A stretch of DNA of 64,000 bases from a bacterium (lineage in GTDB: Bacteria; Patescibacteriota; Saccharimonadia; Saccharimonadales; UBA4665). The DNA lies in the NCBI GenBank assembly GCA_021800155.1, contig JAJYZG010000003.1, positions 1 to 64,000 on the forward strand, read 5' to 3'. The notes beneath the pieces are model-generated. The model was not told where the DNA came from, made no database searches, and worked only from the letters and a program-made list of their open reading frames with translations. A program made the position numbers and the translations under genes. Position 1 is the first letter of the stretch; every line of letters starts with the position of its first letter. This document shows positions 1 through 64,000 of the stretch, piece by piece.

Positions 1-2
1 TT

Positions 3-164
3 AGTGCTGTTGGTGTGAACGAAAAGGTTATCGGACGTTACATTGAGCAACATGGCCAAGCAGACAGTGGACAAGCTATGCTTGAACTACAATTGATGCT
101 GTGCCAAAAGGTCATAGAGGCTCACTTAATTTTCGATATCGATAATCGGACGTGTTGTCTCTAG
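3..164 (+). CDS. C-terminal fragment of a protein truncated by the window edge, unknown function
   Basis: Open frame from base 3 (SAVGVNEKVIGRYIEQHGQADSGQAMLELQLMLCQKVIEAHLIFDIDNRTCCL) to TAG at 162-164. Confidence 0.35.
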   Translation, partial: SAVGVNEKVIGRYIEQHGQADSGQAMLELQLMLCQKVIEAHLIFDIDNRTCCL

Positions 165-234
165 AAGTATGAATGCTACCTGTGTCATCCAGATGATACA
201 ATACGAACTAATGTAATGGCTGTATAAAACGGCA

Positions 235-924
235 GTGAAGCACTTAACTACTAAAGCTATAGTACTTGGTCGTATTAATTACGGCGAGAGTGACCGGATA
301 ATCACGGTCATAACTCCTGAACACGGCAAATTGCGTTTACTGGCTAAAGGCTCCCGGGCTCTTAAGAGTAAGCTGGCTGGTGGTATTGAGCTGTTTTGTG
401 TAAGCGACATAGGTTTTATATTCGGCCGTGGCGGACTGGCTACTTTAACCAGTTCTCGGTTAGAGCAACATTTTTCACGAATATTATCGGATATATCGAG
501 AGTACAGTCGGGCTACGAGTTGCTTAAAATCATAAATTCAAGTACCGAGGATCAGGCTGAAGCGGAGTACTTTATATTAATAAGATCTGCTTTAGTTGGC
601 CTTAATGATCTTGATTTGCCGCTCGAACTGCACCGGCTATGGTTTAATTCGCGTCTGCTATTTATTTCAGGTCACATGCCCAATCTGACTTCAGACAACC
701 AAAACCAAATCATTTCCAAAGAATCTCGGTTTAGCTTCGATATGGATAAAATGTCCTTTTTGGCGCAATCAGATGGCCAGTTTTCGCCTGATCATATTAA
801 GTTTTGGCGCATTGTTTTTGCAGCTGACGCCCCGAAGCTTACCTCCAGAATTAACGGCGGTGAGCAGTTGGCGCGTGATCTTTTGCCGCTGTCAGCGCTA
901 CTTTTAGGCAACAGTCGTTTATAG
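235..924 (+). CDS. recO: DNA repair protein RecO
   Basis: N-terminal RecO OB-fold pattern (TKAIVLGRINYGESDRIITVITPEHGKLRLLAKGSR); GTG start. Confidence 0.85.
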   Translation: MKHLTTKAIVLGRINYGESDRIITVITPEHGKLRLLAKGSRALKSKLAGGIELFCVSDIGFIFGRGGLATLTSSRLEQHFSRILSDISRVQSGYELLKIINSSTEDQAEAEYFILIRSALVGLNDLDLPLELHRLWFNSRLLFISGHMPNLTSDNQNQIISKESRFSFDMDKMSFLAQSDGQFSPDHIKFWRIVFAADAPKLTSRINGGEQLARDLLPLSALLLGNSRL

Positions 925-1005
925 AATTACGATTGTCTAAGCTGTTTTTGGGGATTAGGTAGGGTATAATCTGAAACAGTATCAGCTACTCTCATCCTAT
1001 TTATT

Positions 1006-2355
1006 ATGACTAAACTACAGATCGAAGACATTGTCAGTCTATCCAAGCGCAGAGGTTTCGTGTTTCAAGCCAGCGAGATTTATGGTGGGCTGTCGGGTTT
1101 TTATGATTACGGTCCGCTTGGTGTTGAACTGGTTAACAATATTAAACAACTTTGGTGGGAACATTTTGTACAGCGCCAGGATAATGTTTTCGGAGTAGAC
1201 GGTGCAACTATTCAGCATCCCGAGCTATGGCGGGCGAGCGGACATCTGTCCGGGTTCAGCGATCCGATGGTTGAAGATACACTGAACCACAAGCGCTACC
1301 GAGCCGACCAATTAGCAGGGGTTGACACGACTGACTTGAAGGAACTGGCGTTGCTGCTAAAAGGCAAAAAGTCACCTGACGGCAACCCTTTAAGTGAGCC
1401 AAGGCAGTTCAACTTAATGATGCAGACTTGGGTGGGTTCGGTCGAGGATGAGGCGGCCAAGGTTTATCTGCGCCCGGAAACAGCCGGAGCGATTTTCACT
1501 AACTTCTTAAATGTTAAAGAGACAATGCGTGCCAAGTTACCGTTTGGAATCGCTCAAATCGGTAAAGCTTTCCGTAACGAGATCTCACCACGGGATTTTA
1601 TTTTCCGGGTACGTGAGCTCGAGCAGATGGAGTTGCAATATTTTATTTACCCAGACGACCAACAGGAAGCTTACGAGCAATGGCGACAATTTGCATGGCA
1701 TTTTTTGGTAGATATTTTAGGCGTAAATGAAACTAGCTTAAGTTGGCATAAGCACAGCCAAAAAGAACGAGCTCATTATGCAAAAGCTGCCCATGACATA
1801 TACTTTGATTTTCCATTTGGAGCGAAAGAGCTATGGGGTACACATAATCGCAGTGACTTTGATTTAAGCAGCCACGCCAAATTCAGCAACAAGGACCTTA
1901 GCATCTTAGACGAATCCAGCGGTCAGAAAACCATACCTTACGTAATTGAGTCTTCGGTAGGTGTCGGACGGCTATTACTCACTGTATTAAGCGATGCGTT
2001 CAGCAGGGATAAAGTCGGTGGTGAAGAGCGGATTGTATTGAAATTAAAACCTTCGGTCGCACCATATAAAATAGCTGTCAGCCCCTTGCTGAAAAACAAG
2101 CCCGAACTGGTAACTTTTGCGCGCAAGCTATATGAAGAGTTGAAGCAGGAATTCTTAATGGTGTTATGGGACGATAATGGTAATATTGGCAAGCGTTACC
2201 GGCGGCAGGATGAAATCGGCACCCCGTTTTGTATTACTGTCGATTTTGATTCGTTAAAGGACCGCTCGGTTACCATACGGGACCGCGATACGACCAAGCA
2301 AATAAGGGTTCGAGCAGATAATGTAGCATCAACTCTGAAGCCGAGGCTTCACTAA
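1006..2355 (+). CDS. glyS: Glycyl-tRNA synthetase, class II single-chain type
   Basis: SLSKRRGFVFQASEIYGGLSGFYDYGPLG and class II motifs (FRNEISPRDFIFRVRELEQMELQYF, IESSVGVGRLLL). Confidence 0.95.
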   Translation: MTKLQIEDIVSLSKRRGFVFQASEIYGGLSGFYDYGPLGVELVNNIKQLWWEHFVQRQDNVFGVDGATIQHPELWRASGHLSGFSDPMVEDTLNHKRYRADQLAGVDTTDLKELALLLKGKKSPDGNPLSEPRQFNLMMQTWVGSVEDEAAKVYLRPETAGAIFTNFLNVKETMRAKLPFGIAQIGKAFRNEISPRDFIFRVRELEQMELQYFIYPDDQQEAYEQWRQFAWHFLVDILGVNETSLSWHKHSQKERAHYAKAAHDIYFDFPFGAKELWGTHNRSDFDLSSHAKFSNKDLSILDESSGQKTIPYVIESSVGVGRLLLTVLSDAFSRDKVGGEERIVLKLKPSVAPYKIAVSPLLKNKPELVTFARKLYEELKQEFLMVLWDDNGNIGKRYRRQDEIGTPFCITVDFDSLKDRSVTIRDRDTTKQIRVRADNVASTLKPRLH

Positions 2356-2356
2356 A

Positions 2357-2914
2357 ATGGCTGTGCTGAAAAGGCGGACAAAAAGACCGATAGTCTATGC
2401 ATTTATAGATAGTCAGAATTTAAACCTGGGTGTGCAGAAAGTTGGTTGGAAAATGAATTGGCGGGCATTTAGGGCCTATTTGCACGATAATTATAATGTT
2501 ACTAAGGCCTTCATGTTTATAGGTTATATGGCCGAAAATGAAGCGCTTTACGAGCATATGCACGAGTTAGGTTACTTAATCGCACTGAAGCCTACTGTGC
2601 CAAGTGAAAAAGACGATAATGAGCATAAATCGACAGTCAAGGGCAACATTGATGCTGATCTGGTGCTATACGCCATGAAAGAATCGCCAAATTATGATAA
2701 AGCCATTATTGTGAGCGGTGATGGAGACTTCGTGAGCTTAATAGAATATTTGGCGAATCGCAATAAATTATTAAATATTATGGCTCCTAACTGGCAGTAT
2801 TCATCACTACTCAAACCCTGGGAAAGTTATATTATTCGAATCGACCAGTTGCGGCAGCAGTTAGAGTATAGGGATCGACCCCATCGCCGACGCAACACTT
2901 CCTCACGGGACTAG
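2357..2914 (+). CDS. NYN domain (LabA/DUF88-like) protein, putative ribonuclease
   Basis: YAFIDSQNLN...DADLVLYAMKESPNYDKAIIVSGDGDFVSLIEYL, typical NYN/PIN-like acidic residues. Confidence 0.8.
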   Translation: MAVLKRRTKRPIVYAFIDSQNLNLGVQKVGWKMNWRAFRAYLHDNYNVTKAFMFIGYMAENEALYEHMHELGYLIALKPTVPSEKDDNEHKSTVKGNIDADLVLYAMKESPNYDKAIIVSGDGDFVSLIEYLANRNKLLNIMAPNWQYSSLLKPWESYIIRIDQLRQQLEYRDRPHRRRNTSSRD

Positions 2915-2986
2915 AAATCCAGCGCGCGGCTGCTTGCAGTAATAGGTTATAATTTTTGGCCTAAATGTAAGAAGGGGTGTAGTAAG

Positions 2987-4288
2987 GTGACGCAAGCGCG
3001 CGCTCTAGAGATACTAAAAACCGGCGCCAATGTCTTTTTAAGCGGACCGCCAGGTTCCGGCAAAAGTTATGTGCTGGAACGATTCATAAAAGCTTTAGAT
3101 AGGCAAGGCAGGAAAACTGCGGTGTGTGCCTCGACTGGTATTGCTGCCAGTCTAATCGGGGGCGTGACCGTACATTCATGGTCCGGAATAGGCGTCAGAA
3201 GACTACTGAATAGGTTTGAACGGGAGCGGTTACTGAACAATCCCGACATAAATCGTCGATTAAATGATGTGCAAACCTTAATAATAGATGAAATTTCTAT
3301 GCTTAGTGCTGAAACCCTGGACGATTTGAATGATCTGTTGATGCAAGCCAGAGAATCTTTAAAGCCGTTTGGCGGGCTTCAGGTTGTGGTCTGTGGTGAT
3401 TTTTTTCAGTTACCGCCGGTAGGCAGTGGATCTCCAACCTATGCCTTTAGTGCTAAAGCCTGGCAAGATGCCGGTTTTAAAGCCTGTTATTTGGCTGAGC
3501 AACACCGGGTTGCCGCCGATGAATTGTCCGAGGTGCTGCTCGCCCTGCGTGAGCAGCGGTTAACCGCTCAGCATGTTAGGCTGCTGCTTAAACGCCAGGA
3601 CATTAAACATTACCCGGTGACAAGATTGCTAACGCACAATCGCGATGCTTCGGTAATCAATCGTCAGCAGCTAGACTTGCTGCCCGGTAAAGTAATGGCT
3701 TACTTTATGAAAGGGCAGGGAGATTGGACTAAATCTCTGCTGGTACCGCAGGAACTATTGCTAAAAACGGGAGCGGAGGTTATGTTTGTAGCGAATGATT
3801 ACCGACGCGGGTTTGTTAACGGTAGTCAGGGTAAAGTTGTTGGTTTTAAGCGCGGATGGCCATTCATTCAACTAAAATCTAATGGCAAACATATATTAGC
3901 TGAAGCTTATTGTTGGCGTCGAGAATTGGACAATGGAAAAATTATTGAGGCCATACAGCTGCCATTGAAATTAGCTTGGGCGCTAACTATCCATAAAAGT
4001 CAGGGGATGAGTTTAGACGCTGCGGAAATTGATCTTAGTCGTAGTTTTACTTACGGTATGGGGTATGTGGCGCTCAGTCGCCTAAAAAGCTTTCAGGGGT
4101 TATATTTATTAGGACTTAATAGCCGATCGTTACAACTCGATAAAAACGTTTTTAGTTTCGATAAACGCGTTCAATCCGAGTCTCAAACAAATGAAGGCAG
4201 CACATTTACTTCTAACGATATACTGGCGTTAGAGCGGGCTAAAGCAGACCCTAAGTTAATTAGCTTTATCAGGAAAGCAAGGAGTTAA
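2987..4288 (+). CDS. PIF1-like helicase / AAA ATPase
   Basis: Walker A GPPGSGKS, VCASTGIAASLIGGVTVHSWSGIG, LIIDEISML, GDFFQLPPV, LTIHKSQGMSLD; GTG start, upstream TATAAT. Confidence 0.88.
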   Translation: MTQARALEILKTGANVFLSGPPGSGKSYVLERFIKALDRQGRKTAVCASTGIAASLIGGVTVHSWSGIGVRRLLNRFERERLLNNPDINRRLNDVQTLIIDEISMLSAETLDDLNDLLMQARESLKPFGGLQVVVCGDFFQLPPVGSGSPTYAFSAKAWQDAGFKACYLAEQHRVAADELSEVLLALREQRLTAQHVRLLLKRQDIKHYPVTRLLTHNRDASVINRQQLDLLPGKVMAYFMKGQGDWTKSLLVPQELLLKTGAEVMFVANDYRRGFVNGSQGKVVGFKRGWPFIQLKSNGKHILAEAYCWRRELDNGKIIEAIQLPLKLAWALTIHKSQGMSLDAAEIDLSRSFTYGMGYVALSRLKSFQGLYLLGLNSRSLQLDKNVFSFDKRVQSESQTNEGSTFTSNDILALERAKADPKLISFIRKARS

Positions 4289-4471
4289 TCAGTCATCGAA
4301 AAGCATAGGTTAATGAATACAATATTTGCTCAAACTAATGTTTGAACTGTTTGTAAGTGGGATTTTTTATGGTGATATGTTTAGAGATGGTTCTTAATTA
4401 AACTAAACAGATAGCTGTAATAACAAAATCAAAAGTATATTTGTTAATACAGATAAAACAGGAGAACGAGA

Positions 4472-5347
4472 ATGAAACATGTGCCAATCAATGCCAATCG
4501 GGCTGGTCAAATAAGGATTGGTCACCTGGAGGTAAACCGGCTGGGCTTTGGGGCGATGAGAATTACCGGAAAGGGTATCTGGGGTCCGCCTAAGGATAGA
4601 GAAGGAGCTGTCCATTTGCTGAAGCGTGCTGTTGAACTAGGGGTAAACTTTATTGATACGGCCGATTCTTACGGCCCATACGTATCGGAAGAAATAATAG
4701 CCGAGGCACTGTTCCCCTACAGCGGCCTTTTAATCGCGACTAAGGGTGGTTTAGTCCGCTCAGGTCCAGGCAGGTGGCAGGCTGATTGTTCACCTAAGCA
4801 TTTACGAAAGGCTTGTGAAGATAGTTTACGCCGTCTAAAGTTGGATACGATTGATTTATATCAGCTGCATACCGTTGACCCGAAGGTGCCGTTTGAAGAG
4901 TCATTTAAAACACTTCTTGAACTTCAACGTGAGGGTAAAATTAGGTATATTGGATTGTCAAACATCGAGCCCGAACACTTTTTAGCGGCAGTAAATATGG
5001 GGCGTTTTGTATCAGTACAGAATAATTACAATATATATAATCACGAACACGAAGATATATTGAAACTGTGCGAACAACATCGCGTAGCATTTATTCCTTA
5101 TTTTCCTCTAGCTGGTAGTCAAGAAAAGCTAACCGGCAGTAACAAATTCAAAAACTTGGCAGATAGATTGCGGGTATCTCTTGCTCAGCTGTCTTTAGCC
5201 TGGTTGCTAAATCATTCGCCCTCGATTTTACCTATACCGGGTACCAGTTCAATGAATCATCTTGAAGAAAACATTTCAAGTGCCGGCATAGCCCTAGAAG
5301 ACGAGGACATGCAGTTGCTGGATAAACTAGCAGAAAATACAACATAG
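4472..5347 (+). CDS. Aldo/keto reductase
   Basis: LGFGAMRITGKG, FIDTADSYGP, LRRLKLDTIDLYQLH, IRYIGLSN; SD AGGAGA upstream. Confidence 0.9.
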   Translation: MKHVPINANRAGQIRIGHLEVNRLGFGAMRITGKGIWGPPKDREGAVHLLKRAVELGVNFIDTADSYGPYVSEEIIAEALFPYSGLLIATKGGLVRSGPGRWQADCSPKHLRKACEDSLRRLKLDTIDLYQLHTVDPKVPFEESFKTLLELQREGKIRYIGLSNIEPEHFLAAVNMGRFVSVQNNYNIYNHEHEDILKLCEQHRVAFIPYFPLAGSQEKLTGSNKFKNLADRLRVSLAQLSLAWLLNHSPSILPIPGTSSMNHLEENISSAGIALEDEDMQLLDKLAENTT

Positions 5348-5362
5348 TTAAACATAACCTAA

Positions 5363-5391
5363 TTGACAAAAGTACGAATATTTGTTAATCT
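5363..5391 (+). promoter_or_regulatory. Sigma70-type promoter TTGACA-17-TAATCT directly in front of a GTG start
   Basis: TTGACA 5363-5368, 17-nt spacer, TAATCT 5386-5391; GTG at 5398. Confidence 0.65.
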
Positions 5392-5397
5392 AGTTAT

Positions 5398-5547
5398 GTG
5401 CTAAAAAATATAAAAGCAATAAAAACCAATGCTGCTCCAATGTATTTCACTGATCAATTCAATGAAGTCATTAACTTTAACAGTAAAGTATATGGTAGCA
5501 GCCTTTTGACAACTGGGTTAGGCAAAGCCGATAAGAGGGTTAAGTAG
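5398..5547 (+). CDS. Small hypothetical protein (49 aa), candidate leaderless gene
   Basis: GTG start 7 nt after a promoter -10; frame MLKNIKAINKTNAAPMYFTDQFNEVINFNSKVYGSSLLTTGLGKADKRVK to TAG; below the 60-aa ORF track cut-off. Confidence 0.5.
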   Translation: MLKNIKAIKTNAAPMYFTDQFNEVINFNSKVYGSSLLTTGLGKADKRVK

Positions 5548-5555
5548 TCTAACAG

Positions 5556-5584
5556 TTGACTAACATACGGAAGGATGATATAAT
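5556..5584 (+). promoter_or_regulatory. Sigma70-type promoter TTGACT-17-TATAAT, leaderless arrangement
   Basis: TTGACT 5556-5561, 17-nt spacer, TATAAT 5579-5584, ATG at 5591. Confidence 0.75.
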
Positions 5585-5590
5585 ATAACT

Positions 5591-6007
5591 ATGGAAAAAG
5601 GATTACGCGAAAAAGAAAAAACGATACCCCTCACAAAACGAGGTGTGTTAGCTATCGCGATTGGTTCAATGGTTATGGGCGGTACAGCAGTGAAATTGGC
5701 GCACGCGTTAGATGTTGAGGCCAACGACATATTAAATGGAGGCCCGACTCCAACCATGAGTCAATTAGAAAAGATGCCCAAAGAACCGGTTGTAGTGGAA
5801 TCCACTAATAACGCCAACATCGGTCAAATTGTTACAAGCGTTGATTCAAACTTGAACGGGCCAGCCTTTGCTGCGACAGAAAATCTTGTAGCGCGAGAAA
5901 GCGCCAATAACCCAAATCATATCAATCCAAACCCCAACTACACTGTATACCTAGGCGAAGAAAAACTAGTTCCGGTGCTACCTCCGCAGTACCAAGCCAA
6001 TTCATAA
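5591..6007 (+). CDS. Hypothetical protein with N-terminal signal/TM segment
   Basis: Hydrophobic N-terminus (GVLAIAIGSMVMGGTAVKLAHALD), strong promoter, followed by an intrinsic terminator. Confidence 0.7.
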   Translation: MEKGLREKEKTIPLTKRGVLAIAIGSMVMGGTAVKLAHALDVEANDILNGGPTPTMSQLEKMPKEPVVVESTNNANIGQIVTSVDSNLNGPAFAATENLVARESANNPNHINPNPNYTVYLGEEKLVPVLPPQYQANS

Positions 6008-6033
6008 ACATAAATAACTAAGCAATAACAGAT

Positions 6034-6060
6034 AAGTGGTGTCAAAAACACCACTTTTTT
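6034..6060 (+). terminator. Rho-independent terminator
   Basis: AAGTGGTGT-CAAAA-ACACCACTT followed by a T run. Confidence 0.85.
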
Positions 6061-6069
6061 GTGTATAAG

Positions 6070-6093
6070 TGGGTTGCAGTGGGTGATTGTGGG
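6070..6093 (+). promoter_or_regulatory. MraZ box: three TGGG direct repeats at 10-bp period overlapping the mraZ promoter
   Basis: TGGG at 6070-6073, 6080-6083, 6090-6093; TTGCAG 6074-6079 and TATAGT 6097-6102 with 17-nt spacer. Confidence 0.8.
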
Positions 6094-6181
6094 TAGTATA
6101 GTGCGCGTTAGTGGCTGAAATGGGTAAGCGCCAAAACAGTGCTTAACCATAAAAATAAAAACCACTATTAGACATAAAGGG

Positions 6182-6544
6182 ATGGCAACAATCGATTACT
6201 TTGAACGCAGGCTTGACGATAAAAAGCGGTTAACCATACCGGCGGAGATCAGGGCCGAGTTCAGTAGTGGGGTAGTTGTTACTCGAGGCTTTAAGCAGTA
6301 TCTGCATCTCTATCCCAAAACGGTTTGGGACGAAGCTGTGGAGCCGGCACTCAAAGGGAACATTCTCGATGAGGCAACCGGTGACCTGAACGTTCAGTTC
6401 CGCAGCGGCAAGATAGAGAGCCCACTAGATGCTAAACAGGGGCGCATTCACCTGGAGCAGCACTTATTGGATTATGCAGGCATCAAGAAAGACGTTGTCG
6501 CAGTGCGCGCCGGGCAATACTGGCGAGTAATGGCAAAGTCGTAA
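6182..6544 (+). CDS. mraZ: Transcriptional regulator MraZ
   Basis: RRLDDKKRLTIPAEIRAEF, AbrB-like fold, first gene of the dcw cluster. Confidence 0.8.
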   Translation: MATIDYFERRLDDKKRLTIPAEIRAEFSSGVVVTRGFKQYLHLYPKTVWDEAVEPALKGNILDEATGDLNVQFRSGKIESPLDAKQGRIHLEQHLLDYAGIKKDVVAVRAGQYWRVMAKS

Positions 6545-6624
6545 AGCCGACCTTATCCCGAGGGCACCTTAACAATCCGGCAAAAACGAACACTATCCTC
6601 GAGCTTAGCTATTCGGCAGTCAAC

Positions 6625-6752
6625 AAGTGGACTTTAAAGAACACCACTTTAAAAAGTTCTCGTTCTTTACTCAAAAACACCTCCCAAAACTCCACCTCAC
6701 ACATAAGTCTCTCAATCTTTCGTGAATCGCTAGCAGAAAGTTTACTTTCTGC
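6625..6752 (+). promoter_or_regulatory. mraZ-rsmH intergenic leader with competing hairpins and a C-rich/G-poor tract
   Basis: AAGTGG/CCACTT vs AAAGAAC (6636-6642)/GTTCTTT (6662-6668); GCAGAAAG-TTTA-CTTTCTGC 6733-6752. Confidence 0.35.
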
Positions 6753-6843
6753 ATCGGGCTTTTCATGAACCAACAAAAACAAAAATCATAAAACAAAAAG
6801 TTGGCTGCTGGATAGGTGACCTTGCAAAAATAAAAACAAGAAA

Positions 6844-7734
6844 ATGCACCAAAATCCTCACACAAAAAATCACACCCCAGTTCTGCTAAAAGAGCTGCTA
6901 GAGTTAACGAACCCCCAAAAAGGGGAACGCTATTTAGATGTCACAGCCGGGTACGGTGGACACGCGGCAGCGGTTTTAGCGAAAAACCAAAACTATCGTC
7001 AATCGGTTTTAGTCGACCGAGACGGCGAAGCTATAGTAGCGCTTAATGAACGATTTAGGGGCAATGGTATCAAGCTAATGCACCAAGACTTCTTAAGTGC
7101 CAGCGACGAGCTGTTAAAAGCTAGGCGGAAGTTTGATTTGATTGTAGCGGATTTAGGCGTATCGTCACCGCACCTTAACGAGGTTAGTAGAGGTTTTAGC
7201 TTTACTAAAGCAGCTCCGCTGGACATGCGGATGGACCAAAGGCAGCCCACAACTGCTTGGGACATTGTCAATAGTTCTAGTGAAGCTGACTTAGCCGAGA
7301 TTTTACGGCGCTACGGTGAAGAACCGCGGTACCGTCAGATAGCCGGCTTGATCGTTCGCAACCGACCGGTTAACTCCACTCAGGAGCTGTCTGAACTAGC
7401 TCGCAAGGCCTGGCCAGGACATAGCCGGAAGCAGCCGGCAACCCGGACCTTTCAAGCAATCCGGATTGCCGTGAACGACGAGTTGTCACAGCTTAGTGAA
7501 GCTTTGCCGATATGGCTTAAACTGCTAGCTCCCGGAGGCCGTATAGCGGTCATCAGTTTCCATAGTTTGGAAGACCGGATAGTGAAACGATTTTTTGCCA
7601 GTGAATCAGGCGATCGTTTAGATGCAGCTTTGATTCTACTAACCAAACATCCGGTCGCTCCGGGCCCTCACGAAATAGCCAATAATCCGCGTGCACGCAG
7701 CGCAAAACTGCGTGTCGTAGTGAAACAAAAATGA
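6844..7734 (+). CDS. rsmH: 16S rRNA (cytosine(1402)-N(4))-methyltransferase RsmH
   Basis: HTPVLLKELLELTNPQKGERYLDVTAGYGGHA, DLGVSSPHLNEVSRGFSF, SFHSLEDRIVKRFF. Confidence 0.96.
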   Translation: MHQNPHTKNHTPVLLKELLELTNPQKGERYLDVTAGYGGHAAAVLAKNQNYRQSVLVDRDGEAIVALNERFRGNGIKLMHQDFLSASDELLKARRKFDLIVADLGVSSPHLNEVSRGFSFTKAAPLDMRMDQRQPTTAWDIVNSSSEADLAEILRRYGEEPRYRQIAGLIVRNRPVNSTQELSELARKAWPGHSRKQPATRTFQAIRIAVNDELSQLSEALPIWLKLLAPGGRIAVISFHSLEDRIVKRFFASESGDRLDAALILLTKHPVAPGPHEIANNPRARSAKLRVVVKQK

Positions 7735-7747
7735 AAGGGGAGAGCAA

Positions 7748-7807
7748 ATGCCTATCCAGGTAAAAAGCAACTCCCGGGCGTATAAGATCCACGTTCGTGT
7801 GATCTAA
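7748..7807 (+). CDS. Candidate 19-aa ORF between rsmH and ftsL-like gene
   Basis: MPIQVKSNSRAYKIHVRVI, preceded by purine-rich SD AAAGGGGAGAGCAA. Confidence 0.35.
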   Translation: MPIQVKSNSRAYKIHVRVI

Positions 7808-7818
7808 AGCCTTAAGTT

Positions 7819-7847
7819 CCGGCTCTGTTTGTTAAGAGCAGAGCCGG
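7819..7847 (+). promoter_or_regulatory. 9-bp perfect hairpin upstream of ftsL-like gene
   Basis: CCGGCTCTG-tttgttaagag-CAGAGCCGG, no T run after it. Confidence 0.5.
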
Positions 7848-7866
7848 TAAAAGGAAAAATAAAAAT

Positions 7867-8214
7867 ATGACTTATTCAAGTTCGCTGGCATTGAGCCGCT
7901 CCCAGTTTGCGGGCCGTAATCGCAATACGGTAAGCCTTAAAGCAAGAGCTAAGACTCTGGGGCCAATCAGCAATACTATTATTCTTATCGTGTTGGCATG
8001 CCTGCTCGGCTTGTTTTACTTATCCCAGGTGACTAAAACTAATGCTTATGGGTTTAGTTTAAATTCATTGCAACAGCAACAGACTCAGCTTAAAACTGAG
8101 AACGCCAATCTGGAAGTGACTTCAGCTCAGTTACAATCTGTTAGTCGTGCTCAGAATAGCTCAGTGGCAAAGAGCATGGTACCATTAACCCCTTCAGCCA
8201 CCGCTATTAATTAG
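7867..8214 (+). CDS. FtsL-like small membrane coiled-coil protein
   Basis: Single TM (TIILIVLACLLGLFYLSQV) then coiled coil (LNSLQQQQTQLKTENANLEVTSAQLQS), dcw position. Confidence 0.65.
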   Translation: MTYSSSLALSRSQFAGRNRNTVSLKARAKTLGPISNTIILIVLACLLGLFYLSQVTKTNAYGFSLNSLQQQQTQLKTENANLEVTSAQLQSVSRAQNSSVAKSMVPLTPSATAIN

Positions 8215-8228
8215 TTATAGTAGGAGCT

Positions 8229-10016
8229 ATGCCTGGACAGTTTCATTTTGATTTTAGCAATACTTCAGGCAGGATTCGATTCTGGGCGGTTTTAGTCGTT
8301 ATTGTTATGGTTATTTTCGGTTTCCAGCTGTTTTATGTACAAGTCATTAGGTACAGCCATTATCACCAAGCGGCGTTATCTTACCAGCTCAAACAATATG
8401 AAATACCGGCAACCCGGGGTTTAATTTATGCTAAAGATGGCAATAGCAATGTGCCAATCGTTTTAAACCAAAAACTTTATACGCTGTTTGCCGATCCTCC
8501 TTTGATTACAAAACCGCAAACGGTGGCATATCAGATCAGCAAAATTATTGGTGGTACCCCGACTAGCTATATACCGCTACTAACCGCCAAATATACTCAG
8601 TACGTAGTGATTGCGCGCAAATTGTCTCAGTCTCAAAATCAAAAGATTGTGGCATTGCAGGATCCTGGGTTAGGTACTACCGGACAGGACTACCGGGTTT
8701 ATCCAGACGGTTCGCTGGCAGCACAAGTATTGGGGTTTGTGAACTCAAAGGGAGTAGGGGAATATGGGATTGAGCAGGCGCTTAATCCTTTGCTGGCTGG
8801 CAAATCGGGAATGCTAAAAGCGATTACTGCCGCTAACGGCGTACCGCTGGCAGCTAGCAAACAGAATACACAAATTGCACCAGTATCGGGATCGAGTATA
8901 GTCTTGACACTTAATGTCGGCATCCAAGCACAATTAGAAAAAATTTTGGCGCAAGATTATAAGTCAACCAAAAGTCAGGGTTTAAGCGCAATTGTAATGG
9001 ATCCATATAACGCTCAGGTGGTAGCCATGGCTAACTATCCTACATATAACCCGGCAAATTACCAAAATGTGACTAATCAGCAAATATTTCAAAATGCTGC
9101 GATTGATTACCCGATTGAGCCGGGCTCGGTTATGAAGACGCTTACTACTTCTACTGCTCTTAATGTGGGAGCGATAACTCCTAACGAATCATTTTATGAT
9201 CCGGCTCACTGGCTAATTAACGGTTTCAATATTCACGATATTAGTATTGACGGGGGACCGCGCGAACAGAATATTCAGAGTATTTTGTCTTTATCACTTA
9301 ATACTGGCGCTACTTGGATGCTGATGCAAATGGGGCAGCGTGGCGGCACACAAATTCTACCTAAAGGAATTGAGACGTGGCACAACTACATGGTCAATCA
9401 CTTCAGACTAGGCCAACCTACAGGGATACAGCAGGGTTACGAGGCGTCTGGCTATGTACCTCCCGCCAATCTCAATGATCCAAGTATTGACTTGCGTTAC
9501 GCTAATACAGCCTTTGGCCAGGGTGTCAGCCTAACGGCTTTACAGCTAATCACGGCTTTATCTAGCGTTATCAATGGAGGCACTTACTACCAACCATCAT
9601 TAGTAAACCAGATTATTTCGCCAAATGGACATGTCACTAATTTAAAACCCAAAGTTCTAGAGCGCAATGTGGTTAGCCCTAATGTTGGGCCTGAGCTTGA
9701 GCCGCTCATGGAGGGTGTTGTCAAGTCTTATTTCCACGGGGGTTTTAGCTTTATGAATTTTCCGCCTAATTATATTGTCGGGGGTAAAACCGGTACTGCT
9801 CAGGTCGCTAAACCAACTGGTGGCTACTACAAGAACGTTTACAATGGAACTTACATTGGTTTCGTCGGTGGTAATGCGCCGCAGTATTTAATTGTTGTTT
9901 ATAACATTAAACCTGGTGTACCTGGTTATGCCGGCTCGTTTGGAGGTCAGCCGGTGTTTGCGGACATTGCTCATATGCTAATTAACGAAGGTTTTGTGAC
10001 GCCAAAGACTCATTAG
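8229..10016 (+). CDS. ftsI: Penicillin-binding protein 2 / FtsI-type transpeptidase
   Basis: N-terminal TM, EPGSVMKTLT (SxxK), LSLNTG (SxN), GGKTGTAQV (KTG). Confidence 0.93.
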   Translation: MPGQFHFDFSNTSGRIRFWAVLVVIVMVIFGFQLFYVQVIRYSHYHQAALSYQLKQYEIPATRGLIYAKDGNSNVPIVLNQKLYTLFADPPLITKPQTVAYQISKIIGGTPTSYIPLLTAKYTQYVVIARKLSQSQNQKIVALQDPGLGTTGQDYRVYPDGSLAAQVLGFVNSKGVGEYGIEQALNPLLAGKSGMLKAITAANGVPLAASKQNTQIAPVSGSSIVLTLNVGIQAQLEKILAQDYKSTKSQGLSAIVMDPYNAQVVAMANYPTYNPANYQNVTNQQIFQNAAIDYPIEPGSVMKTLTTSTALNVGAITPNESFYDPAHWLINGFNIHDISIDGGPREQNIQSILSLSLNTGATWMLMQMGQRGGTQILPKGIETWHNYMVNHFRLGQPTGIQQGYEASGYVPPANLNDPSIDLRYANTAFGQGVSLTALQLITALSSVINGGTYYQPSLVNQIISPNGHVTNLKPKVLERNVVSPNVGPELEPLMEGVVKSYFHGGFSFMNFPPNYIVGGKTGTAQVAKPTGGYYKNVYNGTYIGFVGGNAPQYLIVVYNIKPGVPGYAGSFGGQPVFADIAHMLINEGFVTPKTH

Positions 10017-10073
10017 AGCACCAATATGACTTTCCTAAGGTATAATTGATTTGCACTTACATATAACTTAAAA

Positions 10074-11102
10074 ATGCAGCACATTACTTTCCAAACAAAT
10101 AACTTAGTGCACATCTTGCTTCTGGGCACCCTCAGTTTCGTAATCGCAATGGCTCTAACGCCAATTTACACAACTTTGGCATATAAACACCAGTGGTGGA
10201 AAAAACAGCGGACGGAATCATGGGGTGGTGGGGAGTCTGCAGTATATAACCAGCTGCATGCGGCCAAGCATAAGCGCCATATCCCTAATATGGCTGGGAT
10301 TATATTTATAGTCGCAATTGCTATAGTGACCCTTATTTTTAATCTCAAACGAGATCAAACCTGGTTACCTTTGGCTGGTATGCTTGGGGCCGGAGCAATC
10401 GGCCTGATCGATGACATCATGAATATCCGGGGAGTAAACAAGAAATTTGCCGGCATGCGTTCCGGTATTAAGTTCTTTCTGTACAGTGTAATTGCTTTAG
10501 TGGGCGGTTTTTGGTTTTACTATAAGCTTGGCGTTCACTCTATCTATTTGCCCTCAGTTCATGAACTTGGATTGGGTTTCGGCATAGTAGTCTTATTCTG
10601 GTTTGTAGTAGTGGCTACAGCTAATTCAGTTAATATTACCGATGGACTTGATGGGCTGGCGGGAGGTTTACTGGTATCCTCGTTTTTAGCCTATACCATC
10701 ATCTGTGGAGCTCAAGGTAAATACGTGCTGGCAGCTTTTTGTTTGACGGTAGTTGGAGCGCTACTTAGTTATACTTGGTTTAATATTTATCCCGCACGTT
10801 TTTTTATGGGTGATGTAGGCTCATTTGCGCTTGGTGCAGCTCTGGGTATTATTGCGATGCAGACGGATACAATATACGTTTTGCCCATCATTGGTGCGGT
10901 ATATGTAATTGAAACCGGCTCGGTAATTATTAATCGTGTTTCCAAAAAATTACGTCATGGTAAGAAGGTGTTCTTATCTTCGCCAATACATCATCATTTT
11001 GAGGCTATTGGCTGGCCGGAAACTAAAGTTACCATGCGACTTTGGATCCTTGGTCAGATGGCAGCAATCTTAGGTCTTATTGCTTACTTAGCGAGCAGAT
11101 AA
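10074..11102 (+). CDS. mraY: Phospho-N-acetylmuramoyl-pentapeptide-transferase
   Basis: KHKRHIPNMAG, NSVNITDGLDGLAGG, FMGDVGSFALG, SPIHHHFE. Confidence 0.96.
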   Translation: MQHITFQTNNLVHILLLGTLSFVIAMALTPIYTTLAYKHQWWKKQRTESWGGGESAVYNQLHAAKHKRHIPNMAGIIFIVAIAIVTLIFNLKRDQTWLPLAGMLGAGAIGLIDDIMNIRGVNKKFAGMRSGIKFFLYSVIALVGGFWFYYKLGVHSIYLPSVHELGLGFGIVVLFWFVVVATANSVNITDGLDGLAGGLLVSSFLAYTIICGAQGKYVLAAFCLTVVGALLSYTWFNIYPARFFMGDVGSFALGAALGIIAMQTDTIYVLPIIGAVYVIETGSVIINRVSKKLRHGKKVFLSSPIHHHFEAIGWPETKVTMRLWILGQMAAILGLIAYLASR

Positions 11103-11106
11103 TACC

Positions 11107-12309
11107 ATGCTTGATCAACTTGCCACGTACTACCGTCGATGGCTGGGCCCGACTGAAGCAATAAAAGAGATGCCTAAACGGGCGCACCGTCCAGATCGCT
11201 GGCTGCTTATCAACATGTTAGTACTATTAGTAATAGGTTTGGTATTGATTTACTCGATTAGTCCAGCACTGGCGGCAACTACCGGTGTCAGTGGCAGCTA
11301 TTATGTGGTGCGGCAGTTCATAGCAGTTGGTCTTGGCTTAGTGGCCTTCGCAATTACCGCTAAGGTGCCGCTTGTGAAGTGGCGCGCAAACTATAAGCTG
11401 CTAATTGCCGGGGCGGCATTATTGACCATGATAGCGATTATATTACCAGTAAATCCCAGTTATCCCGCTCACCGGTGGGTACGATTTGCCGGGTTCTCGT
11501 TCGAGTCGGTAGAGTTTGTCATATTTGCGATCTTGATATGGTTTGCCAGGTTTCTTGACATTCGTATTAAACAAAGTAGTATCAAGAACTTTGCCAAAAC
11601 AATGCGCCCGATACTCGGTGCACTATTATTAATTGCTGCTGTGGTGTCGATAATTCAAAGCGATCTTGGGTCAACGGCTACAATTATTGCGATTATGGGT
11701 GTTATGGTGTTTGTGGCCGGTCTGCCACTAAAACGTCTGTTGATGATTGGAGGTATCGTAGTTGGTCTGGTAGTCGTAGCTATTATTGCATTTCCTTACC
11801 GTCTGGCTAGGATTGAAACATTTTTGCATCCTACCTCAAACTGTACAAGTGCCAGTGGTTATCAGGCGTGCCAGGCCTTGATTGCAGTTGGCAGCGGCGG
11901 CATTGCTGGAGTGGGTCTTGGCAGCGGGGCTCAAGCTTATGGCTATCTGCCCGAATCTGACAATGATTCCATCTTTGCAATATATGCGGAGGAGTTTGGT
12001 TTTGTTGGTGCGGTTACATTAATTGTGCTATTTACCAATCTTTTCTGGCGCATGGCTAAAATTGCCGAAGGTGCACCTGACGATTTCTCGCGCTTGGTAG
12101 TTATTGGCGTTATGGCATGGATCAGTGTAGAGGCTTTGATCAACATAGGGGCGATGATCGGATTGTTGCCCCTAAAAGGCATTACCTTGCCGTTTATTAG
12201 CTATGGCGGTACGGCCGTGGTGTTCTTTGCTGCCGCAACCGGCTTGGTATACCAGGTGTCTAGTTATACTACTTTCAATCGTTTAACAGAGAGGAACCAG
12301 AGTAGATGA
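11107..12309 (+). CDS. ftsW: Lipid II polymerase FtsW (SEDS family)
   Basis: PAHRWVRF, QSDLGSTATI, PESDNDSIFAIYAEEFGFVG, PLKGITLPFISYGGTAV. Confidence 0.94.
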   Translation: MLDQLATYYRRWLGPTEAIKEMPKRAHRPDRWLLINMLVLLVIGLVLIYSISPALAATTGVSGSYYVVRQFIAVGLGLVAFAITAKVPLVKWRANYKLLIAGAALLTMIAIILPVNPSYPAHRWVRFAGFSFESVEFVIFAILIWFARFLDIRIKQSSIKNFAKTMRPILGALLLIAAVVSIIQSDLGSTATIIAIMGVMVFVAGLPLKRLLMIGGIVVGLVVVAIIAFPYRLARIETFLHPTSNCTSASGYQACQALIAVGSGGIAGVGLGSGAQAYGYLPESDNDSIFAIYAEEFGFVGAVTLIVLFTNLFWRMAKIAEGAPDDFSRLVVIGVMAWISVEALINIGAMIGLLPLKGITLPFISYGGTAVVFFAAATGLVYQVSSYTTFNRLTERNQSR

Positions 12310-13469
12310 CTATAGTAGTTACCGGCGGCGGGTCGGGGGGTCATATTACCCCGATTTTGGCGGTCGCAGCTGAACTTAAGCGGTTAGATCCGAACACAAA
12401 AGTAGTGTTTATCGGCCAAAAGGATGGTCATTTGGTAGACATAGTAGAAGCTGATCAACATATTGATGCCAGTTACTTTATTAGTGCCGGTAAGTTTAGG
12501 CGCTATTATGATAGAGGATTATCTCAACTTTTTGATTTATCGATTCAGAGATTAAACTTGCGCGATCTTTTCGCCACTATATCCGGCTTAGGTCAAAGCT
12601 GGCGGGTGATTGGTAAGATCAAACCGGATATGGTATTTACCAGAGGCGGTTACGTAAGCGTTCCGGTAGCAGTAGCATCCTGGTTCAGACGCGTACCCTT
12701 TATGACGCACGATTCGGACAGTATGCCAAGTTTGGCTAACCGTCTGATTGCGCCATTAGCTACTTTACACCTGGTAGCACTCGATCCGTCCATTTACCCC
12801 TATCCGCTAGATAAAACAGTTAGAGTTGGTGTGCCGATTAATAGTGAATATCGACCGGTCAGTTTGGCAGAGCAAGCAAAATATAAGGAATTGCTTGGAT
12901 TTCACCAACAGGATCCTATGATCATGGTGACCGGTGGCGGCAATGGCGCCGAAACTCTTAATAACCAAGTAGTTGCCAATGCAGGATTTTTGCTTAAACG
13001 ATATCCTAAGCTTCGGTTGGTCCATATTTCTGGCCGGTTGTGGTATGAATCCGTGCAAAAACGCTATAACAAGTTACCCAAAGACCAGTTGGAGCGAGTT
13101 GTAGTAAAAGATTTTGTGAGCGATCTTTATCGTTACAGTGGGGCAGCCGATGTTGTGATTGCTAGAGGAGGAGCAACCAATATTGCTGAGTTTGCCGCTC
13201 AGGGTAAGGCTTGTATCATGATCCCCGCCAAACAGCTGGTGTGGACTATAAATAATGTGCACATATTAGCAAAGCAGGGTGCCGTGATTTCATTATCTGA
13301 AGACCAGGCTGATCAGGAGCTGCGCCTGGGTAATACCGTATCCAGTCTGCTTGATGACAAAAAGGTTAGGGAAGAGCTGATGAAAAAAATTGCTCAAATA
13401 TATGTTCCCGATGCGGCCGTTAAAATAGCTAAGCTGCTACTACAACAAACAGAAAATGGTAGGAGCTGA
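12306..13469 (+). CDS. murG: MurG, lipid II-forming GlcNAc transferase
   Basis: VTGGGSGGHITPILAVAAEL, RGGYVSVPVAVAS, RGGATNIAEFAAQGKACIMIP; 4-bp overlap with ftsW. Confidence 0.94.
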   Translation: MTIVVTGGGSGGHITPILAVAAELKRLDPNTKVVFIGQKDGHLVDIVEADQHIDASYFISAGKFRRYYDRGLSQLFDLSIQRLNLRDLFATISGLGQSWRVIGKIKPDMVFTRGGYVSVPVAVASWFRRVPFMTHDSDSMPSLANRLIAPLATLHLVALDPSIYPYPLDKTVRVGVPINSEYRPVSLAEQAKYKELLGFHQQDPMIMVTGGGNGAETLNNQVVANAGFLLKRYPKLRLVHISGRLWYESVQKRYNKLPKDQLERVVVKDFVSDLYRYSGAADVVIARGGATNIAEFAAQGKACIMIPAKQLVWTINNVHILAKQGAVISLSEDQADQELRLGNTVSSLLDDKKVREELMKKIAQIYVPDAAVKIAKLLLQQTENGRS

Positions 13470-13480
13470 CGACTCTGTAT

Positions 13481-14434
13481 ATGAAGCTTTTGTTTAAAAA
13501 AAACGGCTCGAGTGATACGTCATTACCATCACCATCGAAAGAACCCAGAGATCGTCAATTTGGCATGATCGAAAATATCTCAAAACCCCAGGTATATTCT
13601 TACCACACAAGACGGGTCTTACGGCCGGATAACGAAAGATCAGTAATCCAAGAAGATTCAGATTATCTTAGCAGTATTAGTAGAGCCAGGCGTTGGTTTA
13701 TGCTTATCGGATTACTAATATTGTTAGGAGCGGTTATTGACGGTTTGCGCGTTGGTAACCAACCCCAGATTGTTATTATCCAACCTGCAGGCTATAACTA
13801 TATGCCGCACAACCTTAATCAGTATCGCGCTGCGACTGTTAAGGCCATTGACAGCTCCTTTCTAAACCGTTTTAAACTTACCTTAAGTTCATCAAATATA
13901 GCTACAAAACTGGAAGAAGAATTTCCGGAAATAGCCCATGCTGCCGTTGACTTAAAACTCATTGGTACTGAGCCAACTGTATACATACAGCTTGTTAAAC
14001 CGGCCTTAATTTACGTGTCAGCAGTTGGCAAAAGCTATTTGGTAAATGGTGATGGGATTGTGATTGGTAGCACTAGTATTTTACCGCCCAGTAAAGTTAA
14101 TCAGTTACCCCGAGTCAACTCTATAAATAGCTTAGCCATAAAAGACGGAACTCAAGTGCTGACAAGTAGCAATGTGACGTTTATCCAAATCGTGCAGCAA
14201 GCTTTATCTGCAAAAGGGATCGTAATTACTAAGATGGAATTAGTGCCGATGGCGGAGGAGCTTGATGTTTACCCCGGTGGGGTAGGTTACTATGTAAAGT
14301 TCAATTTACACGAAACTGATGCCTTGCAACAGATTGGAACATATTTGGCTACGGTAGCAACCCTTAAAAATAAAAATATTACACCAAGTCAATATATCAA
14401 TGTCATGGTTGATGGTAGGGCATACTATAAATAG
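13481..14434 (+). CDS. FtsQ/DivIB-like protein
   Basis: One TM (WFMLIGLLILLGAVIDGL) and extracytoplasmic region with POTRA-like order; downstream of murG. Confidence 0.55.
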   Translation: MKLLFKKNGSSDTSLPSPSKEPRDRQFGMIENISKPQVYSYHTRRVLRPDNERSVIQEDSDYLSSISRARRWFMLIGLLILLGAVIDGLRVGNQPQIVIIQPAGYNYMPHNLNQYRAATVKAIDSSFLNRFKLTLSSSNIATKLEEEFPEIAHAAVDLKLIGTEPTVYIQLVKPALIYVSAVGKSYLVNGDGIVIGSTSILPPSKVNQLPRVNSINSLAIKDGTQVLTSSNVTFIQIVQQALSAKGIVITKMELVPMAEELDVYPGGVGYYVKFNLHETDALQQIGTYLATVATLKNKNITPSQYINVMVDGRAYYK

Positions 14435-14681
14435 AAAAACACGGGTTTAACTGTAAAGAGAGTTGCACGAAGGTCTGGGCAGATACATTAACATAACGAA
14501 TAACGGCGAGCGTCTACCTCGCTCTGCCCCAAAGTTCGTATTTTGTTCGTATTGATATTTATTTTATATATCTAAATAAAATATATATACATATATAAAT
14601 TGCGCAAAGTCAAATATTTACAGCGCAACGGGGAAAGAACAGGGAATACTTAATAAAAGTATAAATACTTTAAAAAAGCAA

Positions 14682-14807
14682 ATGCTTATGCATTTATACT
14701 GTGGAAAACTTATTAAAATAACATATATCACATTTAAGCAAGAGCCGGATGATTCGAAACTTGTTGATCAGCTATATGAATATTTAGTGTTTATCGCAGA
14801 TACGTAA
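14682..14807 (+). CDS. Candidate 41-aa ORF in AT-rich intergenic region
   Basis: MLMHLYCGKLIKITYITFKQEPDDSKLVDQLYEYLVFIADT; no clear SD. Confidence 0.25.
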   Translation: MLMHLYCGKLIKITYITFKQEPDDSKLVDQLYEYLVFIADT

Positions 14808-15107
14808 TGCGTTTTTTTGCCCATCCATCGGCGATATAAATTTCGCTTAAATGAATTTTGTCACTGCTTCTCCCCTGCAATAGGGGTATTACTTTATGAA
14901 TTGTAAACAAATATACAGAGTCGTAAAAGATATATTGTGCGACACGAGATATTGATCTGACTTTGGATTAGCCTTCTGCCTTTCTTAACCTATGCTTTTA
15001 TGTGTTTGTATAATACATATCCTTTTAGCTACACCCTTTTGTCTGGTTTGCTTATGAGATCTATTTTAAAAATATTATCCCTCCTTTTGGGTATTTCATT
15101 AACTTAG

Positions 15108-15659
15108 CTAAATGTTCGTAATTTGTTTATCTAAACTTAAGTTATTATTAATCGATTTAGCTATCGCCATAGCCGCCCGCTCTCTTTTATATAGTTGACG
15201 TTTTTCTGATTCTGCGGATGTTTGCATAATTGCCGCGGCTGATATTAAACTGCCTGCCCTTATTGCATAATCTATCACTAAAGTTAGTGCTCCGTAATAA
15301 TTTGCAGCTGCCTTGTGATTGGAGTATGGTGGAAGATTTAACTCTCTGCGCTTTTTAAGCTCGATACCTGGATATGGTTTCGGTATATAGTCATGCCTTA
15401 TTTTTGTGAGTGTTTGTCTTGTTGGTATATAGTATCCGGTTTCAATCAGCCAAGAAAAAGTCTTAGTTAAGTTTACGAGCTTAAAGTCAGGATTATCTAG
15501 AGCAAAGTCATCAAAACACTCTTTTATTAAAAACTGATTGGATGAAGTTATATTTGCGATTGGCTGGTGAAGTGTCAATGATGACGCATCGACTTCTATA
15601 GAGTTTGCTGATAAACCCAAAAACGATTCCTCTGCGCGATTGACGAGCATAGACGTCAA
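15108..15659 (-). CDS. Hypothetical protein
   Basis: 183-aa ORF downstream of the sigma4-HARE gene, same strand. Confidence 0.6.
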   Translation of the reverse strand: MTSMLVNRAEESFLGLSANSIEVDASSLTLHQPIANITSSNQFLIKECFDDFALDNPDFKLVNLTKTFSWLIETGYYIPTRQTLTKIRHDYIPKPYPGIELKKRRELNLPPYSNHKAAANYYGALTLVIDYAIRAGSLISAAAIMQTSAESEKRQLYKRERAAMAIAKSINNNLSLDKQITNI

Positions 15660-15680
15660 ACCTGACTTTTGATTGGGTTA

Positions 15681-16733
15681 TTACTCTGCAGCGACGTTGT
15701 CTTCCAGGGCATAAGTAGCTTTAGCGACACGCTTAAATTGCGGTTTACCCTGTAAATTAAGCAAGATGGTTGTCTCTTTAACCAAGCGGCTTTTAAGGAC
15801 CCGCTTTACAATTTCATCACGGTGTAATGGCTGATTGGCTTCTCGCAGAACCTGACCGATGATATCTGCGACAGTACCCTTTTCGTAGCCCCACTCTTTG
15901 AGGGCGTATATTCCCCGCCCGATTAAGACGAAACGCTTATCTTTGATAAGTTCGTTGTGAATTGCCTGAGTCGTTACGTCTTTGCGCTTAAAATCACTCT
16001 TTTGAATCGAATTGGCGATTTCGTTAAAATGCATTGGCTTGTCGTGTTGCTTTAGCACGACATAAATTTTGTCCCGGATATTTTTAGGATTTACTAGAGG
16101 CCATTTAATCAAGCCCCACCTGCCGTGCAGGAAAGCTAACTGCTTAGATATGCTTGCAAGTGTTTCGGCTTGCTTAACATTATCTACGGAGGCCTGTTTT
16201 GCAACATCTTCAATTGGCTTTGGCATATCTAACTTTTTTATAGCTTCAACAATTTCGCCTACAGAACTTTTTAGTGACTTTTCATTAAAAGCATTTGATG
16301 ATGTAATGCTGGCATAGAAGTTGTCGTCGTCATTAATTACCAACAAATCGGGGCATAGGCTACACAAAAAAGCAATTCTTGATTGTTCTACCCGATCAGA
16401 TTCTTTAACCAATTTTGCTGTCAAATCGCTGATTCTCATCACCTGGCCTGATTTTTCGAGTAACGCCAAGACTTTTAACTGAAACTCATCGATTCCCGTT
16501 ATTGTGTGTTCCTTCCCTGCTGCTTTGAGCTTGGCCATTACCGCTTTTTCCAGTTGACGGACTCGTTCACGCGTAATGCCTAATAATTCTCCAATTTGCT
16601 CAAGCGTTTCTTTGCGTTCAAATAGACCAAACCGGCGAGAAATAATTTCTCTCTCCCGTTCTCGATCAATTGATCGCAACACGCCATTAACCAAATCTTT
16701 AGTCGATATAGTTTGCTTGTGGTTATCAGTCAT
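15681..16733 (-). CDS. Sigma-70 region 4-like domain fused to HARE-HTH/winged-helix repeats
   Basis: RFGLFERKETLEQIGELLGITRERVRQLEKAVMAKL is sigma region 4.2-like; KPMHFNEIANSIQKSDFKRKDVTTQAIHNELIKDKRFVLIGRGIYAL and QPLHRDEIVKRVLKS are HARE-HTH-like; no region 2. Confidence 0.8.
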   Translation of the reverse strand: MTDNHKQTISTKDLVNGVLRSIDREREREIISRRFGLFERKETLEQIGELLGITRERVRQLEKAVMAKLKAAGKEHTITGIDEFQLKVLALLEKSGQVMRISDLTAKLVKESDRVEQSRIAFLCSLCPDLLVINDDDNFYASITSSNAFNEKSLKSSVGEIVEAIKKLDMPKPIEDVAKQASVDNVKQAETLASISKQLAFLHGRWGLIKWPLVNPKNIRDKIYVVLKQHDKPMHFNEIANSIQKSDFKRKDVTTQAIHNELIKDKRFVLIGRGIYALKEWGYEKGTVADIIGQVLREANQPLHRDEIVKRVLKSRLVKETTILLNLQGKPQFKRVAKATYALEDNVAAE

Positions 16734-16761
16734 TTATGTCCTTCGCTACTTTTTAATGCTA

Positions 16762-16790
16762 ATTATATAACTTAATCTATTAATAGTCAA
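16762..16790 (-). promoter_or_regulatory. Sigma70-type promoter TTGACT-17-TATAAT for the sigma4-HARE gene
   Basis: Plus-strand AGTCAA 16785-16790 and ATTATA 16762-16767, 17-nt spacer. Confidence 0.75.
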
Positions 16791-16890
16791 AAGGATTTCT
16801 TTCTAAATCTATTGTAGCACAATAGTGACTTGCAAGCATAGTAGATGTTGTAGGAATATTGCAATAAAACTGTTTTGCGAGCGCGCAAAA

Positions 16891-19176
16891 CTACTTAGAT
16901 CTCTTGTTGTGATAGCGACGGCGTCTGGTCGGTGCTTTCGCCAGCATGGCTTCAGCTTCCTGTAAGGTTATTCTTGCCGGATCCTGATCTTTAGCAACTC
17001 TTACATTGCGTTTGCCATCGGTCACATAAGGACCATACGGACCGTTGAGTACTTGTATGCCCCGAGCTAAAGCTTTAATTTGTTTATTAGCTGCTTTAGT
17101 TAGCTTTTCCTGGTAAATTTGTATTGCCTGTTCTAGGCTGATCTGATGCGGATCATGTCCTTTTATCGATACACTAGTCTGGCCAACCTTGATGTAGGGT
17201 CCATAGCGGCCAATATTTGCTAATATTTCTTCTCCTTTTGGGGTAGTACCGACAATCCTAGGTAATTTAAACATTTCTAGCGCATCTTCAAGTGTGACGT
17301 TGTCCATGGTTTTCCCTTCTGGTAAAGGAGCGAATTCTGGTTTTTGTTCATCATCGGTTTCACCTTTCTGCAGCATTGGTCCATAACGTCCGAAACGGGT
17401 ATAAATTGGACGTTTGGATGCCGGATCTTTACCAACTAGGCGCGCTTGAGAAACCTCGTGTCGGGATACTTTTTCGGTTTTTTCAATGAGGGGATGAAAC
17501 TCTTGGTAAAACTCCTTGATCATCTGGTTCCATTGTCTTTCCCCTCTGGCAATTTCATCAAAATCTTCTTCTACCTTAGCCGTAAAGTCATAATCCACAA
17601 TCGAGGGAAAATATTTGATCAAGAAGTCAGTAGTTATCTCGGCGATAGGGGTTGGCACTAGCTTCCCTTTATCCGCTCCAACAATTTCCTCCTCTGTTTG
17701 CAATGATAGTTTTCCGCTAATGGCATTGAGGATTCGAATCTTTCTCGGTTGCCCCTCCAGATCAGTTTTTTCAACATAGCCGCGGCTCTGAATGGTTGAA
17801 ATTGTGGGAGCGTAAGTACTGGGCCGACCAATCCCGAGCTCTTCTAATTTACGTACAAGGCTAGCTTCGCTATAGCGGGCAGGTCCACGGCTGAAGTTTT
17901 CCTTAGCTTGGATAGATTCAAGTTCCAGTTTGTCGCCTATCTTTAATGAGGGTAATAGGATATCTTCTTTGGCTCCGCCCCAAACTCGCATGAAGCCGTC
18001 AAAAACCATTACTTCGCCTTTCGCAATAAACAGCTGGGGCTGGTTAGATATAGTAATCGTTACTTCGCTGCGGTTAGTTTGGGCCGGGGCCATTTGTGAA
18101 GCCACGGCCCGGCGCCAAATTAAGTCATATAATTTTTGGCTTGCTGAATCCCCTTTAATACTGCGTTTGTCAACATCTGTCGGCCGAATTGCTTCATGTG
18201 CCTCCTGTGCACTCACGTTTTTAGTCTTATATTGCTGTGATTGGTGATAATTAGCGCCGCATTTCCTTCTTATATGATCGCCAATGGTCTTAATAGCAAG
18301 CGTGGATAGTAGAGTCGAATCGGTACGCATATAGGTAATATGTCCAGCTTCATAGAGACGCTGTGCAAGTGTCATGGTCTGGCGAACGCTGAAACTCAGT
18401 CTACGGGCGGCTTCTTGTTGAAGAGTTGATGTGGTAAACGGCGGGCTTGGACTGCGGCGGCTAGGCCGGGTAGATAGTTGTTTGACAGTAAAGCCGGCTG
18501 TCATGGTTGCTTGCAGCCAGCTGTCAGCCGATTCAAAGTTGTCAAGCCGATCATTTAATACGGCAATAAACTGATTCTGATTATGGATAAATTCAGCACT
18601 CACCTTAAAACTGGAGGCGGAGTTAAAATTACGAATTTCTCGTTCTCGCTCAACGATCAGTCGAACAGCAACCGATTGCACCCTGCCGGCGCTTAAACCA
18701 GTTCTAACCTTTTTCCAGAGTAATGGGCTAAGTTCATAGCCAACTAGTCGGTCAAGAACCCGGCGAGCTTGCTGTGCATATACGAGGTGTAAGTCAACGG
18801 TACGCGAGTTGGTAATGGCTTCTAAAATTGCCGGGCGTGTTATTTCGTGGAAGACAATCCTTTTAGTTTTACTTGGATCAAGTTTAAGCGCCTGGGTTAA
18901 ATGCCAGGCTATTGCCTCGCCTTCACGGTCTTCATCACTAGCTAGCAGAACAGAGCTGTCTTTTGCGAGCTTTTTTAGCTCGTTAACGATCTTTTGCTTG
19001 TCTGCGCTTATTTCGTAATCGGGCCTAAAGTTATTCTCGATGTCAATGCTCAACCCTTTTTTAGGCAAATCACGGATATGCCCGAAACTGCTTTTAACGG
19101 TATAATCCTTGCCCAAGAATTGCCCGATCGTTTTAGCTTTTGCCGGACTTTCTACAATAACGAGATTTTTTGGCAT
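16891..19176 (-). CDS. topA: DNA topoisomerase I
   Basis: LVIVESPAKAKTIGQFLG, SDEDREGEAIAWHL, ITYMRTDSTLLS, RPSTYAPTISTIQSRGYV, C-terminal repeats. Confidence 0.96.
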   Translation of the reverse strand: MPKNLVIVESPAKAKTIGQFLGKDYTVKSSFGHIRDLPKKGLSIDIENNFRPDYEISADKQKIVNELKKLAKDSSVLLASDEDREGEAIAWHLTQALKLDPSKTKRIVFHEITRPAILEAITNSRTVDLHLVYAQQARRVLDRLVGYELSPLLWKKVRTGLSAGRVQSVAVRLIVEREREIRNFNSASSFKVSAEFIHNQNQFIAVLNDRLDNFESADSWLQATMTAGFTVKQLSTRPSRRSPSPPFTTSTLQQEAARRLSFSVRQTMTLAQRLYEAGHITYMRTDSTLLSTLAIKTIGDHIRRKCGANYHQSQQYKTKNVSAQEAHEAIRPTDVDKRSIKGDSASQKLYDLIWRRAVASQMAPAQTNRSEVTITISNQPQLFIAKGEVMVFDGFMRVWGGAKEDILLPSLKIGDKLELESIQAKENFSRGPARYSEASLVRKLEELGIGRPSTYAPTISTIQSRGYVEKTDLEGQPRKIRILNAISGKLSLQTEEEIVGADKGKLVPTPIAEITTDFLIKYFPSIVDYDFTAKVEEDFDEIARGERQWNQMIKEFYQEFHPLIEKTEKVSRHEVSQARLVGKDPASKRPIYTRFGRYGPMLQKGETDDEQKPEFAPLPEGKTMDNVTLEDALEMFKLPRIVGTTPKGEEILANIGRYGPYIKVGQTSVSIKGHDPHQISLEQAIQIYQEKLTKAANKQIKALARGIQVLNGPYGPYVTDGKRNVRVAKDQDPARITLQEAEAMLAKAPTRRRRYHNKRSK

Positions 19177-19254
19177 TACTTCATCTTAAGCAATAGCAGC
19201 ACTTAAATGCAATTAATAAATTAGTGTTCCCTTAAGCTTATCTATGGTTTTATA

Positions 19255-19440
19255 TCATACCCCAAAGTGTCTTCCGGCTTTATAGCCGACGTAAACACCG
19301 ACAAAAGCGCCGATAGTTCCCAATACAATGCTCCACCCACCGAGCCAATTACCATGGTCCATTAGTTGGCCGATCCATCCTCCGAGGGTGCTTATTACTA
19401 GAATTGATACTGTTATAAAAATTTTCATTTTGTCTAGCAA
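19255..19440 (-). CDS. Small Gly-rich two-TM membrane protein
   Basis: MKIFITVSILVISTLGGWIGQLM...GGWSIVLGTIGAFVGVYVGYKAGRHFGV. Confidence 0.6.
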   Translation of the reverse strand: MLDKMKIFITVSILVISTLGGWIGQLMDHGNWLGGWSIVLGTIGAFVGVYVGYKAGRHFGV

Positions 19441-19505
19441 CTTAATTTTAACACGACCTAGATATAAACATCAATTTGGCAAAATTATAAAAGTATGAAA
19501 AAGTA

Positions 19506-19534
19506 TTGACATAGTAACACTAATTTGATAGAAT
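19506..19534 (+). promoter_or_regulatory. Near-consensus promoter (extended -10) for an unannotated RNA
   Basis: TTGACA 19506-19511, 17-nt spacer, TAGAAT 19529-19534 preceded by TGa. Confidence 0.85.
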
Positions 19535-19540
19535 CGCAAT

Positions 19541-19898
19541 TTGTGAGTTTGAATTATCAGGCTCATTGTACCTTTACCCATTCTAACAATGTTAGATTGC
19601 TTTAGAGCGCAGACAGCAATTATAAGTAGTTGTTACCCTCCACTACCAGTTGTCCTATAAAGCAGTTAAATTTAACTGCTTTGTTCTAAAGCAAACTAAT
19701 CCCTTTAAGTATTCCCCCGATCAAGTGTGAGTCTAAATGATTTTACGGTTTTCTCCGTAAAGACACATGCCTTAAATAATTAAGTTTGCATGCTGTTTCG
19801 CGCGGGTGGGCTTGAAGGGTTTACGGGGGCAACTTCGGTTGCCCCTAGAAACAGACTGACGAGCGGTGCCCACCCCCTCTCGTCGGTCTGTTTTTATT
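19541..19898 (+). ncRNA. Putative structured ncRNA (~358 nt), family not recognised
   Basis: Strong promoter, no ORF support, several stable helices, GGGGCAAC-UUCG-GUUGCCCC, terminal intrinsic terminator. Confidence 0.75.
19851..19895 (+). terminator. Intrinsic terminator of the ncRNA, loop capable of pseudoknotting
   Basis: ACAGACTGACGAG 19851-19863 / CTCGTCGGTCTGT 19879-19891 (13 bp, one G-U) then T run. Confidence 0.85.
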
Positions 19899-19903
19899 AT
19901 GGC

Positions 19904-20545
19904 TTAAACAATAAAACGTCTGGTTTCGTTCGGCAGGTTCTTGCTATATATAAATTCGCTAAGTATGGCAGCGCATTCGCGTTTTAGATTGTCCATTTGT
20001 TTATTTTGTTCGGCGCTGAAGTGTCCGAGCACGTAGTCGGCACTGTCGATCTCAGGCGGTTCTTTGGGGCCTATGCCAATCCTGACTTTGCCGTAATTCG
20101 TGCCAATGCGGGAGTCAATTGACTTGATTCCGTTATGCCCTGCATCACTGCCGTCGACTCGTGTACGGATTGAACCGAAATCAATGTCAAGATCATCATG
20201 GATCACGACTAGATGTTCAAGCTGGACTTTGTAGTAGTTGACGCTCAGTGCCACCGCTTCGCCGCTTAAGTTCATGTAGGTTAGCGGCTTAATACAAATT
20301 ACCTGGTTTTCGCCTAAACGCCCTTGAGAGAGTTGACACTTTAAATCTTTTTTTTCACTCCAGTTTCCTAATTCATTGAAACGGTCAACAATATAATCGA
20401 GTACGGCAAAGCCAATGTTATGTCTGGTTGAGTCATATTTTTTGCCGGGGTTGCCTAAGCCGACCAGTAATACTATGTTATTCTGACCAGTGGTGTAGTA
20501 ATTTATAGGCAGAGCGACTTGCGGTCGTTTCTGGAGCCAGCCCAT
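19904..20545 (-). CDS. pth: Peptidyl-tRNA hydrolase
   Basis: LLVGLGNPGKKYDSTRHNIGF, KPLTYMNLSGEAV, VIHDDLDI, AGHNGIKSI. Confidence 0.95.
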   Translation of the reverse strand: MGWLQKRPQVALPINYYTTGQNNIVLLVGLGNPGKKYDSTRHNIGFAVLDYIVDRFNELGNWSEKKDLKCQLSQGRLGENQVICIKPLTYMNLSGEAVALSVNYYKVQLEHLVVIHDDLDIDFGSIRTRVDGSDAGHNGIKSIDSRIGTNYGKVRIGIGPKEPPEIDSADYVLGHFSAEQNKQMDNLKRECAAILSEFIYSKNLPNETRRFIV

Positions 20546-20550
20546 ACTAA

Positions 20551-21930
20551 TTAGTCCTTTTCCTTGAATTTGGGATCATTGTTATCAATAAACCATAACT
20601 GAATTGGATTGCCAAAAAAATCAAAGGTTTCGCGCAACTTGTTTTCTAAATAACGTCTATAACTAAAGTGGATAAAGCGCGTGTGGGTACCAAAGATTTT
20701 GAATGACGGTATCGGGTTGTCTGATTCTTGAACCATATACTTAAGTTTAGGCAGGTGGTTTTTTAATCCGGCCGGCGGATGTTCTCGTACCGTCCTGACG
20801 AGCCAATCGTTGAGTTCGTGTGTTGGAACAACGATTTTTCTCGCTTCGTTAATTTTGCATATCAGTTCATAAAGCTTGCTGACATTTTGGCCGCTTATGG
20901 ATGAGGTAACTATTAGTGGGGCCCAAGACACGAATTCGTAATCGGCGGATACTTGCTTGAGGAATCTGTCATAGTCAAAGTTTTCTCTTTTGCCTAAGAC
21001 ATCCCACTTACTAATTAAGAGTGCCAAGCCGCGTCCAGCATCACTTACCATTCCGGCGATCTTCTGATCTTGGGCGGCGCTTGGCTCATTGGCATCAATC
21101 AGCAGCAAACAAATGTCAGCCTCTACGATTGCAGCCAGCGCTCTAAGTACACTGAAGTGCTCAACTCCGCGTTCAATTTTGCCGTTTCGACGGATTCCCG
21201 CAGTATCCAGCAGTTCTATTTCCTGGCCCCGAAAACGTACAATCGCCCGGTTTACATCTCTGGTGGTGCCGGCTCGCTCTGCCACCAAAGCCTGCTGTTT
21301 ATTGAGTAATGCATTAAACAAGCTTGATTTGCCGACATTGGGCCGTCCTAACAGAGCTATCTTTAGCCGATCTGGTTCGTTCCTGGCCGGTACGTTAGCA
21401 ATATTGCTGACAATGAGCTCAAGTAGTTCATTCAAGCCAAGATGCTGAGTAACACTGGTCGGCTGAATAGTACTAATACCTAGTCGGGCAAATTCATATG
21501 CTGTGGCAGGATGGGTTTTATCTATCTTATTGACTACGAGTATGACAGGCTTTCCACTTTTAAGTGCTAGCTCGGCAACCATGCGGTCTTCGCTACTAGC
21601 TGGTACGTCGGCTTCAACAACAACTAAAATAATATCAGCGCTTATGCTGGCCTGTTGAATTTGATTTTGTATTGATTGCTCAAATTCGTCTTCCGGGTCC
21701 TTAAAACCAGCCGTGTCGACCAACCCGAATTGTCGGCCATGAAACTCTGCTTTGGCGGAAATAGTGTCTCGGGTTGTTCCTGCTTCTCTGGTAACTATAG
21801 CCTCGCGTCGTCGCAGCAAAGCATTAAACAAGCTTGATTTGCCGACATTAGCTCTACCCACTATGGCTACAATTGGAATTTGTCTATTGTTTGTCATCTT
21901 TTTACCTGCCGGCCTTCTAGACGGCGCCAC
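20551..21930 (-). CDS. der: GTPase Der (EngA)
   Basis: Two G domains: GRANVGKSSLFNALLRR and GRPNVGKSSLFNALLNK; VDTAGF, LDTAGIRR. Confidence 0.95.
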   Translation of the reverse strand: MAPSRRPAGKKMTNNRQIPIVAIVGRANVGKSSLFNALLRRREAIVTREAGTTRDTISAKAEFHGRQFGLVDTAGFKDPEDEFEQSIQNQIQQASISADIILVVVEADVPASSEDRMVAELALKSGKPVILVVNKIDKTHPATAYEFARLGISTIQPTSVTQHLGLNELLELIVSNIANVPARNEPDRLKIALLGRPNVGKSSLFNALLNKQQALVAERAGTTRDVNRAIVRFRGQEIELLDTAGIRRNGKIERGVEHFSVLRALAAIVEADICLLLIDANEPSAAQDQKIAGMVSDAGRGLALLISKWDVLGKRENFDYDRFLKQVSADYEFVSWAPLIVTSSISGQNVSKLYELICKINEARKIVVPTHELNDWLVRTVREHPPAGLKNHLPKLKYMVQESDNPIPSFKIFGTHTRFIHFSYRRYLENKLRETFDFFGNPIQLWFIDNNDPKFKEKD

Positions 21931-22574
21931 TTACCAGTCTTAAGGCTATTGAGTTGATGCCCAGCAAACTCGTACCTATGCAGTGCTATTACTCTGTAAC
22001 CGAGTTGAGCGAAGGTACGCCGGATCTGACGGTTCCGGCCCTCACTCATAATCAAGTTTAGTTTTGTTCTCTTTTGGGAAACGTTCAACAGTTTCAAGCG
22101 GCTTAGTCCATCCTCCAGCTTAATACCGGCGTTAATTGCATTGGCGTCCTTTTCGGATAGCGGTCTATCCAAGTTGACGTCGTAAGCTTTAAGTTTAACA
22201 TTTTTAGGGTGTGACAGGGTTTGTATCAGTTGCCCGTCATTGGTTAGAAGCAAAAGGCCGCTAGAATTTTTGTCTAACCTACCAATAGGTTTGAGCTGCC
22301 TTAGATTGGTTGGCAAAAGGTCGTAAATAGTCTTAGCTCCCTGTCCGCGTCGACTCACCACGTAGCCTGTAGGTTTATTGAGCATAATAGTTATGTGACT
22401 AGTAGGCAGGCTAATCTTATGGTTGTCTAGCGTGACTACCGATTTGCCATTCTCTACAGTGCTTCCGATCGTGGCGACTTTACCGTCAATTTTGACTCTA
22501 CTGGCTTCGAGTAAAACGTCGGCTTTTCGACGACTAATGTTTGTAGCGCGAGCCAGGTAGGCATTAATGCGCAT
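21894..22574 (-). CDS. RsuA/RluB-family pseudouridine synthase
   Basis: S4 domain, YVVSRRGQGAKTIYDLLP, PIGRLDKNSSGLLLLTNDG, EGRNRQIRRTFAQLG. Confidence 0.9.
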   Translation of the reverse strand: MRINAYLARATNISRRKADVLLEASRVKIDGKVATIGSTVENGKSVVTLDNHKISLPTSHITIMLNKPTGYVVSRRGQGAKTIYDLLPTNLRQLKPIGRLDKNSSGLLLLTNDGQLIQTLSHPKNVKLKAYDVNLDRPLSEKDANAINAGIKLEDGLSRLKLLNVSQKRTKLNLIMSEGRNRQIRRTFAQLGYRVIALHRYEFAGHQLNSLKTGKWRRLEGRQVKR

Positions 22575-22585
22575 CTTAATTATAA

Positions 22586-23647
22586 TTATATGGCTATATT
22601 GTTCGGGTCGGAAGGATCAAATGGGTTCTTAGGAGTTGTCGTATCTGGTGTCGATGGTGATGCAGGAGAGCCTATTATCTCTGAAGCTTCTTCCACGGCT
22701 GCTAGCTCTTCTAAGTTTTTTTGCGGAGCTTGGTCTAGCGGTTGGATAATCTTATGTCCACTTATGGTAGGGGCTTCGTGGATTTCATTGGCCACAGCTG
22801 GTGGATTAGCTTCAACAATGGTTGAATCGTTGGCATGAGTATCGTTACCGACTAAGTTGTTGACAGCTTGAGTAAGAGTTTCGTCATTTTTATCTTGGTT
22901 GTTTGATGTAACCTCTGTTGACGGAGATCCTGGTTGCATAACTGAGCCGGTGGCCGTCAGGAAGTCGTCTACTCGTTGTTGCATGGCTATATTTTGTTCA
23001 GCTTCAGTTTGACTTGATAGACCTCCATTTGCATCAATCGAAATTTCGCCGGGAGCTAATGGAGGTGTTGGCGTAACTGGCTCTGGCGTAACTGGCTCTG
23101 GCGTAACTGTCTCTGGCGTGACCGGCCCTGGCGTAACTGGCTCTGGCGTAACTGGCTCTGGCGTAACTGGCTCTGGCGCTTCCGCCGTCGTTACCGCTGT
23201 AGACTCGGCTTCTGCAGGATTTAATCCTGGTTCTAGATTCTCTGTCGCTATTGAACTAGAATTAGGTGTTTCTTGAGGCATGTCATTTAATATGTCGTGT
23301 GACGATTTAACAATATCTTCAAGAGTGACTTGAGATTTGACTAAGTAGAGGTCTGCACCAAGATTACTGGCACGAGTTTGATCCTGCGCTTGCCCGAGCG
23401 CAGTTAACATTATTATCTTGGTTTCGCGTAATTCCGGAGTGTTCCGAAGAATGTCTAGCATTTCAAAGCCGCTAATCTTAGGCATCATTACGTCGGATAT
23501 AATTAGATCCGGTCGTTCTGCTTTAGCGACAACTAGAGCCTCCTCTCCGTCTTTCGCTGAGACTATCTGGTAGCCTTCGGCCTGCAGCCGTGCTTCATAA
23601 ATTTCTCTTAAGTTATTGTCATCTTCGACTAAAAGGATTTTTGGCAT
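22586..23647 (-). CDS. Receiver-domain response regulator with long Pro/Thr/Glu-rich tail
   Basis: PKILLVEDDNNLREIYEARL...PDLIISDVMMPKISGFEMLDIL; tandem PVTPE repeats; no DNA-binding domain seen. Confidence 0.88.
   Translation of the reverse strand: MPKILLVEDDNNLREIYEARLQAEGYQIVSAKDGEEALVVAKAERPDLIISDVMMPKISGFEMLDILRNTPELRETKIIMLTALGQAQDQTRASNLGADLYLVKSQVTLEDIVKSSHDILNDMPQETPNSSSIATENLEPGLNPAEAESTAVTTAEAPEPVTPEPVTPEPVTPGPVTPETVTPEPVTPEPVTPTPPLAPGEISIDANGGLSSQTEAEQNIAMQQRVDDFLTATGSVMQPGSPSTEVTSNNQDKNDETLTQAVNNLVGNDTHANDSTIVEANPPAVANEIHEAPTISGHKIIQPLDQAPQKNLEELAAVEEASEIIGSPASPSTPDTTTPKNPFDPSDPNNIAI
23070..23174. repeat. 7 x 15-bp tandem repeat coding for (PVTPE)n
   Basis: Unit ggcgtaactggctct, units 3 and 4 diverged. 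Confidence 0.95.
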
Positions 23648-23687
23648 CTGTGGCTTCTCACTTTAGTTGCGTTGCTTATGCTTAATA

Positions 23688-24971
23688 TTATTGTAACACG
23701 GGGTTAGTTAAAGTCGTAATAGGGTTTAGTGTATTTTCAGCCGTTTCACGTCTACGTTCATTTTCTGCCCGTTCATTATTGAGGCGCGGTAAGTTAATAA
23801 AGAAGGTGCTACCTTTGCTTACTGTGCTTTCTACCCAAATTCTTCCCTGATATAGTTCAACAATTTTGCGGCAGATATATAGGCCCAATCCGGTACCGCC
23901 AATTGTTCTAGTGGCAGAGTTATCGACACGATAGAATTTTTGAAACAGATGAGGAATATCCTCTGATGGGATTCCAACACCAGTGTCTCGTATGTATATC
24001 TGGGCAACTTGGTTATCCCCGTTAAGGCCGACAGTTATCTTGCCCTGGTCAGTATATTTTACAGCGTTATCGAAGAGATTAGTAATTACTTCTCGCATAC
24101 GGTCAGGATCGACCTTGACGTAATATAAGGGTTTAATAACTTTTTGGCCAACAATAGTTTTGCCACCTGTGGCATCTATTACATCCGCTGAGCCGACACT
24201 AAATTCAAGTGCTAGACCTTTTTTGTCGGCAGCGAACCTAAGGTCGTTGGTCAACTGCTCAATAAAACTGCCGAGCTCTATTAATATGGGGTGTGAGGTC
24301 AAGCGCCCATCTTCAGCCTTGGCAGATGTCAGCAGATCCTGGAATAGTTTGCCGAGGTGCTGAGTTGATTCGTGTGCTTTTTCAAGATATCCCCTAGCCC
24401 GTTCGTCAACCGTACTTACTCGATCGTTTAGAGCCAGCGCCAAATATCCTTCAATTGCAGCTACCGGTGTGCGCATTTCATGACTAGCTGTAGATATAAA
24501 CTCACTGCGTTGTTTTTCTTCTAGTCTCTCTTGGGTAACATCACGAAATACCGCTACGGCACCAGTCGTCGTTTGGCGTTCATCTGTTAGGGGCGAGACA
24601 CTCAATGAAATAGGTACTTGCCTACCGTTTCTGGTGATCAAGAATGCTTTGTTGTCTCTGATTGCTCCTTTTGCATTATTGAAGATCATCGTCAGAGGGT
24701 TTTGCTCGCGGGTATATGCCTCGCCCTTTTCATTAGTTAACTTAATTACTGAGCGGTAGTCTAGTTTGCGTGCCTCATTGACTGGCCAACCTGTAATTTT
24801 CTCAGCACCTGGATTAAATAACTGAATTACACCCTCATGATCAATTAGCATAACACCATCTTCAATAGCATTTAGTATGATAGCTGAGGTTTGTCGCTCA
24901 TCTCGCATGGCACCTGCACTGACGCTGGTGTTGTTGAGAGCATTGTTTTTTTTACCGCCAAAGCCGAGCAT
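23688..24971 (-). CDS. PAS-domain sensor histidine kinase
   Basis: ISTASHEMRTPVAAIEGYL, DNAVKYTDQGKI, GTGLGLYICRKIVELYQGRIWVES. Confidence 0.92.
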   Translation of the reverse strand: MLGFGGKKNNALNNTSVSAGAMRDERQTSAIILNAIEDGVMLIDHEGVIQLFNPGAEKITGWPVNEARKLDYRSVIKLTNEKGEAYTREQNPLTMIFNNAKGAIRDNKAFLITRNGRQVPISLSVSPLTDERQTTTGAVAVFRDVTQERLEEKQRSEFISTASHEMRTPVAAIEGYLALALNDRVSTVDERARGYLEKAHESTQHLGKLFQDLLTSAKAEDGRLTSHPILIELGSFIEQLTNDLRFAADKKGLALEFSVGSADVIDATGGKTIVGQKVIKPLYYVKVDPDRMREVITNLFDNAVKYTDQGKITVGLNGDNQVAQIYIRDTGVGIPSEDIPHLFQKFYRVDNSATRTIGGTGLGLYICRKIVELYQGRIWVESTVSKGSTFFINLPRLNNERAENERRRETAENTLNPITTLTNPVLQ

Positions 24972-25030
24972 ATTTTCCTTAAAGTGTTTTTAAATTGATA
25001 TTATACAGGCTCATAGTTGATGTTGATCGA

Positions 25031-26782
25031 CTATGCGAGCGCAACCGACGTTTTTGCCTCTGTTGTTAATTCGGACTCAGATTGTTTGGCTGATAGTTGT
25101 TTAATTTGACCTGGAGTTAAGCGTGGCAATTTAACATAGAACGTTGATCCCTTGTTTAGTTCGCTTTCTGCCCAGATTCTGCCGCCATAAAGCTCAACAA
25201 TTTTACGACAAATAAACAAACCAAGACCGGTGCCGCCAATAGTTCTGGTGGGAGAATTGTCGACCCGATAGAATTTTTGAAATAGATGCGCCAGATCGTC
25301 CGACGGTATTCCTCCGCCACTGTCTTTGATATAGAAACTAACTTCTTTATCATCGGCGCGCAATCCAATATGGATTCCCCCCTTTGAAGTATACTTTAGA
25401 GCATTATCGTAAAGGTTGTCAGTTAATTCCCTTAAACGTTCGGGGTCAGCATAGACATAAAAATTTGTTTTACGTATGTGTTTTATGTTGAATTGGTTTT
25501 CGCCAAGGTTATACTCTAAAGCTAAACCTTTCTTGACTGCCAGATGGTTATAGTTTTCGTTTAGCTGGCGCAAGAACTCCCCCATCTCAATCACCTGCGG
25601 TCGATTGAGTAGTTTTCCGTCCTGAGCCTGACTAGAGGTCAGAAGATCCTGAAATAATCTTCCAAGATGCATGGTTGATTTGTGGGCCTCTTCTATGTAT
25701 TCCTTTATCGGTGGCTTTAATGCGCCGGATTTATCGCTCAGTGCAGTATCTAAATACCCCTCGATAGTAGCTATCGGTGTGCGCATTTCATGACTGGCTG
25801 TCGATATGAAATCGTTTCTTTGTTGTTCGAGTTCCTGCTCTTTGGTAACGTCATGGATGATAGCTACTCCACCGACGAGCTCATTATCCGGAGGAATAAT
25901 AATCGGCGAAATGCTAATTAATACGATTAGGGTACTATGCAGTTTTGGCGACTCCAGCTTAAGCGTTTCATTGATATGTTTCTTTTGTCTGAGGGCTTCA
26001 GCAAATACGTCAGGCATTGGCTGGTCGGCTGTATTAGGATCGGGGTTGGAGTATCTAACAATTTTATGCACATCAACTCCCATAGATTCCTTCACCTCCC
26101 AGCCCGTAATAGCTGAAGCCTGAGGGTTAATTAAGTCAACGGCGCCTTTGGAGTCGAACACAATGACTCCGTCGCCAATTGAGTTAAGTATGGTGGTAGA
26201 TTGTTGAGTACCGCGTTTAAGTTTGGAATTAAGTCGTTTTAATTCGTAATTTTCTGAAAAGTCATAATATTGCCGCCAGAAATAGTATCCTCCAAGTACC
26301 GCCAATGCAACCAAGGCAAGTTCACCGACCCCGACTAATTTAAAGCGCAGACTATCTCCTACTGGTGACTGTATAAACCCCGAAAAGCCAAAAATTGAAA
26401 AAGTTGTCATCGTGCCCAGTACGATTAGCGGCACAATCCAGCCAAGTGCTCCCATGATAAAAGCGGCGATGATGAATACAATCATATAGGGCGAGTAATA
26501 GACCCCCGTCGGATTAAATACTAGTGCGGTTTCAATCAAAACTAGACAGGTTGTGATTGTAGTAGTGAGATAGGCGGAGCGTTTGACAAAGCGGACAGAC
26601 GCCACGGTTTCGTAAATTATTTGCAACCCTATAAGAAACATGACTGTAATCGGGAATTTTTGGTTGCCACCCCACTGTCCGTAATGAATGCCAATATATA
26701 GGTAGATAACAATAAAATGAGCTCCATATAACAGGAACAACCATCTCACTTTCTTGAGCCACTTGGATGATATATGATTCAT
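25031..26782 (-). CDS. Membrane-bound PAS sensor histidine kinase
   Basis: Multiple N-terminal TMs, PAS, ISTASHEMRTPIATIEGYL, GTGLGLFICRKIVELYGGRIWAES. Confidence 0.92.
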   Translation of the reverse strand: MNHISSKWLKKVRWLFLLYGAHFIVIYLYIGIHYGQWGGNQKFPITVMFLIGLQIIYETVASVRFVKRSAYLTTTITTCLVLIETALVFNPTGVYYSPYMIVFIIAAFIMGALGWIVPLIVLGTMTTFSIFGFSGFIQSPVGDSLRFKLVGVGELALVALAVLGGYYFWRQYYDFSENYELKRLNSKLKRGTQQSTTILNSIGDGVIVFDSKGAVDLINPQASAITGWEVKESMGVDVHKIVRYSNPDPNTADQPMPDVFAEALRQKKHINETLKLESPKLHSTLIVLISISPIIIPPDNELVGGVAIIHDVTKEQELEQQRNDFISTASHEMRTPIATIEGYLDTALSDKSGALKPPIKEYIEEAHKSTMHLGRLFQDLLTSSQAQDGKLLNRPQVIEMGEFLRQLNENYNHLAVKKGLALEYNLGENQFNIKHIRKTNFYVYADPERLRELTDNLYDNALKYTSKGGIHIGLRADDKEVSFYIKDSGGGIPSDDLAHLFQKFYRVDNSPTRTIGGTGLGLFICRKIVELYGGRIWAESELNKGSTFYVKLPRLTPGQIKQLSAKQSESELTTEAKTSVALA

Positions 26783-26895
26783 CGATGTTTAATTTTTAAT
26801 ATCCACTTATTGTTTGTATTATCTCACTAACCATAAGCATGGGCAATGCCGTATAGACGCCATATAACAGATATGATACGATGCAGCAGTTATAT

Positions 26896-26972
26896 GGCCC
26901 CTTCGTCTAGCGGTCCAGGACTCCGGGTTCTCAGTCCGGCAATCGCGGGTTCGAATCCCGCAGGGGTCACCA
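26896..26972 (+). tRNA. tRNA-Glu (anticodon CTC), CCA encoded
   Basis: GGCCCCT...CCGGGTTCTCAGTCCGG...GCGGGTTCGAATCCCGC AGGGGTC A CCA folds as cloverleaf. Confidence 0.93.
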
Positions 26973-27182
26973 AAGTGTTTATGGTATGTAATAATTTTGT
27001 AACCATGTTTGATTTTTCGTGCTGGAATTATAGGGTAAACATGAGTAGGACCGGTTATGGCACGAGCCATTCTTTATGAACAGTATGGCCTTTGCATCTA
27101 CAATCCCTAAATTAAGTTTTAGTTTATTGTGTAGTAGCAGCCTACAAAAACATAGGCATGAGAGAAACATTGCTATAACTGA

Positions 27183-27818
27183 CTAGTAGGTATTAGCGCC
27201 AATAGTTTTAGCCATATCAAGGACTCCTTTAGTTAGTCGTTATTGTATGCTACAGTGTCCTCGAATTATCTGAACCTGGAAACATAGCTAAAACGAGTAA
27301 CGGAATTAGTGTGAAGCGATAAAGTCGCTCAGCGTCGGTTTGGTATCCTCAAATGTGCCGTGCTGGATGTCGGGGACCTTAAGTGGTTTTTCAGCCATGT
27401 TTAATCGGGTTGTCGTTTAGTGCGTAGGGGGCAAGGCTACGAGGTGAGACCTTTCCTTTATACCAGCTGTTTTTAACTGCTCTCGTGCCTTTTGCCCTTT
27501 TGTTTCTTAGTTGCCTTCAGAGGGGGCCGATAGTCGGTTTCATATGGAACCTTATTCATAGCGAGAATTACTGCAATACTAACGGTGTCTAACTGTTACT
27601 ATTTTCGTAACATTATCTCATCAGATTAATGAGTAACCCGTAAACCACTACCTTTCCCGATCTGAGTGGCTATCATAGTTTGGTGAACAGTTTTACTCTC
27701 TATTATGATCCTGTCGTTCACCATAGACTTAGTGGCGGAGCCACCCTCACTCAAATACTATCCCACAATCCTTAGGCAATCCGCCAGCCCTAACAGCTCC
27801 CCGAAAAGACTTAAGCAT
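27183..27818 (-). other. Region with five tiny tandem ORFs on the minus strand and many short hairpins
   Basis: ATG ORFs at 27747..27818, 27626..27724, 27473..27559, 27306..27398, 27183..27215; hairpins listed in findings. Confidence 0.35.
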
Positions 27819-27852
27819 AGGTCCAATGAAGATATGGCCGGGTATTGTTAAT

Positions 27853-28494
27853 TTATGGTTTAGTTATGATCGCAAGATTAGATTGGTGCTGGATCCGGAC
27901 GTTTGAAACCGTAAAGAAGTCATTAACAGCTCTTGTGGCCCCCGGGAGACTGCTGCGGTTATAGTCATCAACAATTACCGCACCTCCCGAGCTTAAACGC
28001 GGCCAGACTATTTCCAGGCTTCCATAGATTGAACGATAGAAGTCTGAATCAATAAAAGCAAAGGCAATTTGGTTGGGCAAGTCTTTACTTTTGAGCTCAT
28101 TAAACCATGCCTTATGAATTAACGGTGGTTTCAGATGGGCGTGCTTAAAGTTGCGCACTAACTGTCGTTTAGAAGCTTTGAGCTCGCCTGCCCTAAAATT
28201 GGATCCGGCGACTGAAGCATCTTCAATCGTCTTGCCAGGTAGACCTTCGAATGAATCATAAACATGGAAGCGTCTGGTGGTAGCAGCAACTGCCAGTAGC
28301 CTGGCAATAAATAATGAGGTAGTTCCTAAATAGCAGCCAAATTCGACAATATCGCCCGGGATGTGATGTTCTAGTGCTTGATCAAGTCGTTTTAGTATCA
28401 GGGCTAGACGCTCTTGATCCATCTGATCGCTTATAAGTTGATGCCGTTCTATAATTTGACTGATCGAGTTTGCAATATTTCCCGGCACAGGCAT
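27853..28494 (-). CDS. TylF/macrocin O-methyltransferase-like protein
   Basis: PGDIVEFGCYLGTTSLFIARLL, RFHVYDSFEGLP, IAFAFIDSDFYRSIYGSLEIVWPRLSSGGAVIVDDY. Confidence 0.82.
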   Translation of the reverse strand: MPVPGNIANSISQIIERHQLISDQMDQERLALILKRLDQALEHHIPGDIVEFGCYLGTTSLFIARLLAVAATTRRFHVYDSFEGLPGKTIEDASVAGSNFRAGELKASKRQLVRNFKHAHLKPPLIHKAWFNELKSKDLPNQIAFAFIDSDFYRSIYGSLEIVWPRLSSGGAVIVDDYNRSSLPGATRAVNDFFTVSNVRIQHQSNLAIITKP

Positions 28495-28507
28495 GCTTTA
28501 TCTAGTG

Positions 28508-28936
28508 TTAGTCGATATTATTTAAGAAATCTACAAGTTCTCTAGGTGTCATTTCGGCTTTGACGATATAGCCGTCTGCTTGTCTTTCAATATCCTGCCT
28601 AACATCTTCGCGCTGCTCGAGGTTAGTCGTAATTATAATCTTGGCTTTCAGATGCGGGGTTTTGTTGGGGTCACGCAAGGTGCGCAAGATTTCTATACCG
28701 GTCACATTAGGCAACATCAGATCAAGCAGAATGATATCATAAGCGTCGCTTTGAGCCAGCGTTAAGCCCCTGGCTCCGTCAACCTCAAGGGTAACATCAT
28801 AACCAGCCTTGCTTAAGGCGCGGATGTAAAGTTCGCCAATAAAGCGCTCATCTTCGATGCAGAGAACTTTTTTAGTCGGATGTGAGTCGGCTGGCCTGAC
28901 AGTATCTCCTAGTGTTATTTGAGCGTCGTTATCCAT
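28508..28936 (-). CDS. Stand-alone receiver-domain response regulator
   Basis: KKVLCIEDERFIGELYIRAL, YDIILLDLMLPNVTGIEIL, AKIIITTNL; start set at MDNDAQITL because the longer ORF overlaps the upstream kinase. Confidence 0.85.
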   Translation of the reverse strand: MDNDAQITLGDTVRPADSHPTKKVLCIEDERFIGELYIRALSKAGYDVTLEVDGARGLTLAQSDAYDIILLDLMLPNVTGIEILRTLRDPNKTPHLKAKIIITTNLEQREDVRQDIERQADGYIVKAEMTPRELVDFLNNID

Positions 28937-28937
28937 A

Positions 28938-30476
28938 TTATCTCCTATAAAGTGAGTGGTTTTTGATCCAGCCGTGTGCACCACGGGTGATTTCTTTATT
29001 ATCACTGTTTTTATTGTCAGCGGCAAGGCTGGCATAAGGCTGGATTGAGAAACCGAATACGCTCCCTTCGCCCAGCTTAGAACGGACCCATATATTGCCG
29101 CCGTGGGCATTGACGATAGCCTTAGCTAAGTAGAGCCCTAATCCGGTTCCCCCAATTTGACTACGGTTATGGTGATCGCGGTAAAACTTAGTAAACAGAT
29201 TCGGCATAATGCTCGGACTAATGCCGAGGCCAAAGTCCTGAACCGTGGTTTCTACTAAACCTTCTTTGGATAAGTGAGCATCAACTTTGATTACCTTAGA
29301 GCTACCACTGTATTTAATGGCGTTATCTAATAAATTGTTAATAACCTCATATATGCTTAAGTGATCTACGCCGACGCTTGGTAGATTGGGTGCAATGTTG
29401 GTTTCAATTGTGATACCTCGAACCTTAGCGCGTAAGCTGATAGCATTGACAGCGTCAACTACTATGTTTCGCCAATTTTCTTCATTTAACGATAGTTGCA
29501 ATTGGTCGTTATCTACTCTAGCGACATTCAAAATATTATTTACAAATACTGATAGCTGCTGGGCCGTAGCATTCATTTTTTCGATAAACTGGGATAGGTC
29601 GCTATTCCCAAGGTCTTTTGTTTCATCTTCTAGTGCCTCGATATAACCTCTAAGAAGGGTCAGGGGTGTTCGCAGTTCATGTACACTTAGAGCGACAAAA
29701 CTAACAGCTTGATCGTCTTGAGAATATTGCTTGGTGTGATCAAACAATACAGCCATGGTTTCATAATGTTCCGGATTGTCTTTGTTGTAGTAAGCTGCAA
29801 GATCAAATAGCAATGTCGGATGGTTGTCCAAGACATTGAGACGTACCCGTTCCCAGCTCATCGTCGCGGTGGCACTGCTGGTCTTTACTTGTTTGAGCCA
29901 ACGTTCGAACGTGTTTTCGCTCGGGAAAGACATATCCAAGACCATATAAAAATTTTTACCAATCATATCAGCCGTGCTGATCCCGATATATTTACCGGCG
30001 GCAACGTTGGCAAACACAATCGTTTCAACAGGGTCTAATACAAATAAAGGTAGTGGTAAATTGTTCGCCACAAAGTTTACACTTAATTCGGAACCTGGCT
30101 GATTTGGTGCGTTGGCGACAGTCATAGTCAGCTGCAGAACTTTTGCCGATAAATCGGCGACCAGTTCGCGACCAATTTTCAGCTGATCGATATTAGGCGG
30201 CGGCAGACCTCCTGCCGGTGTAATGTTAATAACCAGCTGCCATAGAGCTCTGAGAGGCGCGATTAAGTGGTTGCTTAGGATGATGGCTAAGCTAAAGCTG
30301 AGAACTAGCGCAACACCCAAGAGCGCGATCGAGTAGCCCAGATCATTTAAGTGGAGATAAGTTTTAAGTGTTATCCAGCTAGCAATCAATATAACATTTG
30401 CTGCCAGCAGCATCAGTATCAAGCTGGTTAAGTACTGTCGTTTGGTACGACTTAAATAATCCGAACTGCTCGCCAT
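28938..30476 (-). CDS. Membrane-bound PAS sensor histidine kinase
   Basis: Two N-terminal TMs, VALSVHELRTPLTLLRGYIEAL, DNAIKYSGSS, GTGLGLYLAKAIVNAHGGNIWVRS. Confidence 0.92.
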   Translation of the reverse strand: MASSSDYLSRTKRQYLTSLILMLLAANVILIASWITLKTYLHLNDLGYSIALLGVALVLSFSLAIILSNHLIAPLRALWQLVINITPAGGLPPPNIDQLKIGRELVADLSAKVLQLTMTVANAPNQPGSELSVNFVANNLPLPLFVLDPVETIVFANVAAGKYIGISTADMIGKNFYMVLDMSFPSENTFERWLKQVKTSSATATMSWERVRLNVLDNHPTLLFDLAAYYNKDNPEHYETMAVLFDHTKQYSQDDQAVSFVALSVHELRTPLTLLRGYIEALEDETKDLGNSDLSQFIEKMNATAQQLSVFVNNILNVARVDNDQLQLSLNEENWRNIVVDAVNAISLRAKVRGITIETNIAPNLPSVGVDHLSIYEVINNLLDNAIKYSGSSKVIKVDAHLSKEGLVETTVQDFGLGISPSIMPNLFTKFYRDHHNRSQIGGTGLGLYLAKAIVNAHGGNIWVRSKLGEGSVFGFSIQPYASLAADNKNSDNKEITRGAHGWIKNHSLYRR

Positions 30477-30505
30477 GGCTAGCTCACCCTATTATACCCA
30501 TAGGC

Positions 30506-31780
30506 TTAATTATATGATGCCTCATTGGCTGAAGCTAAGACTGTAATCCAGGTTTGTCCGGCATTAAGTTTCAGCGGTTGGCCGCTAGATGTTGTAAATT
30601 CCAGTGGCGCATCGATACTCGGCTTATTCCATTGTCCGATTGTGACAGATCCGTCTTGAAAGACTAAGGCTTTCCCACTGCCGATGTCTTGATACACTGA
30701 GTAATACGCGTTAGAACTATCTAGGCTTCCTTGGCTCCATGGCACCACCATTCCTATAACAACTTTGGGGCTTAATTGCTGATTAGTATTGGCATCGATT
30801 TGCGGTGCTCCTCCTTCACTACGGTTATAGCTATCGGTAATCGGGTTGTAGCTGTAGTGTACGTTATAGGTGGAGTATGAAATATTGAAGTTGATACTTG
30901 TAACATTAGGTTGTTTGGCTGGGGTGTCGGCTTTGCGTGGCCAGCCGCTGAAACTGCTATTAATCCAACCAAGCGAAGACTCAAGCTTAAATATGTTTTG
31001 CAGGTTGGTATAGAGATTGTGCGGTGCCGAGCGGCTATTAATTCTGGTAGCATAATTTGCGTAATCTAATAGGTCAATGTTCTCAACGTTTTCCGTATTT
31101 ATGTCATTCAGGGCCTGAGGACTGCCACCGGCGTGAACATAAGGTGCATTAAACCCGAGCTCCCAGTCAATAAAATATGGTCGAGCCGAGCGGACCGGTC
31201 CGATATAGGTTGGTAACTGGTCCTGGTAAAGTGCCATAAAGCGGGAAATTCCGCCTTCTGTTAGAGCTTCAAAAACTACACCGGCTTGGCTGAGTCCCGA
31301 CTGTGGTCTGGCAGGAGGGGTGTTCTCAATCATAACTGCAGTTATTGGTCGATTATTAAGGCTGGGCGGTATTGCCAGGCCGGTTAGGGTCGAAACGATC
31401 GTGTTAATAGTTGGGGTTTTAGCTTTTGGTTTTGTTGCGACCGGTATATTAACTGTTAACGGTTTGTGGCTATAAGCAAGATAGACGAGTCCACTGCCGG
31501 CCGCAATGACCACTGCCAATGTTACTCCAACGACGATCCAAGTTTGTTTTTTGCTTAGCCGCCAGAATTTATGCTTTTTGGCATTTATAAGCGCTAATCG
31601 CCCGAGCAGCGGTTCATGGGATGGGTGCGTGCTAGGCTCTGCGCCAATATCTGTTCTATGAGAATTGTTGTCGCTGGCAGCCACTTGGTCGGGGGTTCTG
31701 AAGTTGTGCTCTGGGTATGCTCGCGCCGGTTTGCGACCTACGGGTGACACAGCCGGATTTGGCCGGATATCATCGTGCAT
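30506..31780 (-). CDS. DUF3048 (YerB-like) membrane-anchored protein
   Basis: RPITAVMIENTPPARPQSGLSQAGVVFEALTEGGISRFMALYQDQLPTYIGPVRSARPYFIDWE. Confidence 0.85.
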   Translation of the reverse strand: MHDDIRPNPAVSPVGRKPARAYPEHNFRTPDQVAASDNNSHRTDIGAEPSTHPSHEPLLGRLALINAKKHKFWRLSKKQTWIVVGVTLAVVIAAGSGLVYLAYSHKPLTVNIPVATKPKAKTPTINTIVSTLTGLAIPPSLNNRPITAVMIENTPPARPQSGLSQAGVVFEALTEGGISRFMALYQDQLPTYIGPVRSARPYFIDWELGFNAPYVHAGGSPQALNDINTENVENIDLLDYANYATRINSRSAPHNLYTNLQNIFKLESSLGWINSSFSGWPRKADTPAKQPNVTSINFNISYSTYNVHYSYNPITDSYNRSEGGAPQIDANTNQQLSPKVVIGMVVPWSQGSLDSSNAYYSVYQDIGSGKALVFQDGSVTIGQWNKPSIDAPLEFTTSSGQPLKLNAGQTWITVLASANEASYN

Positions 31781-31795
31781 AAGCTTAGTTTATCA

Positions 31796-33223
31796 TTAAA
31801 GAGACTCAATCTGCTGATTAATGCGTCTAAGTACACGTTCCTTGCCGAGCAATTCTAATGAGTCTGCCAGCTGAGGGCTGGCAACGGCTTGGGTCGTAGC
31901 CACTCTTATTAGGCTGAAAAGTACAGCCGGAGATTGGTTGGTCAGTTCAAGTAGCGCGTTAAGCTTGAGACTTAAGTCGCTGACAGTAAAGTCGCTTAAG
32001 TCAAATTGCTCGTAGGCTTGCTCCAGCAAGTTTTTTAGTGTTTCGTGGCTAAGAGCTGAGAGTTTGGCATTGTTATTAATCAGGTCAGGGTCGATCGGCA
32101 GATCTACGAAAAAGTAGCGCGTGAGCGATGGCAGTTCAGCCAGGTATTTAAGCCGTTCTTGAATTAAGCCTAGAACACGGCGTTGGTAATCGGCATCAAA
32201 CTTGGTTGCTTCCGGTGGCCAGAATTTTTTTGCTCTCAGTTCAAGCTCAGCAATCGGCAACTGACGGATATGAGCGCCGTTCATCCAGAGCAGCCGCTTT
32301 TCGTCGAAGCGTGCGCCACTTTTGCCAACACGATCCAGAGAGAAAGTTTTTATCAGTTCTTCCCGGCTAAAGATCTCTTTAGTAGTACCGTCGTTCCAGC
32401 CGAGTGACGCCATAAAATTAATCAAAGCATCTGGCAAGAAACCTTCGCGTAAATAATCGAGAATGTCTTCAGCCCCGTCGCGCTTAGACAGCTTTTTATT
32501 ACCAGAAGGTCCAAGTACCGGCGGTGGCGTGGCGAATGCCGGATGCTCAATCTTAAGAGCCTCGTATAGGTTCAGGTAGTTGGGTATTGAGGCAATGAAT
32601 TCTTGCCCGCGGATGACGTGACTAATTTGCATTTCGTAGTCATCAACGATATGAGCAAAATTATATGTAGGATAGCCATCGGATTTAATCAGGACAAAAT
32701 CATCTATTGCATCAGCTTTAGCCGCCAGATCACCCATAATAATGTCGTGCCAGGCATAATCCTTAGGCACACTTTTAAAACGCAAGGGCAATTGAGCATA
32801 AACCCAATCCGGCGGATGGTCAGGACGATGATTACGGTAGAGGAACGGCTGGTGCTTTTTGGCTGCTTGATCGTGATACTTAGCTAATAGCTCCGGACTT
32901 AGCGGATCGGCGTAAGCCCGCCCTGATTTAATTAGACTGAGAGCCCAGTCGCGGTAGATGTTGAGGCGTTCACTTTGACGGTATGGGCCGTAAGGGCCGG
33001 CTTTGTCGGGCCCTTCATCGTAGTCAAGCTGTAGTGCGTTTAAGCAAGTAATAATGTGCTCGATACTTCCTTGTACTTCACGACTCTTGTCGGTATCCTC
33101 AATGCGTAATATAAATTGTCCTTCCTTCTGACGGGCCAACAACCAGGCGAATAGAGCAGTACGGATGCTCCCTACATGAAGATAGCCGGTGGGGCTGGGC
33201 GCAAAACGGGTTCGTACAGTCAT
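31796..33223 (-). CDS. gltX: Glutamyl-tRNA synthetase
   Basis: RFAPSPTGYLHVGSIRTALF, LRIEDTDKSR, KKLSKRDGAEDI. Confidence 0.96.
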   Translation of the reverse strand: MTVRTRFAPSPTGYLHVGSIRTALFAWLLARQKEGQFILRIEDTDKSREVQGSIEHIITCLNALQLDYDEGPDKAGPYGPYRQSERLNIYRDWALSLIKSGRAYADPLSPELLAKYHDQAAKKHQPFLYRNHRPDHPPDWVYAQLPLRFKSVPKDYAWHDIIMGDLAAKADAIDDFVLIKSDGYPTYNFAHIVDDYEMQISHVIRGQEFIASIPNYLNLYEALKIEHPAFATPPPVLGPSGNKKLSKRDGAEDILDYLREGFLPDALINFMASLGWNDGTTKEIFSREELIKTFSLDRVGKSGARFDEKRLLWMNGAHIRQLPIAELELRAKKFWPPEATKFDADYQRRVLGLIQERLKYLAELPSLTRYFFVDLPIDPDLINNNAKLSALSHETLKNLLEQAYEQFDLSDFTVSDLSLKLNALLELTNQSPAVLFSLIRVATTQAVASPQLADSLELLGKERVLRRINQQIESL

Positions 33224-33268
33224 TGATCTATATTAAAGTTTAAATTGCCAAGATGACCAAATGGATAT

Positions 33269-34258
33269 CTAAGAAGCCAGGGCTAGTTTCAGAATCTGGT
33301 TGGTGCTTAAACTGTTGTTGCCGCTAAGCTGGTACCAGACGCCCTTTTTGACCCAGGCAGCCTGGTCGTTGCCATAGAGATAGATCGTATTGCTATTAAC
33401 GTTGATTTTATGGTAGTTGCTGCCCTCAAGTGGAATGACCACGTTAGATACTAAAGCTGCAGTATTCCAGGTACTACTATGCTCAGTCAGTGTATAGCTA
33501 CGTGAATCAACGTTACTCTTAAAATCGAAACGCACAACCCCGGGATCGTATTCGATTGAAGCCAGAGAGTAACCAGATGGACGTTGATTTGGTAGGACGG
33601 CTGCAAATCCGGCATGTACGCTGGCTACTTTGACCATCACACCCGCCATATTGGCGTAAATTACATAAGCTAGTACCACAAGCGCCATTACGCCGATTAG
33701 TCCTGCGGCTGCCAGATGGCTATGTTTACGACGTTTACCGTGTAGCGCTCTGAGCTCCTTTTTAGTGAGTTTTGGCTGGGTATGGCTGTTAGCATTTTCC
33801 AGGGCTCTCTCGTCTACTCCGGCGAGTGACGTGACAGCAATAGCTTGTGCCTCGAGAGTTGATGCTGCAGTCGGCCTAACATGTGACGTAGTTTGAGCGC
33901 TGTGAGTCAAGGCGCCAAAACGAGATATTTTTTGGCTTTTAGCAAAACTTTGTGCTCGTCGCAGAAGCTGTTTATCGACATTGCCGACGTAAGCCGGGGT
34001 AGTTATTAGCGGTTGTTGATCATTTGTGTCAAGTGGTGCGTAGGCTTGGCTGACCATGCGAGCAGTCTTTTGCGGTTTACTGACGGCGCTGCGCATTAGG
34101 GTGTGAGTCGGTTGGGGCTGTTTGGTTACGTGATGAGGCAGCGAGTGCGTACCGGGAGTTCGCTGACGGGGCGCTAAAATGTCCATGCTCATAGGCATAG
34201 GCTTATGTCCGTTATAGTCGAACCCGTTTATTTTTATACTGGCCCGTGTTGGCTGCAC
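33269..34258 (-). CDS. Hypothetical protein: disordered N-terminus, one TM, extracytoplasmic domain
   Basis: TM LAAAGLIGVMALVVLAYVIYANM; GTG start. Confidence 0.6.
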   Translation of the reverse strand: MQPTRASIKINGFDYNGHKPMPMSMDILAPRQRTPGTHSLPHHVTKQPQPTHTLMRSAVSKPQKTARMVSQAYAPLDTNDQQPLITTPAYVGNVDKQLLRRAQSFAKSQKISRFGALTHSAQTTSHVRPTAASTLEAQAIAVTSLAGVDERALENANSHTQPKLTKKELRALHGKRRKHSHLAAAGLIGVMALVVLAYVIYANMAGVMVKVASVHAGFAAVLPNQRPSGYSLASIEYDPGVVRFDFKSNVDSRSYTLTEHSSTWNTAALVSNVVIPLEGSNYHKINVNSNTIYLYGNDQAAWVKKGVWYQLSGNNSLSTNQILKLALAS

Positions 34259-34433
34259 GTTTTTTATTTCCCGTTTACTCTCTTATTTTAACATAACCGT
34301 TATACTGGCTTTTGTCTATCTTAATCCTACTTGTGCTTGCTAGCAAGTCAACTTAGAATGAGAGGTACTTTTATTAACGATTTACTTTTTTTAAGCTGCC
34401 CTCAATCATTGGCTGTTAAGGTGGAATAAGTAG

Positions 34434-35888
34434 ATGATGGAATATCTTGATCCGGTTAAACAAAAGAACTATCGCATTAAATTGTGGTTAGGTTATGGTT
34501 TCATTACTATCGGAATTGCTATTGGCAGCATTATTTTATTATGGGAAGCTTACGGGTATAGTGTTAGAAACGGTCAGGTAGTTCAGGACGGCATGGTGTT
34601 TCTCTCTAGTCAACCCAACCCCGCTTCAATTTATATTAACGGTGTGTTGAACTCAGCTACCACCAACACGCGGCTGACAATACCAGCAGGTGTTTATAAG
34701 TTCATGTTAACTGCATCCGGCTATCGGCCTTGGGTTCATAACATTCCGATATTGGGCGGTCAAGTTGAACACTATGACTATCCCCTACTGTTTCCGACAA
34801 AGCTAAGTAGCACTAAAATTGCCAGTTTTTCTGCTGCCCCGGCTTTTGCTACGCAAAGTCCATCTCAGCAATATTTAGTAGTGGCTAACCCGTCGAACTT
34901 TACTAGTTTTTATTTCTACAATCTGACGGCTCCGACTACCCCTCCAGTTATTTTGAACCTGCCATCCGGTCTAATTACGCCGGCGGTTACGTCACAGAGC
35001 TGGCAAGTGATCGGTTGGGCCGACGATAATTCGCATCTGCTGCTAGAGCATCTCTATGACGGAACAAGCGAATACATTGAGCTTGATACGTCTAATCCGG
35101 CGAACTCGATTAATATTAACAAGACCTTTAACGTTAACCCCACTAAAGTTACTTTTGATAACCTTAAATATAACCAATTTTACCTGTATGACGGCTTGAC
35201 TCAAGTTTTATCGCAAGCCGTTATTGGCAATCCAGTCACGCAAGTAGCCACAGGTGTGCTAGCCTACGACAGTTATGGAAACAATCAATTGCTCTATACG
35301 ACTGCAGCAAATGCAGCTAACGGTCAGGTGAATGTCGATTTATACAGTTCAGGCAATACTTACTTCGTGCGCAACTTGCCGGTTGCAACCACTTATTTGT
35401 TAAATATGGCAAGTTTTAACGGTAATAATTATGCTGTTTTAGGGGATAGTTCCAGCGACTTTGTTTACATCTATCAAGACCCGCTTTCCCAGGCGACATC
35501 CGGTAGCAAGATCCTGCCGTTTCGGGCATTACAGATCAATGCCCCAAACTATGATTCATTTGCACCAACAGCTCAGTTTATTTTAGTCGAGAATGGTTCT
35601 GACTTTGCTCTATATGACATTTATAACGATGTGACGTATCACTATACTATTTCTGCTCCGTTGCAGACTCCCGAGGTGCATGTTCAGTGGATGGATGGCG
35701 ATCGCTTGGATTACGTCAGCAATAATACGCTCACGGTAATCGATTATGACAATACAAATCAAGCTAAGTTGACTAACGCTTTGCCGCAGTATCTTACTTT
35801 CTTTGCTCCTGATTACCACAGCTATTTTTCGTTAGTATCAAAAGGTACAGCAGTCGAGTTAAAGCAAATATCTTTACTGGCGTCTTAA
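34434..35888 (+). CDS. PEGA-domain membrane protein
   Basis: N-terminal TM; LSSQPNPASIYINGVLNSATTNTRLTIPAGVYKFMLTASGYRPW. Confidence 0.8.
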   Translation: MMEYLDPVKQKNYRIKLWLGYGFITIGIAIGSIILLWEAYGYSVRNGQVVQDGMVFLSSQPNPASIYINGVLNSATTNTRLTIPAGVYKFMLTASGYRPWVHNIPILGGQVEHYDYPLLFPTKLSSTKIASFSAAPAFATQSPSQQYLVVANPSNFTSFYFYNLTAPTTPPVILNLPSGLITPAVTSQSWQVIGWADDNSHLLLEHLYDGTSEYIELDTSNPANSININKTFNVNPTKVTFDNLKYNQFYLYDGLTQVLSQAVIGNPVTQVATGVLAYDSYGNNQLLYTTAANAANGQVNVDLYSSGNTYFVRNLPVATTYLLNMASFNGNNYAVLGDSSSDFVYIYQDPLSQATSGSKILPFRALQINAPNYDSFAPTAQFILVENGSDFALYDIYNDVTYHYTISAPLQTPEVHVQWMDGDRLDYVSNNTLTVIDYDNTNQAKLTNALPQYLTFFAPDYHSYFSLVSKGTAVELKQISLLAS

Positions 35889-37169
35889 AGCAGTAAATTC
35901 ACGGTTGTACCAGCGCCAGATGAAATAGATTACCCCTAGAACGATCACTCCTGTAACTATTTTTCCCCATAGGGTTGAGATATAACGCTGCCACAGGGTA
36001 GGACCGTTGCTTGGCAGTTGCGTCACATTGGTAGATGCGGAAATAGTCGGAGTTGGTGCGGTATCTCCGGTTGGGCTGGGATTGATCTGGTCGCCGACAA
36101 CAATGAGGCGGTTTAGGGAAGTTCCTGGCGGATCGCAGGTTATTAATGTCGCTGTGGCAACGTGACCAGCCAACGGGTTCAATACGCTAACGTCGTTAGG
36201 ACTGACAATCTTAGTTAAAAATACTTTATAGGCATAAATCTTATCCGCATACGTTAGGTAAAAGACATCACCTTTTACCAGATCGTGCAGCAAAACAAAT
36301 GCAAACTTGTACTTGCCTGGATTTAAAATATTATTGCTAGAGTGGCCAAAGAAAGCGGCATTGCCGGTTTCTCCAGGTAGAGATGTGGTCGGATAATGGA
36401 TTACTCCTCCCTCCAGATCATTTTCAATAACATTTTCATTAGTAGTATGAACGTTATAGTCTACTGGAATTTCAACATTAATTTTCGGGATAATAACTTC
36501 CGGGGTGGTCGATGGAGCTACGGTCTGCGAGCTTAAGATTATAGGAGTAGCGGTATCCGTTCGACTGGGTTGGATAAATGGTGCAATGATTACTTCGTTA
36601 AAGAAGCCGAAAAGCAGAATGATTATTACGAGTACTCCCATCGCTAATCCAAACAGAGCTGATTGGAGATGATGCTTCCAGGTTAGGCGCGGAGCCGGTG
36701 TTGGTGTCTTTCGCCGAGTGGAAGCATATCGAGAGGAACGTGAGCGGTTGGTACCACGACTGTTAATGTGAGCCGAATAGTCTTGTGCACTCACTTTCGG
36801 TGGCGCTTGAGTTGGAGTAGCAGTCGGTTCAGCAGCGTTTCGGTTCAACGGGTTTTGATTACTGGCATAAAATTCATTCCAGACTTGCTTCTTCTCTTCA
36901 TTGCTTAGTTTTTGGTAGTAATTGTGCCATTCGGTTTGAATTTGAGCTAAACCCTTACCAGAATGCATTAGATCGTACATGAATTTCTGGTGCTGGCTCA
37001 GGTGACCCGAGCTTTTTACTTCCTGTTCTTCGACCAAAACATCGGGTTCGTTGGCATAAAGCACGTCAAGTTTAGCGCGTATCAAATTAACTGATAGATT
37101 TTGAATTGCAGCAATATCCTCTTCTTTTGGAGTCTGGTCGTTGGGCTGGCCGAAATTGCGCTCTTGCAT
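35874..37169 (-). CDS. Sortase with C-terminal TM and sorting-signal-like tail
   Basis: AAFFGHSSNN (His), ATLITCDPPGTSLNRLIVVG (Cys/Arg); C-terminus QLPSNGPTLW-TM-RWYNREFTALRRQ. Confidence 0.85.
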   Translation of the reverse strand: MQERNFGQPNDQTPKEEDIAAIQNLSVNLIRAKLDVLYANEPDVLVEEQEVKSSGHLSQHQKFMYDLMHSGKGLAQIQTEWHNYYQKLSNEEKKQVWNEFYASNQNPLNRNAAEPTATPTQAPPKVSAQDYSAHINSRGTNRSRSSRYASTRRKTPTPAPRLTWKHHLQSALFGLAMGVLVIIILLFGFFNEVIIAPFIQPSRTDTATPIILSSQTVAPSTTPEVIIPKINVEIPVDYNVHTTNENVIENDLEGGVIHYPTTSLPGETGNAAFFGHSSNNILNPGKYKFAFVLLHDLVKGDVFYLTYADKIYAYKVFLTKIVSPNDVSVLNPLAGHVATATLITCDPPGTSLNRLIVVGDQINPSPTGDTAPTPTISASTNVTQLPSNGPTLWQRYISTLWGKIVTGVIVLGVIYFIWRWYNREFTALRRQ

Positions 37170-37230
37170 AACTAATTACTATAGACGATGCCTTTAACTC
37201 CTTTAGTATAGTACAATTAAGGTGTCATTG

Positions 37231-37316
37231 GCCGGAATGGCGGAACTGGTATACGCGCACGACTCAAAATCGTGTTCCCTTCGGGAGTGAGGGTTCGATT
37301 CCCTCTTCCGGCACCA
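37231..37316 (+). tRNA. tRNA-Leu (anticodon CAA), CCA encoded
   Basis: GCCGGAA/TTCCGGC acceptor, long variable arm, anticodon loop CTCAAAA, GGTTCGATTCC. Confidence 0.93.
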
Positions 37317-37506
37317 AAAGCTACGCATTGTTAAATTATGATATGAGGTTGACTTTAGGTTATTGACGAATTAAACACAAGCGGTTAATCTAAGCTAAGA
37401 TGATTAGTGCTGAAACTAAAAGCCAAAACACAATCTGGGGGTGAAATTAGGTGGCGTATCTATCCTTCCGGCACGAACCAATCAGCGCCGACAGGGTTAG
37501 TCAGTC

Positions 37507-38160
37507 ATGAAAAAGACTAATAATTTTAGCTCACGCAAACAACAAGAACAAATCGGTTTTGAGCGGGGGGTGAGAGCGGTGCGGCGGCAGGTTTCCCAAG
37601 ATAGTTATCCCCTCTTTGGTAATCTGTTTGCTCGGCTTGATTCTGAGCTTAGGCATGCCGGTAAGTTTTTTAATATGCGTGATTTGGGAGTGTCAATCGT
37701 CAGATTAGATCAGCTCAGTTCAGATATATTGCTTAAGGGCCGGCCAACAGATTCAATCACTGAACATATCCCGACGGCCTCTAAGCCAATGGAGGTAGGT
37801 TTGGGGCGGCTGTCACTATATGGCAAAAAGTATGACGACCACTACGGTCAAAAAATCCCGATGCGTGCAAGTTTGGTCGTTGAATTGCAAGACGATGGTG
37901 TTCTTGAAGATGAGTTTCGGCGTTATGAGAAAGAGTATGCTAACGACGGGATGTACTTACGTTACCATTCCAAAGAATGCGGATACAGTCCCCACTGTAG
38001 TGTTGCAGTGATTAATTCAAACCTGAGTCACTTTGATAATCAATATTCACTGAATCGTTTAAGCCGAGCTACTAGCCTCGGTTACTCTGATCACATGAGC
38101 ATTAAACTTAACCCAGTTGTAAGTTATGCTCAAATCCCGGCGCCACTTGTCAGCACATAA
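37507..38160 (+). CDS. Hypothetical protein
   Basis: 217-aa ORF, no recognised domain. Confidence 0.6.
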   Translation: MKKTNNFSSRKQQEQIGFERGVRAVRRQVSQDSYPLFGNLFARLDSELRHAGKFFNMRDLGVSIVRLDQLSSDILLKGRPTDSITEHIPTASKPMEVGLGRLSLYGKKYDDHYGQKIPMRASLVVELQDDGVLEDEFRRYEKEYANDGMYLRYHSKECGYSPHCSVAVINSNLSHFDNQYSLNRLSRATSLGYSDHMSIKLNPVVSYAQIPAPLVST

Positions 38161-38930
38161 ATTCCGCTTGATTCAGCCTTAAACGGCTTAGTTGGTTGCT
38201 GTAGCCGCCAGACCGAAGCGGTGACTCCTGCGGTAGCGAGCGTTGTGTTTCCTCTGCCGGTAGCAGATACTTGGCCTCCATAAGCTACGAAAAAAAGATT
38301 TTCATGCTCAGTAATTAACGACCAAGGATAGTTAAGAGTTAGTGAATGCAGTAGTTCGGCCATTTGAAAGATGGTCATCTGCGAACGGGCGGCCATAGGG
38401 AAACGTATGTTAAGCAGTAGTTTTTGGAGCTGATTCAGATCTAGTATTAAGCAAAGGCGGTCATTATCTAAGATCAGACCCGGATTGTCACAAATGATCG
38501 ATATGGCATCACCAGCAAGACTTAATAAAGACACATTTTTTTCTAGATAGTGCTCCATGAGTATCGCGGTTTCACTGCTTTTACCAAGATCGCCTGGAAA
38601 CAGAACGCCGTCAGCCCATGCTTCTAATTCCACTAAGCTTGAGAGTGAATCTCTGGCTAAACCGCCGCTTTTAGTGCTCGGAGAAAATTCACTGGCTGGC
38701 AGCAGGTAGCTGACAGTACGCTTAAGTACATCCGGCAGCAAGACTCTTATGCTGCCAATGCCTGTTTTGCTAGCATCAGCATAGGCTCGAGAGACAGTGT
38801 AAAAACCATGACCACCGCCACCTACGATCGCCAACTTCCCGGATGTTGACTGTTGTTCCGGCTGGCTCCAGATGACATCAGAAAATAGAGGTTTGCCCGC
38901 TGTCTGTTGATGAAAGTAGGTATTGTCCAT
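38130..38930 (-). CDS. NAD(P)H-hydrate dehydratase-like (YjeF C-domain / ribokinase fold) protein
   Basis: GKLAIVGGGGHGFYTVSRAYADASKTGIGSIRVLLPDVLKRTV; GRGN where GTGD is usual. Confidence 0.6.
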   Translation of the reverse strand: MDNTYFHQQTAGKPLFSDVIWSQPEQQSTSGKLAIVGGGGHGFYTVSRAYADASKTGIGSIRVLLPDVLKRTVSYLLPASEFSPSTKSGGLARDSLSSLVELEAWADGVLFPGDLGKSSETAILMEHYLEKNVSLLSLAGDAISIICDNPGLILDNDRLCLILDLNQLQKLLLNIRFPMAARSQMTIFQMAELLHSLTLNYPWSLITEHENLFFVAYGGQVSATGRGNTTLATAGVTASVWRLQQPTKPFKAESSGIYVLTSGAGI

Positions 38931-39627
38931 GATTATATTTTAATTGGTAAAGCACGTTTTTGCGCTCGAGAACAATATCCCACCCCTGTTGACTGGCATG
39001 TTCAAAAAGTTTCTTAGCCGGATTAAAAGCAATCGGATGCTCAACCATTTCAAGCATCCCGATATCTATGGCTGTATCGCCTATGCCGATACTTCCCTTT
39101 TCGACTGCTCCGTGACGCTTGATGAGTGTGGCTAGTTGGCGTTGTTTGCCGGATTTTAGTAGCAGCTGAGTTTTGCCGCTTAGGCGGCCTTCTTTCACTA
39201 AGTATCGACTGCCGCTAAAATCATCAAAGTTATAGTAGCTGGCAACCTGACCGACCAATTCGGCCGGTGAGGTGGAAATGGCAAACGTCAGATAACCCTG
39301 CTCACGCAAGCGCTTTAACATATCCCGGGTATAGGTGTAAACCTGGTCCTGGTAGCGTTCTGCCACGGCAGTGCAAATATCGGTAAAAGTTTCGTATTTT
39401 AAACCGGGTAAAGAGCGGCGGATGAGCCGGATCAAGGAAACCTCGTAATCAGTAAAAGAATCAGGTGAGTTGCGTTTTTTCCAGCTCATCCTCAAGGTTA
39501 GAACGCTTTGGTAGTCATGCTTGCTGATTATGCCGAATTTAACCAGGGCATCTGACATGGCATGATATAGCTGCCACCGGATTAATGTGCCGTCGATATC
39601 GCAAACGATAAACCGACGCTCGTTCAT
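38878..39627 (-). CDS. HAD-family hydrolase (HAD-IB-like)
   Basis: FIVCDIDGTLI, FAISTSPAELVGQVASYY, GSIGIGDTAIDIGMLEMVEHPIAFNPAKKL. Confidence 0.85.
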   Translation of the reverse strand: MNERRFIVCDIDGTLIRWQLYHAMSDALVKFGIISKHDYQSVLTLRMSWKKRNSPDSFTDYEVSLIRLIRRSLPGLKYETFTDICTAVAERYQDQVYTYTRDMLKRLREQGYLTFAISTSPAELVGQVASYYNFDDFSGSRYLVKEGRLSGKTQLLLKSGKQRQLATLIKRHGAVEKGSIGIGDTAIDIGMLEMVEHPIAFNPAKKLFEHASQQGWDIVLERKNVLYQLKYNHGQYLLSSTDSGQTSIF

Positions 39628-40428
39628 TTAAAAATCCAGGGTTAGACTGATCGGGCAATGATCGGAGCCAAGCACCGAAGGATGGATATCGGCTGCGATG
39701 ACGTGTGACTGAAGAGATCTTGAGATCAAAAAATAATCTATACGCCAGCCGACATTACGTGCTCGGGCATTGGCAAAGTGGCTCCACCAGGTATAGTAGC
39801 CGTTTCCCTGGTGAAACAGACGAAACGTGTCGATGAATCCGGCGTCTATAATTGCGCTCAACCCGGCTCTTTCCTCTTGCGTAAAACCTTTTTTGCCCTG
39901 GTTGGGCTTAGGATTAGCCAGGTCATTCTCGGTGTGTGCGACGTTTAAATCACCACAGACGATAACTGGTTTATGTTTATCGAGCAGCAGTAAATAATCT
40001 AAAAAAGCCGGATCCCAATGCTTGAAACGTAACTCCAGGCGGCTGAGGTCGTCCTTGGCATTTGGAGTGTAGACACTCACTACGTAGTAGTTCTTGTATT
40101 CAACGGTGACGATCCTTCCCTCTTGATTGGGATTACCGTATAGATCCCCTCTTAAGTCGTGGACCCGGATAATTTCTTTCGGCAGGCCCAGACTCACTTT
40201 TAATGGATGTGGTTTAGTTAAGATGGCGACTCCGGAGTAGCCTGCTTTATCTGCCGGATACCAAAAAGTTTCAAACATGTTATTAGGAATTGAAATTTGT
40301 TCCGGTTGCGCTTTGATTTCCTGTAGTCCTAATACGTCCGGTTGATGTTGCTTTAAAAAATCTTCCCAGGCACCCTTATTGATCACCGACCGGATACCGT
40401 TAACGTTCCATGAGTAAAACTTCAGCAT
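39628..40428 (-). CDS. xth: Exodeoxyribonuclease III
   Basis: FYSWNVNGIRSVINKG, LGLQEIKAQ, CGDLNVAH, WRIDYFLIS, GSDHCPI. Confidence 0.95.
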   Translation of the reverse strand: MLKFYSWNVNGIRSVINKGAWEDFLKQHQPDVLGLQEIKAQPEQISIPNNMFETFWYPADKAGYSGVAILTKPHPLKVSLGLPKEIIRVHDLRGDLYGNPNQEGRIVTVEYKNYYVVSVYTPNAKDDLSRLELRFKHWDPAFLDYLLLLDKHKPVIVCGDLNVAHTENDLANPKPNQGKKGFTQEERAGLSAIIDAGFIDTFRLFHQGNGYYTWWSHFANARARNVGWRIDYFLISRSLQSHVIAADIHPSVLGSDHCPISLTLDF

Positions 40429-40476
40429 GATTTTAAGCCAAGTATAGCCAGCACTATATCAATTTGCTAGACTCAC

Positions 40477-41196
40477 ATGAGGAATATGTCATATAAAAGG
40501 ATTCTTCTCAAGATTTCAGGTGAGCAACTTTCCGGTCGCTATGAAGGCGGCATTGATGCTGAGTTGGGTTCATGGTTGGCAGATGAAATCAAAACTGTTC
40601 AGAACTCGGGCATTGAAGTGGTCATTATGGTTGGCGGTGGTAACTTTGCCCGTGGGGCGCAATTGGCCGGACACGGGATCAAGCGAGTAACAGCCGATCA
40701 GATCGGTATGCTGGGAACGATGATGAATGCCTTAGCGCTTAACGATATATTTGAGTATCGCGGTTTGCAGTCCCGCTGCTTGAGCAATATATTTGCCGAG
40801 CAGGTGGCTGAACCGTTTGTACACCGTCTAGCAGAAAAACATTTGGCGCAGCAGCGGGTGGTAATAGTCGCTGGCGGAATTGGACGTCCTTATTTAACGA
40901 CTGACACAGCGGCGGTCAGTTTAGCGCTCGAGTTATCCTGTGACGTAGTGCTCAAAGCCACAAAGTTTGACGGAGTTTTCGATCAGGACCCCGCAACTAA
41001 CCCTAAGGCTATCAGATTGCCTCATGTGAGTGGTGACGAAGCGGTACGGAATCCGTCAATCAGAGTTATGGATAAGGCGGCTTTAGGGCTTGCCCTTGAG
41101 CATAATCTTCCGATTATTGTGTTTGACGCGCTTAACTCCGGCAGCATTCTTGCGGCGGCCAACGGCCGGCATACCGGAACCCTGATTAGTTCTTAA
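40477..41196 (+). CDS. pyrH: Uridylate kinase
   Basis: YKRILLKISGEQLSG, VGGGNFARG, ADQIGMLGTMMNALAL; start may be ATG at 40486. Confidence 0.96.
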   Translation: MRNMSYKRILLKISGEQLSGRYEGGIDAELGSWLADEIKTVQNSGIEVVIMVGGGNFARGAQLAGHGIKRVTADQIGMLGTMMNALALNDIFEYRGLQSRCLSNIFAEQVAEPFVHRLAEKHLAQQRVVIVAGGIGRPYLTTDTAAVSLALELSCDVVLKATKFDGVFDQDPATNPKAIRLPHVSGDEAVRNPSIRVMDKAALGLALEHNLPIIVFDALNSGSILAAANGRHTGTLISS

Positions 41197-42357
41197 GGAC
41201 CGCCACAGTGACCTGGCTGGAATCTTTGATTTGTCTACACGATCGACGTATTTGCGGGCAATTTCTTCAACTTCGCTTAACAGGCCTTGGCTTAATGTGG
41301 TCGGTTTCAGACCAAGAGCTTTGAACTGGTCATTTTTCACTTTGAGATCATTGGCATCGGCTTCAAGTCTGGGGTTCGGATAGTGCATAATCTCTGCCCC
41401 AGTTTTTTTGGCAATCAACGTAGCCAAGTCGATAACTTTGTACACCTCGGTTACTTGATTAAAGATGGTTGGTTTTTCACCCTTTTGCGGCGGATTTAGT
41501 AGTGCGAGCTCAATGCAGCGTACAGTGTCTCGAATATGGATGAAGGCCCGGGTTTGCCCGCCGCTGCCGTGGACTGTGAGCGGGTGGGACATCGCCGCCT
41601 GCATCAAAAAGCGATTGAGTACCGTACCGTAATCTCCGTCATAATCAAAACGGTTAATCAGCCGTTCATCCAGTTCAGTTTCCGGGGTTTGAGTTCCCCA
41701 GACTATTCCCTGGTGCAAATCGGTTACCCGGATCTGATCATTTTTAGCATAGAAAGCGAATATGAGTTGATCAATTGTTTTACTCATGTGATAGATCGAT
41801 CCGGGGTTAGCGGGATGCAATATTTCACGATCAATTTCACCTTCAGGAGTTTCAACCTTGACCTTTATGTATCCTTCGGGAATTGGCGCGTTGCCGAGCC
41901 AGCCATAGCCGTATACTCCCATTGTGCCGAGGTGTACGACGTGTGCATCAATGTCGGCCTCAACTAACGCGCATAACAAATTATGGGTGGCGTTGACGTT
42001 GTTATTAACCGTGTAGCGTTTGGTAGAAGGGGTTTTCATGGAATAAGGCGCCGAACGCTGTTCGGCAAAATGGACGATTGCGTCAGGTTTTTGCTCAACC
42101 AGTAGTTGCACCAATTTATCGTAGTCGTTTGCCAGATCTAGAAACGAAAAACCGATCTTATTACCGGTCAATTGTTCCCAGACTTTAATTCTTGTCGATA
42201 GTGGCTGAATCGGGGTGAGCGAACTTAATTCCAGCAGTATATCTATTTGACGATGGCTAAAATTATCGACAATTGTGATGTCATGACCTGAACGTGATAA
42301 GTGTAGTGCAGTCGGCCAGCCACAGAATCCATCTCCGCCTAGGACTATAATCTTCAT
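41083..42357 (-). CDS. SQD1-like NAD-dependent epimerase (UDP-sulfoquinovose synthase family)
   Basis: VLGGDGFCGWPTALHLS, EQRSAPYSM, HQGIVWGTQTPETELDERLINRFDYDGDYGTVLNRFLMQAAMSHPLTVHGSGGQTRAFIHIRDTV. Confidence 0.88.
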   Translation of the reverse strand: MKIIVLGGDGFCGWPTALHLSRSGHDITIVDNFSHRQIDILLELSSLTPIQPLSTRIKVWEQLTGNKIGFSFLDLANDYDKLVQLLVEQKPDAIVHFAEQRSAPYSMKTPSTKRYTVNNNVNATHNLLCALVEADIDAHVVHLGTMGVYGYGWLGNAPIPEGYIKVKVETPEGEIDREILHPANPGSIYHMSKTIDQLIFAFYAKNDQIRVTDLHQGIVWGTQTPETELDERLINRFDYDGDYGTVLNRFLMQAAMSHPLTVHGSGGQTRAFIHIRDTVRCIELALLNPPQKGEKPTIFNQVTEVYKVIDLATLIAKKTGAEIMHYPNPRLEADANDLKVKNDQFKALGLKPTTLSQGLLSEVEEIARKYVDRVDKSKIPARSLWRSLRTNQGSGMPAVGRRKNAAGVKRVKHNNRKIMLKGKP

Positions 42358-42514
42358 AAGTTTTTCCTTTCGCTAGTCAAAAAAATCTGTTCGCCCTGCC
42401 TGCTTATTATACTTTAGTCCAACGGCTGAAGGATAACTTAAGTTGGTAGCAGATCCGATAATCTAAGAATAACTCAAGCTAAAGCCGCAAATCCAATATC
42501 AATTTAGTTTTATG

Positions 42515-44863
42515 TTATCCAAGGTCTTTGGCATCTAAAGTCAGATGGTCGCCGGGTACTATCTGGCCATCCAATATCTTAGTCGCTATGACATTTTCTA
42601 CTGAATCTTGAATGGCTCTTCTCATTGGACGGGCGCCTAGGGCCTTATCGTAACCCTTCTCAACAATTTTAGCCACCGCAGCATCAGTCAAGCTGACGCT
42701 GACTTTCTGTTCGGCTAAGACATTGTTTACCTCGTTGATCATCAACTCGACAATCTGATGCAATTCGTTTTGATTTAACGGCCTAAAAACCACAATCTCA
42801 TCGAAACGGTTTAGCAGTTCGGGCTTGAATGGTCCGTTTTTCATGAGATCTTCTATTAAAAGTGGCTGCAAGTTTTCGGCCGCGTCACCGCTTTCGATGC
42901 GTTCTCTGATTAATGTTGAGCCGGCGTTAGAGGTAGCAATAATAATAGAGTCTTTGAATGATACTTTTCGGCCGCCGGTATCGGTCAAATTGCCTTCATC
43001 TAGCAACTGAAGCAAGAGATTTAAAATGTTACTATGGGACTTTTCAATTTCATCCAGCAGAACGACTGAAGCTGGTTTCTGGCGGATGGCCAAAATTAAG
43101 CTTTTGGTTTCATTCCGCCCTTCGCTTAATAGTCGCTTAACGTCATCGGGGTTTTGGTATTCACTCATATCCAACCTGATGATATTTTCTTCACTGCCGT
43201 AATAAGTAGCCGCCAAGGCTTTAGCCAGTTCGGTTTTTCCTACTCCGGTCGGGCCGAGAAACAGGAAACTGCCAATCGGCCGTTTAGGACTCGCAACTCC
43301 GGCCCGAGCCCGTCTAATGGCATTAGCTACGACACTCACAGCCTGATTTTGATTGATCATGCGCTCATGGATACGTGCTTCAAGATTCAAAAGAATATCG
43401 CTTTCGTCAGCTCCAGCCGAAGAAACTTTTACCCCGTAGGCAACCTCGACAGTCTCCTGTACGGACGTTATGTCAACTACCCCGTCCCTTGCTTGAGCTA
43501 AAGCTTGAGTAAGTAACTTAATTGCCTTCCCTGGATAGGCTAGGTCATGTTCATAGCGTCCGCTTAAACGGTAAGCTTCCTTTAATGCCGCAAGAGTAAT
43601 CAGCACTTTATTAGCATGTTCCAGACCCAAGGCGGTATCTTCCAGGATATGGATAATGTCAGTTTCGCTTGGTTCACTCAAGTTAACGGGGGTCAGAAGG
43701 TTAAATAAAGAGGGCTTGGTAGCCTTGAGCATTTGGTAATCATGCGGTGTCATGGCTAGAATAATTGGTAAGGCGCGGGATTGTACGATCGGCAGTAAAA
43801 TCTCGCTGATATCAAAAGTTCCGGTGCCTTCACTAAAGAAACGTTTGGCATCGTCAAGAAATAAAATTATATGACCCGCGGCAGCGGCTTCATGTAGCAG
43901 TTGGTTAACTATTTGCTCAATATAACCTGCTCGATTAGCATTTGCTACCACGATGGACGGGTCAATCTCAAATATTTGATGGTAGTTGCGGTCATTATTG
44001 GCTAGCAGACTTTGAGCGAGTGCATAGACGTGACTGGTTTTCCCGATACCGTCTTCGCCGATTAGTGCAATGGCCAGAGAGCCGCTAGCAAAGGCTTGCT
44101 TCATTGAATTGACCCCGGGCGAATTAGTCAACCAGCTAAAATAACCGCCTTTTTCGACTTCCTGACTGATATTATAGCCAAAACGGTAGAGCAAGTTGGT
44201 AAAACCAAAGCTCCAGTCTCGGCCGATGCCACTGTTAAATGATTGCCTTTGCTGGCTCAAGTTTAAGTTGCGGCTTAGCCAGAATAAGACCTCCGCGATA
44301 TCCGACTTTTGCAGCTTATTGCGGCGAAGTTGCTGCTCAAGCGTTGGCGAAGCCATCATTAAAGCAGCGCCAACATGCATGACTTCAATTGCCCCCCGTC
44401 CGGTACTGTCTGCCAGCCGTTCGGCTTCCGGCCAGATTAGTTTCGGCTTAAGGGTGTCGGCTGCAATCGCGCGGCCGATATTCTCAGGTGGCAAAAATAG
44501 GTGATTAGTGATAAAAAGCAGTTGCCAGTTTGTTTTGAGCTGTGACCATATAGCTTCGGCTGTGATGTTTGTTTTAGCGTCCAAGCTCGTTAAAACTGCG
44601 GCGTCTAATCGGTCGTTTAGGCCTGGTCCTTCAGGCGATAATACCGCCAGGTCTCTTTTATACCACAGCGCAAACACCAGACAGGCTACTGCGGCGGCCG
44701 CCAGAAAATAAGCGAGGCGCAAGTGTTTAGCGTAAGCTAGTACGCCAACCGCTATGAGCAGTAAGAACACTAACGTGATTATCAACTTATAGCCAGTGGG
44801 GCCGACTGCTTTGGCTAGCCGTGCTTTTTGGGCTCTTAGCGAATTTAAAGAAATTTCGTTCAT
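42515..44863 (-). CDS. Membrane-anchored Clp-type (ClpC/ClpB-like) AAA+ ATPase
   Basis: Two N-terminal TMs; D1 GEDGIGKT, D2 GPTGVGKT, LLDEIEKSH, ClpB-type C-terminal domain. Confidence 0.9.
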   Translation of the reverse strand: MNEISLNSLRAQKARLAKAVGPTGYKLIITLVFLLLIAVGVLAYAKHLRLAYFLAAAAVACLVFALWYKRDLAVLSPEGPGLNDRLDAAVLTSLDAKTNITAEAIWSQLKTNWQLLFITNHLFLPPENIGRAIAADTLKPKLIWPEAERLADSTGRGAIEVMHVGAALMMASPTLEQQLRRNKLQKSDIAEVLFWLSRNLNLSQQRQSFNSGIGRDWSFGFTNLLYRFGYNISQEVEKGGYFSWLTNSPGVNSMKQAFASGSLAIALIGEDGIGKTSHVYALAQSLLANNDRNYHQIFEIDPSIVVANANRAGYIEQIVNQLLHEAAAAGHIILFLDDAKRFFSEGTGTFDISEILLPIVQSRALPIILAMTPHDYQMLKATKPSLFNLLTPVNLSEPSETDIIHILEDTALGLEHANKVLITLAALKEAYRLSGRYEHDLAYPGKAIKLLTQALAQARDGVVDITSVQETVEVAYGVKVSSAGADESDILLNLEARIHERMINQNQAVSVVANAIRRARAGVASPKRPIGSFLFLGPTGVGKTELAKALAATYYGSEENIIRLDMSEYQNPDDVKRLLSEGRNETKSLILAIRQKPASVVLLDEIEKSHSNILNLLLQLLDEGNLTDTGGRKVSFKDSIIIATSNAGSTLIRERIESGDAAENLQPLLIEDLMKNGPFKPELLNRFDEIVVFRPLNQNELHQIVELMINEVNNVLAEQKVSVSLTDAAVAKIVEKGYDKALGARPMRRAIQDSVENVIATKILDGQIVPGDHLTLDAKDLG

Positions 44864-45228
44864 CTGATGAAACCTTTAACTAACGCTACGAAAACTACAA
44901 CCGGCAATAGGGGCCAAACTATTATCACTAGCAAACTAACGAGTATAACTCCAGTGACAACAATTAATGCAACAGCAAGCGTTATCAGGCGAACCGCTAA
45001 ACCGACTAAGCGACTGATCATGTTATCTATGAATGATCTAAAACGGGTGTCGAGGCTTTTCCCCGGCGGGGTTATTATTCTCCGCCATGGTGCGAATAGG
45101 GTCCTAAGGATGACTGGTATGCTAAACATCTGAATCGTTTTATCCAGTCGTCTTTTCAGATCGGTAATGGTTTGGGACCAACCGGCTCCATACCACCACG
45201 TAAAAAATTCGCTGATAAGCATAGCCAT
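44860..45228 (-). CDS. Small membrane protein coupled to the AAA+ gene
   Basis: 4-bp overlap with downstream ATPase; FTWWYGAGWSQTITDLKRRLDKT plus two-segment hydrophobic C-terminus. Confidence 0.7.
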   Translation of the reverse strand: MAMLISEFFTWWYGAGWSQTITDLKRRLDKTIQMFSIPVILRTLFAPWRRIITPPGKSLDTRFRSFIDNMISRLVGLAVRLITLAVALIVVTGVILVSLLVIIVWPLLPVVVFVALVKGFIR

Positions 45229-45373
45229 AATTGTACACTGTAATTTCTAGCAAAATGAAAGGCTAGCACCTGACTGCGGGCAAACTTACCCGCGCTGGTT
45301 TTTCTACAACCTGTGTAAGGCGATCTACGATGAGTTTACGGTATCTCTGTTAACGACTATTAATAACTGTCAA

Positions 45374-45466
45374 TTAAACCATCAAGTCACCTAAAATGCC
45401 TAAACCAGGCTTCCCTGCTTCGCCAAGCAGACTTTTGCTGCGGCTGAGTAATAACTGTTTTTTCAT
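45374..45466 (-). CDS. Small peptide (30 aa) with strong SD
   Basis: MKKQLLLSRSKSLLGEAGKPGLGILGDLMV; AAGGAG 9 nt before ATG. Confidence 0.5.
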   Translation of the reverse strand: MKKQLLLSRSKSLLGEAGKPGLGILGDLMV

Positions 45467-45472
45467 GTCGGA

Positions 45473-45511
45473 GCACTCCTTTTTTTACTGATAACTCTAT
45501 CAGTGGAGTGC
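45473..45511 (-). promoter_or_regulatory. SD-sequestering leader hairpin upstream of the 30-aa peptide
   Basis: GCACTCC-ACTGATA-gagt-TATCAGT-aaaaaaa-GGAGTGC. Confidence 0.6.
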
Positions 45512-45554
45512 CATAAAGTACTAATTCTAAAAGCTTAAGTTAAAGGCAGTGTAT

Positions 45555-45643
45555 TGGCGGAGGGAGAGGGATTCGAACCCTCGAGAGCGACTGCCCTACA
45601 CGCTTTCCAAGCGTGCGCCATAGGCCAACTAGGCGACCCCTCC
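45555..45643 (-). tRNA. tRNA-Ser (anticodon GGA), CCA encoded
   Basis: Minus strand GGAGGGGTCGCC...CACGCTTGGAAAGCGTG...GGTTCGAATCCCTCTCCCTCC G CCA, long variable arm. Confidence 0.92.
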
Positions 45644-45738
45644 AATTCTTAAGCTAATTATACAAGAGTCCGTTTAGACTAAATTACTACAATAAAGTTT
45701 GCCTAAATGCAAACACCGGACGTAAACTATTTATCAAG

Positions 45739-46626
45739 ATGTCATTAATTAAGCTAGACGATGTCAGTAAATTGTATGGCTTCGGCGATGCTACAACTTT
45801 AGCTCTAGACGAGGCTAACCTTTCTATTGAAAAGGGCGAGTTCGTGGCGATCATGGGTCCTAGCGGTTGCGGTAAAAGCACTCTGCTTAACGTAATGGGT
45901 CTGCTTGACCGTCCGACCCATGGCACTTATAAGCTGCAGAACCGGCTGGTTGACCGGCTAAGCCAAAACCGAGCTGCCAGATTGCGCCGTGACACCATCG
46001 GCTTTATTTTTCAGTCCTATAACCTACTCCCCCGTCTGACAGTGCTGGAAAATGTAGCCTTGCCCCTAGCATATAAAGGCATGGGGGTGACGAGGCGATT
46101 AAAAGCCGCGAGTGCGATACTCGAGCGTGTTGGCATGCAGAATCGTGAATATTTTTATCCATACCAGCTTTCTGGCGGACAGATACAATGCGCGGCTATT
46201 GCACGTGCGTTAGTTAATGAGCCATCAATTATTATTGCCGACGAACCGACCGGTAACCTAGACAGTGCCGGTAGCCGTTTGATTATGGAGCTGCTTAGTG
46301 AGGTTCACAAAATGGGCAATACGGTGATCTTTGTGACGCATAACCCGGAGTTAACCCGTTACGCGACCAGAGTTGTCTACATGCGTGACGGGATGATTAT
46401 ACAAGATGAAAGTACGAGTGTCGGCCAGGTAGCTAAAACTGCAAAGGCCCGTCTGTATTCACGACCCAAAAAGTCGGTCGAAGATGATCTAGCTGGCGTT
46501 TCGCTGCTCATGAAAACGGTGCCTGACAAAGAAAGCAGTGAACCATTACCACACCGTAAAAAAAAGACGCAAACGAAGCGCCGACCAAACACGAAGGCTA
46601 AAGTTAAGGGGAGGTTGGACACATGA
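45739..46626 (+). CDS. MacB/LolD-type ABC transporter ATP-binding protein
   Basis: [47 protein letters not shown]. Confidence 0.92.
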
Positions 46627-47834
46627 GCTGGCGTAGTGGCCATATTCATACGGCTATAGTGTCGATGCGGGTTAACCGCTGGCGCAGTCTACTGACTATG
46701 TTCGGGATCATTGTCGGCGTTGCCAGTGTGATAGTAATTATTGGTATCACGCAAGGTGTAAAGAACGAAATAACTAACCAGGTTAACGCTTATTCAAAAG
46801 ACGTCATAACCATAACATCAACTGCTGGCAACAGCTCTAGTTTTGGGGTTAGTCAGGTGGCGGCCGTTTCGGTCCTCACGAATCAGGATGTGCGTTCGGT
46901 GAGTAAGATCAAAGGTGTGATAGCCAGCGTGCCACTGGAATTTTTATCCGGCGTTGCTAAAGGAGATAAGTCCTATCCTTCCGGCTTAGTGATTGCAACC
47001 ACCCCCCAGCTGCCGGAAGTGATCAATCAGCCATTGGTGCTCGGGGCTTTCTTTAGTCCCAATGATCCTAATCCATTTGCGGCTGTACTTGGCTATAAGG
47101 CTTCACTCGGGTTGTTTAATCAAAATGTACCGCCCCTTGGGTATGGTTTTACCTGGCATAACCAGCAGTTCATTGTAAGCGGAGTTTTAAATCGCTTTAA
47201 GGCGACTCCCTTCTCCAATAATACACTGTATAACGAAGCCATTTTTATTCCGACGGCGGCAATGACGCAGCTTTCGATTAATAGCAGCGGCATTTACCAG
47301 ATACTTGCCCGAGTTAAACATGCTAAGGACCTGCCGGTTGTGGCTAAAAAAATTGAAACGGTTTTGCTGGCCAATCATGGTGGCCAAAAGAATTTTTCCG
47401 TTCTATTGCCTTCTCAAGTGGCAAAGAGCAGTACTAGCGTATTAAATCTACTGGCGGCTTTAACAATCGGTATTGCGGTCATTGCCCTATTTGTCGGGGG
47501 TGTTGGTATCATGAACGTTATGCTGGTTTCAGTTACCGAGAGGATGCATGAAATAGGTATTCGCAAAGCTATTGGCGCCAGTAATCGGCAGATTATGTCA
47601 CAGTTTTTAATTGAGGCCGCAACTGTTAGCGTGGCGGGAGGTCTGATCGGAATTGTCCTGGCTTTACTAGTTGATTTCGGTTTGAAACTTGCTACTAGTC
47701 TCAGTCCGAGCATCAGCTGGAAAGTTATTGCGCTTGGGGCTGTTATCTCTATGGCAATTGGTATCGTTTTTGGATCGGTTCCCGCGTTACGAGCTGCCGG
47801 GAAAGAGCCAATCGAAGCATTACGCAATGAGTAA
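46623..47834 (+). CDS. MacB-like ABC transporter permease
   Basis: RSLLTMFGIIVGVASVIVIIGI, VTERMHEIGIRKAIGASNRQIM; 4-bp overlap with ATPase. Confidence 0.92.
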   Translation: MSWRSGHIHTAIVSMRVNRWRSLLTMFGIIVGVASVIVIIGITQGVKNEITNQVNAYSKDVITITSTAGNSSSFGVSQVAAVSVLTNQDVRSVSKIKGVIASVPLEFLSGVAKGDKSYPSGLVIATTPQLPEVINQPLVLGAFFSPNDPNPFAAVLGYKASLGLFNQNVPPLGYGFTWHNQQFIVSGVLNRFKATPFSNNTLYNEAIFIPTAAMTQLSINSSGIYQILARVKHAKDLPVVAKKIETVLLANHGGQKNFSVLLPSQVAKSSTSVLNLLAALTIGIAVIALFVGGVGIMNVMLVSVTERMHEIGIRKAIGASNRQIMSQFLIEAATVSVAGGLIGIVLALLVDFGLKLATSLSPSISWKVIALGAVISMAIGIVFGSVPALRAAGKEPIEALRNE

Positions 47835-47839
47835 TTTAA

Positions 47840-49006
47840 TTAGCCGGCGCAAGTACCGCTGCTGACTGGTGCCGAATTAGACGGCGTGTCATGGATAATT
47901 CTGGCGATTGGAGTGGTGACAAGAGCGTAGCCTACACCGTTATATTGAGTTGACTGAGCGAATACTATGCCAACTACGGTGCCATTCTTAGTAATTAAGG
48001 GTCCGCCTGAATTGCCGGGGATAATGTTGGCTGCGACCTCGTAGATTTGGCGGATAGTAGAGCCTTGATCATAAATGTTGCTTCCGGTCGCTTCAAATTC
48101 GTCAAGCACTTCAGCCATTTCTTCCTTAAAGTTACCGCCGCCGGGATAGCCAAGAACTGCCGCCGGGGTAGAGTTGTTGACCGTGCTTGAAGTGACGCTT
48201 AACGGGGACCCGCTTAGATCGTGCGTTCGGATTAGCGCAAAGTCTAAATTAGGATTGAAATAAATGACCTGACCCGGGTGGCTGCCGCTACTGCTTTCAA
48301 TATATGGTTGTGCAATCCCGGCTACCACATGAGCGTTGGTGGCCACAATATCTGGAGCGACAATAAAGCCTGAACCTTCAACAATACCGCCGCACCCGGA
48401 CCCGACCAATTTAACGACGGACGGACGATCTTTTCTGAGCGCCGCTGCAAACTCTGATGCCGGTGGTAAGTTAATCTTGGCTGGCGGGCTCGGCTCTAGG
48501 CCGTTGAATGCCCTGGGGAATCCGTTAGGATCAACTAAGCGTCCAAGATCTGCAATGACATTAGGGGCGGCTGGTAAATGACGGTCTAATGCGGTGACAA
48601 TCCGGCTTGAACGCAGCTCATTCTGAAGCGATAAATAAGGCAGGCCGCGCAAGAGGGCAGCACCCAACCAAACTCCTACCAGTACTGAAACCACTGAAAT
48701 TAAGGAACCAAACAGATTATCGTAACGGCTAAGTTTGGCAAGAATCACTTTACCGCGAAGATAAATGCCGATATATTCACCTACAACTAATAGTAGAAAT
48801 GCAAAACCGAGGGTAGTCAGCAGAGTTACGATTAAACGACTGGTTGGGGTATGAACCAATTTGACTGTGTATGGTTCGATTGCTGCTCCGATAAGCAAAC
48901 CGCCGAAAAAACCGATGGTCGAAAATGCTTGCTGAACGAAACCGATCTCCCGTCCCCGAATCACGGCGCTGATCAAGAGCACAATAATGATAATGTCTAT
49001 AATCAT
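47840..49006 (-). CDS. MarP-like serine protease (CvpA-type TM domain plus trypsin-like domain)
   Basis: N-terminal TM helices of CvpA type; GSGFIVAPDIVATNAHVVAG, IIPGNSGGPLI. Confidence 0.85.
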   Translation of the reverse strand: MIIDIIIIVLLISAVIRGREIGFVQQAFSTIGFFGGLLIGAAIEPYTVKLVHTPTSRLIVTLLTTLGFAFLLLVVGEYIGIYLRGKVILAKLSRYDNLFGSLISVVSVLVGVWLGAALLRGLPYLSLQNELRSSRIVTALDRHLPAAPNVIADLGRLVDPNGFPRAFNGLEPSPPAKINLPPASEFAAALRKDRPSVVKLVGSGCGGIVEGSGFIVAPDIVATNAHVVAGIAQPYIESSSGSHPGQVIYFNPNLDFALIRTHDLSGSPLSVTSSTVNNSTPAAVLGYPGGGNFKEEMAEVLDEFEATGSNIYDQGSTIRQIYEVAANIIPGNSGGPLITKNGTVVGIVFAQSTQYNGVGYALVTTPIARIIHDTPSNSAPVSSGTCAG

Positions 49007-50430
49007 TACTTTGATAGTTTAGTAGATAGAAAATGTGCCAGATGCGATATATCGGGACCCTGGCTGCCGTTCGCATACAACTTAATATCCGATGCGCCGG
49101 CCTGCCAGGCGTCTAAAATCGGCTGCAGTAAATGCCAGGATGACAAGACCTCATCTTTGGTAGCAAATAGCATTTTATCTCCTCGGATGGCATCAACTAG
49201 CACACGCTCGTAAGCGTCGTGGCTGTGTTCGCCAAAGTCCGTACTATAACTAAAATTCATTTTAACTTTACGTAAGTTATGGGCAAAACCCGGTTGCTCA
49301 ATTATCAGATCTATATCTATTCCTTCATTGGGCTGAATCCTAAAACTTAAGATATTTGGATCGTCATCTCCAAAATAGACCCGTATAACTGTTTCTTTTT
49401 CGTCCAGCGCCTTGCCGGTAGTTAACTGAAAAATAGTCCCTTTCCAGCGAGGGTCGCGTGAAGCTAGAACTAACGAAACAAAAGTTTCTCGTTGACTATG
49501 CGGATTATTGACTTCACTTTTATAACTGGCATATTGACCGCGGACTGCTTGTCTGACTATACCGTCGCGTGGGTTGGGCGGAATGAGGTTAGAGATAAAG
49601 GCGTGCTTGGCGGCATGTACTTCAGTGCCGGTAAGTTCTTTTGGCATTTCCATTGCAGTGAGTGAAAGTAATTGCAGCAAGTGGCTTTGGACGAGATCGC
49701 GCATCGCTCCGACCTGCTCGTAAAAAGCTACTCGCTTTTCAATACCGAGCTGCTCTTTGGCGAGGACATGGATTAAGCGTATGTGTTGGCCGTTCCACTG
49801 GCTCGAGAAGACCGGGTTATGCCGCCGGAATTTTAAAATGTTTTGTGCCGTCTCTTTGGCAAGATAGTGGTCAATCCGGAAAATCTGTTCCTCACTAAAC
49901 ACCCGTTCGGTATTTGCTATTAGCTCCTCAGCGGTTTTAACATCAAACCCGAAAGGTTTTTCGACTAGTAGCCTAACACCGGCTTTAGCATGGGCGCAGC
50001 TTTGATTCAGCCCGTGATTGCCTAAACGGTCAACAATTTGGTCATATACTTGAGGCGGTATGGATAAATAGTAAAGCCGGTCAAGGCATACGCCCGCCGT
50101 GTCTTCAATTGTCTGTAGATAGTCCTTGAGAGCTTCATAGCGATCGTCAATAAGCGGATCAAGCTTAAACATTGACAGCCACGACCTGAGTTTGTTCAGC
50201 ACTGATTTATCGCAAATGCTACCCTGTTCAGTTACGCATAGTCTAATGGTGTCAATGATCTCTTCTTTAGCTATATCACGCCGGCTGATCCCGACAATCT
50301 TAGTTCCGTCCGGAAGTAGGTTGTCATGGCACAGATGATAAAGCGCCGGCAATACCTTACGCTTGGCCAGGTCTCCCGTGATCCCGAATATTACCAATAT
50401 CACCGGTGCGAGCTGTGGGACATCTTCCAT
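49006..50430 (-). CDS. zwf: Glucose-6-phosphate 1-dehydrogenase
   Basis: GITGDLAKRKVLPALYHL, EKPFGFD, RIDHYLAKETAQNIL. Confidence 0.95.
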   Translation of the reverse strand: MEDVPQLAPVILVIFGITGDLAKRKVLPALYHLCHDNLLPDGTKIVGISRRDIAKEEIIDTIRLCVTEQGSICDKSVLNKLRSWLSMFKLDPLIDDRYEALKDYLQTIEDTAGVCLDRLYYLSIPPQVYDQIVDRLGNHGLNQSCAHAKAGVRLLVEKPFGFDVKTAEELIANTERVFSEEQIFRIDHYLAKETAQNILKFRRHNPVFSSQWNGQHIRLIHVLAKEQLGIEKRVAFYEQVGAMRDLVQSHLLQLLSLTAMEMPKELTGTEVHAAKHAFISNLIPPNPRDGIVRQAVRGQYASYKSEVNNPHSQRETFVSLVLASRDPRWKGTIFQLTTGKALDEKETVIRVYFGDDDPNILSFRIQPNEGIDIDLIIEQPGFAHNLRKVKMNFSYSTDFGEHSHDAYERVLVDAIRGDKMLFATKDEVLSSWHLLQPILDAWQAGASDIKLYANGSQGPDISHLAHFLSTKLSK

Positions 50431-50435
50431 TAAAG

Positions 50436-51347
50436 CTAGTCATCCTTGTTTAAGGCGTGTCCGCCAAAACGGTTACGCATAGCCGCTAATAGTTTCGTTG
50501 CAAAGCTGACTTGACCTTTTTGAGAAGCCAAACGGACATCCATAGCGGCTGAAATTGCCGGCATCGGCAGTCCAATTTGTTGAGCTACATCAAGCGTCCA
50601 GCGCGCCTCACCATTCTCAGCTACGTAACCGTCAACGCCAGTTAATTCGGGGTTCTCTTTCAGTGCATCGCAGGACAGCTCATTTAGCCACGATGCTATT
50701 ACGCTGCGGTGTTGCCATACTTCACCCGCTGCTGCCAAATCTAATCCTTTATACGGGCCTTCCTTCAGCATGTGGTAACCTTCGGCCAGGCTTTCCATCA
50801 TGCCATATTCGATGGCATTATGGACCATTTTGACGAAGTGTCCGCTGCCGCTTTCACCGAAGTAGGCATAGGCTCCATCGGGTTTAGCGAGTGTGGCTAA
50901 TGCGGGTTCAACGAGTTCGAACGCCGAGCGCTCATCAGCACCGGCCATCATTGAGAAACCATTGGTGTATCCCCAAACACCGCCGCTTACGCCGACATCA
51001 ACCAGTCTGATGCCCTGTTCTTTCAGTCGTTCATTGAGCTGTTTGGTTAGACGGAAGTCAGAGTTGCCGCCGTCAATGATGATGCTTGTTTTTGGTAACA
51101 GATTGGTCCATTCATCAACTTGTTCGTCAACGACTGTTGCCGGGAGCATGATCCAGACGATAGCAGGATCAGTACCGAATGCCGTGATTGCATCTGCCTT
51201 AGCATTGGCTCGGATAGCCCCGAAGGCTACCGCTTTGTCAATCTTATCGATCGATCTGTTGTGAACGATGACTTCATGATGATCATCGTTTAGTTTATGG
51301 GCAATTTGCATGCCCATGCGCCCTAACCCGTGAATTATGATTTTCAT
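50436..51347 (-). CDS. gnd: 6-phosphogluconate dehydrogenase, short decarboxylating type
   Basis: IIHGLGRMGMQIAHKL, VDVGVSGGVWGYTNGFSMMAG, GHFVKMVHNAIEYGMM. Confidence 0.93.
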   Translation of the reverse strand: MKIIIHGLGRMGMQIAHKLNDDHHEVIVHNRSIDKIDKAVAFGAIRANAKADAITAFGTDPAIVWIMLPATVVDEQVDEWTNLLPKTSIIIDGGNSDFRLTKQLNERLKEQGIRLVDVGVSGGVWGYTNGFSMMAGADERSAFELVEPALATLAKPDGAYAYFGESGSGHFVKMVHNAIEYGMMESLAEGYHMLKEGPYKGLDLAAAGEVWQHRSVIASWLNELSCDALKENPELTGVDGYVAENGEARWTLDVAQQIGLPMPAISAAMDVRLASQKGQVSFATKLLAAMRNRFGGHALNKDD

Positions 51348-52024
51348 TAATTCCTTCCTCCTATTTGATCGTTATACACAAATGATTCTTCGATTTGTTT
51401 TATGATTTGGGCGGGTTGGTCGCTTAGGGGCAGATCTTGACTAATCAGACGCTCTAGCTGAGGCAGCTTACTAGCACCCATAGCAATTAAGAAACTGCAG
51501 TTCAGCCGTCTTATGCCATTAAAGGTGATTGTAATCCTGGTATATGGCTCGCTCGCATAACTAGTGATGATTCCCGGCAGCTCTCTAGCGGCTGGGCTTT
51601 GCGGTAGAATCCCGGCAATGTGCCCATCTTCACCCATACCGAATTGGCCGATAGCGGTATTTACATTATCTAAAGCCGTTTCAAGTTCTGCGGCGTAGTA
51701 TGCTGTTATTGAGTCCAAACCGGCTGAGGTATCTTCTTTGAGGGGTTCGATGATGTGGGCGCGTTTAGGGTCAAACCCTGAGTTTTTTAGTTTAGTCCAG
51801 TTGGATTCAGGATGATTATACTGCCCATAGCGTTCATCGGTTAAAGCGACGGTTAGATTCGCGCTTAAATCGCTGTCTAAGGCTTGCATGACGCTGACGG
51901 ATATAGGAATATTGCTGCCTCCACTAACTAGCCATAGTGTCGGTCCGATGTATAACGAACTCTTAAGCTTACTGACCAGTGGCCCGATGGCGAGCTCGGG
52001 CACGCCGATTTTATATAGTTGCAT
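51347..52024 (-). CDS. pgl: 6-phosphogluconolactonase
   Basis: LVSGGSNIPISV, ALTDERYGQYNHPESNW, GMGEDGHIAGILP; operon position. Confidence 0.88.
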   Translation of the reverse strand: MQLYKIGVPELAIGPLVSKLKSSLYIGPTLWLVSGGSNIPISVSVMQALDSDLSANLTVALTDERYGQYNHPESNWTKLKNSGFDPKRAHIIEPLKEDTSAGLDSITAYYAAELETALDNVNTAIGQFGMGEDGHIAGILPQSPAARELPGIITSYASEPYTRITITFNGIRRLNCSFLIAMGASKLPQLERLISQDLPLSDQPAQIIKQIEESFVYNDQIGGRN

Positions 52025-52128
52025 ACTTATCTATACTATAACGTGAATTAGCAATGTTTAAGCTAAAAGTCCAATTTAAAAGGACCTTGTCATATTTCAA
52101 CAAAGTCCTTCTAATGACAATTGTTGCT

Positions 52129-52389
52129 TTAACCGCGAGGTGCTTGCGGCCTGGCTTCGCTAACTGAAACCGGACGTCCTTTCAGCTCTTGGCCGTTGAG
52201 CTTGTCTATTGCGGCCTTAGCCTCTTCATCGTTGCCCATTTCGACAAAACCGAAGCCTTTGCTGCGGTTGGTGTCGCGGTCGACGATCACCTTGGCTGAT
52301 ACTACTGTACCGACACCGGAGAAAAAATTCGCCAGGTCGTCATCAGTTGCTGACCATGCCAGTGATCCGACAAATAGTTTATTTGCCAT
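52129..52389 (-). CDS. RRM-type RNA-binding protein
   Basis: KLFVGSLAWSATDDDLANFF (RNP2), SKGFGFVEM (RNP1). Confidence 0.95.
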   Translation of the reverse strand: MANKLFVGSLAWSATDDDLANFFSGVGTVVSAKVIVDRDTNRSKGFGFVEMGNDEEAKAAIDKLNGQELKGRPVSVSEARPQAPRG

Positions 52390-52583
52390 AACTTAACTTA
52401 TTACCTCTTTCTTCGTCTGAGGTAAGTCATAATACTTAGCTGCACCTCAAGTAACCCGAATCTTTAATGTTAACTTTACTAGAATGTCTCTTAGATAAAA
52501 CAAGATTTACTAGCAGCTTCATCTAGCGTGGGATAATCTTTGCATAATGCGGATCTAAAAGCAAGCGCTTTTGCTTAAGACTA

Positions 52584-52612
52584 TTGACATATACTAATTA
52601 AGATTGTAGCAT
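52584..52612 (+). promoter_or_regulatory. Promoter TTGACA-17-TAGCAT, leaderless arrangement
   Basis: TTGACA 52584-52589, TAGCAT 52607-52612, ATG 52620. Confidence 0.7.
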
Positions 52613-52619
52613 AATCACA

Positions 52620-53300
52620 ATGGCACCACAACAAATTGAAAGCATAGAGTTGGCTTGGGTCATGGCTCAAGCCGAAGATCCGTATCGGCACATGGCCCGG
52701 TGGATACTTGGTAACGAACCGCCTGAGCGACACTATATTGCGGAACTGGCGATAAAGGTGGGTGAGGCTGAAGCTCATGAAGTTGGCCAGGATTGGCTAG
52801 ACACAAATAGTAAAATTTTAGCCGGGCACAAGATAAAGTATGAGCCGAATAAAGGCCATGAGCATCCTGATTTCGTAAGGATAGAAAGAATAGATTTCAT
52901 TGACTTTGCAGCCAGATTATATCCCAACAAACCAGAAAAAGTCCGAAACATTAAAGCCGGAAGGGCTTGGGAAGGCTTGGTGCGGGTTTATTATGGTTAT
53001 TTCTTGGCGGACCCTAATACTATGAAAGGTAATCAGCTGCCGCCACAACTGTCGCGGCTGCCTTTGGCTTTCTTGTACCCACCTAAGAAAGCGACTGATG
53101 ATGCTGGGGGTCTGGACTTTGAAAGTCTTGCCGAGTTTATCGCGGTATATGATGAAGACAGTAAAGCGAAGCCCGGGTTATCGCCAAATGCGATCTTAGG
53201 TTTTGATTTTGCAAACGAACGCATCGAATTTTTAAGAGCTTTTGTCGAATACAAAAAGCAACAGCTGGAAGCATGGGTTAACCGACGTCCAGCCGGATAA
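52620..53300 (+). CDS. Hypothetical protein
   Basis: 226-aa ORF with own promoter; no domain recognised. Confidence 0.65.
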   Translation: MAPQQIESIELAWVMAQAEDPYRHMARWILGNEPPERHYIAELAIKVGEAEAHEVGQDWLDTNSKILAGHKIKYEPNKGHEHPDFVRIERIDFIDFAARLYPNKPEKVRNIKAGRAWEGLVRVYYGYFLADPNTMKGNQLPPQLSRLPLAFLYPPKKATDDAGGLDFESLAEFIAVYDEDSKAKPGLSPNAILGFDFANERIEFLRAFVEYKKQQLEAWVNRRPAG

Positions 53301-54000
53301 ACCCCTCGGCGTATTTGCACCCGGCTTTTTTACCGTTTAACTCGGCAAAGTGAGTAAAGCGTTCTCTTACGGCTGCAAAATCTCTGATTTGACTGGCATG
53401 GCATTGTAGTGCTTGCCACTTGAGCTCCAGTGTATTGCTGACATCTTCATAATAGTTTTGATCGTCAAAATTATTTAGCAGCACAGTTTTGGTTTTATGG
53501 GGCATCAGACCTTCGCTTAAGAGTTCCGGGAATGTTAAGTGATCTCTAGCCAGCGGAAATATTGCATCAAGTGTAGCTAGGCCGGCGGCTCGGTGGTCGG
53601 GATGATTGATGTATCCTCTGCTGCGTGAATAGATCAAGGTCGGGTCATTAGTAATTACGATGTCAGGTTTGCGTAAACGGATTTCACGGACGATATCTCT
53701 TTTTAGTTCGATTGAAACTTCCAAGGCGGAATCCGGGTAATTCAGGAAGGTTACACCCTTTCCTCTTATGGCGAGCAACGCGGCTCGCTGTTCCTCGCGC
53801 CGGAGTTTAATTAACTCTTCTGGCGTGATTTGGTGGTCATCGCTTCCTTTGCTGCCATCAGTCAGAATGAGGTAGTAGATGTCCGCGCCGGCTTGTGCAT
53901 ATTTGGCTAGGGTTGCAGAAGCACCGAAGTCTAAGTCGTCGGGATGAGCGGCGACGCCTAGAACTACCTTTGGTGTGAGTGAATTGCTTTGAAAGTCCAT
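53278..54000 (-). CDS. PIG-L/LmbE-family deacetylase
   Basis: GVAAHPDDLDFGASATLAKYA, YINHPDHRAAGLATLDAIF. Confidence 0.92.
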   Translation of the reverse strand: MDFQSNSLTPKVVLGVAAHPDDLDFGASATLAKYAQAGADIYYLILTDGSKGSDDHQITPEELIKLRREEQRAALLAIRGKGVTFLNYPDSALEVSIELKRDIVREIRLRKPDIVITNDPTLIYSRSRGYINHPDHRAAGLATLDAIFPLARDHLTFPELLSEGLMPHKTKTVLLNNFDDQNYYEDVSNTLELKWQALQCHASQIRDFAAVRERFTHFAELNGKKAGCKYAEGFIRLDVG

Positions 54001-54083
54001 GTCGGCTTAATTCCTAAATTTTACAAGAAGTACTTTTAAATATCTCACAAGCTTGGGATTTTGAAGATTGACCCATTATACTA

Positions 54084-54893
54084 GTGCTAGCTATGAGGTT
54101 TAGCTTGAAACGGCTTCGTCTTAATACGCCGCAGTCTCTTTCCTTGCTAATTATACCGGTTTTGGCAGCACTCAGTTTCAGTATTTACTCTAACACAGAG
54201 CCTATTAATGCGACTATCGACCTGTCATGGCCGAATTGCTCTGATATCCCCGATCAATTTTTTAGAAGCGCGGTGATTGGCGTAACCGGTGGTCTAGACT
54301 TTCATCCGAATCTTTGCGCCGGTAACGAAATGACAGTCGCGAGCACTTATGATATCTATAGCAATACCGGAAATCCGGGATTTCCGAGAATCAAGCAGTT
54401 AGGTAAAAAACCGCTTGCCTGCCATGGATTGGAACTGGTTTGTTATTCGTTTAACTACGGCTATGCCGCCGGCCGTTACGCCAGAATTCAGGCGCAATAT
54501 GCCGGTCTACACGCTACGATGTGGTGGCTTGATGTTGAGGCAATTAATAGTTGGACCAATTCAATTGCCGCTAATCGGGCGGATATTGAGGGGACGGCAC
54601 TTGGCATAATCGGATCTGGCCACCACCTGCTTACTGTAACTATTGGTATTTATAGCGCCATTAACCAATGGCGGGCGATTGTCGGCAACTGGTATCCGGG
54701 CACTGCGTTGTGGCTCGGAACCGGTGATTTGAGCTTAGAAGCAGCAAAGTCAGCTTGCGTAACGGCGAGCATAACCGGCGGGCCGATTGTATTGACTCAG
54801 TATACTGTTGCAAACCTGGACTATGATTATGTCTGCCAAAACCTGTCACTACGGCCTTTGCGACTAGGCCTTGATGAGAATGGTCTACTTTAA
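54084..54893 (+). CDS. Secreted GH25-like / DUF1906-like glycoside hydrolase-like protein
   Basis: N-terminal TM; IDLSWPNC, YAAGRYARIQAQYAGLHATMWWLDVEAINSW; likely start ATG 54093. Confidence 0.55.
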   Translation: MLAMRFSLKRLRLNTPQSLSLLIIPVLAALSFSIYSNTEPINATIDLSWPNCSDIPDQFFRSAVIGVTGGLDFHPNLCAGNEMTVASTYDIYSNTGNPGFPRIKQLGKKPLACHGLELVCYSFNYGYAAGRYARIQAQYAGLHATMWWLDVEAINSWTNSIAANRADIEGTALGIIGSGHHLLTVTIGIYSAINQWRAIVGNWYPGTALWLGTGDLSLEAAKSACVTASITGGPIVLTQYTVANLDYDYVCQNLSLRPLRLGLDENGLL

Positions 54894-54914
54894 GCGGACT
54901 TGCGGCAGTTTGGT

Positions 54915-56147
54915 TTAATGACTGCGTTGTCCGAACGCGACACGTTCAATAATGATATTGTTCATATTTGCCATCAAGGCCGGTACGAGTGTAAATTCGC
55001 CGTAGCGGTCATTAATACTGTCGGCTGCGGCGGCTAGCGCACGGCTGTTACCTGACTGATCGAATAGACCGAGCTGGTGTACTTTGACTGTCGCCAGGTT
55101 ATAGACTGTAACGCCAATATTAGTAGCCGGGGCATTAATCTCCAGTGCCTGCAGTTGGTAGTTAGCGGCCCGGAAGATATCTTGAGTGGAGTAGAGTGGT
55201 ACTTTAGTTTGTGTGCGTCGGGAGAAATAGGTCCGGTCGGCGAAGCCCAGCCAGAGGTGTACGCCACGTGCCTGGAAACCATCCCGTCGCAAGCGGCGAC
55301 CGGCTTTTTCGCACAGTTTCATTAACAGTTTCGCTAGTTCATTTTTATCTGTAGTTTTTTGTCCGATAGCATATTGTTGGCCGAAGCTTTTGCGGTTGAA
55401 CATAACGGCATCGATTTCATGTCCTCTCAGGCGAAGGTACCAATAGAACCCGTTAATTGAGTGAAAGGCTTGGTTTTTGAGAGTCGTAAGCGGAGCGTCA
55501 AGGAACTCGATCGGTGTATAAATACCAGCCAGATTTAAGCGGGCGGCGTAACGGCGGTTGATCCCGGGTAGGTCAATCAGGTTTAGCTTTTGATAAATAG
55601 CTCTGAGGTTGTCGGCACTGATCACATCGAGGCCATCTGGTTTGTGCAGACCAGCGGCCAGCTTGGCTAAGAAGCGATTGGGACCGATACCGATATTAAT
55701 TGTGACATACGCGCCTAATGAACGCTTTACTTCGGCTTTGATGCGGTAGCCGATGTCTTCTAAGGCGATGTTTTTGCGTTCGGCCGGAGAGCCATTGAAG
55801 TCAATCACGAATTCGTCCACACTCTTTGGCGTAATGTCGCTAGTGTAGTTCAGTAGTACTTTACGGAAGCGGTCATGAGCATCAAAGTACTTGCTTGGAT
55901 CAGGAGTCAGTATGGTGATGCCCGGGCACAATAATTTGGCATCACGTACGCTTGTGCCGGTAGTGACTCCCATAGCTTTGGCATCATAACTGGCCGCTAA
56001 AATGATGCCTCTAGGGGTGTCGTAGGCAGCTACCCCTACCGGACGGTTACGCAGCAACGGGTTAGCCTGTTGTTCAATTGTGGCAAAACAGGAGTTTAAG
56101 TCCACGTGCATTATTAACGGCCGGTTGTAGTTAAGGCTGATATCCAT
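54915..56147 (-). CDS. dinB: Y-family DNA polymerase IV
   Basis: IMHVDLNSCFATIEQQANPLLRNRPVGVAAY, SVDEFVIDF, GIGPNRFLAKLA, DLPGINRRYAARL. Confidence 0.92.
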   Translation of the reverse strand: MDISLNYNRPLIMHVDLNSCFATIEQQANPLLRNRPVGVAAYDTPRGIILAASYDAKAMGVTTGTSVRDAKLLCPGITILTPDPSKYFDAHDRFRKVLLNYTSDITPKSVDEFVIDFNGSPAERKNIALEDIGYRIKAEVKRSLGAYVTINIGIGPNRFLAKLAAGLHKPDGLDVISADNLRAIYQKLNLIDLPGINRRYAARLNLAGIYTPIEFLDAPLTTLKNQAFHSINGFYWYLRLRGHEIDAVMFNRKSFGQQYAIGQKTTDKNELAKLLMKLCEKAGRRLRRDGFQARGVHLWLGFADRTYFSRRTQTKVPLYSTQDIFRAANYQLQALEINAPATNIGVTVYNLATVKVHQLGLFDQSGNSRALAAAADSINDRYGEFTLVPALMANMNNIIIERVAFGQRSH

Positions 56148-56161
56148 TTAGTCTTACTTTT

Positions 56162-56428
56162 TTAGGCCGGCTGTTCGTCGCTTACCGCGTCTAGTTTCCA
56201 GTGAAGATTGGCGGTATTAAGGTCCAGTCTAAACCACAGTGCTCGGTTTTCATCAACTAGTTCGAAGATATGATGTAGGGTGGCTCCTTGCTTGATTTGA
56301 TGATGATAGCCGATTTCCCCGATCCGATAATCCCGGCTGCGCCATCTGATGATATGCGGTAGCGCCTGTCGACTTTTGGTGCTGAATATTAGAACTACAC
56401 TGACCTCTTCCCCTATATGCTCACGCAT
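56162..56428 (-). CDS. Small hypothetical protein upstream of dinB
   Basis: 88-aa ORF; strong SD AGGAGAGGAGAA; same strand as dinB. Confidence 0.65.
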   Translation of the reverse strand: MREHIGEEVSVVLIFSTKSRQALPHIIRWRSRDYRIGEIGYHHQIKQGATLHHIFELVDENRALWFRLDLNTANLHWKLDAVSDEQPA

Positions 56429-56812
56429 TGCTTGTTCTCCTCTCCTAATAAAATTAATAAAAGTAGCAATAACTTAGACCCCTTTAAAAAGTGTTGGTTC
56501 GCCCGCCCTTAAATATGGGTCTGTAATCGGGTTCGGGCCTAGGAGAGTGAGCCGGCTACTTGCCGGTGATCACTTAGCATAATTAATATAATCCAATAAA
56601 GGTTCAAGCAGGGACGATTTATTTTAAAAAGTATGCTTGCCTATACATTATTATATACCCAACAATAGGTATAAGAACGTAGGGCTTGAAGTTTTGGGCT
56701 TAGAGAATGAGCTTTAGGGGGGATGTGGATTAATTGTACTTAAAATTTGCCTAGTTTTTGGTACCAAGATATCCTTAAGCTTGTTTTAACCTATAGTATT
56801 TAAAATTAAATT

Positions 56813-57625
56813 ATGTCAATAAAGAAGTACTTAAGACAGTTTATAGTTGTAGCCCTGGTTCTGGCGATAGGGGTCGGCGGCGGCGCTCTTGGCGCACTTT
56901 GGTATCAGTCGAGGCATCCTTACGGCGGTACTACGATTGAATCCTTAGGCTCCAGTCCAAAGATTGTTGAAGTTGCCAATAATAGCGGATTGACTATTCC
57001 GGAAATTGCCAATGATTATGCTAACGCCGTGGTGGCCATTACGACCACCAGCACTACTTACAGCTTCTTCGGCGGACCCATAACATCCCAGGGTGAAGGC
57101 ACGGGCATGATCTTAACTTCAAATGGCTATATCCTGACCAATAACCACGTAGTGCCGCAAGGATCGCAAGATGTCACCGTGACTTTAACTAACCAAAAAA
57201 CCTATACCGGATCGATTGTAGCCAATGATCCGACCACGGATCTTGCTCTCATTAAGATCAATGCGACCGGGCTAGATACGGTTAAGTTGGGTAACTCGAA
57301 TAACGTACAAGTCGGTGATGGGGTGGTTGCTATAGGTAATGCCCTGGGTCAGTTTCAAAATACGGTCACTCAAGGGATCATTAGCGCCGAGAATCGTTCA
57401 ATTACGGCCAGTGAGCCAAACGGCAATAGTGAATCTTTAAGCGGCTTACTTCAAACCGATGCCGCGATTAATCCCGGCAACTCTGGTGGACCGCTAATTT
57501 TAACTTCAGATGGCGAAGTGATCGCTATCAATACCGCGACCTCAAGCAGCGGTCAGGATTTAGGGTTCGCGATCCCAATTGCTACCGCTAAGAGTTTCAT
57601 TCAGCCGTATGTCGGCAGTATTTAG
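56813..57625 (+). CDS. HtrA/DegP-like serine protease without a PDZ domain
   Basis: GEGTGMILTSNGYILTNNHVV, TDLALIKI, AAINPGNSGGPLI; ends right after the protease fold. Confidence 0.9.
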   Translation: MSIKKYLRQFIVVALVLAIGVGGGALGALWYQSRHPYGGTTIESLGSSPKIVEVANNSGLTIPEIANDYANAVVAITTTSTTYSFFGGPITSQGEGTGMILTSNGYILTNNHVVPQGSQDVTVTLTNQKTYTGSIVANDPTTDLALIKINATGLDTVKLGNSNNVQVGDGVVAIGNALGQFQNTVTQGIISAENRSITASEPNGNSESLSGLLQTDAAINPGNSGGPLILTSDGEVIAINTATSSSGQDLGFAIPIATAKSFIQPYVGSI

Positions 57626-58089
57626 GCCTCTTCGTTGTTGCCGCCAAACACTAGTTTGGTCAGTCCCTTGACCAGATTAACGAAAGCGTTCTGGCCGAAG
57701 CCAAACAGGAAAGCTACGACATCATAGAGTACCGTATTGCGGTCAAAGTGATTGTTGATCGTTGCAGCATTGATGATTAGCACTACCAGCAGATAGCTGA
57801 TCAATCCGTAAACCGCACCTAGCGCTCCGCTGAATATGTGCCACACATTTAATGCGCTTGTCCATTCTTGGTGCGACACTATGTGGTAAAGGCTTACCAG
57901 TAAACCGCCAAGCATACCAAACCACAGTATCGCTAGCGGCATGTTGCCGAAAGGATACAAAATATAGTGAGGTAAGCTGCTCGCATATGCACTCCTGAAA
58001 ATCGGCAACGCGATCAGTAATACGATATACACGAACGGCCATATTAGTACCGCCCAATTAAATCTTGAGTTATTTGTTGGTGTAGCCAT
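57622..58089 (-). CDS. Multi-TM hypothetical membrane protein
   Basis: Four hydrophobic segments. Confidence 0.6.
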   Translation of the reverse strand: MATPTNNSRFNWAVLIWPFVYIVLLIALPIFRSAYASSLPHYILYPFGNMPLAILWFGMLGGLLVSLYHIVSHQEWTSALNVWHIFSGALGAVYGLISYLLVVLIINAATINNHFDRNTVLYDVVAFLFGFGQNAFVNLVKGLTKLVFGGNNEEA

Positions 58090-58385
58090 GATTACCCTCT
58101 TCTCCCACCACTTATATATTTGCCATTATTAATTCGAAATGTCCTAAGTGTCAATGGCCCTGCGATCGGGAAGCTCATCTGTTAAACGTAGTAGTTAAAA
58201 CTACAGAACACTTTAATTATGGTTACTATATTTTACTAACTCGCTATAACCTATATGTTTTTAGGCAGTCTTGTCTTTTTAGGTGCAATGCGTATGCTGT
58301 TGTTTTCAAAGCGCAAGATGCTACTACAAGTATTGAAATTGTGTCGACCAATTATTTTTTGCGGACGAATAAGCCAGGGCTTAGC

Positions 58386-58811
58386 CTACGCTAACGGCTT
58401 CTTCTTTTCCGGAAATACCCAGTATTTGTACCAGAACCAGCTCCAGATCGTGAAGAAGCCTGCGGATAATATGAAACCGATATATGGCGTGATGCCGACA
58501 CTTTTAAGGCCCCATATAATAAGGTAATCAAGCACAAAGCCAATGCTTTCTATTGCTATATAGCGGGTGGCATGATCCATTTCGGATAAATGTTTTCTAT
58601 CTGAAAAGGCCCAGAAACGCTGAGCTAAATAATTTGCAGTCCAACCGATGGCGTCGGCTAAGACTTTAGCCGGGAACCAGCCCCAATGAAAAATGCTATA
58701 GCCAATCGCAAATGTGCCGTAGCCGATTAAAAGATATAAGCCACCACCGAGCCAGTACTTTATGAAACGTACAAGCTCCTTGTGTTGACGTAGGGGGGCT
58801 GCAGGACTCAT
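58386..58811 (-). CDS. GtrA-family membrane protein
   Basis: RFIKYWLGGGLYLLIGYGTFAIGY...GWTANYLAQRFWAFSDRKH, four TMs. Confidence 0.82.
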   Translation of the reverse strand: MSPAAPLRQHKELVRFIKYWLGGGLYLLIGYGTFAIGYSIFHWGWFPAKVLADAIGWTANYLAQRFWAFSDRKHLSEMDHATRYIAIESIGFVLDYLIIWGLKSVGITPYIGFILSAGFFTIWSWFWYKYWVFPEKKKPLA

Positions 58812-59164
58812 TTATCTTGCTTTTGGCGTTTCTTGTGTCGTTCGAGGTTGGATTGCATCTCTTTTAAAAAGTTTTCATAGGCGACAAGATTTGGAAAGCT
58901 GACTGAAGCGACAACGTCGGCTTGCGGCCGGCTCTCAACTGGAGGACGCATTTGAATGAAATTGATTACCGCCATACCATCAATTGCGTCATTGAGTAGT
59001 GTGATTTGAGCATCGTGGGTAACCGTTGGGACGGTATAGGTCAATTCTAGATCTTGCGGGTTCATACAAAAATTATTATGCTCTTTTAACTTATAAATAA
59101 GTTTATGCTGAAATTGGGCATAAAACAATTGTGTGTAGTGGCCGCTGCTTTTCTTCTGCCGCAT
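58808..59164 (-). CDS. Hypothetical protein
   Basis: 4-bp overlap with gtrA-like gene, likely operon; start uncertain. Confidence 0.5.
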   Translation of the reverse strand: MRQKKSSGHYTQLFYAQFQHKLIYKLKEHNNFCMNPQDLELTYTVPTVTHDAQITLLNDAIDGMAVINFIQMRPPVESRPQADVVASVSFPNLVAYENFLKEMQSNLERHKKRQKQDK

Positions 59165-59165
59165 C

Positions 59166-59834
59166 CTAATTCAAGAAACGATCGGGATAATCGGTGATTA
59201 CACCTGCCAAGCCATGTTTACTCAGTCGGTTTGCAATCTTCGGTTCGTTGATAGTAAAGCCATAAATGTGTTGTCCGCCCCGTGACGCAAGTTTAAGATA
59301 GCCTCTCCACAAAAAACGATAATTAAGGCAAATATACTCGCCCTGTAGTTTCCGGCAGCGATAACCGGCTCGTACTCCGGACCAAGACTCATTTACGGCG
59401 ACACCGACTTGCGGCAGAATTGCTTTTAATTGTTTTAAGCTGGCATATGAAAAAGAGGAAAACATAAAATCCACAGGCGATTCGCCTCTATCCAGTTGCG
59501 CTGACACTAACTTTATAATATGGGCAAGTTCGACGCCGCGTTTAATTTCCATACATAGTCTGGTTTTGTGCGCAGTTACCGCAATAGCTTGTTCGAGTGT
59601 CGTCAGATCGTCCTTATAATGTTTCAGGTGAGCGTAGTCTGTTTTGGCTATGACTAGTGGCGGCTCGTGGTTAATTTTTAATTTCCGGTTATGGAAGAGT
59701 ATCGGTACGCCGTCTTTAGTGACGCGCACATCAACTTCAACAATTGAAACTTTATATTCTATGGCCTTCTCAATCGCTAACATAGTATTTTCTGGTGCCA
59801 GGCCTTTGGCTCCTCGATGTCCGACAACTTGCAT
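59166..59834 (-). CDS. Glycerophosphodiester phosphodiesterase-family protein
   Basis: VVGHRGAKGLAPENTMLAIEKAIEYKVSIVEVDVRVTKDGVPILFHN. Confidence 0.92.
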   Translation of the reverse strand: MQVVGHRGAKGLAPENTMLAIEKAIEYKVSIVEVDVRVTKDGVPILFHNRKLKINHEPPLVIAKTDYAHLKHYKDDLTTLEQAIAVTAHKTRLCMEIKRGVELAHIIKLVSAQLDRGESPVDFMFSSFSYASLKQLKAILPQVGVAVNESWSGVRAGYRCRKLQGEYICLNYRFLWRGYLKLASRGGQHIYGFTINEPKIANRLSKHGLAGVITDYPDRFLN

Positions 59835-59929
59835 GGGATTCCTTTCTTACTCTTAATAGCTAGGATTCTGACACGTCTATCAAATTATATATCTTAGTCA
59901 TACAAACCCGTCGATGCTTGTCGCATTGA

Positions 59930-59935
59930 TATAAT
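59930..59935 (+). promoter_or_regulatory. Extended -10 (TGaTATAAT), leaderless arrangement
   Basis: TATAAT 59930-59935 preceded by TGa; 7 nt to ATG 59943. Confidence 0.65.
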
Positions 59936-59942
59936 GACTCTA

Positions 59943-60275
59943 ATGGAATCGGGTAAATTGTCGGATAGTTTCATCAGAGATATTTTTAGTATCAGTCCGC
60001 ATTATATTGATATATTTGGTAATTATTTGCCTGGTATGGCCGGGACATCGATTGCTACTCAGGGCGCCATAACTTCGCAAACTGATGTAATCCGTGCGTT
60101 GCGTTATGATGTTTCCTCTTTAGTAAAGCTTAGAGCATCCGCAGACTCCCGAAAAATAATTGCCTGCTCAAAAAGTATCGAGGGTAGATTGTTGTTGCTG
60201 CAAACATTAGGCGTGATTAGTGAGGAGCATTGCACTAAATTGATCGATGAACTTAATAGAGTTACATATCTCTAA
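59943..60275 (+). CDS. Hypothetical protein upstream of sigma factor
   Basis: ORF track starts at 59934 inside the -10 box; ATG 59943 (MESGKLSDSF) fits better. Confidence 0.6.
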   Translation: MESGKLSDSFIRDIFSISPHYIDIFGNYLPGMAGTSIATQGAITSQTDVIRALRYDVSSLVKLRASADSRKIIACSKSIEGRLLLLQTLGVISEEHCTKLIDELNRVTYL

Positions 60276-60325
60276 AGGATTTTTTACTTGAGTTATTTGA
60301 AGAAATACATTTCAATTAGCTAAGT

Positions 60326-61540
60326 ATGCCAAACATGGAGCTGCCGCCGGCTGAAGTTACGAATGGACTAGTGGGCGCTGATACTCATGAGCAGTATACG
60401 GCTACTTTAGATCGGATGGTCGAATGCTATTCTAAGGACCCCGAGGTACTTAACCATTTAGAACTAGTCAAGGTTAAACCGCGTGACCCGGGGAACATTG
60501 AGGATATGCTGCAGCAGTTCGCAAAAGACATCGGACAGTACAGTGTTCCTAGCGAACAAGAACAGCAGGCTTTAGCCTATACCATACGTAAAGGTGTTGA
60601 AGCTCAACAGCAGTTAGAACAGGATGCTTCTCGTGTGGAATTAATACCAGATATTAAAGCCGCAGTCAGTGCCAGGCAAGAGATGATCTTACGCAATGCC
60701 AAATTGGTTGTTTCCTGGGCAAACAAAATTGGCATCAACAATAACAATGACAATTACTCAAAGCTGGATCGAATCGAAGAGGGTATGATTGGTTTGGCTC
60801 GTGCCGTAGCGATGTTTGATCCGGCCCGGGGCTATAAGTTTAGTACGTATGCTTCGTGGTGGATTCGTCAAGCTATCCAAAGAGGCCGGCCTAATCATGA
60901 GCTCGTTAGCTTACCGGTGCGTGAAATGGATAGGCTTGTGGGTTTAGCGGGAATCAAAGACGGGCTTGAGCGAACCCTAAGGCGGACGCCGACCAATGAG
61001 GAACTTTTAGCTGAGTTTAACTCGCTGTATGCAGGCGGCCAACAATCAAAAGGCATAGAAGAGTCCGAGCTCGCACTATTGAATAATTTAGCTAAGCGTG
61101 CGGTGTCACTCAATGTCCGAGTTGACTTCAGAGACGGTGATGGCGAAGAGCTTGGGGATACTATCATTGACAAAACTAAAGTGCCGTTATTTGCAGACCA
61201 AATCGAAAAGCTTGAGCAGGAAGATGAGTTAAGCAGTTTGCTGACCCGGGCAGACTTAAGTTCGTTTGAGCGGCTTGTAATTTCATTGCGCTTTGGCTTA
61301 CCTTTGATAAAACCGGACGACTCTTTTGACGTAGTGCCTGACGAATACTTAGATTTGTCAGGTCGCCATTTTAAGTGGCCTGAATACCAAGAAGTGATGG
61401 CTGCAATCTCCGATTCTCAGGGTGGAACCGTTCCAATTGTTAAATGCGCGCAGTTGACCGGCGTTAGATCTTGCAATATCTCGCTGATTGTTGGTCGAGT
61501 TATTAATAAAATTCGAGCTTACAACTCAATCGCTGCTTAG
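60326..61540 (+). CDS. RpoD-like sigma-70 family factor with divergent region 4
   Basis: GMIGLARAVAMFDPARGYKFSTYASWWIRQAIQRG (region 2), LVSLPVREMDRL (region 3). Confidence 0.88.
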   Translation: MPNMELPPAEVTNGLVGADTHEQYTATLDRMVECYSKDPEVLNHLELVKVKPRDPGNIEDMLQQFAKDIGQYSVPSEQEQQALAYTIRKGVEAQQQLEQDASRVELIPDIKAAVSARQEMILRNAKLVVSWANKIGINNNNDNYSKLDRIEEGMIGLARAVAMFDPARGYKFSTYASWWIRQAIQRGRPNHELVSLPVREMDRLVGLAGIKDGLERTLRRTPTNEELLAEFNSLYAGGQQSKGIEESELALLNNLAKRAVSLNVRVDFRDGDGEELGDTIIDKTKVPLFADQIEKLEQEDELSSLLTRADLSSFERLVISLRFGLPLIKPDDSFDVVPDEYLDLSGRHFKWPEYQEVMAAISDSQGGTVPIVKCAQLTGVRSCNISLIVGRVINKIRAYNSIAA

Positions 61541-61630
61541 ATATATCGGTCCCGATAACCGGTAGTATTTTAGTTTAAAAAGCCGTATCTTAAACCGCAG
61601 CGCTCGATAGATGTGACGAGTTGATTTAAA

Positions 61631-61756
61631 TTACTGATCTAGAAATTCGATCAGCGCCTTCTTAACTATAACTTTAGTGAAATATGCCTGTCCAAGAGGA
61701 AAGCACATCATGTAATACCAGAATTTTTCGGCTTTTGTTAATTTATGTTTGGCCAC
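61631..61756 (-). CDS. Small protein (41 aa)
   Basis: GTG start; MAKHKLTKAEKFWYYMMCFPLGQAYFTKVIVKKALIEFLDQ; SD AGAGGAG upstream. Confidence 0.55.
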   Translation of the reverse strand: MAKHKLTKAEKFWYYMMCFPLGQAYFTKVIVKKALIEFLDQ

Positions 61757-61955
61757 ATTGTTCTCCTCTTAAGTTAGGTGCGATTAAATTGTAGCACTTA
61801 AAGGCCAAGTACTTATATTTATAGTTGTAAATGCATGCTTGCCGGTTGCGGCGATAGCATTTACTCGGCCGTTGTTGGCTGGCTGGTTTAGTCAGGCTTG
61901 GATTATCTGCATTACGTGTTGTTGTATTTTTAATCGCTGGACTATCTCTGTAAGA

Positions 61956-62004
61956 GGTGGCTATACCCTAATAGCTCGTTACTTGCTATGAGGATATAGT
62001 CGCC
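61956..62004 (+). promoter_or_regulatory. Stable hairpin in the leader of the LSNTG protein gene
   Basis: GGTGGCTATA/TATAGTCGCC (10 bp, two G-U) plus inner CTAATAGC/GCTATGAG. Confidence 0.5.
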
Positions 62005-62077
62005 CTGCAAGAAACTGGACAGTCTACTAAAAAGATAGTATTGTAATTTAGTAAGATTAATAGGCAGATCTGCTTAT

Positions 62078-62473
62078 ATGAGCGATGTGATGGTCGACGA
62101 CGATGGGAATGAACCAAGGCGCTGGGCTCCTAGCCGCGTTGCTTCTGCTGGCATCTTAGTTGTTCTAATACTAGGAGGCCTGGCTTATGGCATATACAGT
62201 CTCGTCAATACATCGAGTACTACCACCACCCATCCGCATACGGTTGCGCCGGCTTTAAAACCGAAACAGAATTCTTCTCCTGCCAAGCCAACAACCACAC
62301 CTGGCGCGACAACAACCTCACCTGCTCCATTTAGCAGTGCTAAAGTACCCCCCAGTAATAGCTTGTCTAACACCGGCCCGGGAGACACTGCTTTATATGG
62401 TTTTATCTCGGCAACAATTATCGGCACCCTAAGTCATTATGGTTGGCGACGGTTTAGGCGTAATCAATCCTAG
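62078..62473 (+). CDS. Membrane protein with C-terminal LSNTG sorting-signal-like motif
   Basis: N-terminal TM, Thr/Pro-rich linker, LSNTGPGDTALYGFISATIIGTLSHYGWRRFRRNQS. Confidence 0.7.
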   Translation: MSDVMVDDDGNEPRRWAPSRVASAGILVVLILGGLAYGIYSLVNTSSTTTTHPHTVAPALKPKQNSSPAKPTTTPGATTTSPAPFSSAKVPPSNSLSNTGPGDTALYGFISATIIGTLSHYGWRRFRRNQS

Positions 62474-62934
62474 GCTTTGGCAAAGTTTAGCTTTTGGACA
62501 ATTTGGCGTTCATTGCTGTCCGCTATTTTAGCTACGATTTGCATCTGGCGGCAGGTAATCTCTTTACGTGATGGACCTCGGGCGCCACGATTTGTAACGT
62601 GCGGCTGAAAATCATTAGGTATGTGGTTATCTTTCAATAATCGGCCGCCGTTTTCGCAAATTATGCTGAAAAGTTTTTTGTGAAGGATAGATAGTTCTTG
62701 GGATGGCACAATTAAGGTTACTTTAACGCGGTTCGGTCCAAAGTACGCTGTATCCCCCGTAGCAAGCCTGATAGGTGAGAAACTAGCGACTAATGCCTCA
62801 AGCTGGGTAATGAATTCGGATAAGCTATTACCTCCTATCTCAAACCAGGGCACGATTGTCAGATGCAGTGGCCATATACTAAAACGTTGCTGAGGGCTAA
62901 CTCTCTCCAACATCAGACAAGCCAGTAATGTCAT
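62470..62934 (-). CDS. 2'-5' RNA ligase-family (2H phosphoesterase) protein
   Basis: Two HxT motifs: LHLTIVPW and PHVTNRG. Confidence 0.75.
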   Translation of the reverse strand: MTLLACLMLERVSPQQRFSIWPLHLTIVPWFEIGGNSLSEFITQLEALVASFSPIRLATGDTAYFGPNRVKVTLIVPSQELSILHKKLFSIICENGGRLLKDNHIPNDFQPHVTNRGARGPSRKEITCRQMQIVAKIADSNERQIVQKLNFAKA

Positions 62935-63241
62935 GACACATCCGCATTTTTATCGATACACAGCCGGCGACTAGCATTCATCAAATATTCTCATATATGT
63001 AGCATATGCTAAGATAAGTTACAACACGGCTCTGTTAGTATTATTACTTGGTTCAAGACTACTTTAGAGGCTCTAAACTATACGTCTATCGCTGGTTAAA
63101 CATTAGAAAATTCCACCCCTAATAGGGCCGATCGACTTTCTCGCACAGCTTTGAGGTAGTAATTTTTTTTATTGTCATTGTCTATGTTTCCGCCATAACA
63201 TAAGGTTCTTCCTATTTTAATTTGTACACGGGGGGTTAGGT

Positions 63242-63604
63242 ATGGGATATCAAGAAATAATTAAAAAAGTACAAATATACTCCGGCTTAAGCGACGGAGA
63301 GAGTAAGGATGCGCTCGATTGCTTAGTTGAGACACTTGCCGTTCGCCTGGACGAAGCCGGGAGAAAACAATTTGCCACTAATTTGCCGGAGGAGCTGGGA
63401 GACATGGCGCTTGCAGTCTATCCTAGTGAGGAGAATAGCAAGCCTGACATTTTAGTTCAGTTCATGCAGCTGCAGCAAGTTAGTCCGACCCGGGCGCGGA
63501 GGGACTTTTTATCCGCCTGGCAAGCCCTGAAGGATAGTGTGAACGGCAATGAGATAAAACGCCTAAGACAACAGTTGCCGCGACTTAACCAATTGCTACG
63601 CTGA
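63242..63604 (+). CDS. DUF2267-like protein
   Basis: MGYQEIIKKVQIYSGLSDGESKDALDCLVETLAVRLDEAGRKQFATNLPEEL. Confidence 0.7.
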   Translation: MGYQEIIKKVQIYSGLSDGESKDALDCLVETLAVRLDEAGRKQFATNLPEELGDMALAVYPSEENSKPDILVQFMQLQQVSPTRARRDFLSAWQALKDSVNGNEIKRLRQQLPRLNQLLR

Positions 63605-64000
63605 AATCTCCTGGTTAATATATTTAGCGCCTCTCAACCATGAAGCATAAGCCGCCACTAAACAGGCGCCTATAGCGAACAGCAAAACAACTACCAAGCC
63701 GTGCTTGAAAGGAGCCGCAATGAGGTGCGGAAAATATTCCTTGGAAGTTAACCTGGCGGCCGCAGACGGCTTTAGTTTGCTTAAAACATTTTTACCCAGC
63801 AGAGTTTTAAGCGGGTTGTAGCCTAAGAAGGCAGCAAACAGATAGCTGATTGCCGGCAAATGTGATAAATGTGTTGCTAAGGTACCGGGGACTCCATTGG
63901 CCGTCAGGCCATGGTAAATGCTGCCCGGTACAGTTGCGGTCAATCCGACGATCATGAGCGTAAAAAAGATACCGATTGAAAGCGGCATTCCGACATTCAT
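63596..64000 (-). CDS. C-terminal part of a multi-TM protein, probably an MFS-type transporter; truncated by window edge
   Basis: Several TM segments; frame open at the window end. Confidence 0.5.
   Translation of the reverse strand: MNVGMPLSIGIFFTLMIVGLTATVPGSIYHGLTANGVPGTLATHLSHLPAISYLFAAFLGYNPLKTLLGKNVLSKLKPSAAARLTSKEYFPHLIAAPFKHGLVVVLLFAIGACLVAAYASWLRGAKYINQEISA

Follow-up and report, generated by a model that had tools for sequence, protein, structure and literature searches.

Comparison of homologs showed that the window, i.e., the whole 64,000-nucleotide stretch of DNA analyzed here, carries a single-copy, independently organized gene of the class Saccharimonadia for a predicted structured non-coding RNA of about 355 nt, and that the same fixed loop as in the terminal hairpin of this RNA is found on free-standing, covarying hairpins predicted in dozens of phage contigs. 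It is nearly certain that the RNA family is real, and we consider it very probable, as far as sequence data can tell, that the phage hairpins are genuine structures with a relationship to the RNA. Our best explanation joins the RNA family and the phage hairpins with a host factor that binds the loop; we give this full reading a probability of roughly 0.45, with neither the factor nor the function shown.

Saccharibacteria (TM7) are ultrasmall parasitic bacteria living on other bacteria, and little is known of their regulation. A near-universal structured RNA that is absent from RNA libraries is hence a missing basic part of Saccharibacteria biology. That phages have reused its terminal hairpin gives a strong natural clue to its function and makes the search for a binding partner direct, and the hairpin offers a simple marker by which Saccharibacteria phages can be recognized in metagenomes. 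Moreover, the RNA is genetically tractable, since natural-transformation mutants have been published for cultured Saccharibacteria (PMC10633639).

Organization and predicted fold of the RNA gene

The promoter of the RNA gene was located where the preliminary description had placed it, with TTGACA at 19506, a 17-bp spacer and TAGAAT ending at 19534, matching the consensus at 11 of 12 positions (Table 1). By itself such a match is within chance in this AT-rich region (three found compared to 2.6 expected), and the significance of the promoter therefore comes from its conservation: TTGAC, a spacer of 16/17 bp, TAnnnT and the TG of the extended -10 element were kept in all 150 homologs that had enough upstream sequence to be counted, the spacer being 17 bp in 143 of them. 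In the homologs, the median length of the RNA to the T tract was 358 nt. The full homolog set comprised 156 distinct sequences. The fold had a stability z-score of -8.3, and none of 100 shuffled sequences was equally stable. In the absence of expression data, transcription of the RNA can only be inferred from the conserved promoter and terminator, and a housekeeping role is plausible for a near-universal RNA that is present in one copy per genome and mostly in a fixed place, but has not been shown.

The longest ORF in the homologs had a median length of 39.5 aa compared to 44 aa in shuffled sequences, and the homologs contained neither a conserved ORF nor a coding potential above that of shuffled sequences. 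A coding sequence could thus be ruled out, in line with the earlier remark that the region has no convincing ORF.

In the usual gene order, topA is followed by a small conserved ORF, the RNA and pth, with the RNA convergent with pth. Adjacency to pth is conserved as far as the sister order, as would be expected if the RNA acted in cis on topA or pth, either as a leader or as an antisense RNA. However, both of these neighbors lie on the opposite strand, indicating that the RNA is not a leader, and the RNA has its own terminator before pth. In addition, unrelated genes lie between the RNA and pth in several genomes, and for many copies in family f26 pth was not found inside the fetched flank. 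Strand, terminator and inserted genes all argue against regulation of pth or topA in cis, and we regard this explanation as largely refuted by the place and strand of the RNA alone.

Two observations concern the surroundings of the gene. The ORF beside topA (61 aa; window 19255-19440, minus strand) is conserved in position across the order. The interval between the RNA and pth is variable, with differing small or medium ORFs inserted in L018, L019, L023, L024, L026, L041, and L042.

Table 1. Predicted features of the RNA gene, in positions of the window.
Feature	Position	Strand	Remark
sigma-70-type promoter TTGACA-N17-TAGAAT, extended -10 (TG)	19506..19534	+	layout kept in 150/150 homologs
ncRNA gene	19541..19898	+	start inferred ~7 nt past -10, end at T tract; ~355 nt; start and end without transcript data
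P1, 5'-terminal hairpin	19543..19566	+	148 of 148 homologs have 5 bp or more
Conserved C-rich unpaired segment	19570..19579	+	ACCUU-(A/U)-ACCCCC in relatives
Possible hairpin P2, UCUAAC with GUUAG	19582..19595	+	tentative; clear covariation absent
P3, 5' strand, GUUAG + UUGCUUUAGAGC	19591..19608	+	covariation
P4 hairpin	19626..19646	+	loop ACCCUCC at 19635-19641
P5, variable hairpin within P3	19659..19682	+	sequence, fold
P3, 3' strand, GUUCUAAAGCAA + CUAAU	19683..19700	+	covariation
Long-range helix, 5' strand CCCUUUAAG	19701..19709	+	covaries with 3' strand
P6 hairpin, middle domain	19742..19761	+	sequence, fold
P7 stem, middle domain	19766..19792	+	sequence, fold
GGGUGGGC, complementary to terminator loop (candidate pseudoknot)	19804..19811	+	nearly invariant
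Long-range helix, 3' strand CUUGAAGGG	19811..19819	+	covaries with 5' strand
P8 hairpin GGGGCAAC-UUCG-GUUGCCCC	19825..19845	+	absent from several families
3'-terminal hairpin and intrinsic terminator	19850..19895	+	stem freely compensated, loop fixed
Fixed loop CGGUGCCCACCCCCU of terminator hairpin	19864..19878	+	recurs on free-standing phage hairpins

The helices that the preliminary description had listed (19597-19608/19683-19694, 19659-19682, 19742-19761, 19766-19792, and 19825-19845) are all present with the quoted sequences and coordinates, and its assignment of the RNA to the plus strand and of an intrinsic terminator to its end proved right. Beyond these, the present analysis adds P1, the extension GUUAG/CUAAU of P3, the long-range pairing of CCCUUUAAG with CUUGAAGGG, the complementarity of GGGUGGGC to GCCCACCC, the conservation of the ACCCUCC loop and the occurrence of terminator-hairpin copies in phages.

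Over the class, compensatory changes were found in 13 of the 16 pairs of P3, with a covariation of 0.672 compared to 0.30 for shuffled columns and at most 0.115 when a strand was slid. On a tree built from the RNA without P3, 110 double compensatory events were counted for this helix, as opposed to 3-14 in the slid controls. In the sister order the outer part of the helix, GUUAG/CUAAC, is replaced by CUAAU/AUUAG, thus supporting the outer pairing. The segment GUUAG (19591-19595) has two candidate partners, UCUAAC upstream (19582-19587) and CUAAU downstream (19696-19700), and this choice would allow the RNA to refold while transcription proceeds. For the upstream pairing, P2, shuffled sequences paired almost as often as real ones.

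The predicted long-range helix was likewise shown to covary and would close the 3' domain; variants in homologs were CCCUUUAAC/GUUGAAGGG, GCCUUUAAC/GUUGAAGGC, CCCUCUAAC/GUUAGAGGG, CCCUUGAUUAU/AUAAUCGAGGG, CCCUACAAC/GUUGCAGGG, and CCCUUUAAUC/GAUUAAAGGG. In the terminator stem, 9 of 13 pairs had compensatory changes while the loop remained fixed, being CGGUGCCCACCCCCU in the window and GAUGCCCACCCUU in another family.

Distribution and comparison with known RNAs

A BLAST-type search of the window's own genome and its relatives identified the RNA in 49 of 61 genomes, mostly in the same place, and together with the covariation of P3 and the conserved promoter this withstands the test by conservation and covariation in relatives that the preliminary description had proposed. 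A pattern scan found at least 119 loci in named genomes. Among the listed matches with a lineage in the title, all were assigned to Saccharibacteria, Saccharimonadia/Saccharimonas, TM7 or Patescibacteria, including TM7 oral taxon 350, Microsaccharimonas and the complete genome CP011211, except for one contig labeled Chloroflexi. The copy on this 9.8-kb contig (L087, SEAL01000024.1) is of the typical Saccharibacteria type, which probably reflects misbinning.

Of 380 genomes from the phylum, 24 were matched by a covariance model for the 5' domain, all of them within the window's order, and 25 by a third model (R3), built on P3 only and with the sister order included in its training, all of them within the class; neither of these phylum-wide searches found the RNA in any of the 343 genomes belonging to other classes of Patescibacteria. 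Within the class, the model of the 3' domain had matches in 193 of 295 genomes. Nearly all of the listed non-matches within the order were in diverged genera of family f26, and the fetched examples of two such genera, g46 and g52, do carry the RNA. In the sister order, family f28 has a shorter version, with pth adjacent in two of three genomes. In three further families of the class no credible match was found.

When the whole window was searched by cmscan at gathering scores, none of the 4227 families of Rfam 15 matched, and at E ≤ 10 the region 19480-19920 gave nothing but a microRNA match on the opposite strand that can be put down to chance. The Rfam check proposed in the preliminary description thus returned no family, and its suggestion of an unannotated, possibly lineage-specific structured RNA that is not RNase P RNA, tmRNA or SRP RNA agrees both with this result and with the restriction of the RNA to one class. 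RNase P RNA and tmRNA, although of similar length, could be ruled out for the locus as both are located elsewhere in the genome: RNase P RNA (RF00010) gave a full-length match of 249 bits on another contig, and tmRNA (RF00023) was found on contig C49, while ARAGORN detected no tmRNA in the window.

For SRP RNA the models RF00169 and RF01854 matched neither the locus nor any other part of the genome, the small SRP model found nothing in 41 genomes (the own genome and 40 relatives), and the SRP helix-8 motif was not seen in the RNA. The SRP RNA of this lineage would appear to be either very diverged or replaced. The 6S model (RF00013) also had no match at the locus at E ≤ 10 or in the rest of the genome. 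Since neither SRP RNA nor 6S RNA was recognized by a model anywhere, it cannot be excluded that the RNA is an unrecognized replacement. Nevertheless, it is highly improbable that the RNA is a strongly diverged relative of 6S RNA binding to RNA polymerase. It is true that no other 6S candidate is known from an Rfam match in the genome and that the RNA, like 6S RNA, has its own promoter, of a strong constitutive type, and would be expected to be an abundant regulator. On the other hand, its architecture is not the single long bulged hairpin of 6S RNA; the missing model match also speaks against this identity, though the model misses most control genomes, detecting 6S RNA in only 5 of 14.

Several large structured RNAs of bacteria, such as raiA, OLE, ROOL, and GOLLD, are of unknown or only partly known function. 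The RNA resembles them in being long, highly structured and restricted to a lineage, but differs in having no Rfam match and other hosts, and in that its terminal hairpin is also free-standing in phages. With sponges of the CsrB/RsmZ type it would share, by inference, a hairpin loop recognized by an mRNA-binding protein. However, the RNA has a single copy of its motif instead of many, a loop without GGA and a more elaborate fold, and with one fixed-loop hairpin per RNA the CsrB-type criterion of many repeated protein-binding hairpins is not met. Small RNAs of the RsaE/FsrA type similarly expose a C-rich loop complementary to GGAGG, but the RNA is far larger and more structured, and no homology to them was found.

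The open-access literature on non-coding RNAs, phages and hairpins of Saccharibacteria/Patescibacteria, not including supplementary lists and subscription papers, contained no prior description, and an earlier unnamed prediction of the RNA in supplementary lists is possible. As neither the RNA family nor phages bearing the terminal hairpin of a host non-coding RNA match a known system, we judge both the RNA family and this use of its hairpin by phages to be new. A weaker reading of the novelty would be that of a new family of large structured RNAs with unknown function.

Terminal hairpins in phage contigs

Scanning viral contigs for the f26 type of the 3' loop identified 28 contigs, none of which contained the rest of the RNA and 26-27 of which had the loop on a stem of its own. 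Wider scans found 53 contigs with the f26-type loop and 64 with the window's type, so that both main host loop types occur among the phage hairpins. Stems of at least 6 bp were predicted for 79 of 117 non-redundant viral loop matches, compared to 0.33% for random 13/15-nt loops in the same contigs; the redundant count is 84 of 122, in which contig G664 appears three times (L206, L297, and L298), its complete RNA copy included. A reversed loop was never found on a stem (0 of 34), and neither was the loop type of the sister order in viral contigs (0 of 120). The stems also covaried, with values of 0.729 compared to 0.211 after shuffling for 42 distinct f26-type matches that were not selected for stems, and of 1.278 compared to 0.225 for 36 window-type matches chosen for having stems. 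Nearly all of the 193 host genomes had a single match to the 3' domain, indicating that the free-standing hairpin is a phage trait.

At the left end of contig G664 (IMGVR_UViG_3300049064_000004) lies a gene for a tyrosine integrase (PF00589), and at the right end lies the complete RNA copy; the contig also has a RecT-like gene, identified by a weak Pfam match, with a mimic hairpin 185 nt upstream of it. Perfect 71-bp direct repeats are located at C1:1-71 and at ~37.4 kb (L387, L389), the latter directly before the RNA, and the end of the repeat coincides with the -35 box of the RNA. G664 is best read as an integrated Saccharibacterium phage whose putative att site abuts the RNA promoter, making the promoter region of the RNA a phage integration site. 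It is the only hairpin phage tied directly to a Saccharibacterium, the others being linked through the loop and their G+C content, which was 47% for contigs with hairpins compared to 62% for those with stemless matches.

Integration of this provirus beside the RNA could point to a role at the DNA level, with the phage hairpins serving, for example, in attachment or packaging and the RNA gene being no more than a place of integration. However, the hairpin is not part of the 71-bp att repeat, which is located upstream of the RNA and extends as far as its -35 box. Moreover, the strand of the phage hairpins follows the genes, being that of the neighboring gene in ratios of 54:18 downstream and 59:16 upstream, and the phage stems differ freely in sequence yet remain complementary, which fits an RNA structure and not a recombinase core. 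A DNA-level role thus seems very unlikely.

Possible role of the terminal hairpin

The predicted terminal hairpin is suggestive of a docking site for a still unknown host factor, since a trans-acting factor that reads the loop best accounts for its staying fixed while the stem drifts, in the host RNA as well as in unrelated transcripts from phages. According to this explanation, the RNA would be stable and act in trans, and the factor, inferred to be most likely an RNA-binding protein, would recognize its 3' hairpin loop. Phage transcripts with the same hairpin, often near head genes and oriented like the genes, would draw the factor onto their own (late) mRNA; alternatively, the phage hairpins would titrate it away from the host RNA. 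We put forward this mechanistic layer, i.e., a host factor that reads the hairpin and is recruited or titrated by phage transcripts, only tentatively as there are no binding data, and neither a transcript nor a protein partner nor a phenotype has been observed. Phages may also favor the hairpin merely as a good terminator, but a T tract was present behind only 23% of the hairpins (19 of 84, compared to 2.5% in the background).

Another possibility is that the loop is read by RNA pairing instead of by a protein. In the RNA itself, GGGUGGGC is complementary to GCCCACCC in the terminator loop, which is consistent with a pseudoknot that remains untested, as both segments are so nearly invariant that covariation cannot test the pairing. 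If the loop pairs with GGGUGGG in the host RNA, the phage loops might pair with that strand in trans and either disable the RNA or be regulated by it. GGGUGGG and CCCACCC are indeed almost invariant and perfectly complementary, and within the window GGGUGGGC and its complement were found only at the RNA. In RNase P RNA and tmRNA no G-rich complement of the loops was found other than GGGGUA in RNase P RNA. Besides the lack of any possible covariation test, this explanation is weakened by divergent homologs, namely L221 of the sister order and the genera g46 and g52, which have kept the C-rich loop although their G-rich strand is missing or displaced. Because such homologs retain the loop without its complementary strand, an RNA-binding protein is favored and pairing as the reader of the loop appears unlikely.

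A different part of the RNA could act on translation. The P4 loop contains CCUCC, which is complementary to the Shine-Dalgarno core GGAGG and is a typical anti-Shine-Dalgarno core, the 16S rRNA tail of this lineage itself being unchecked. The CCUCC core is found throughout the class including the sister order and is kept in most divergent homologs, with ACCUCC in two genera, although a few homologs (L263 and L268) lack it. A translation regulator of this kind would pair with Shine-Dalgarno sequences and dampen phage or a few host mRNAs, with the phage hairpins as decoys. Shine-Dalgarno motifs are rare in host genes and about five times more common in the hairpin phages: AGGAG precedes the start of 4.1% of 630 host ORFs (L088-L205 and the window) compared to 20.8% of 683 ORFs of hairpin phages, and GGAGG precedes 1.3% and 10.2%, respectively. 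An anti-Shine-Dalgarno-like P4 loop would thus strike phage above host mRNAs. However, frequent Shine-Dalgarno motifs may be a general habit of phages, and the phage hairpins mimic the terminator loop and not the complement of the P4 loop. With the anti-Shine-Dalgarno sequence of the lineage unverified, we find a translation regulator doubtful. Combining both parts of the RNA, one could envisage a host-phage conflict in which the anti-Shine-Dalgarno loop of the RNA is directed against phage mRNAs rich in Shine-Dalgarno motifs and the terminal hairpin is bound by a dedicated host factor, with the phages using mimics of the hairpin and integration at the promoter; at present this composite reading is rather improbable.

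The phage hairpins in the IMG/VR contigs L269-L386 (e.g., L282, L307, L329, L349, and L372) were mostly intergenic and located near head genes. According to PHROGs, their neighbors were genes for head protease/capsid, scaffold, portal, major head, and terminase proteins, and an extended -10 element was found near 16 of 84 hairpins compared to 3% in the background. In a group of eight phages, the hairpin was located ~40 nt before a gene for an acidic product of ~270 aa without a PHROG match.
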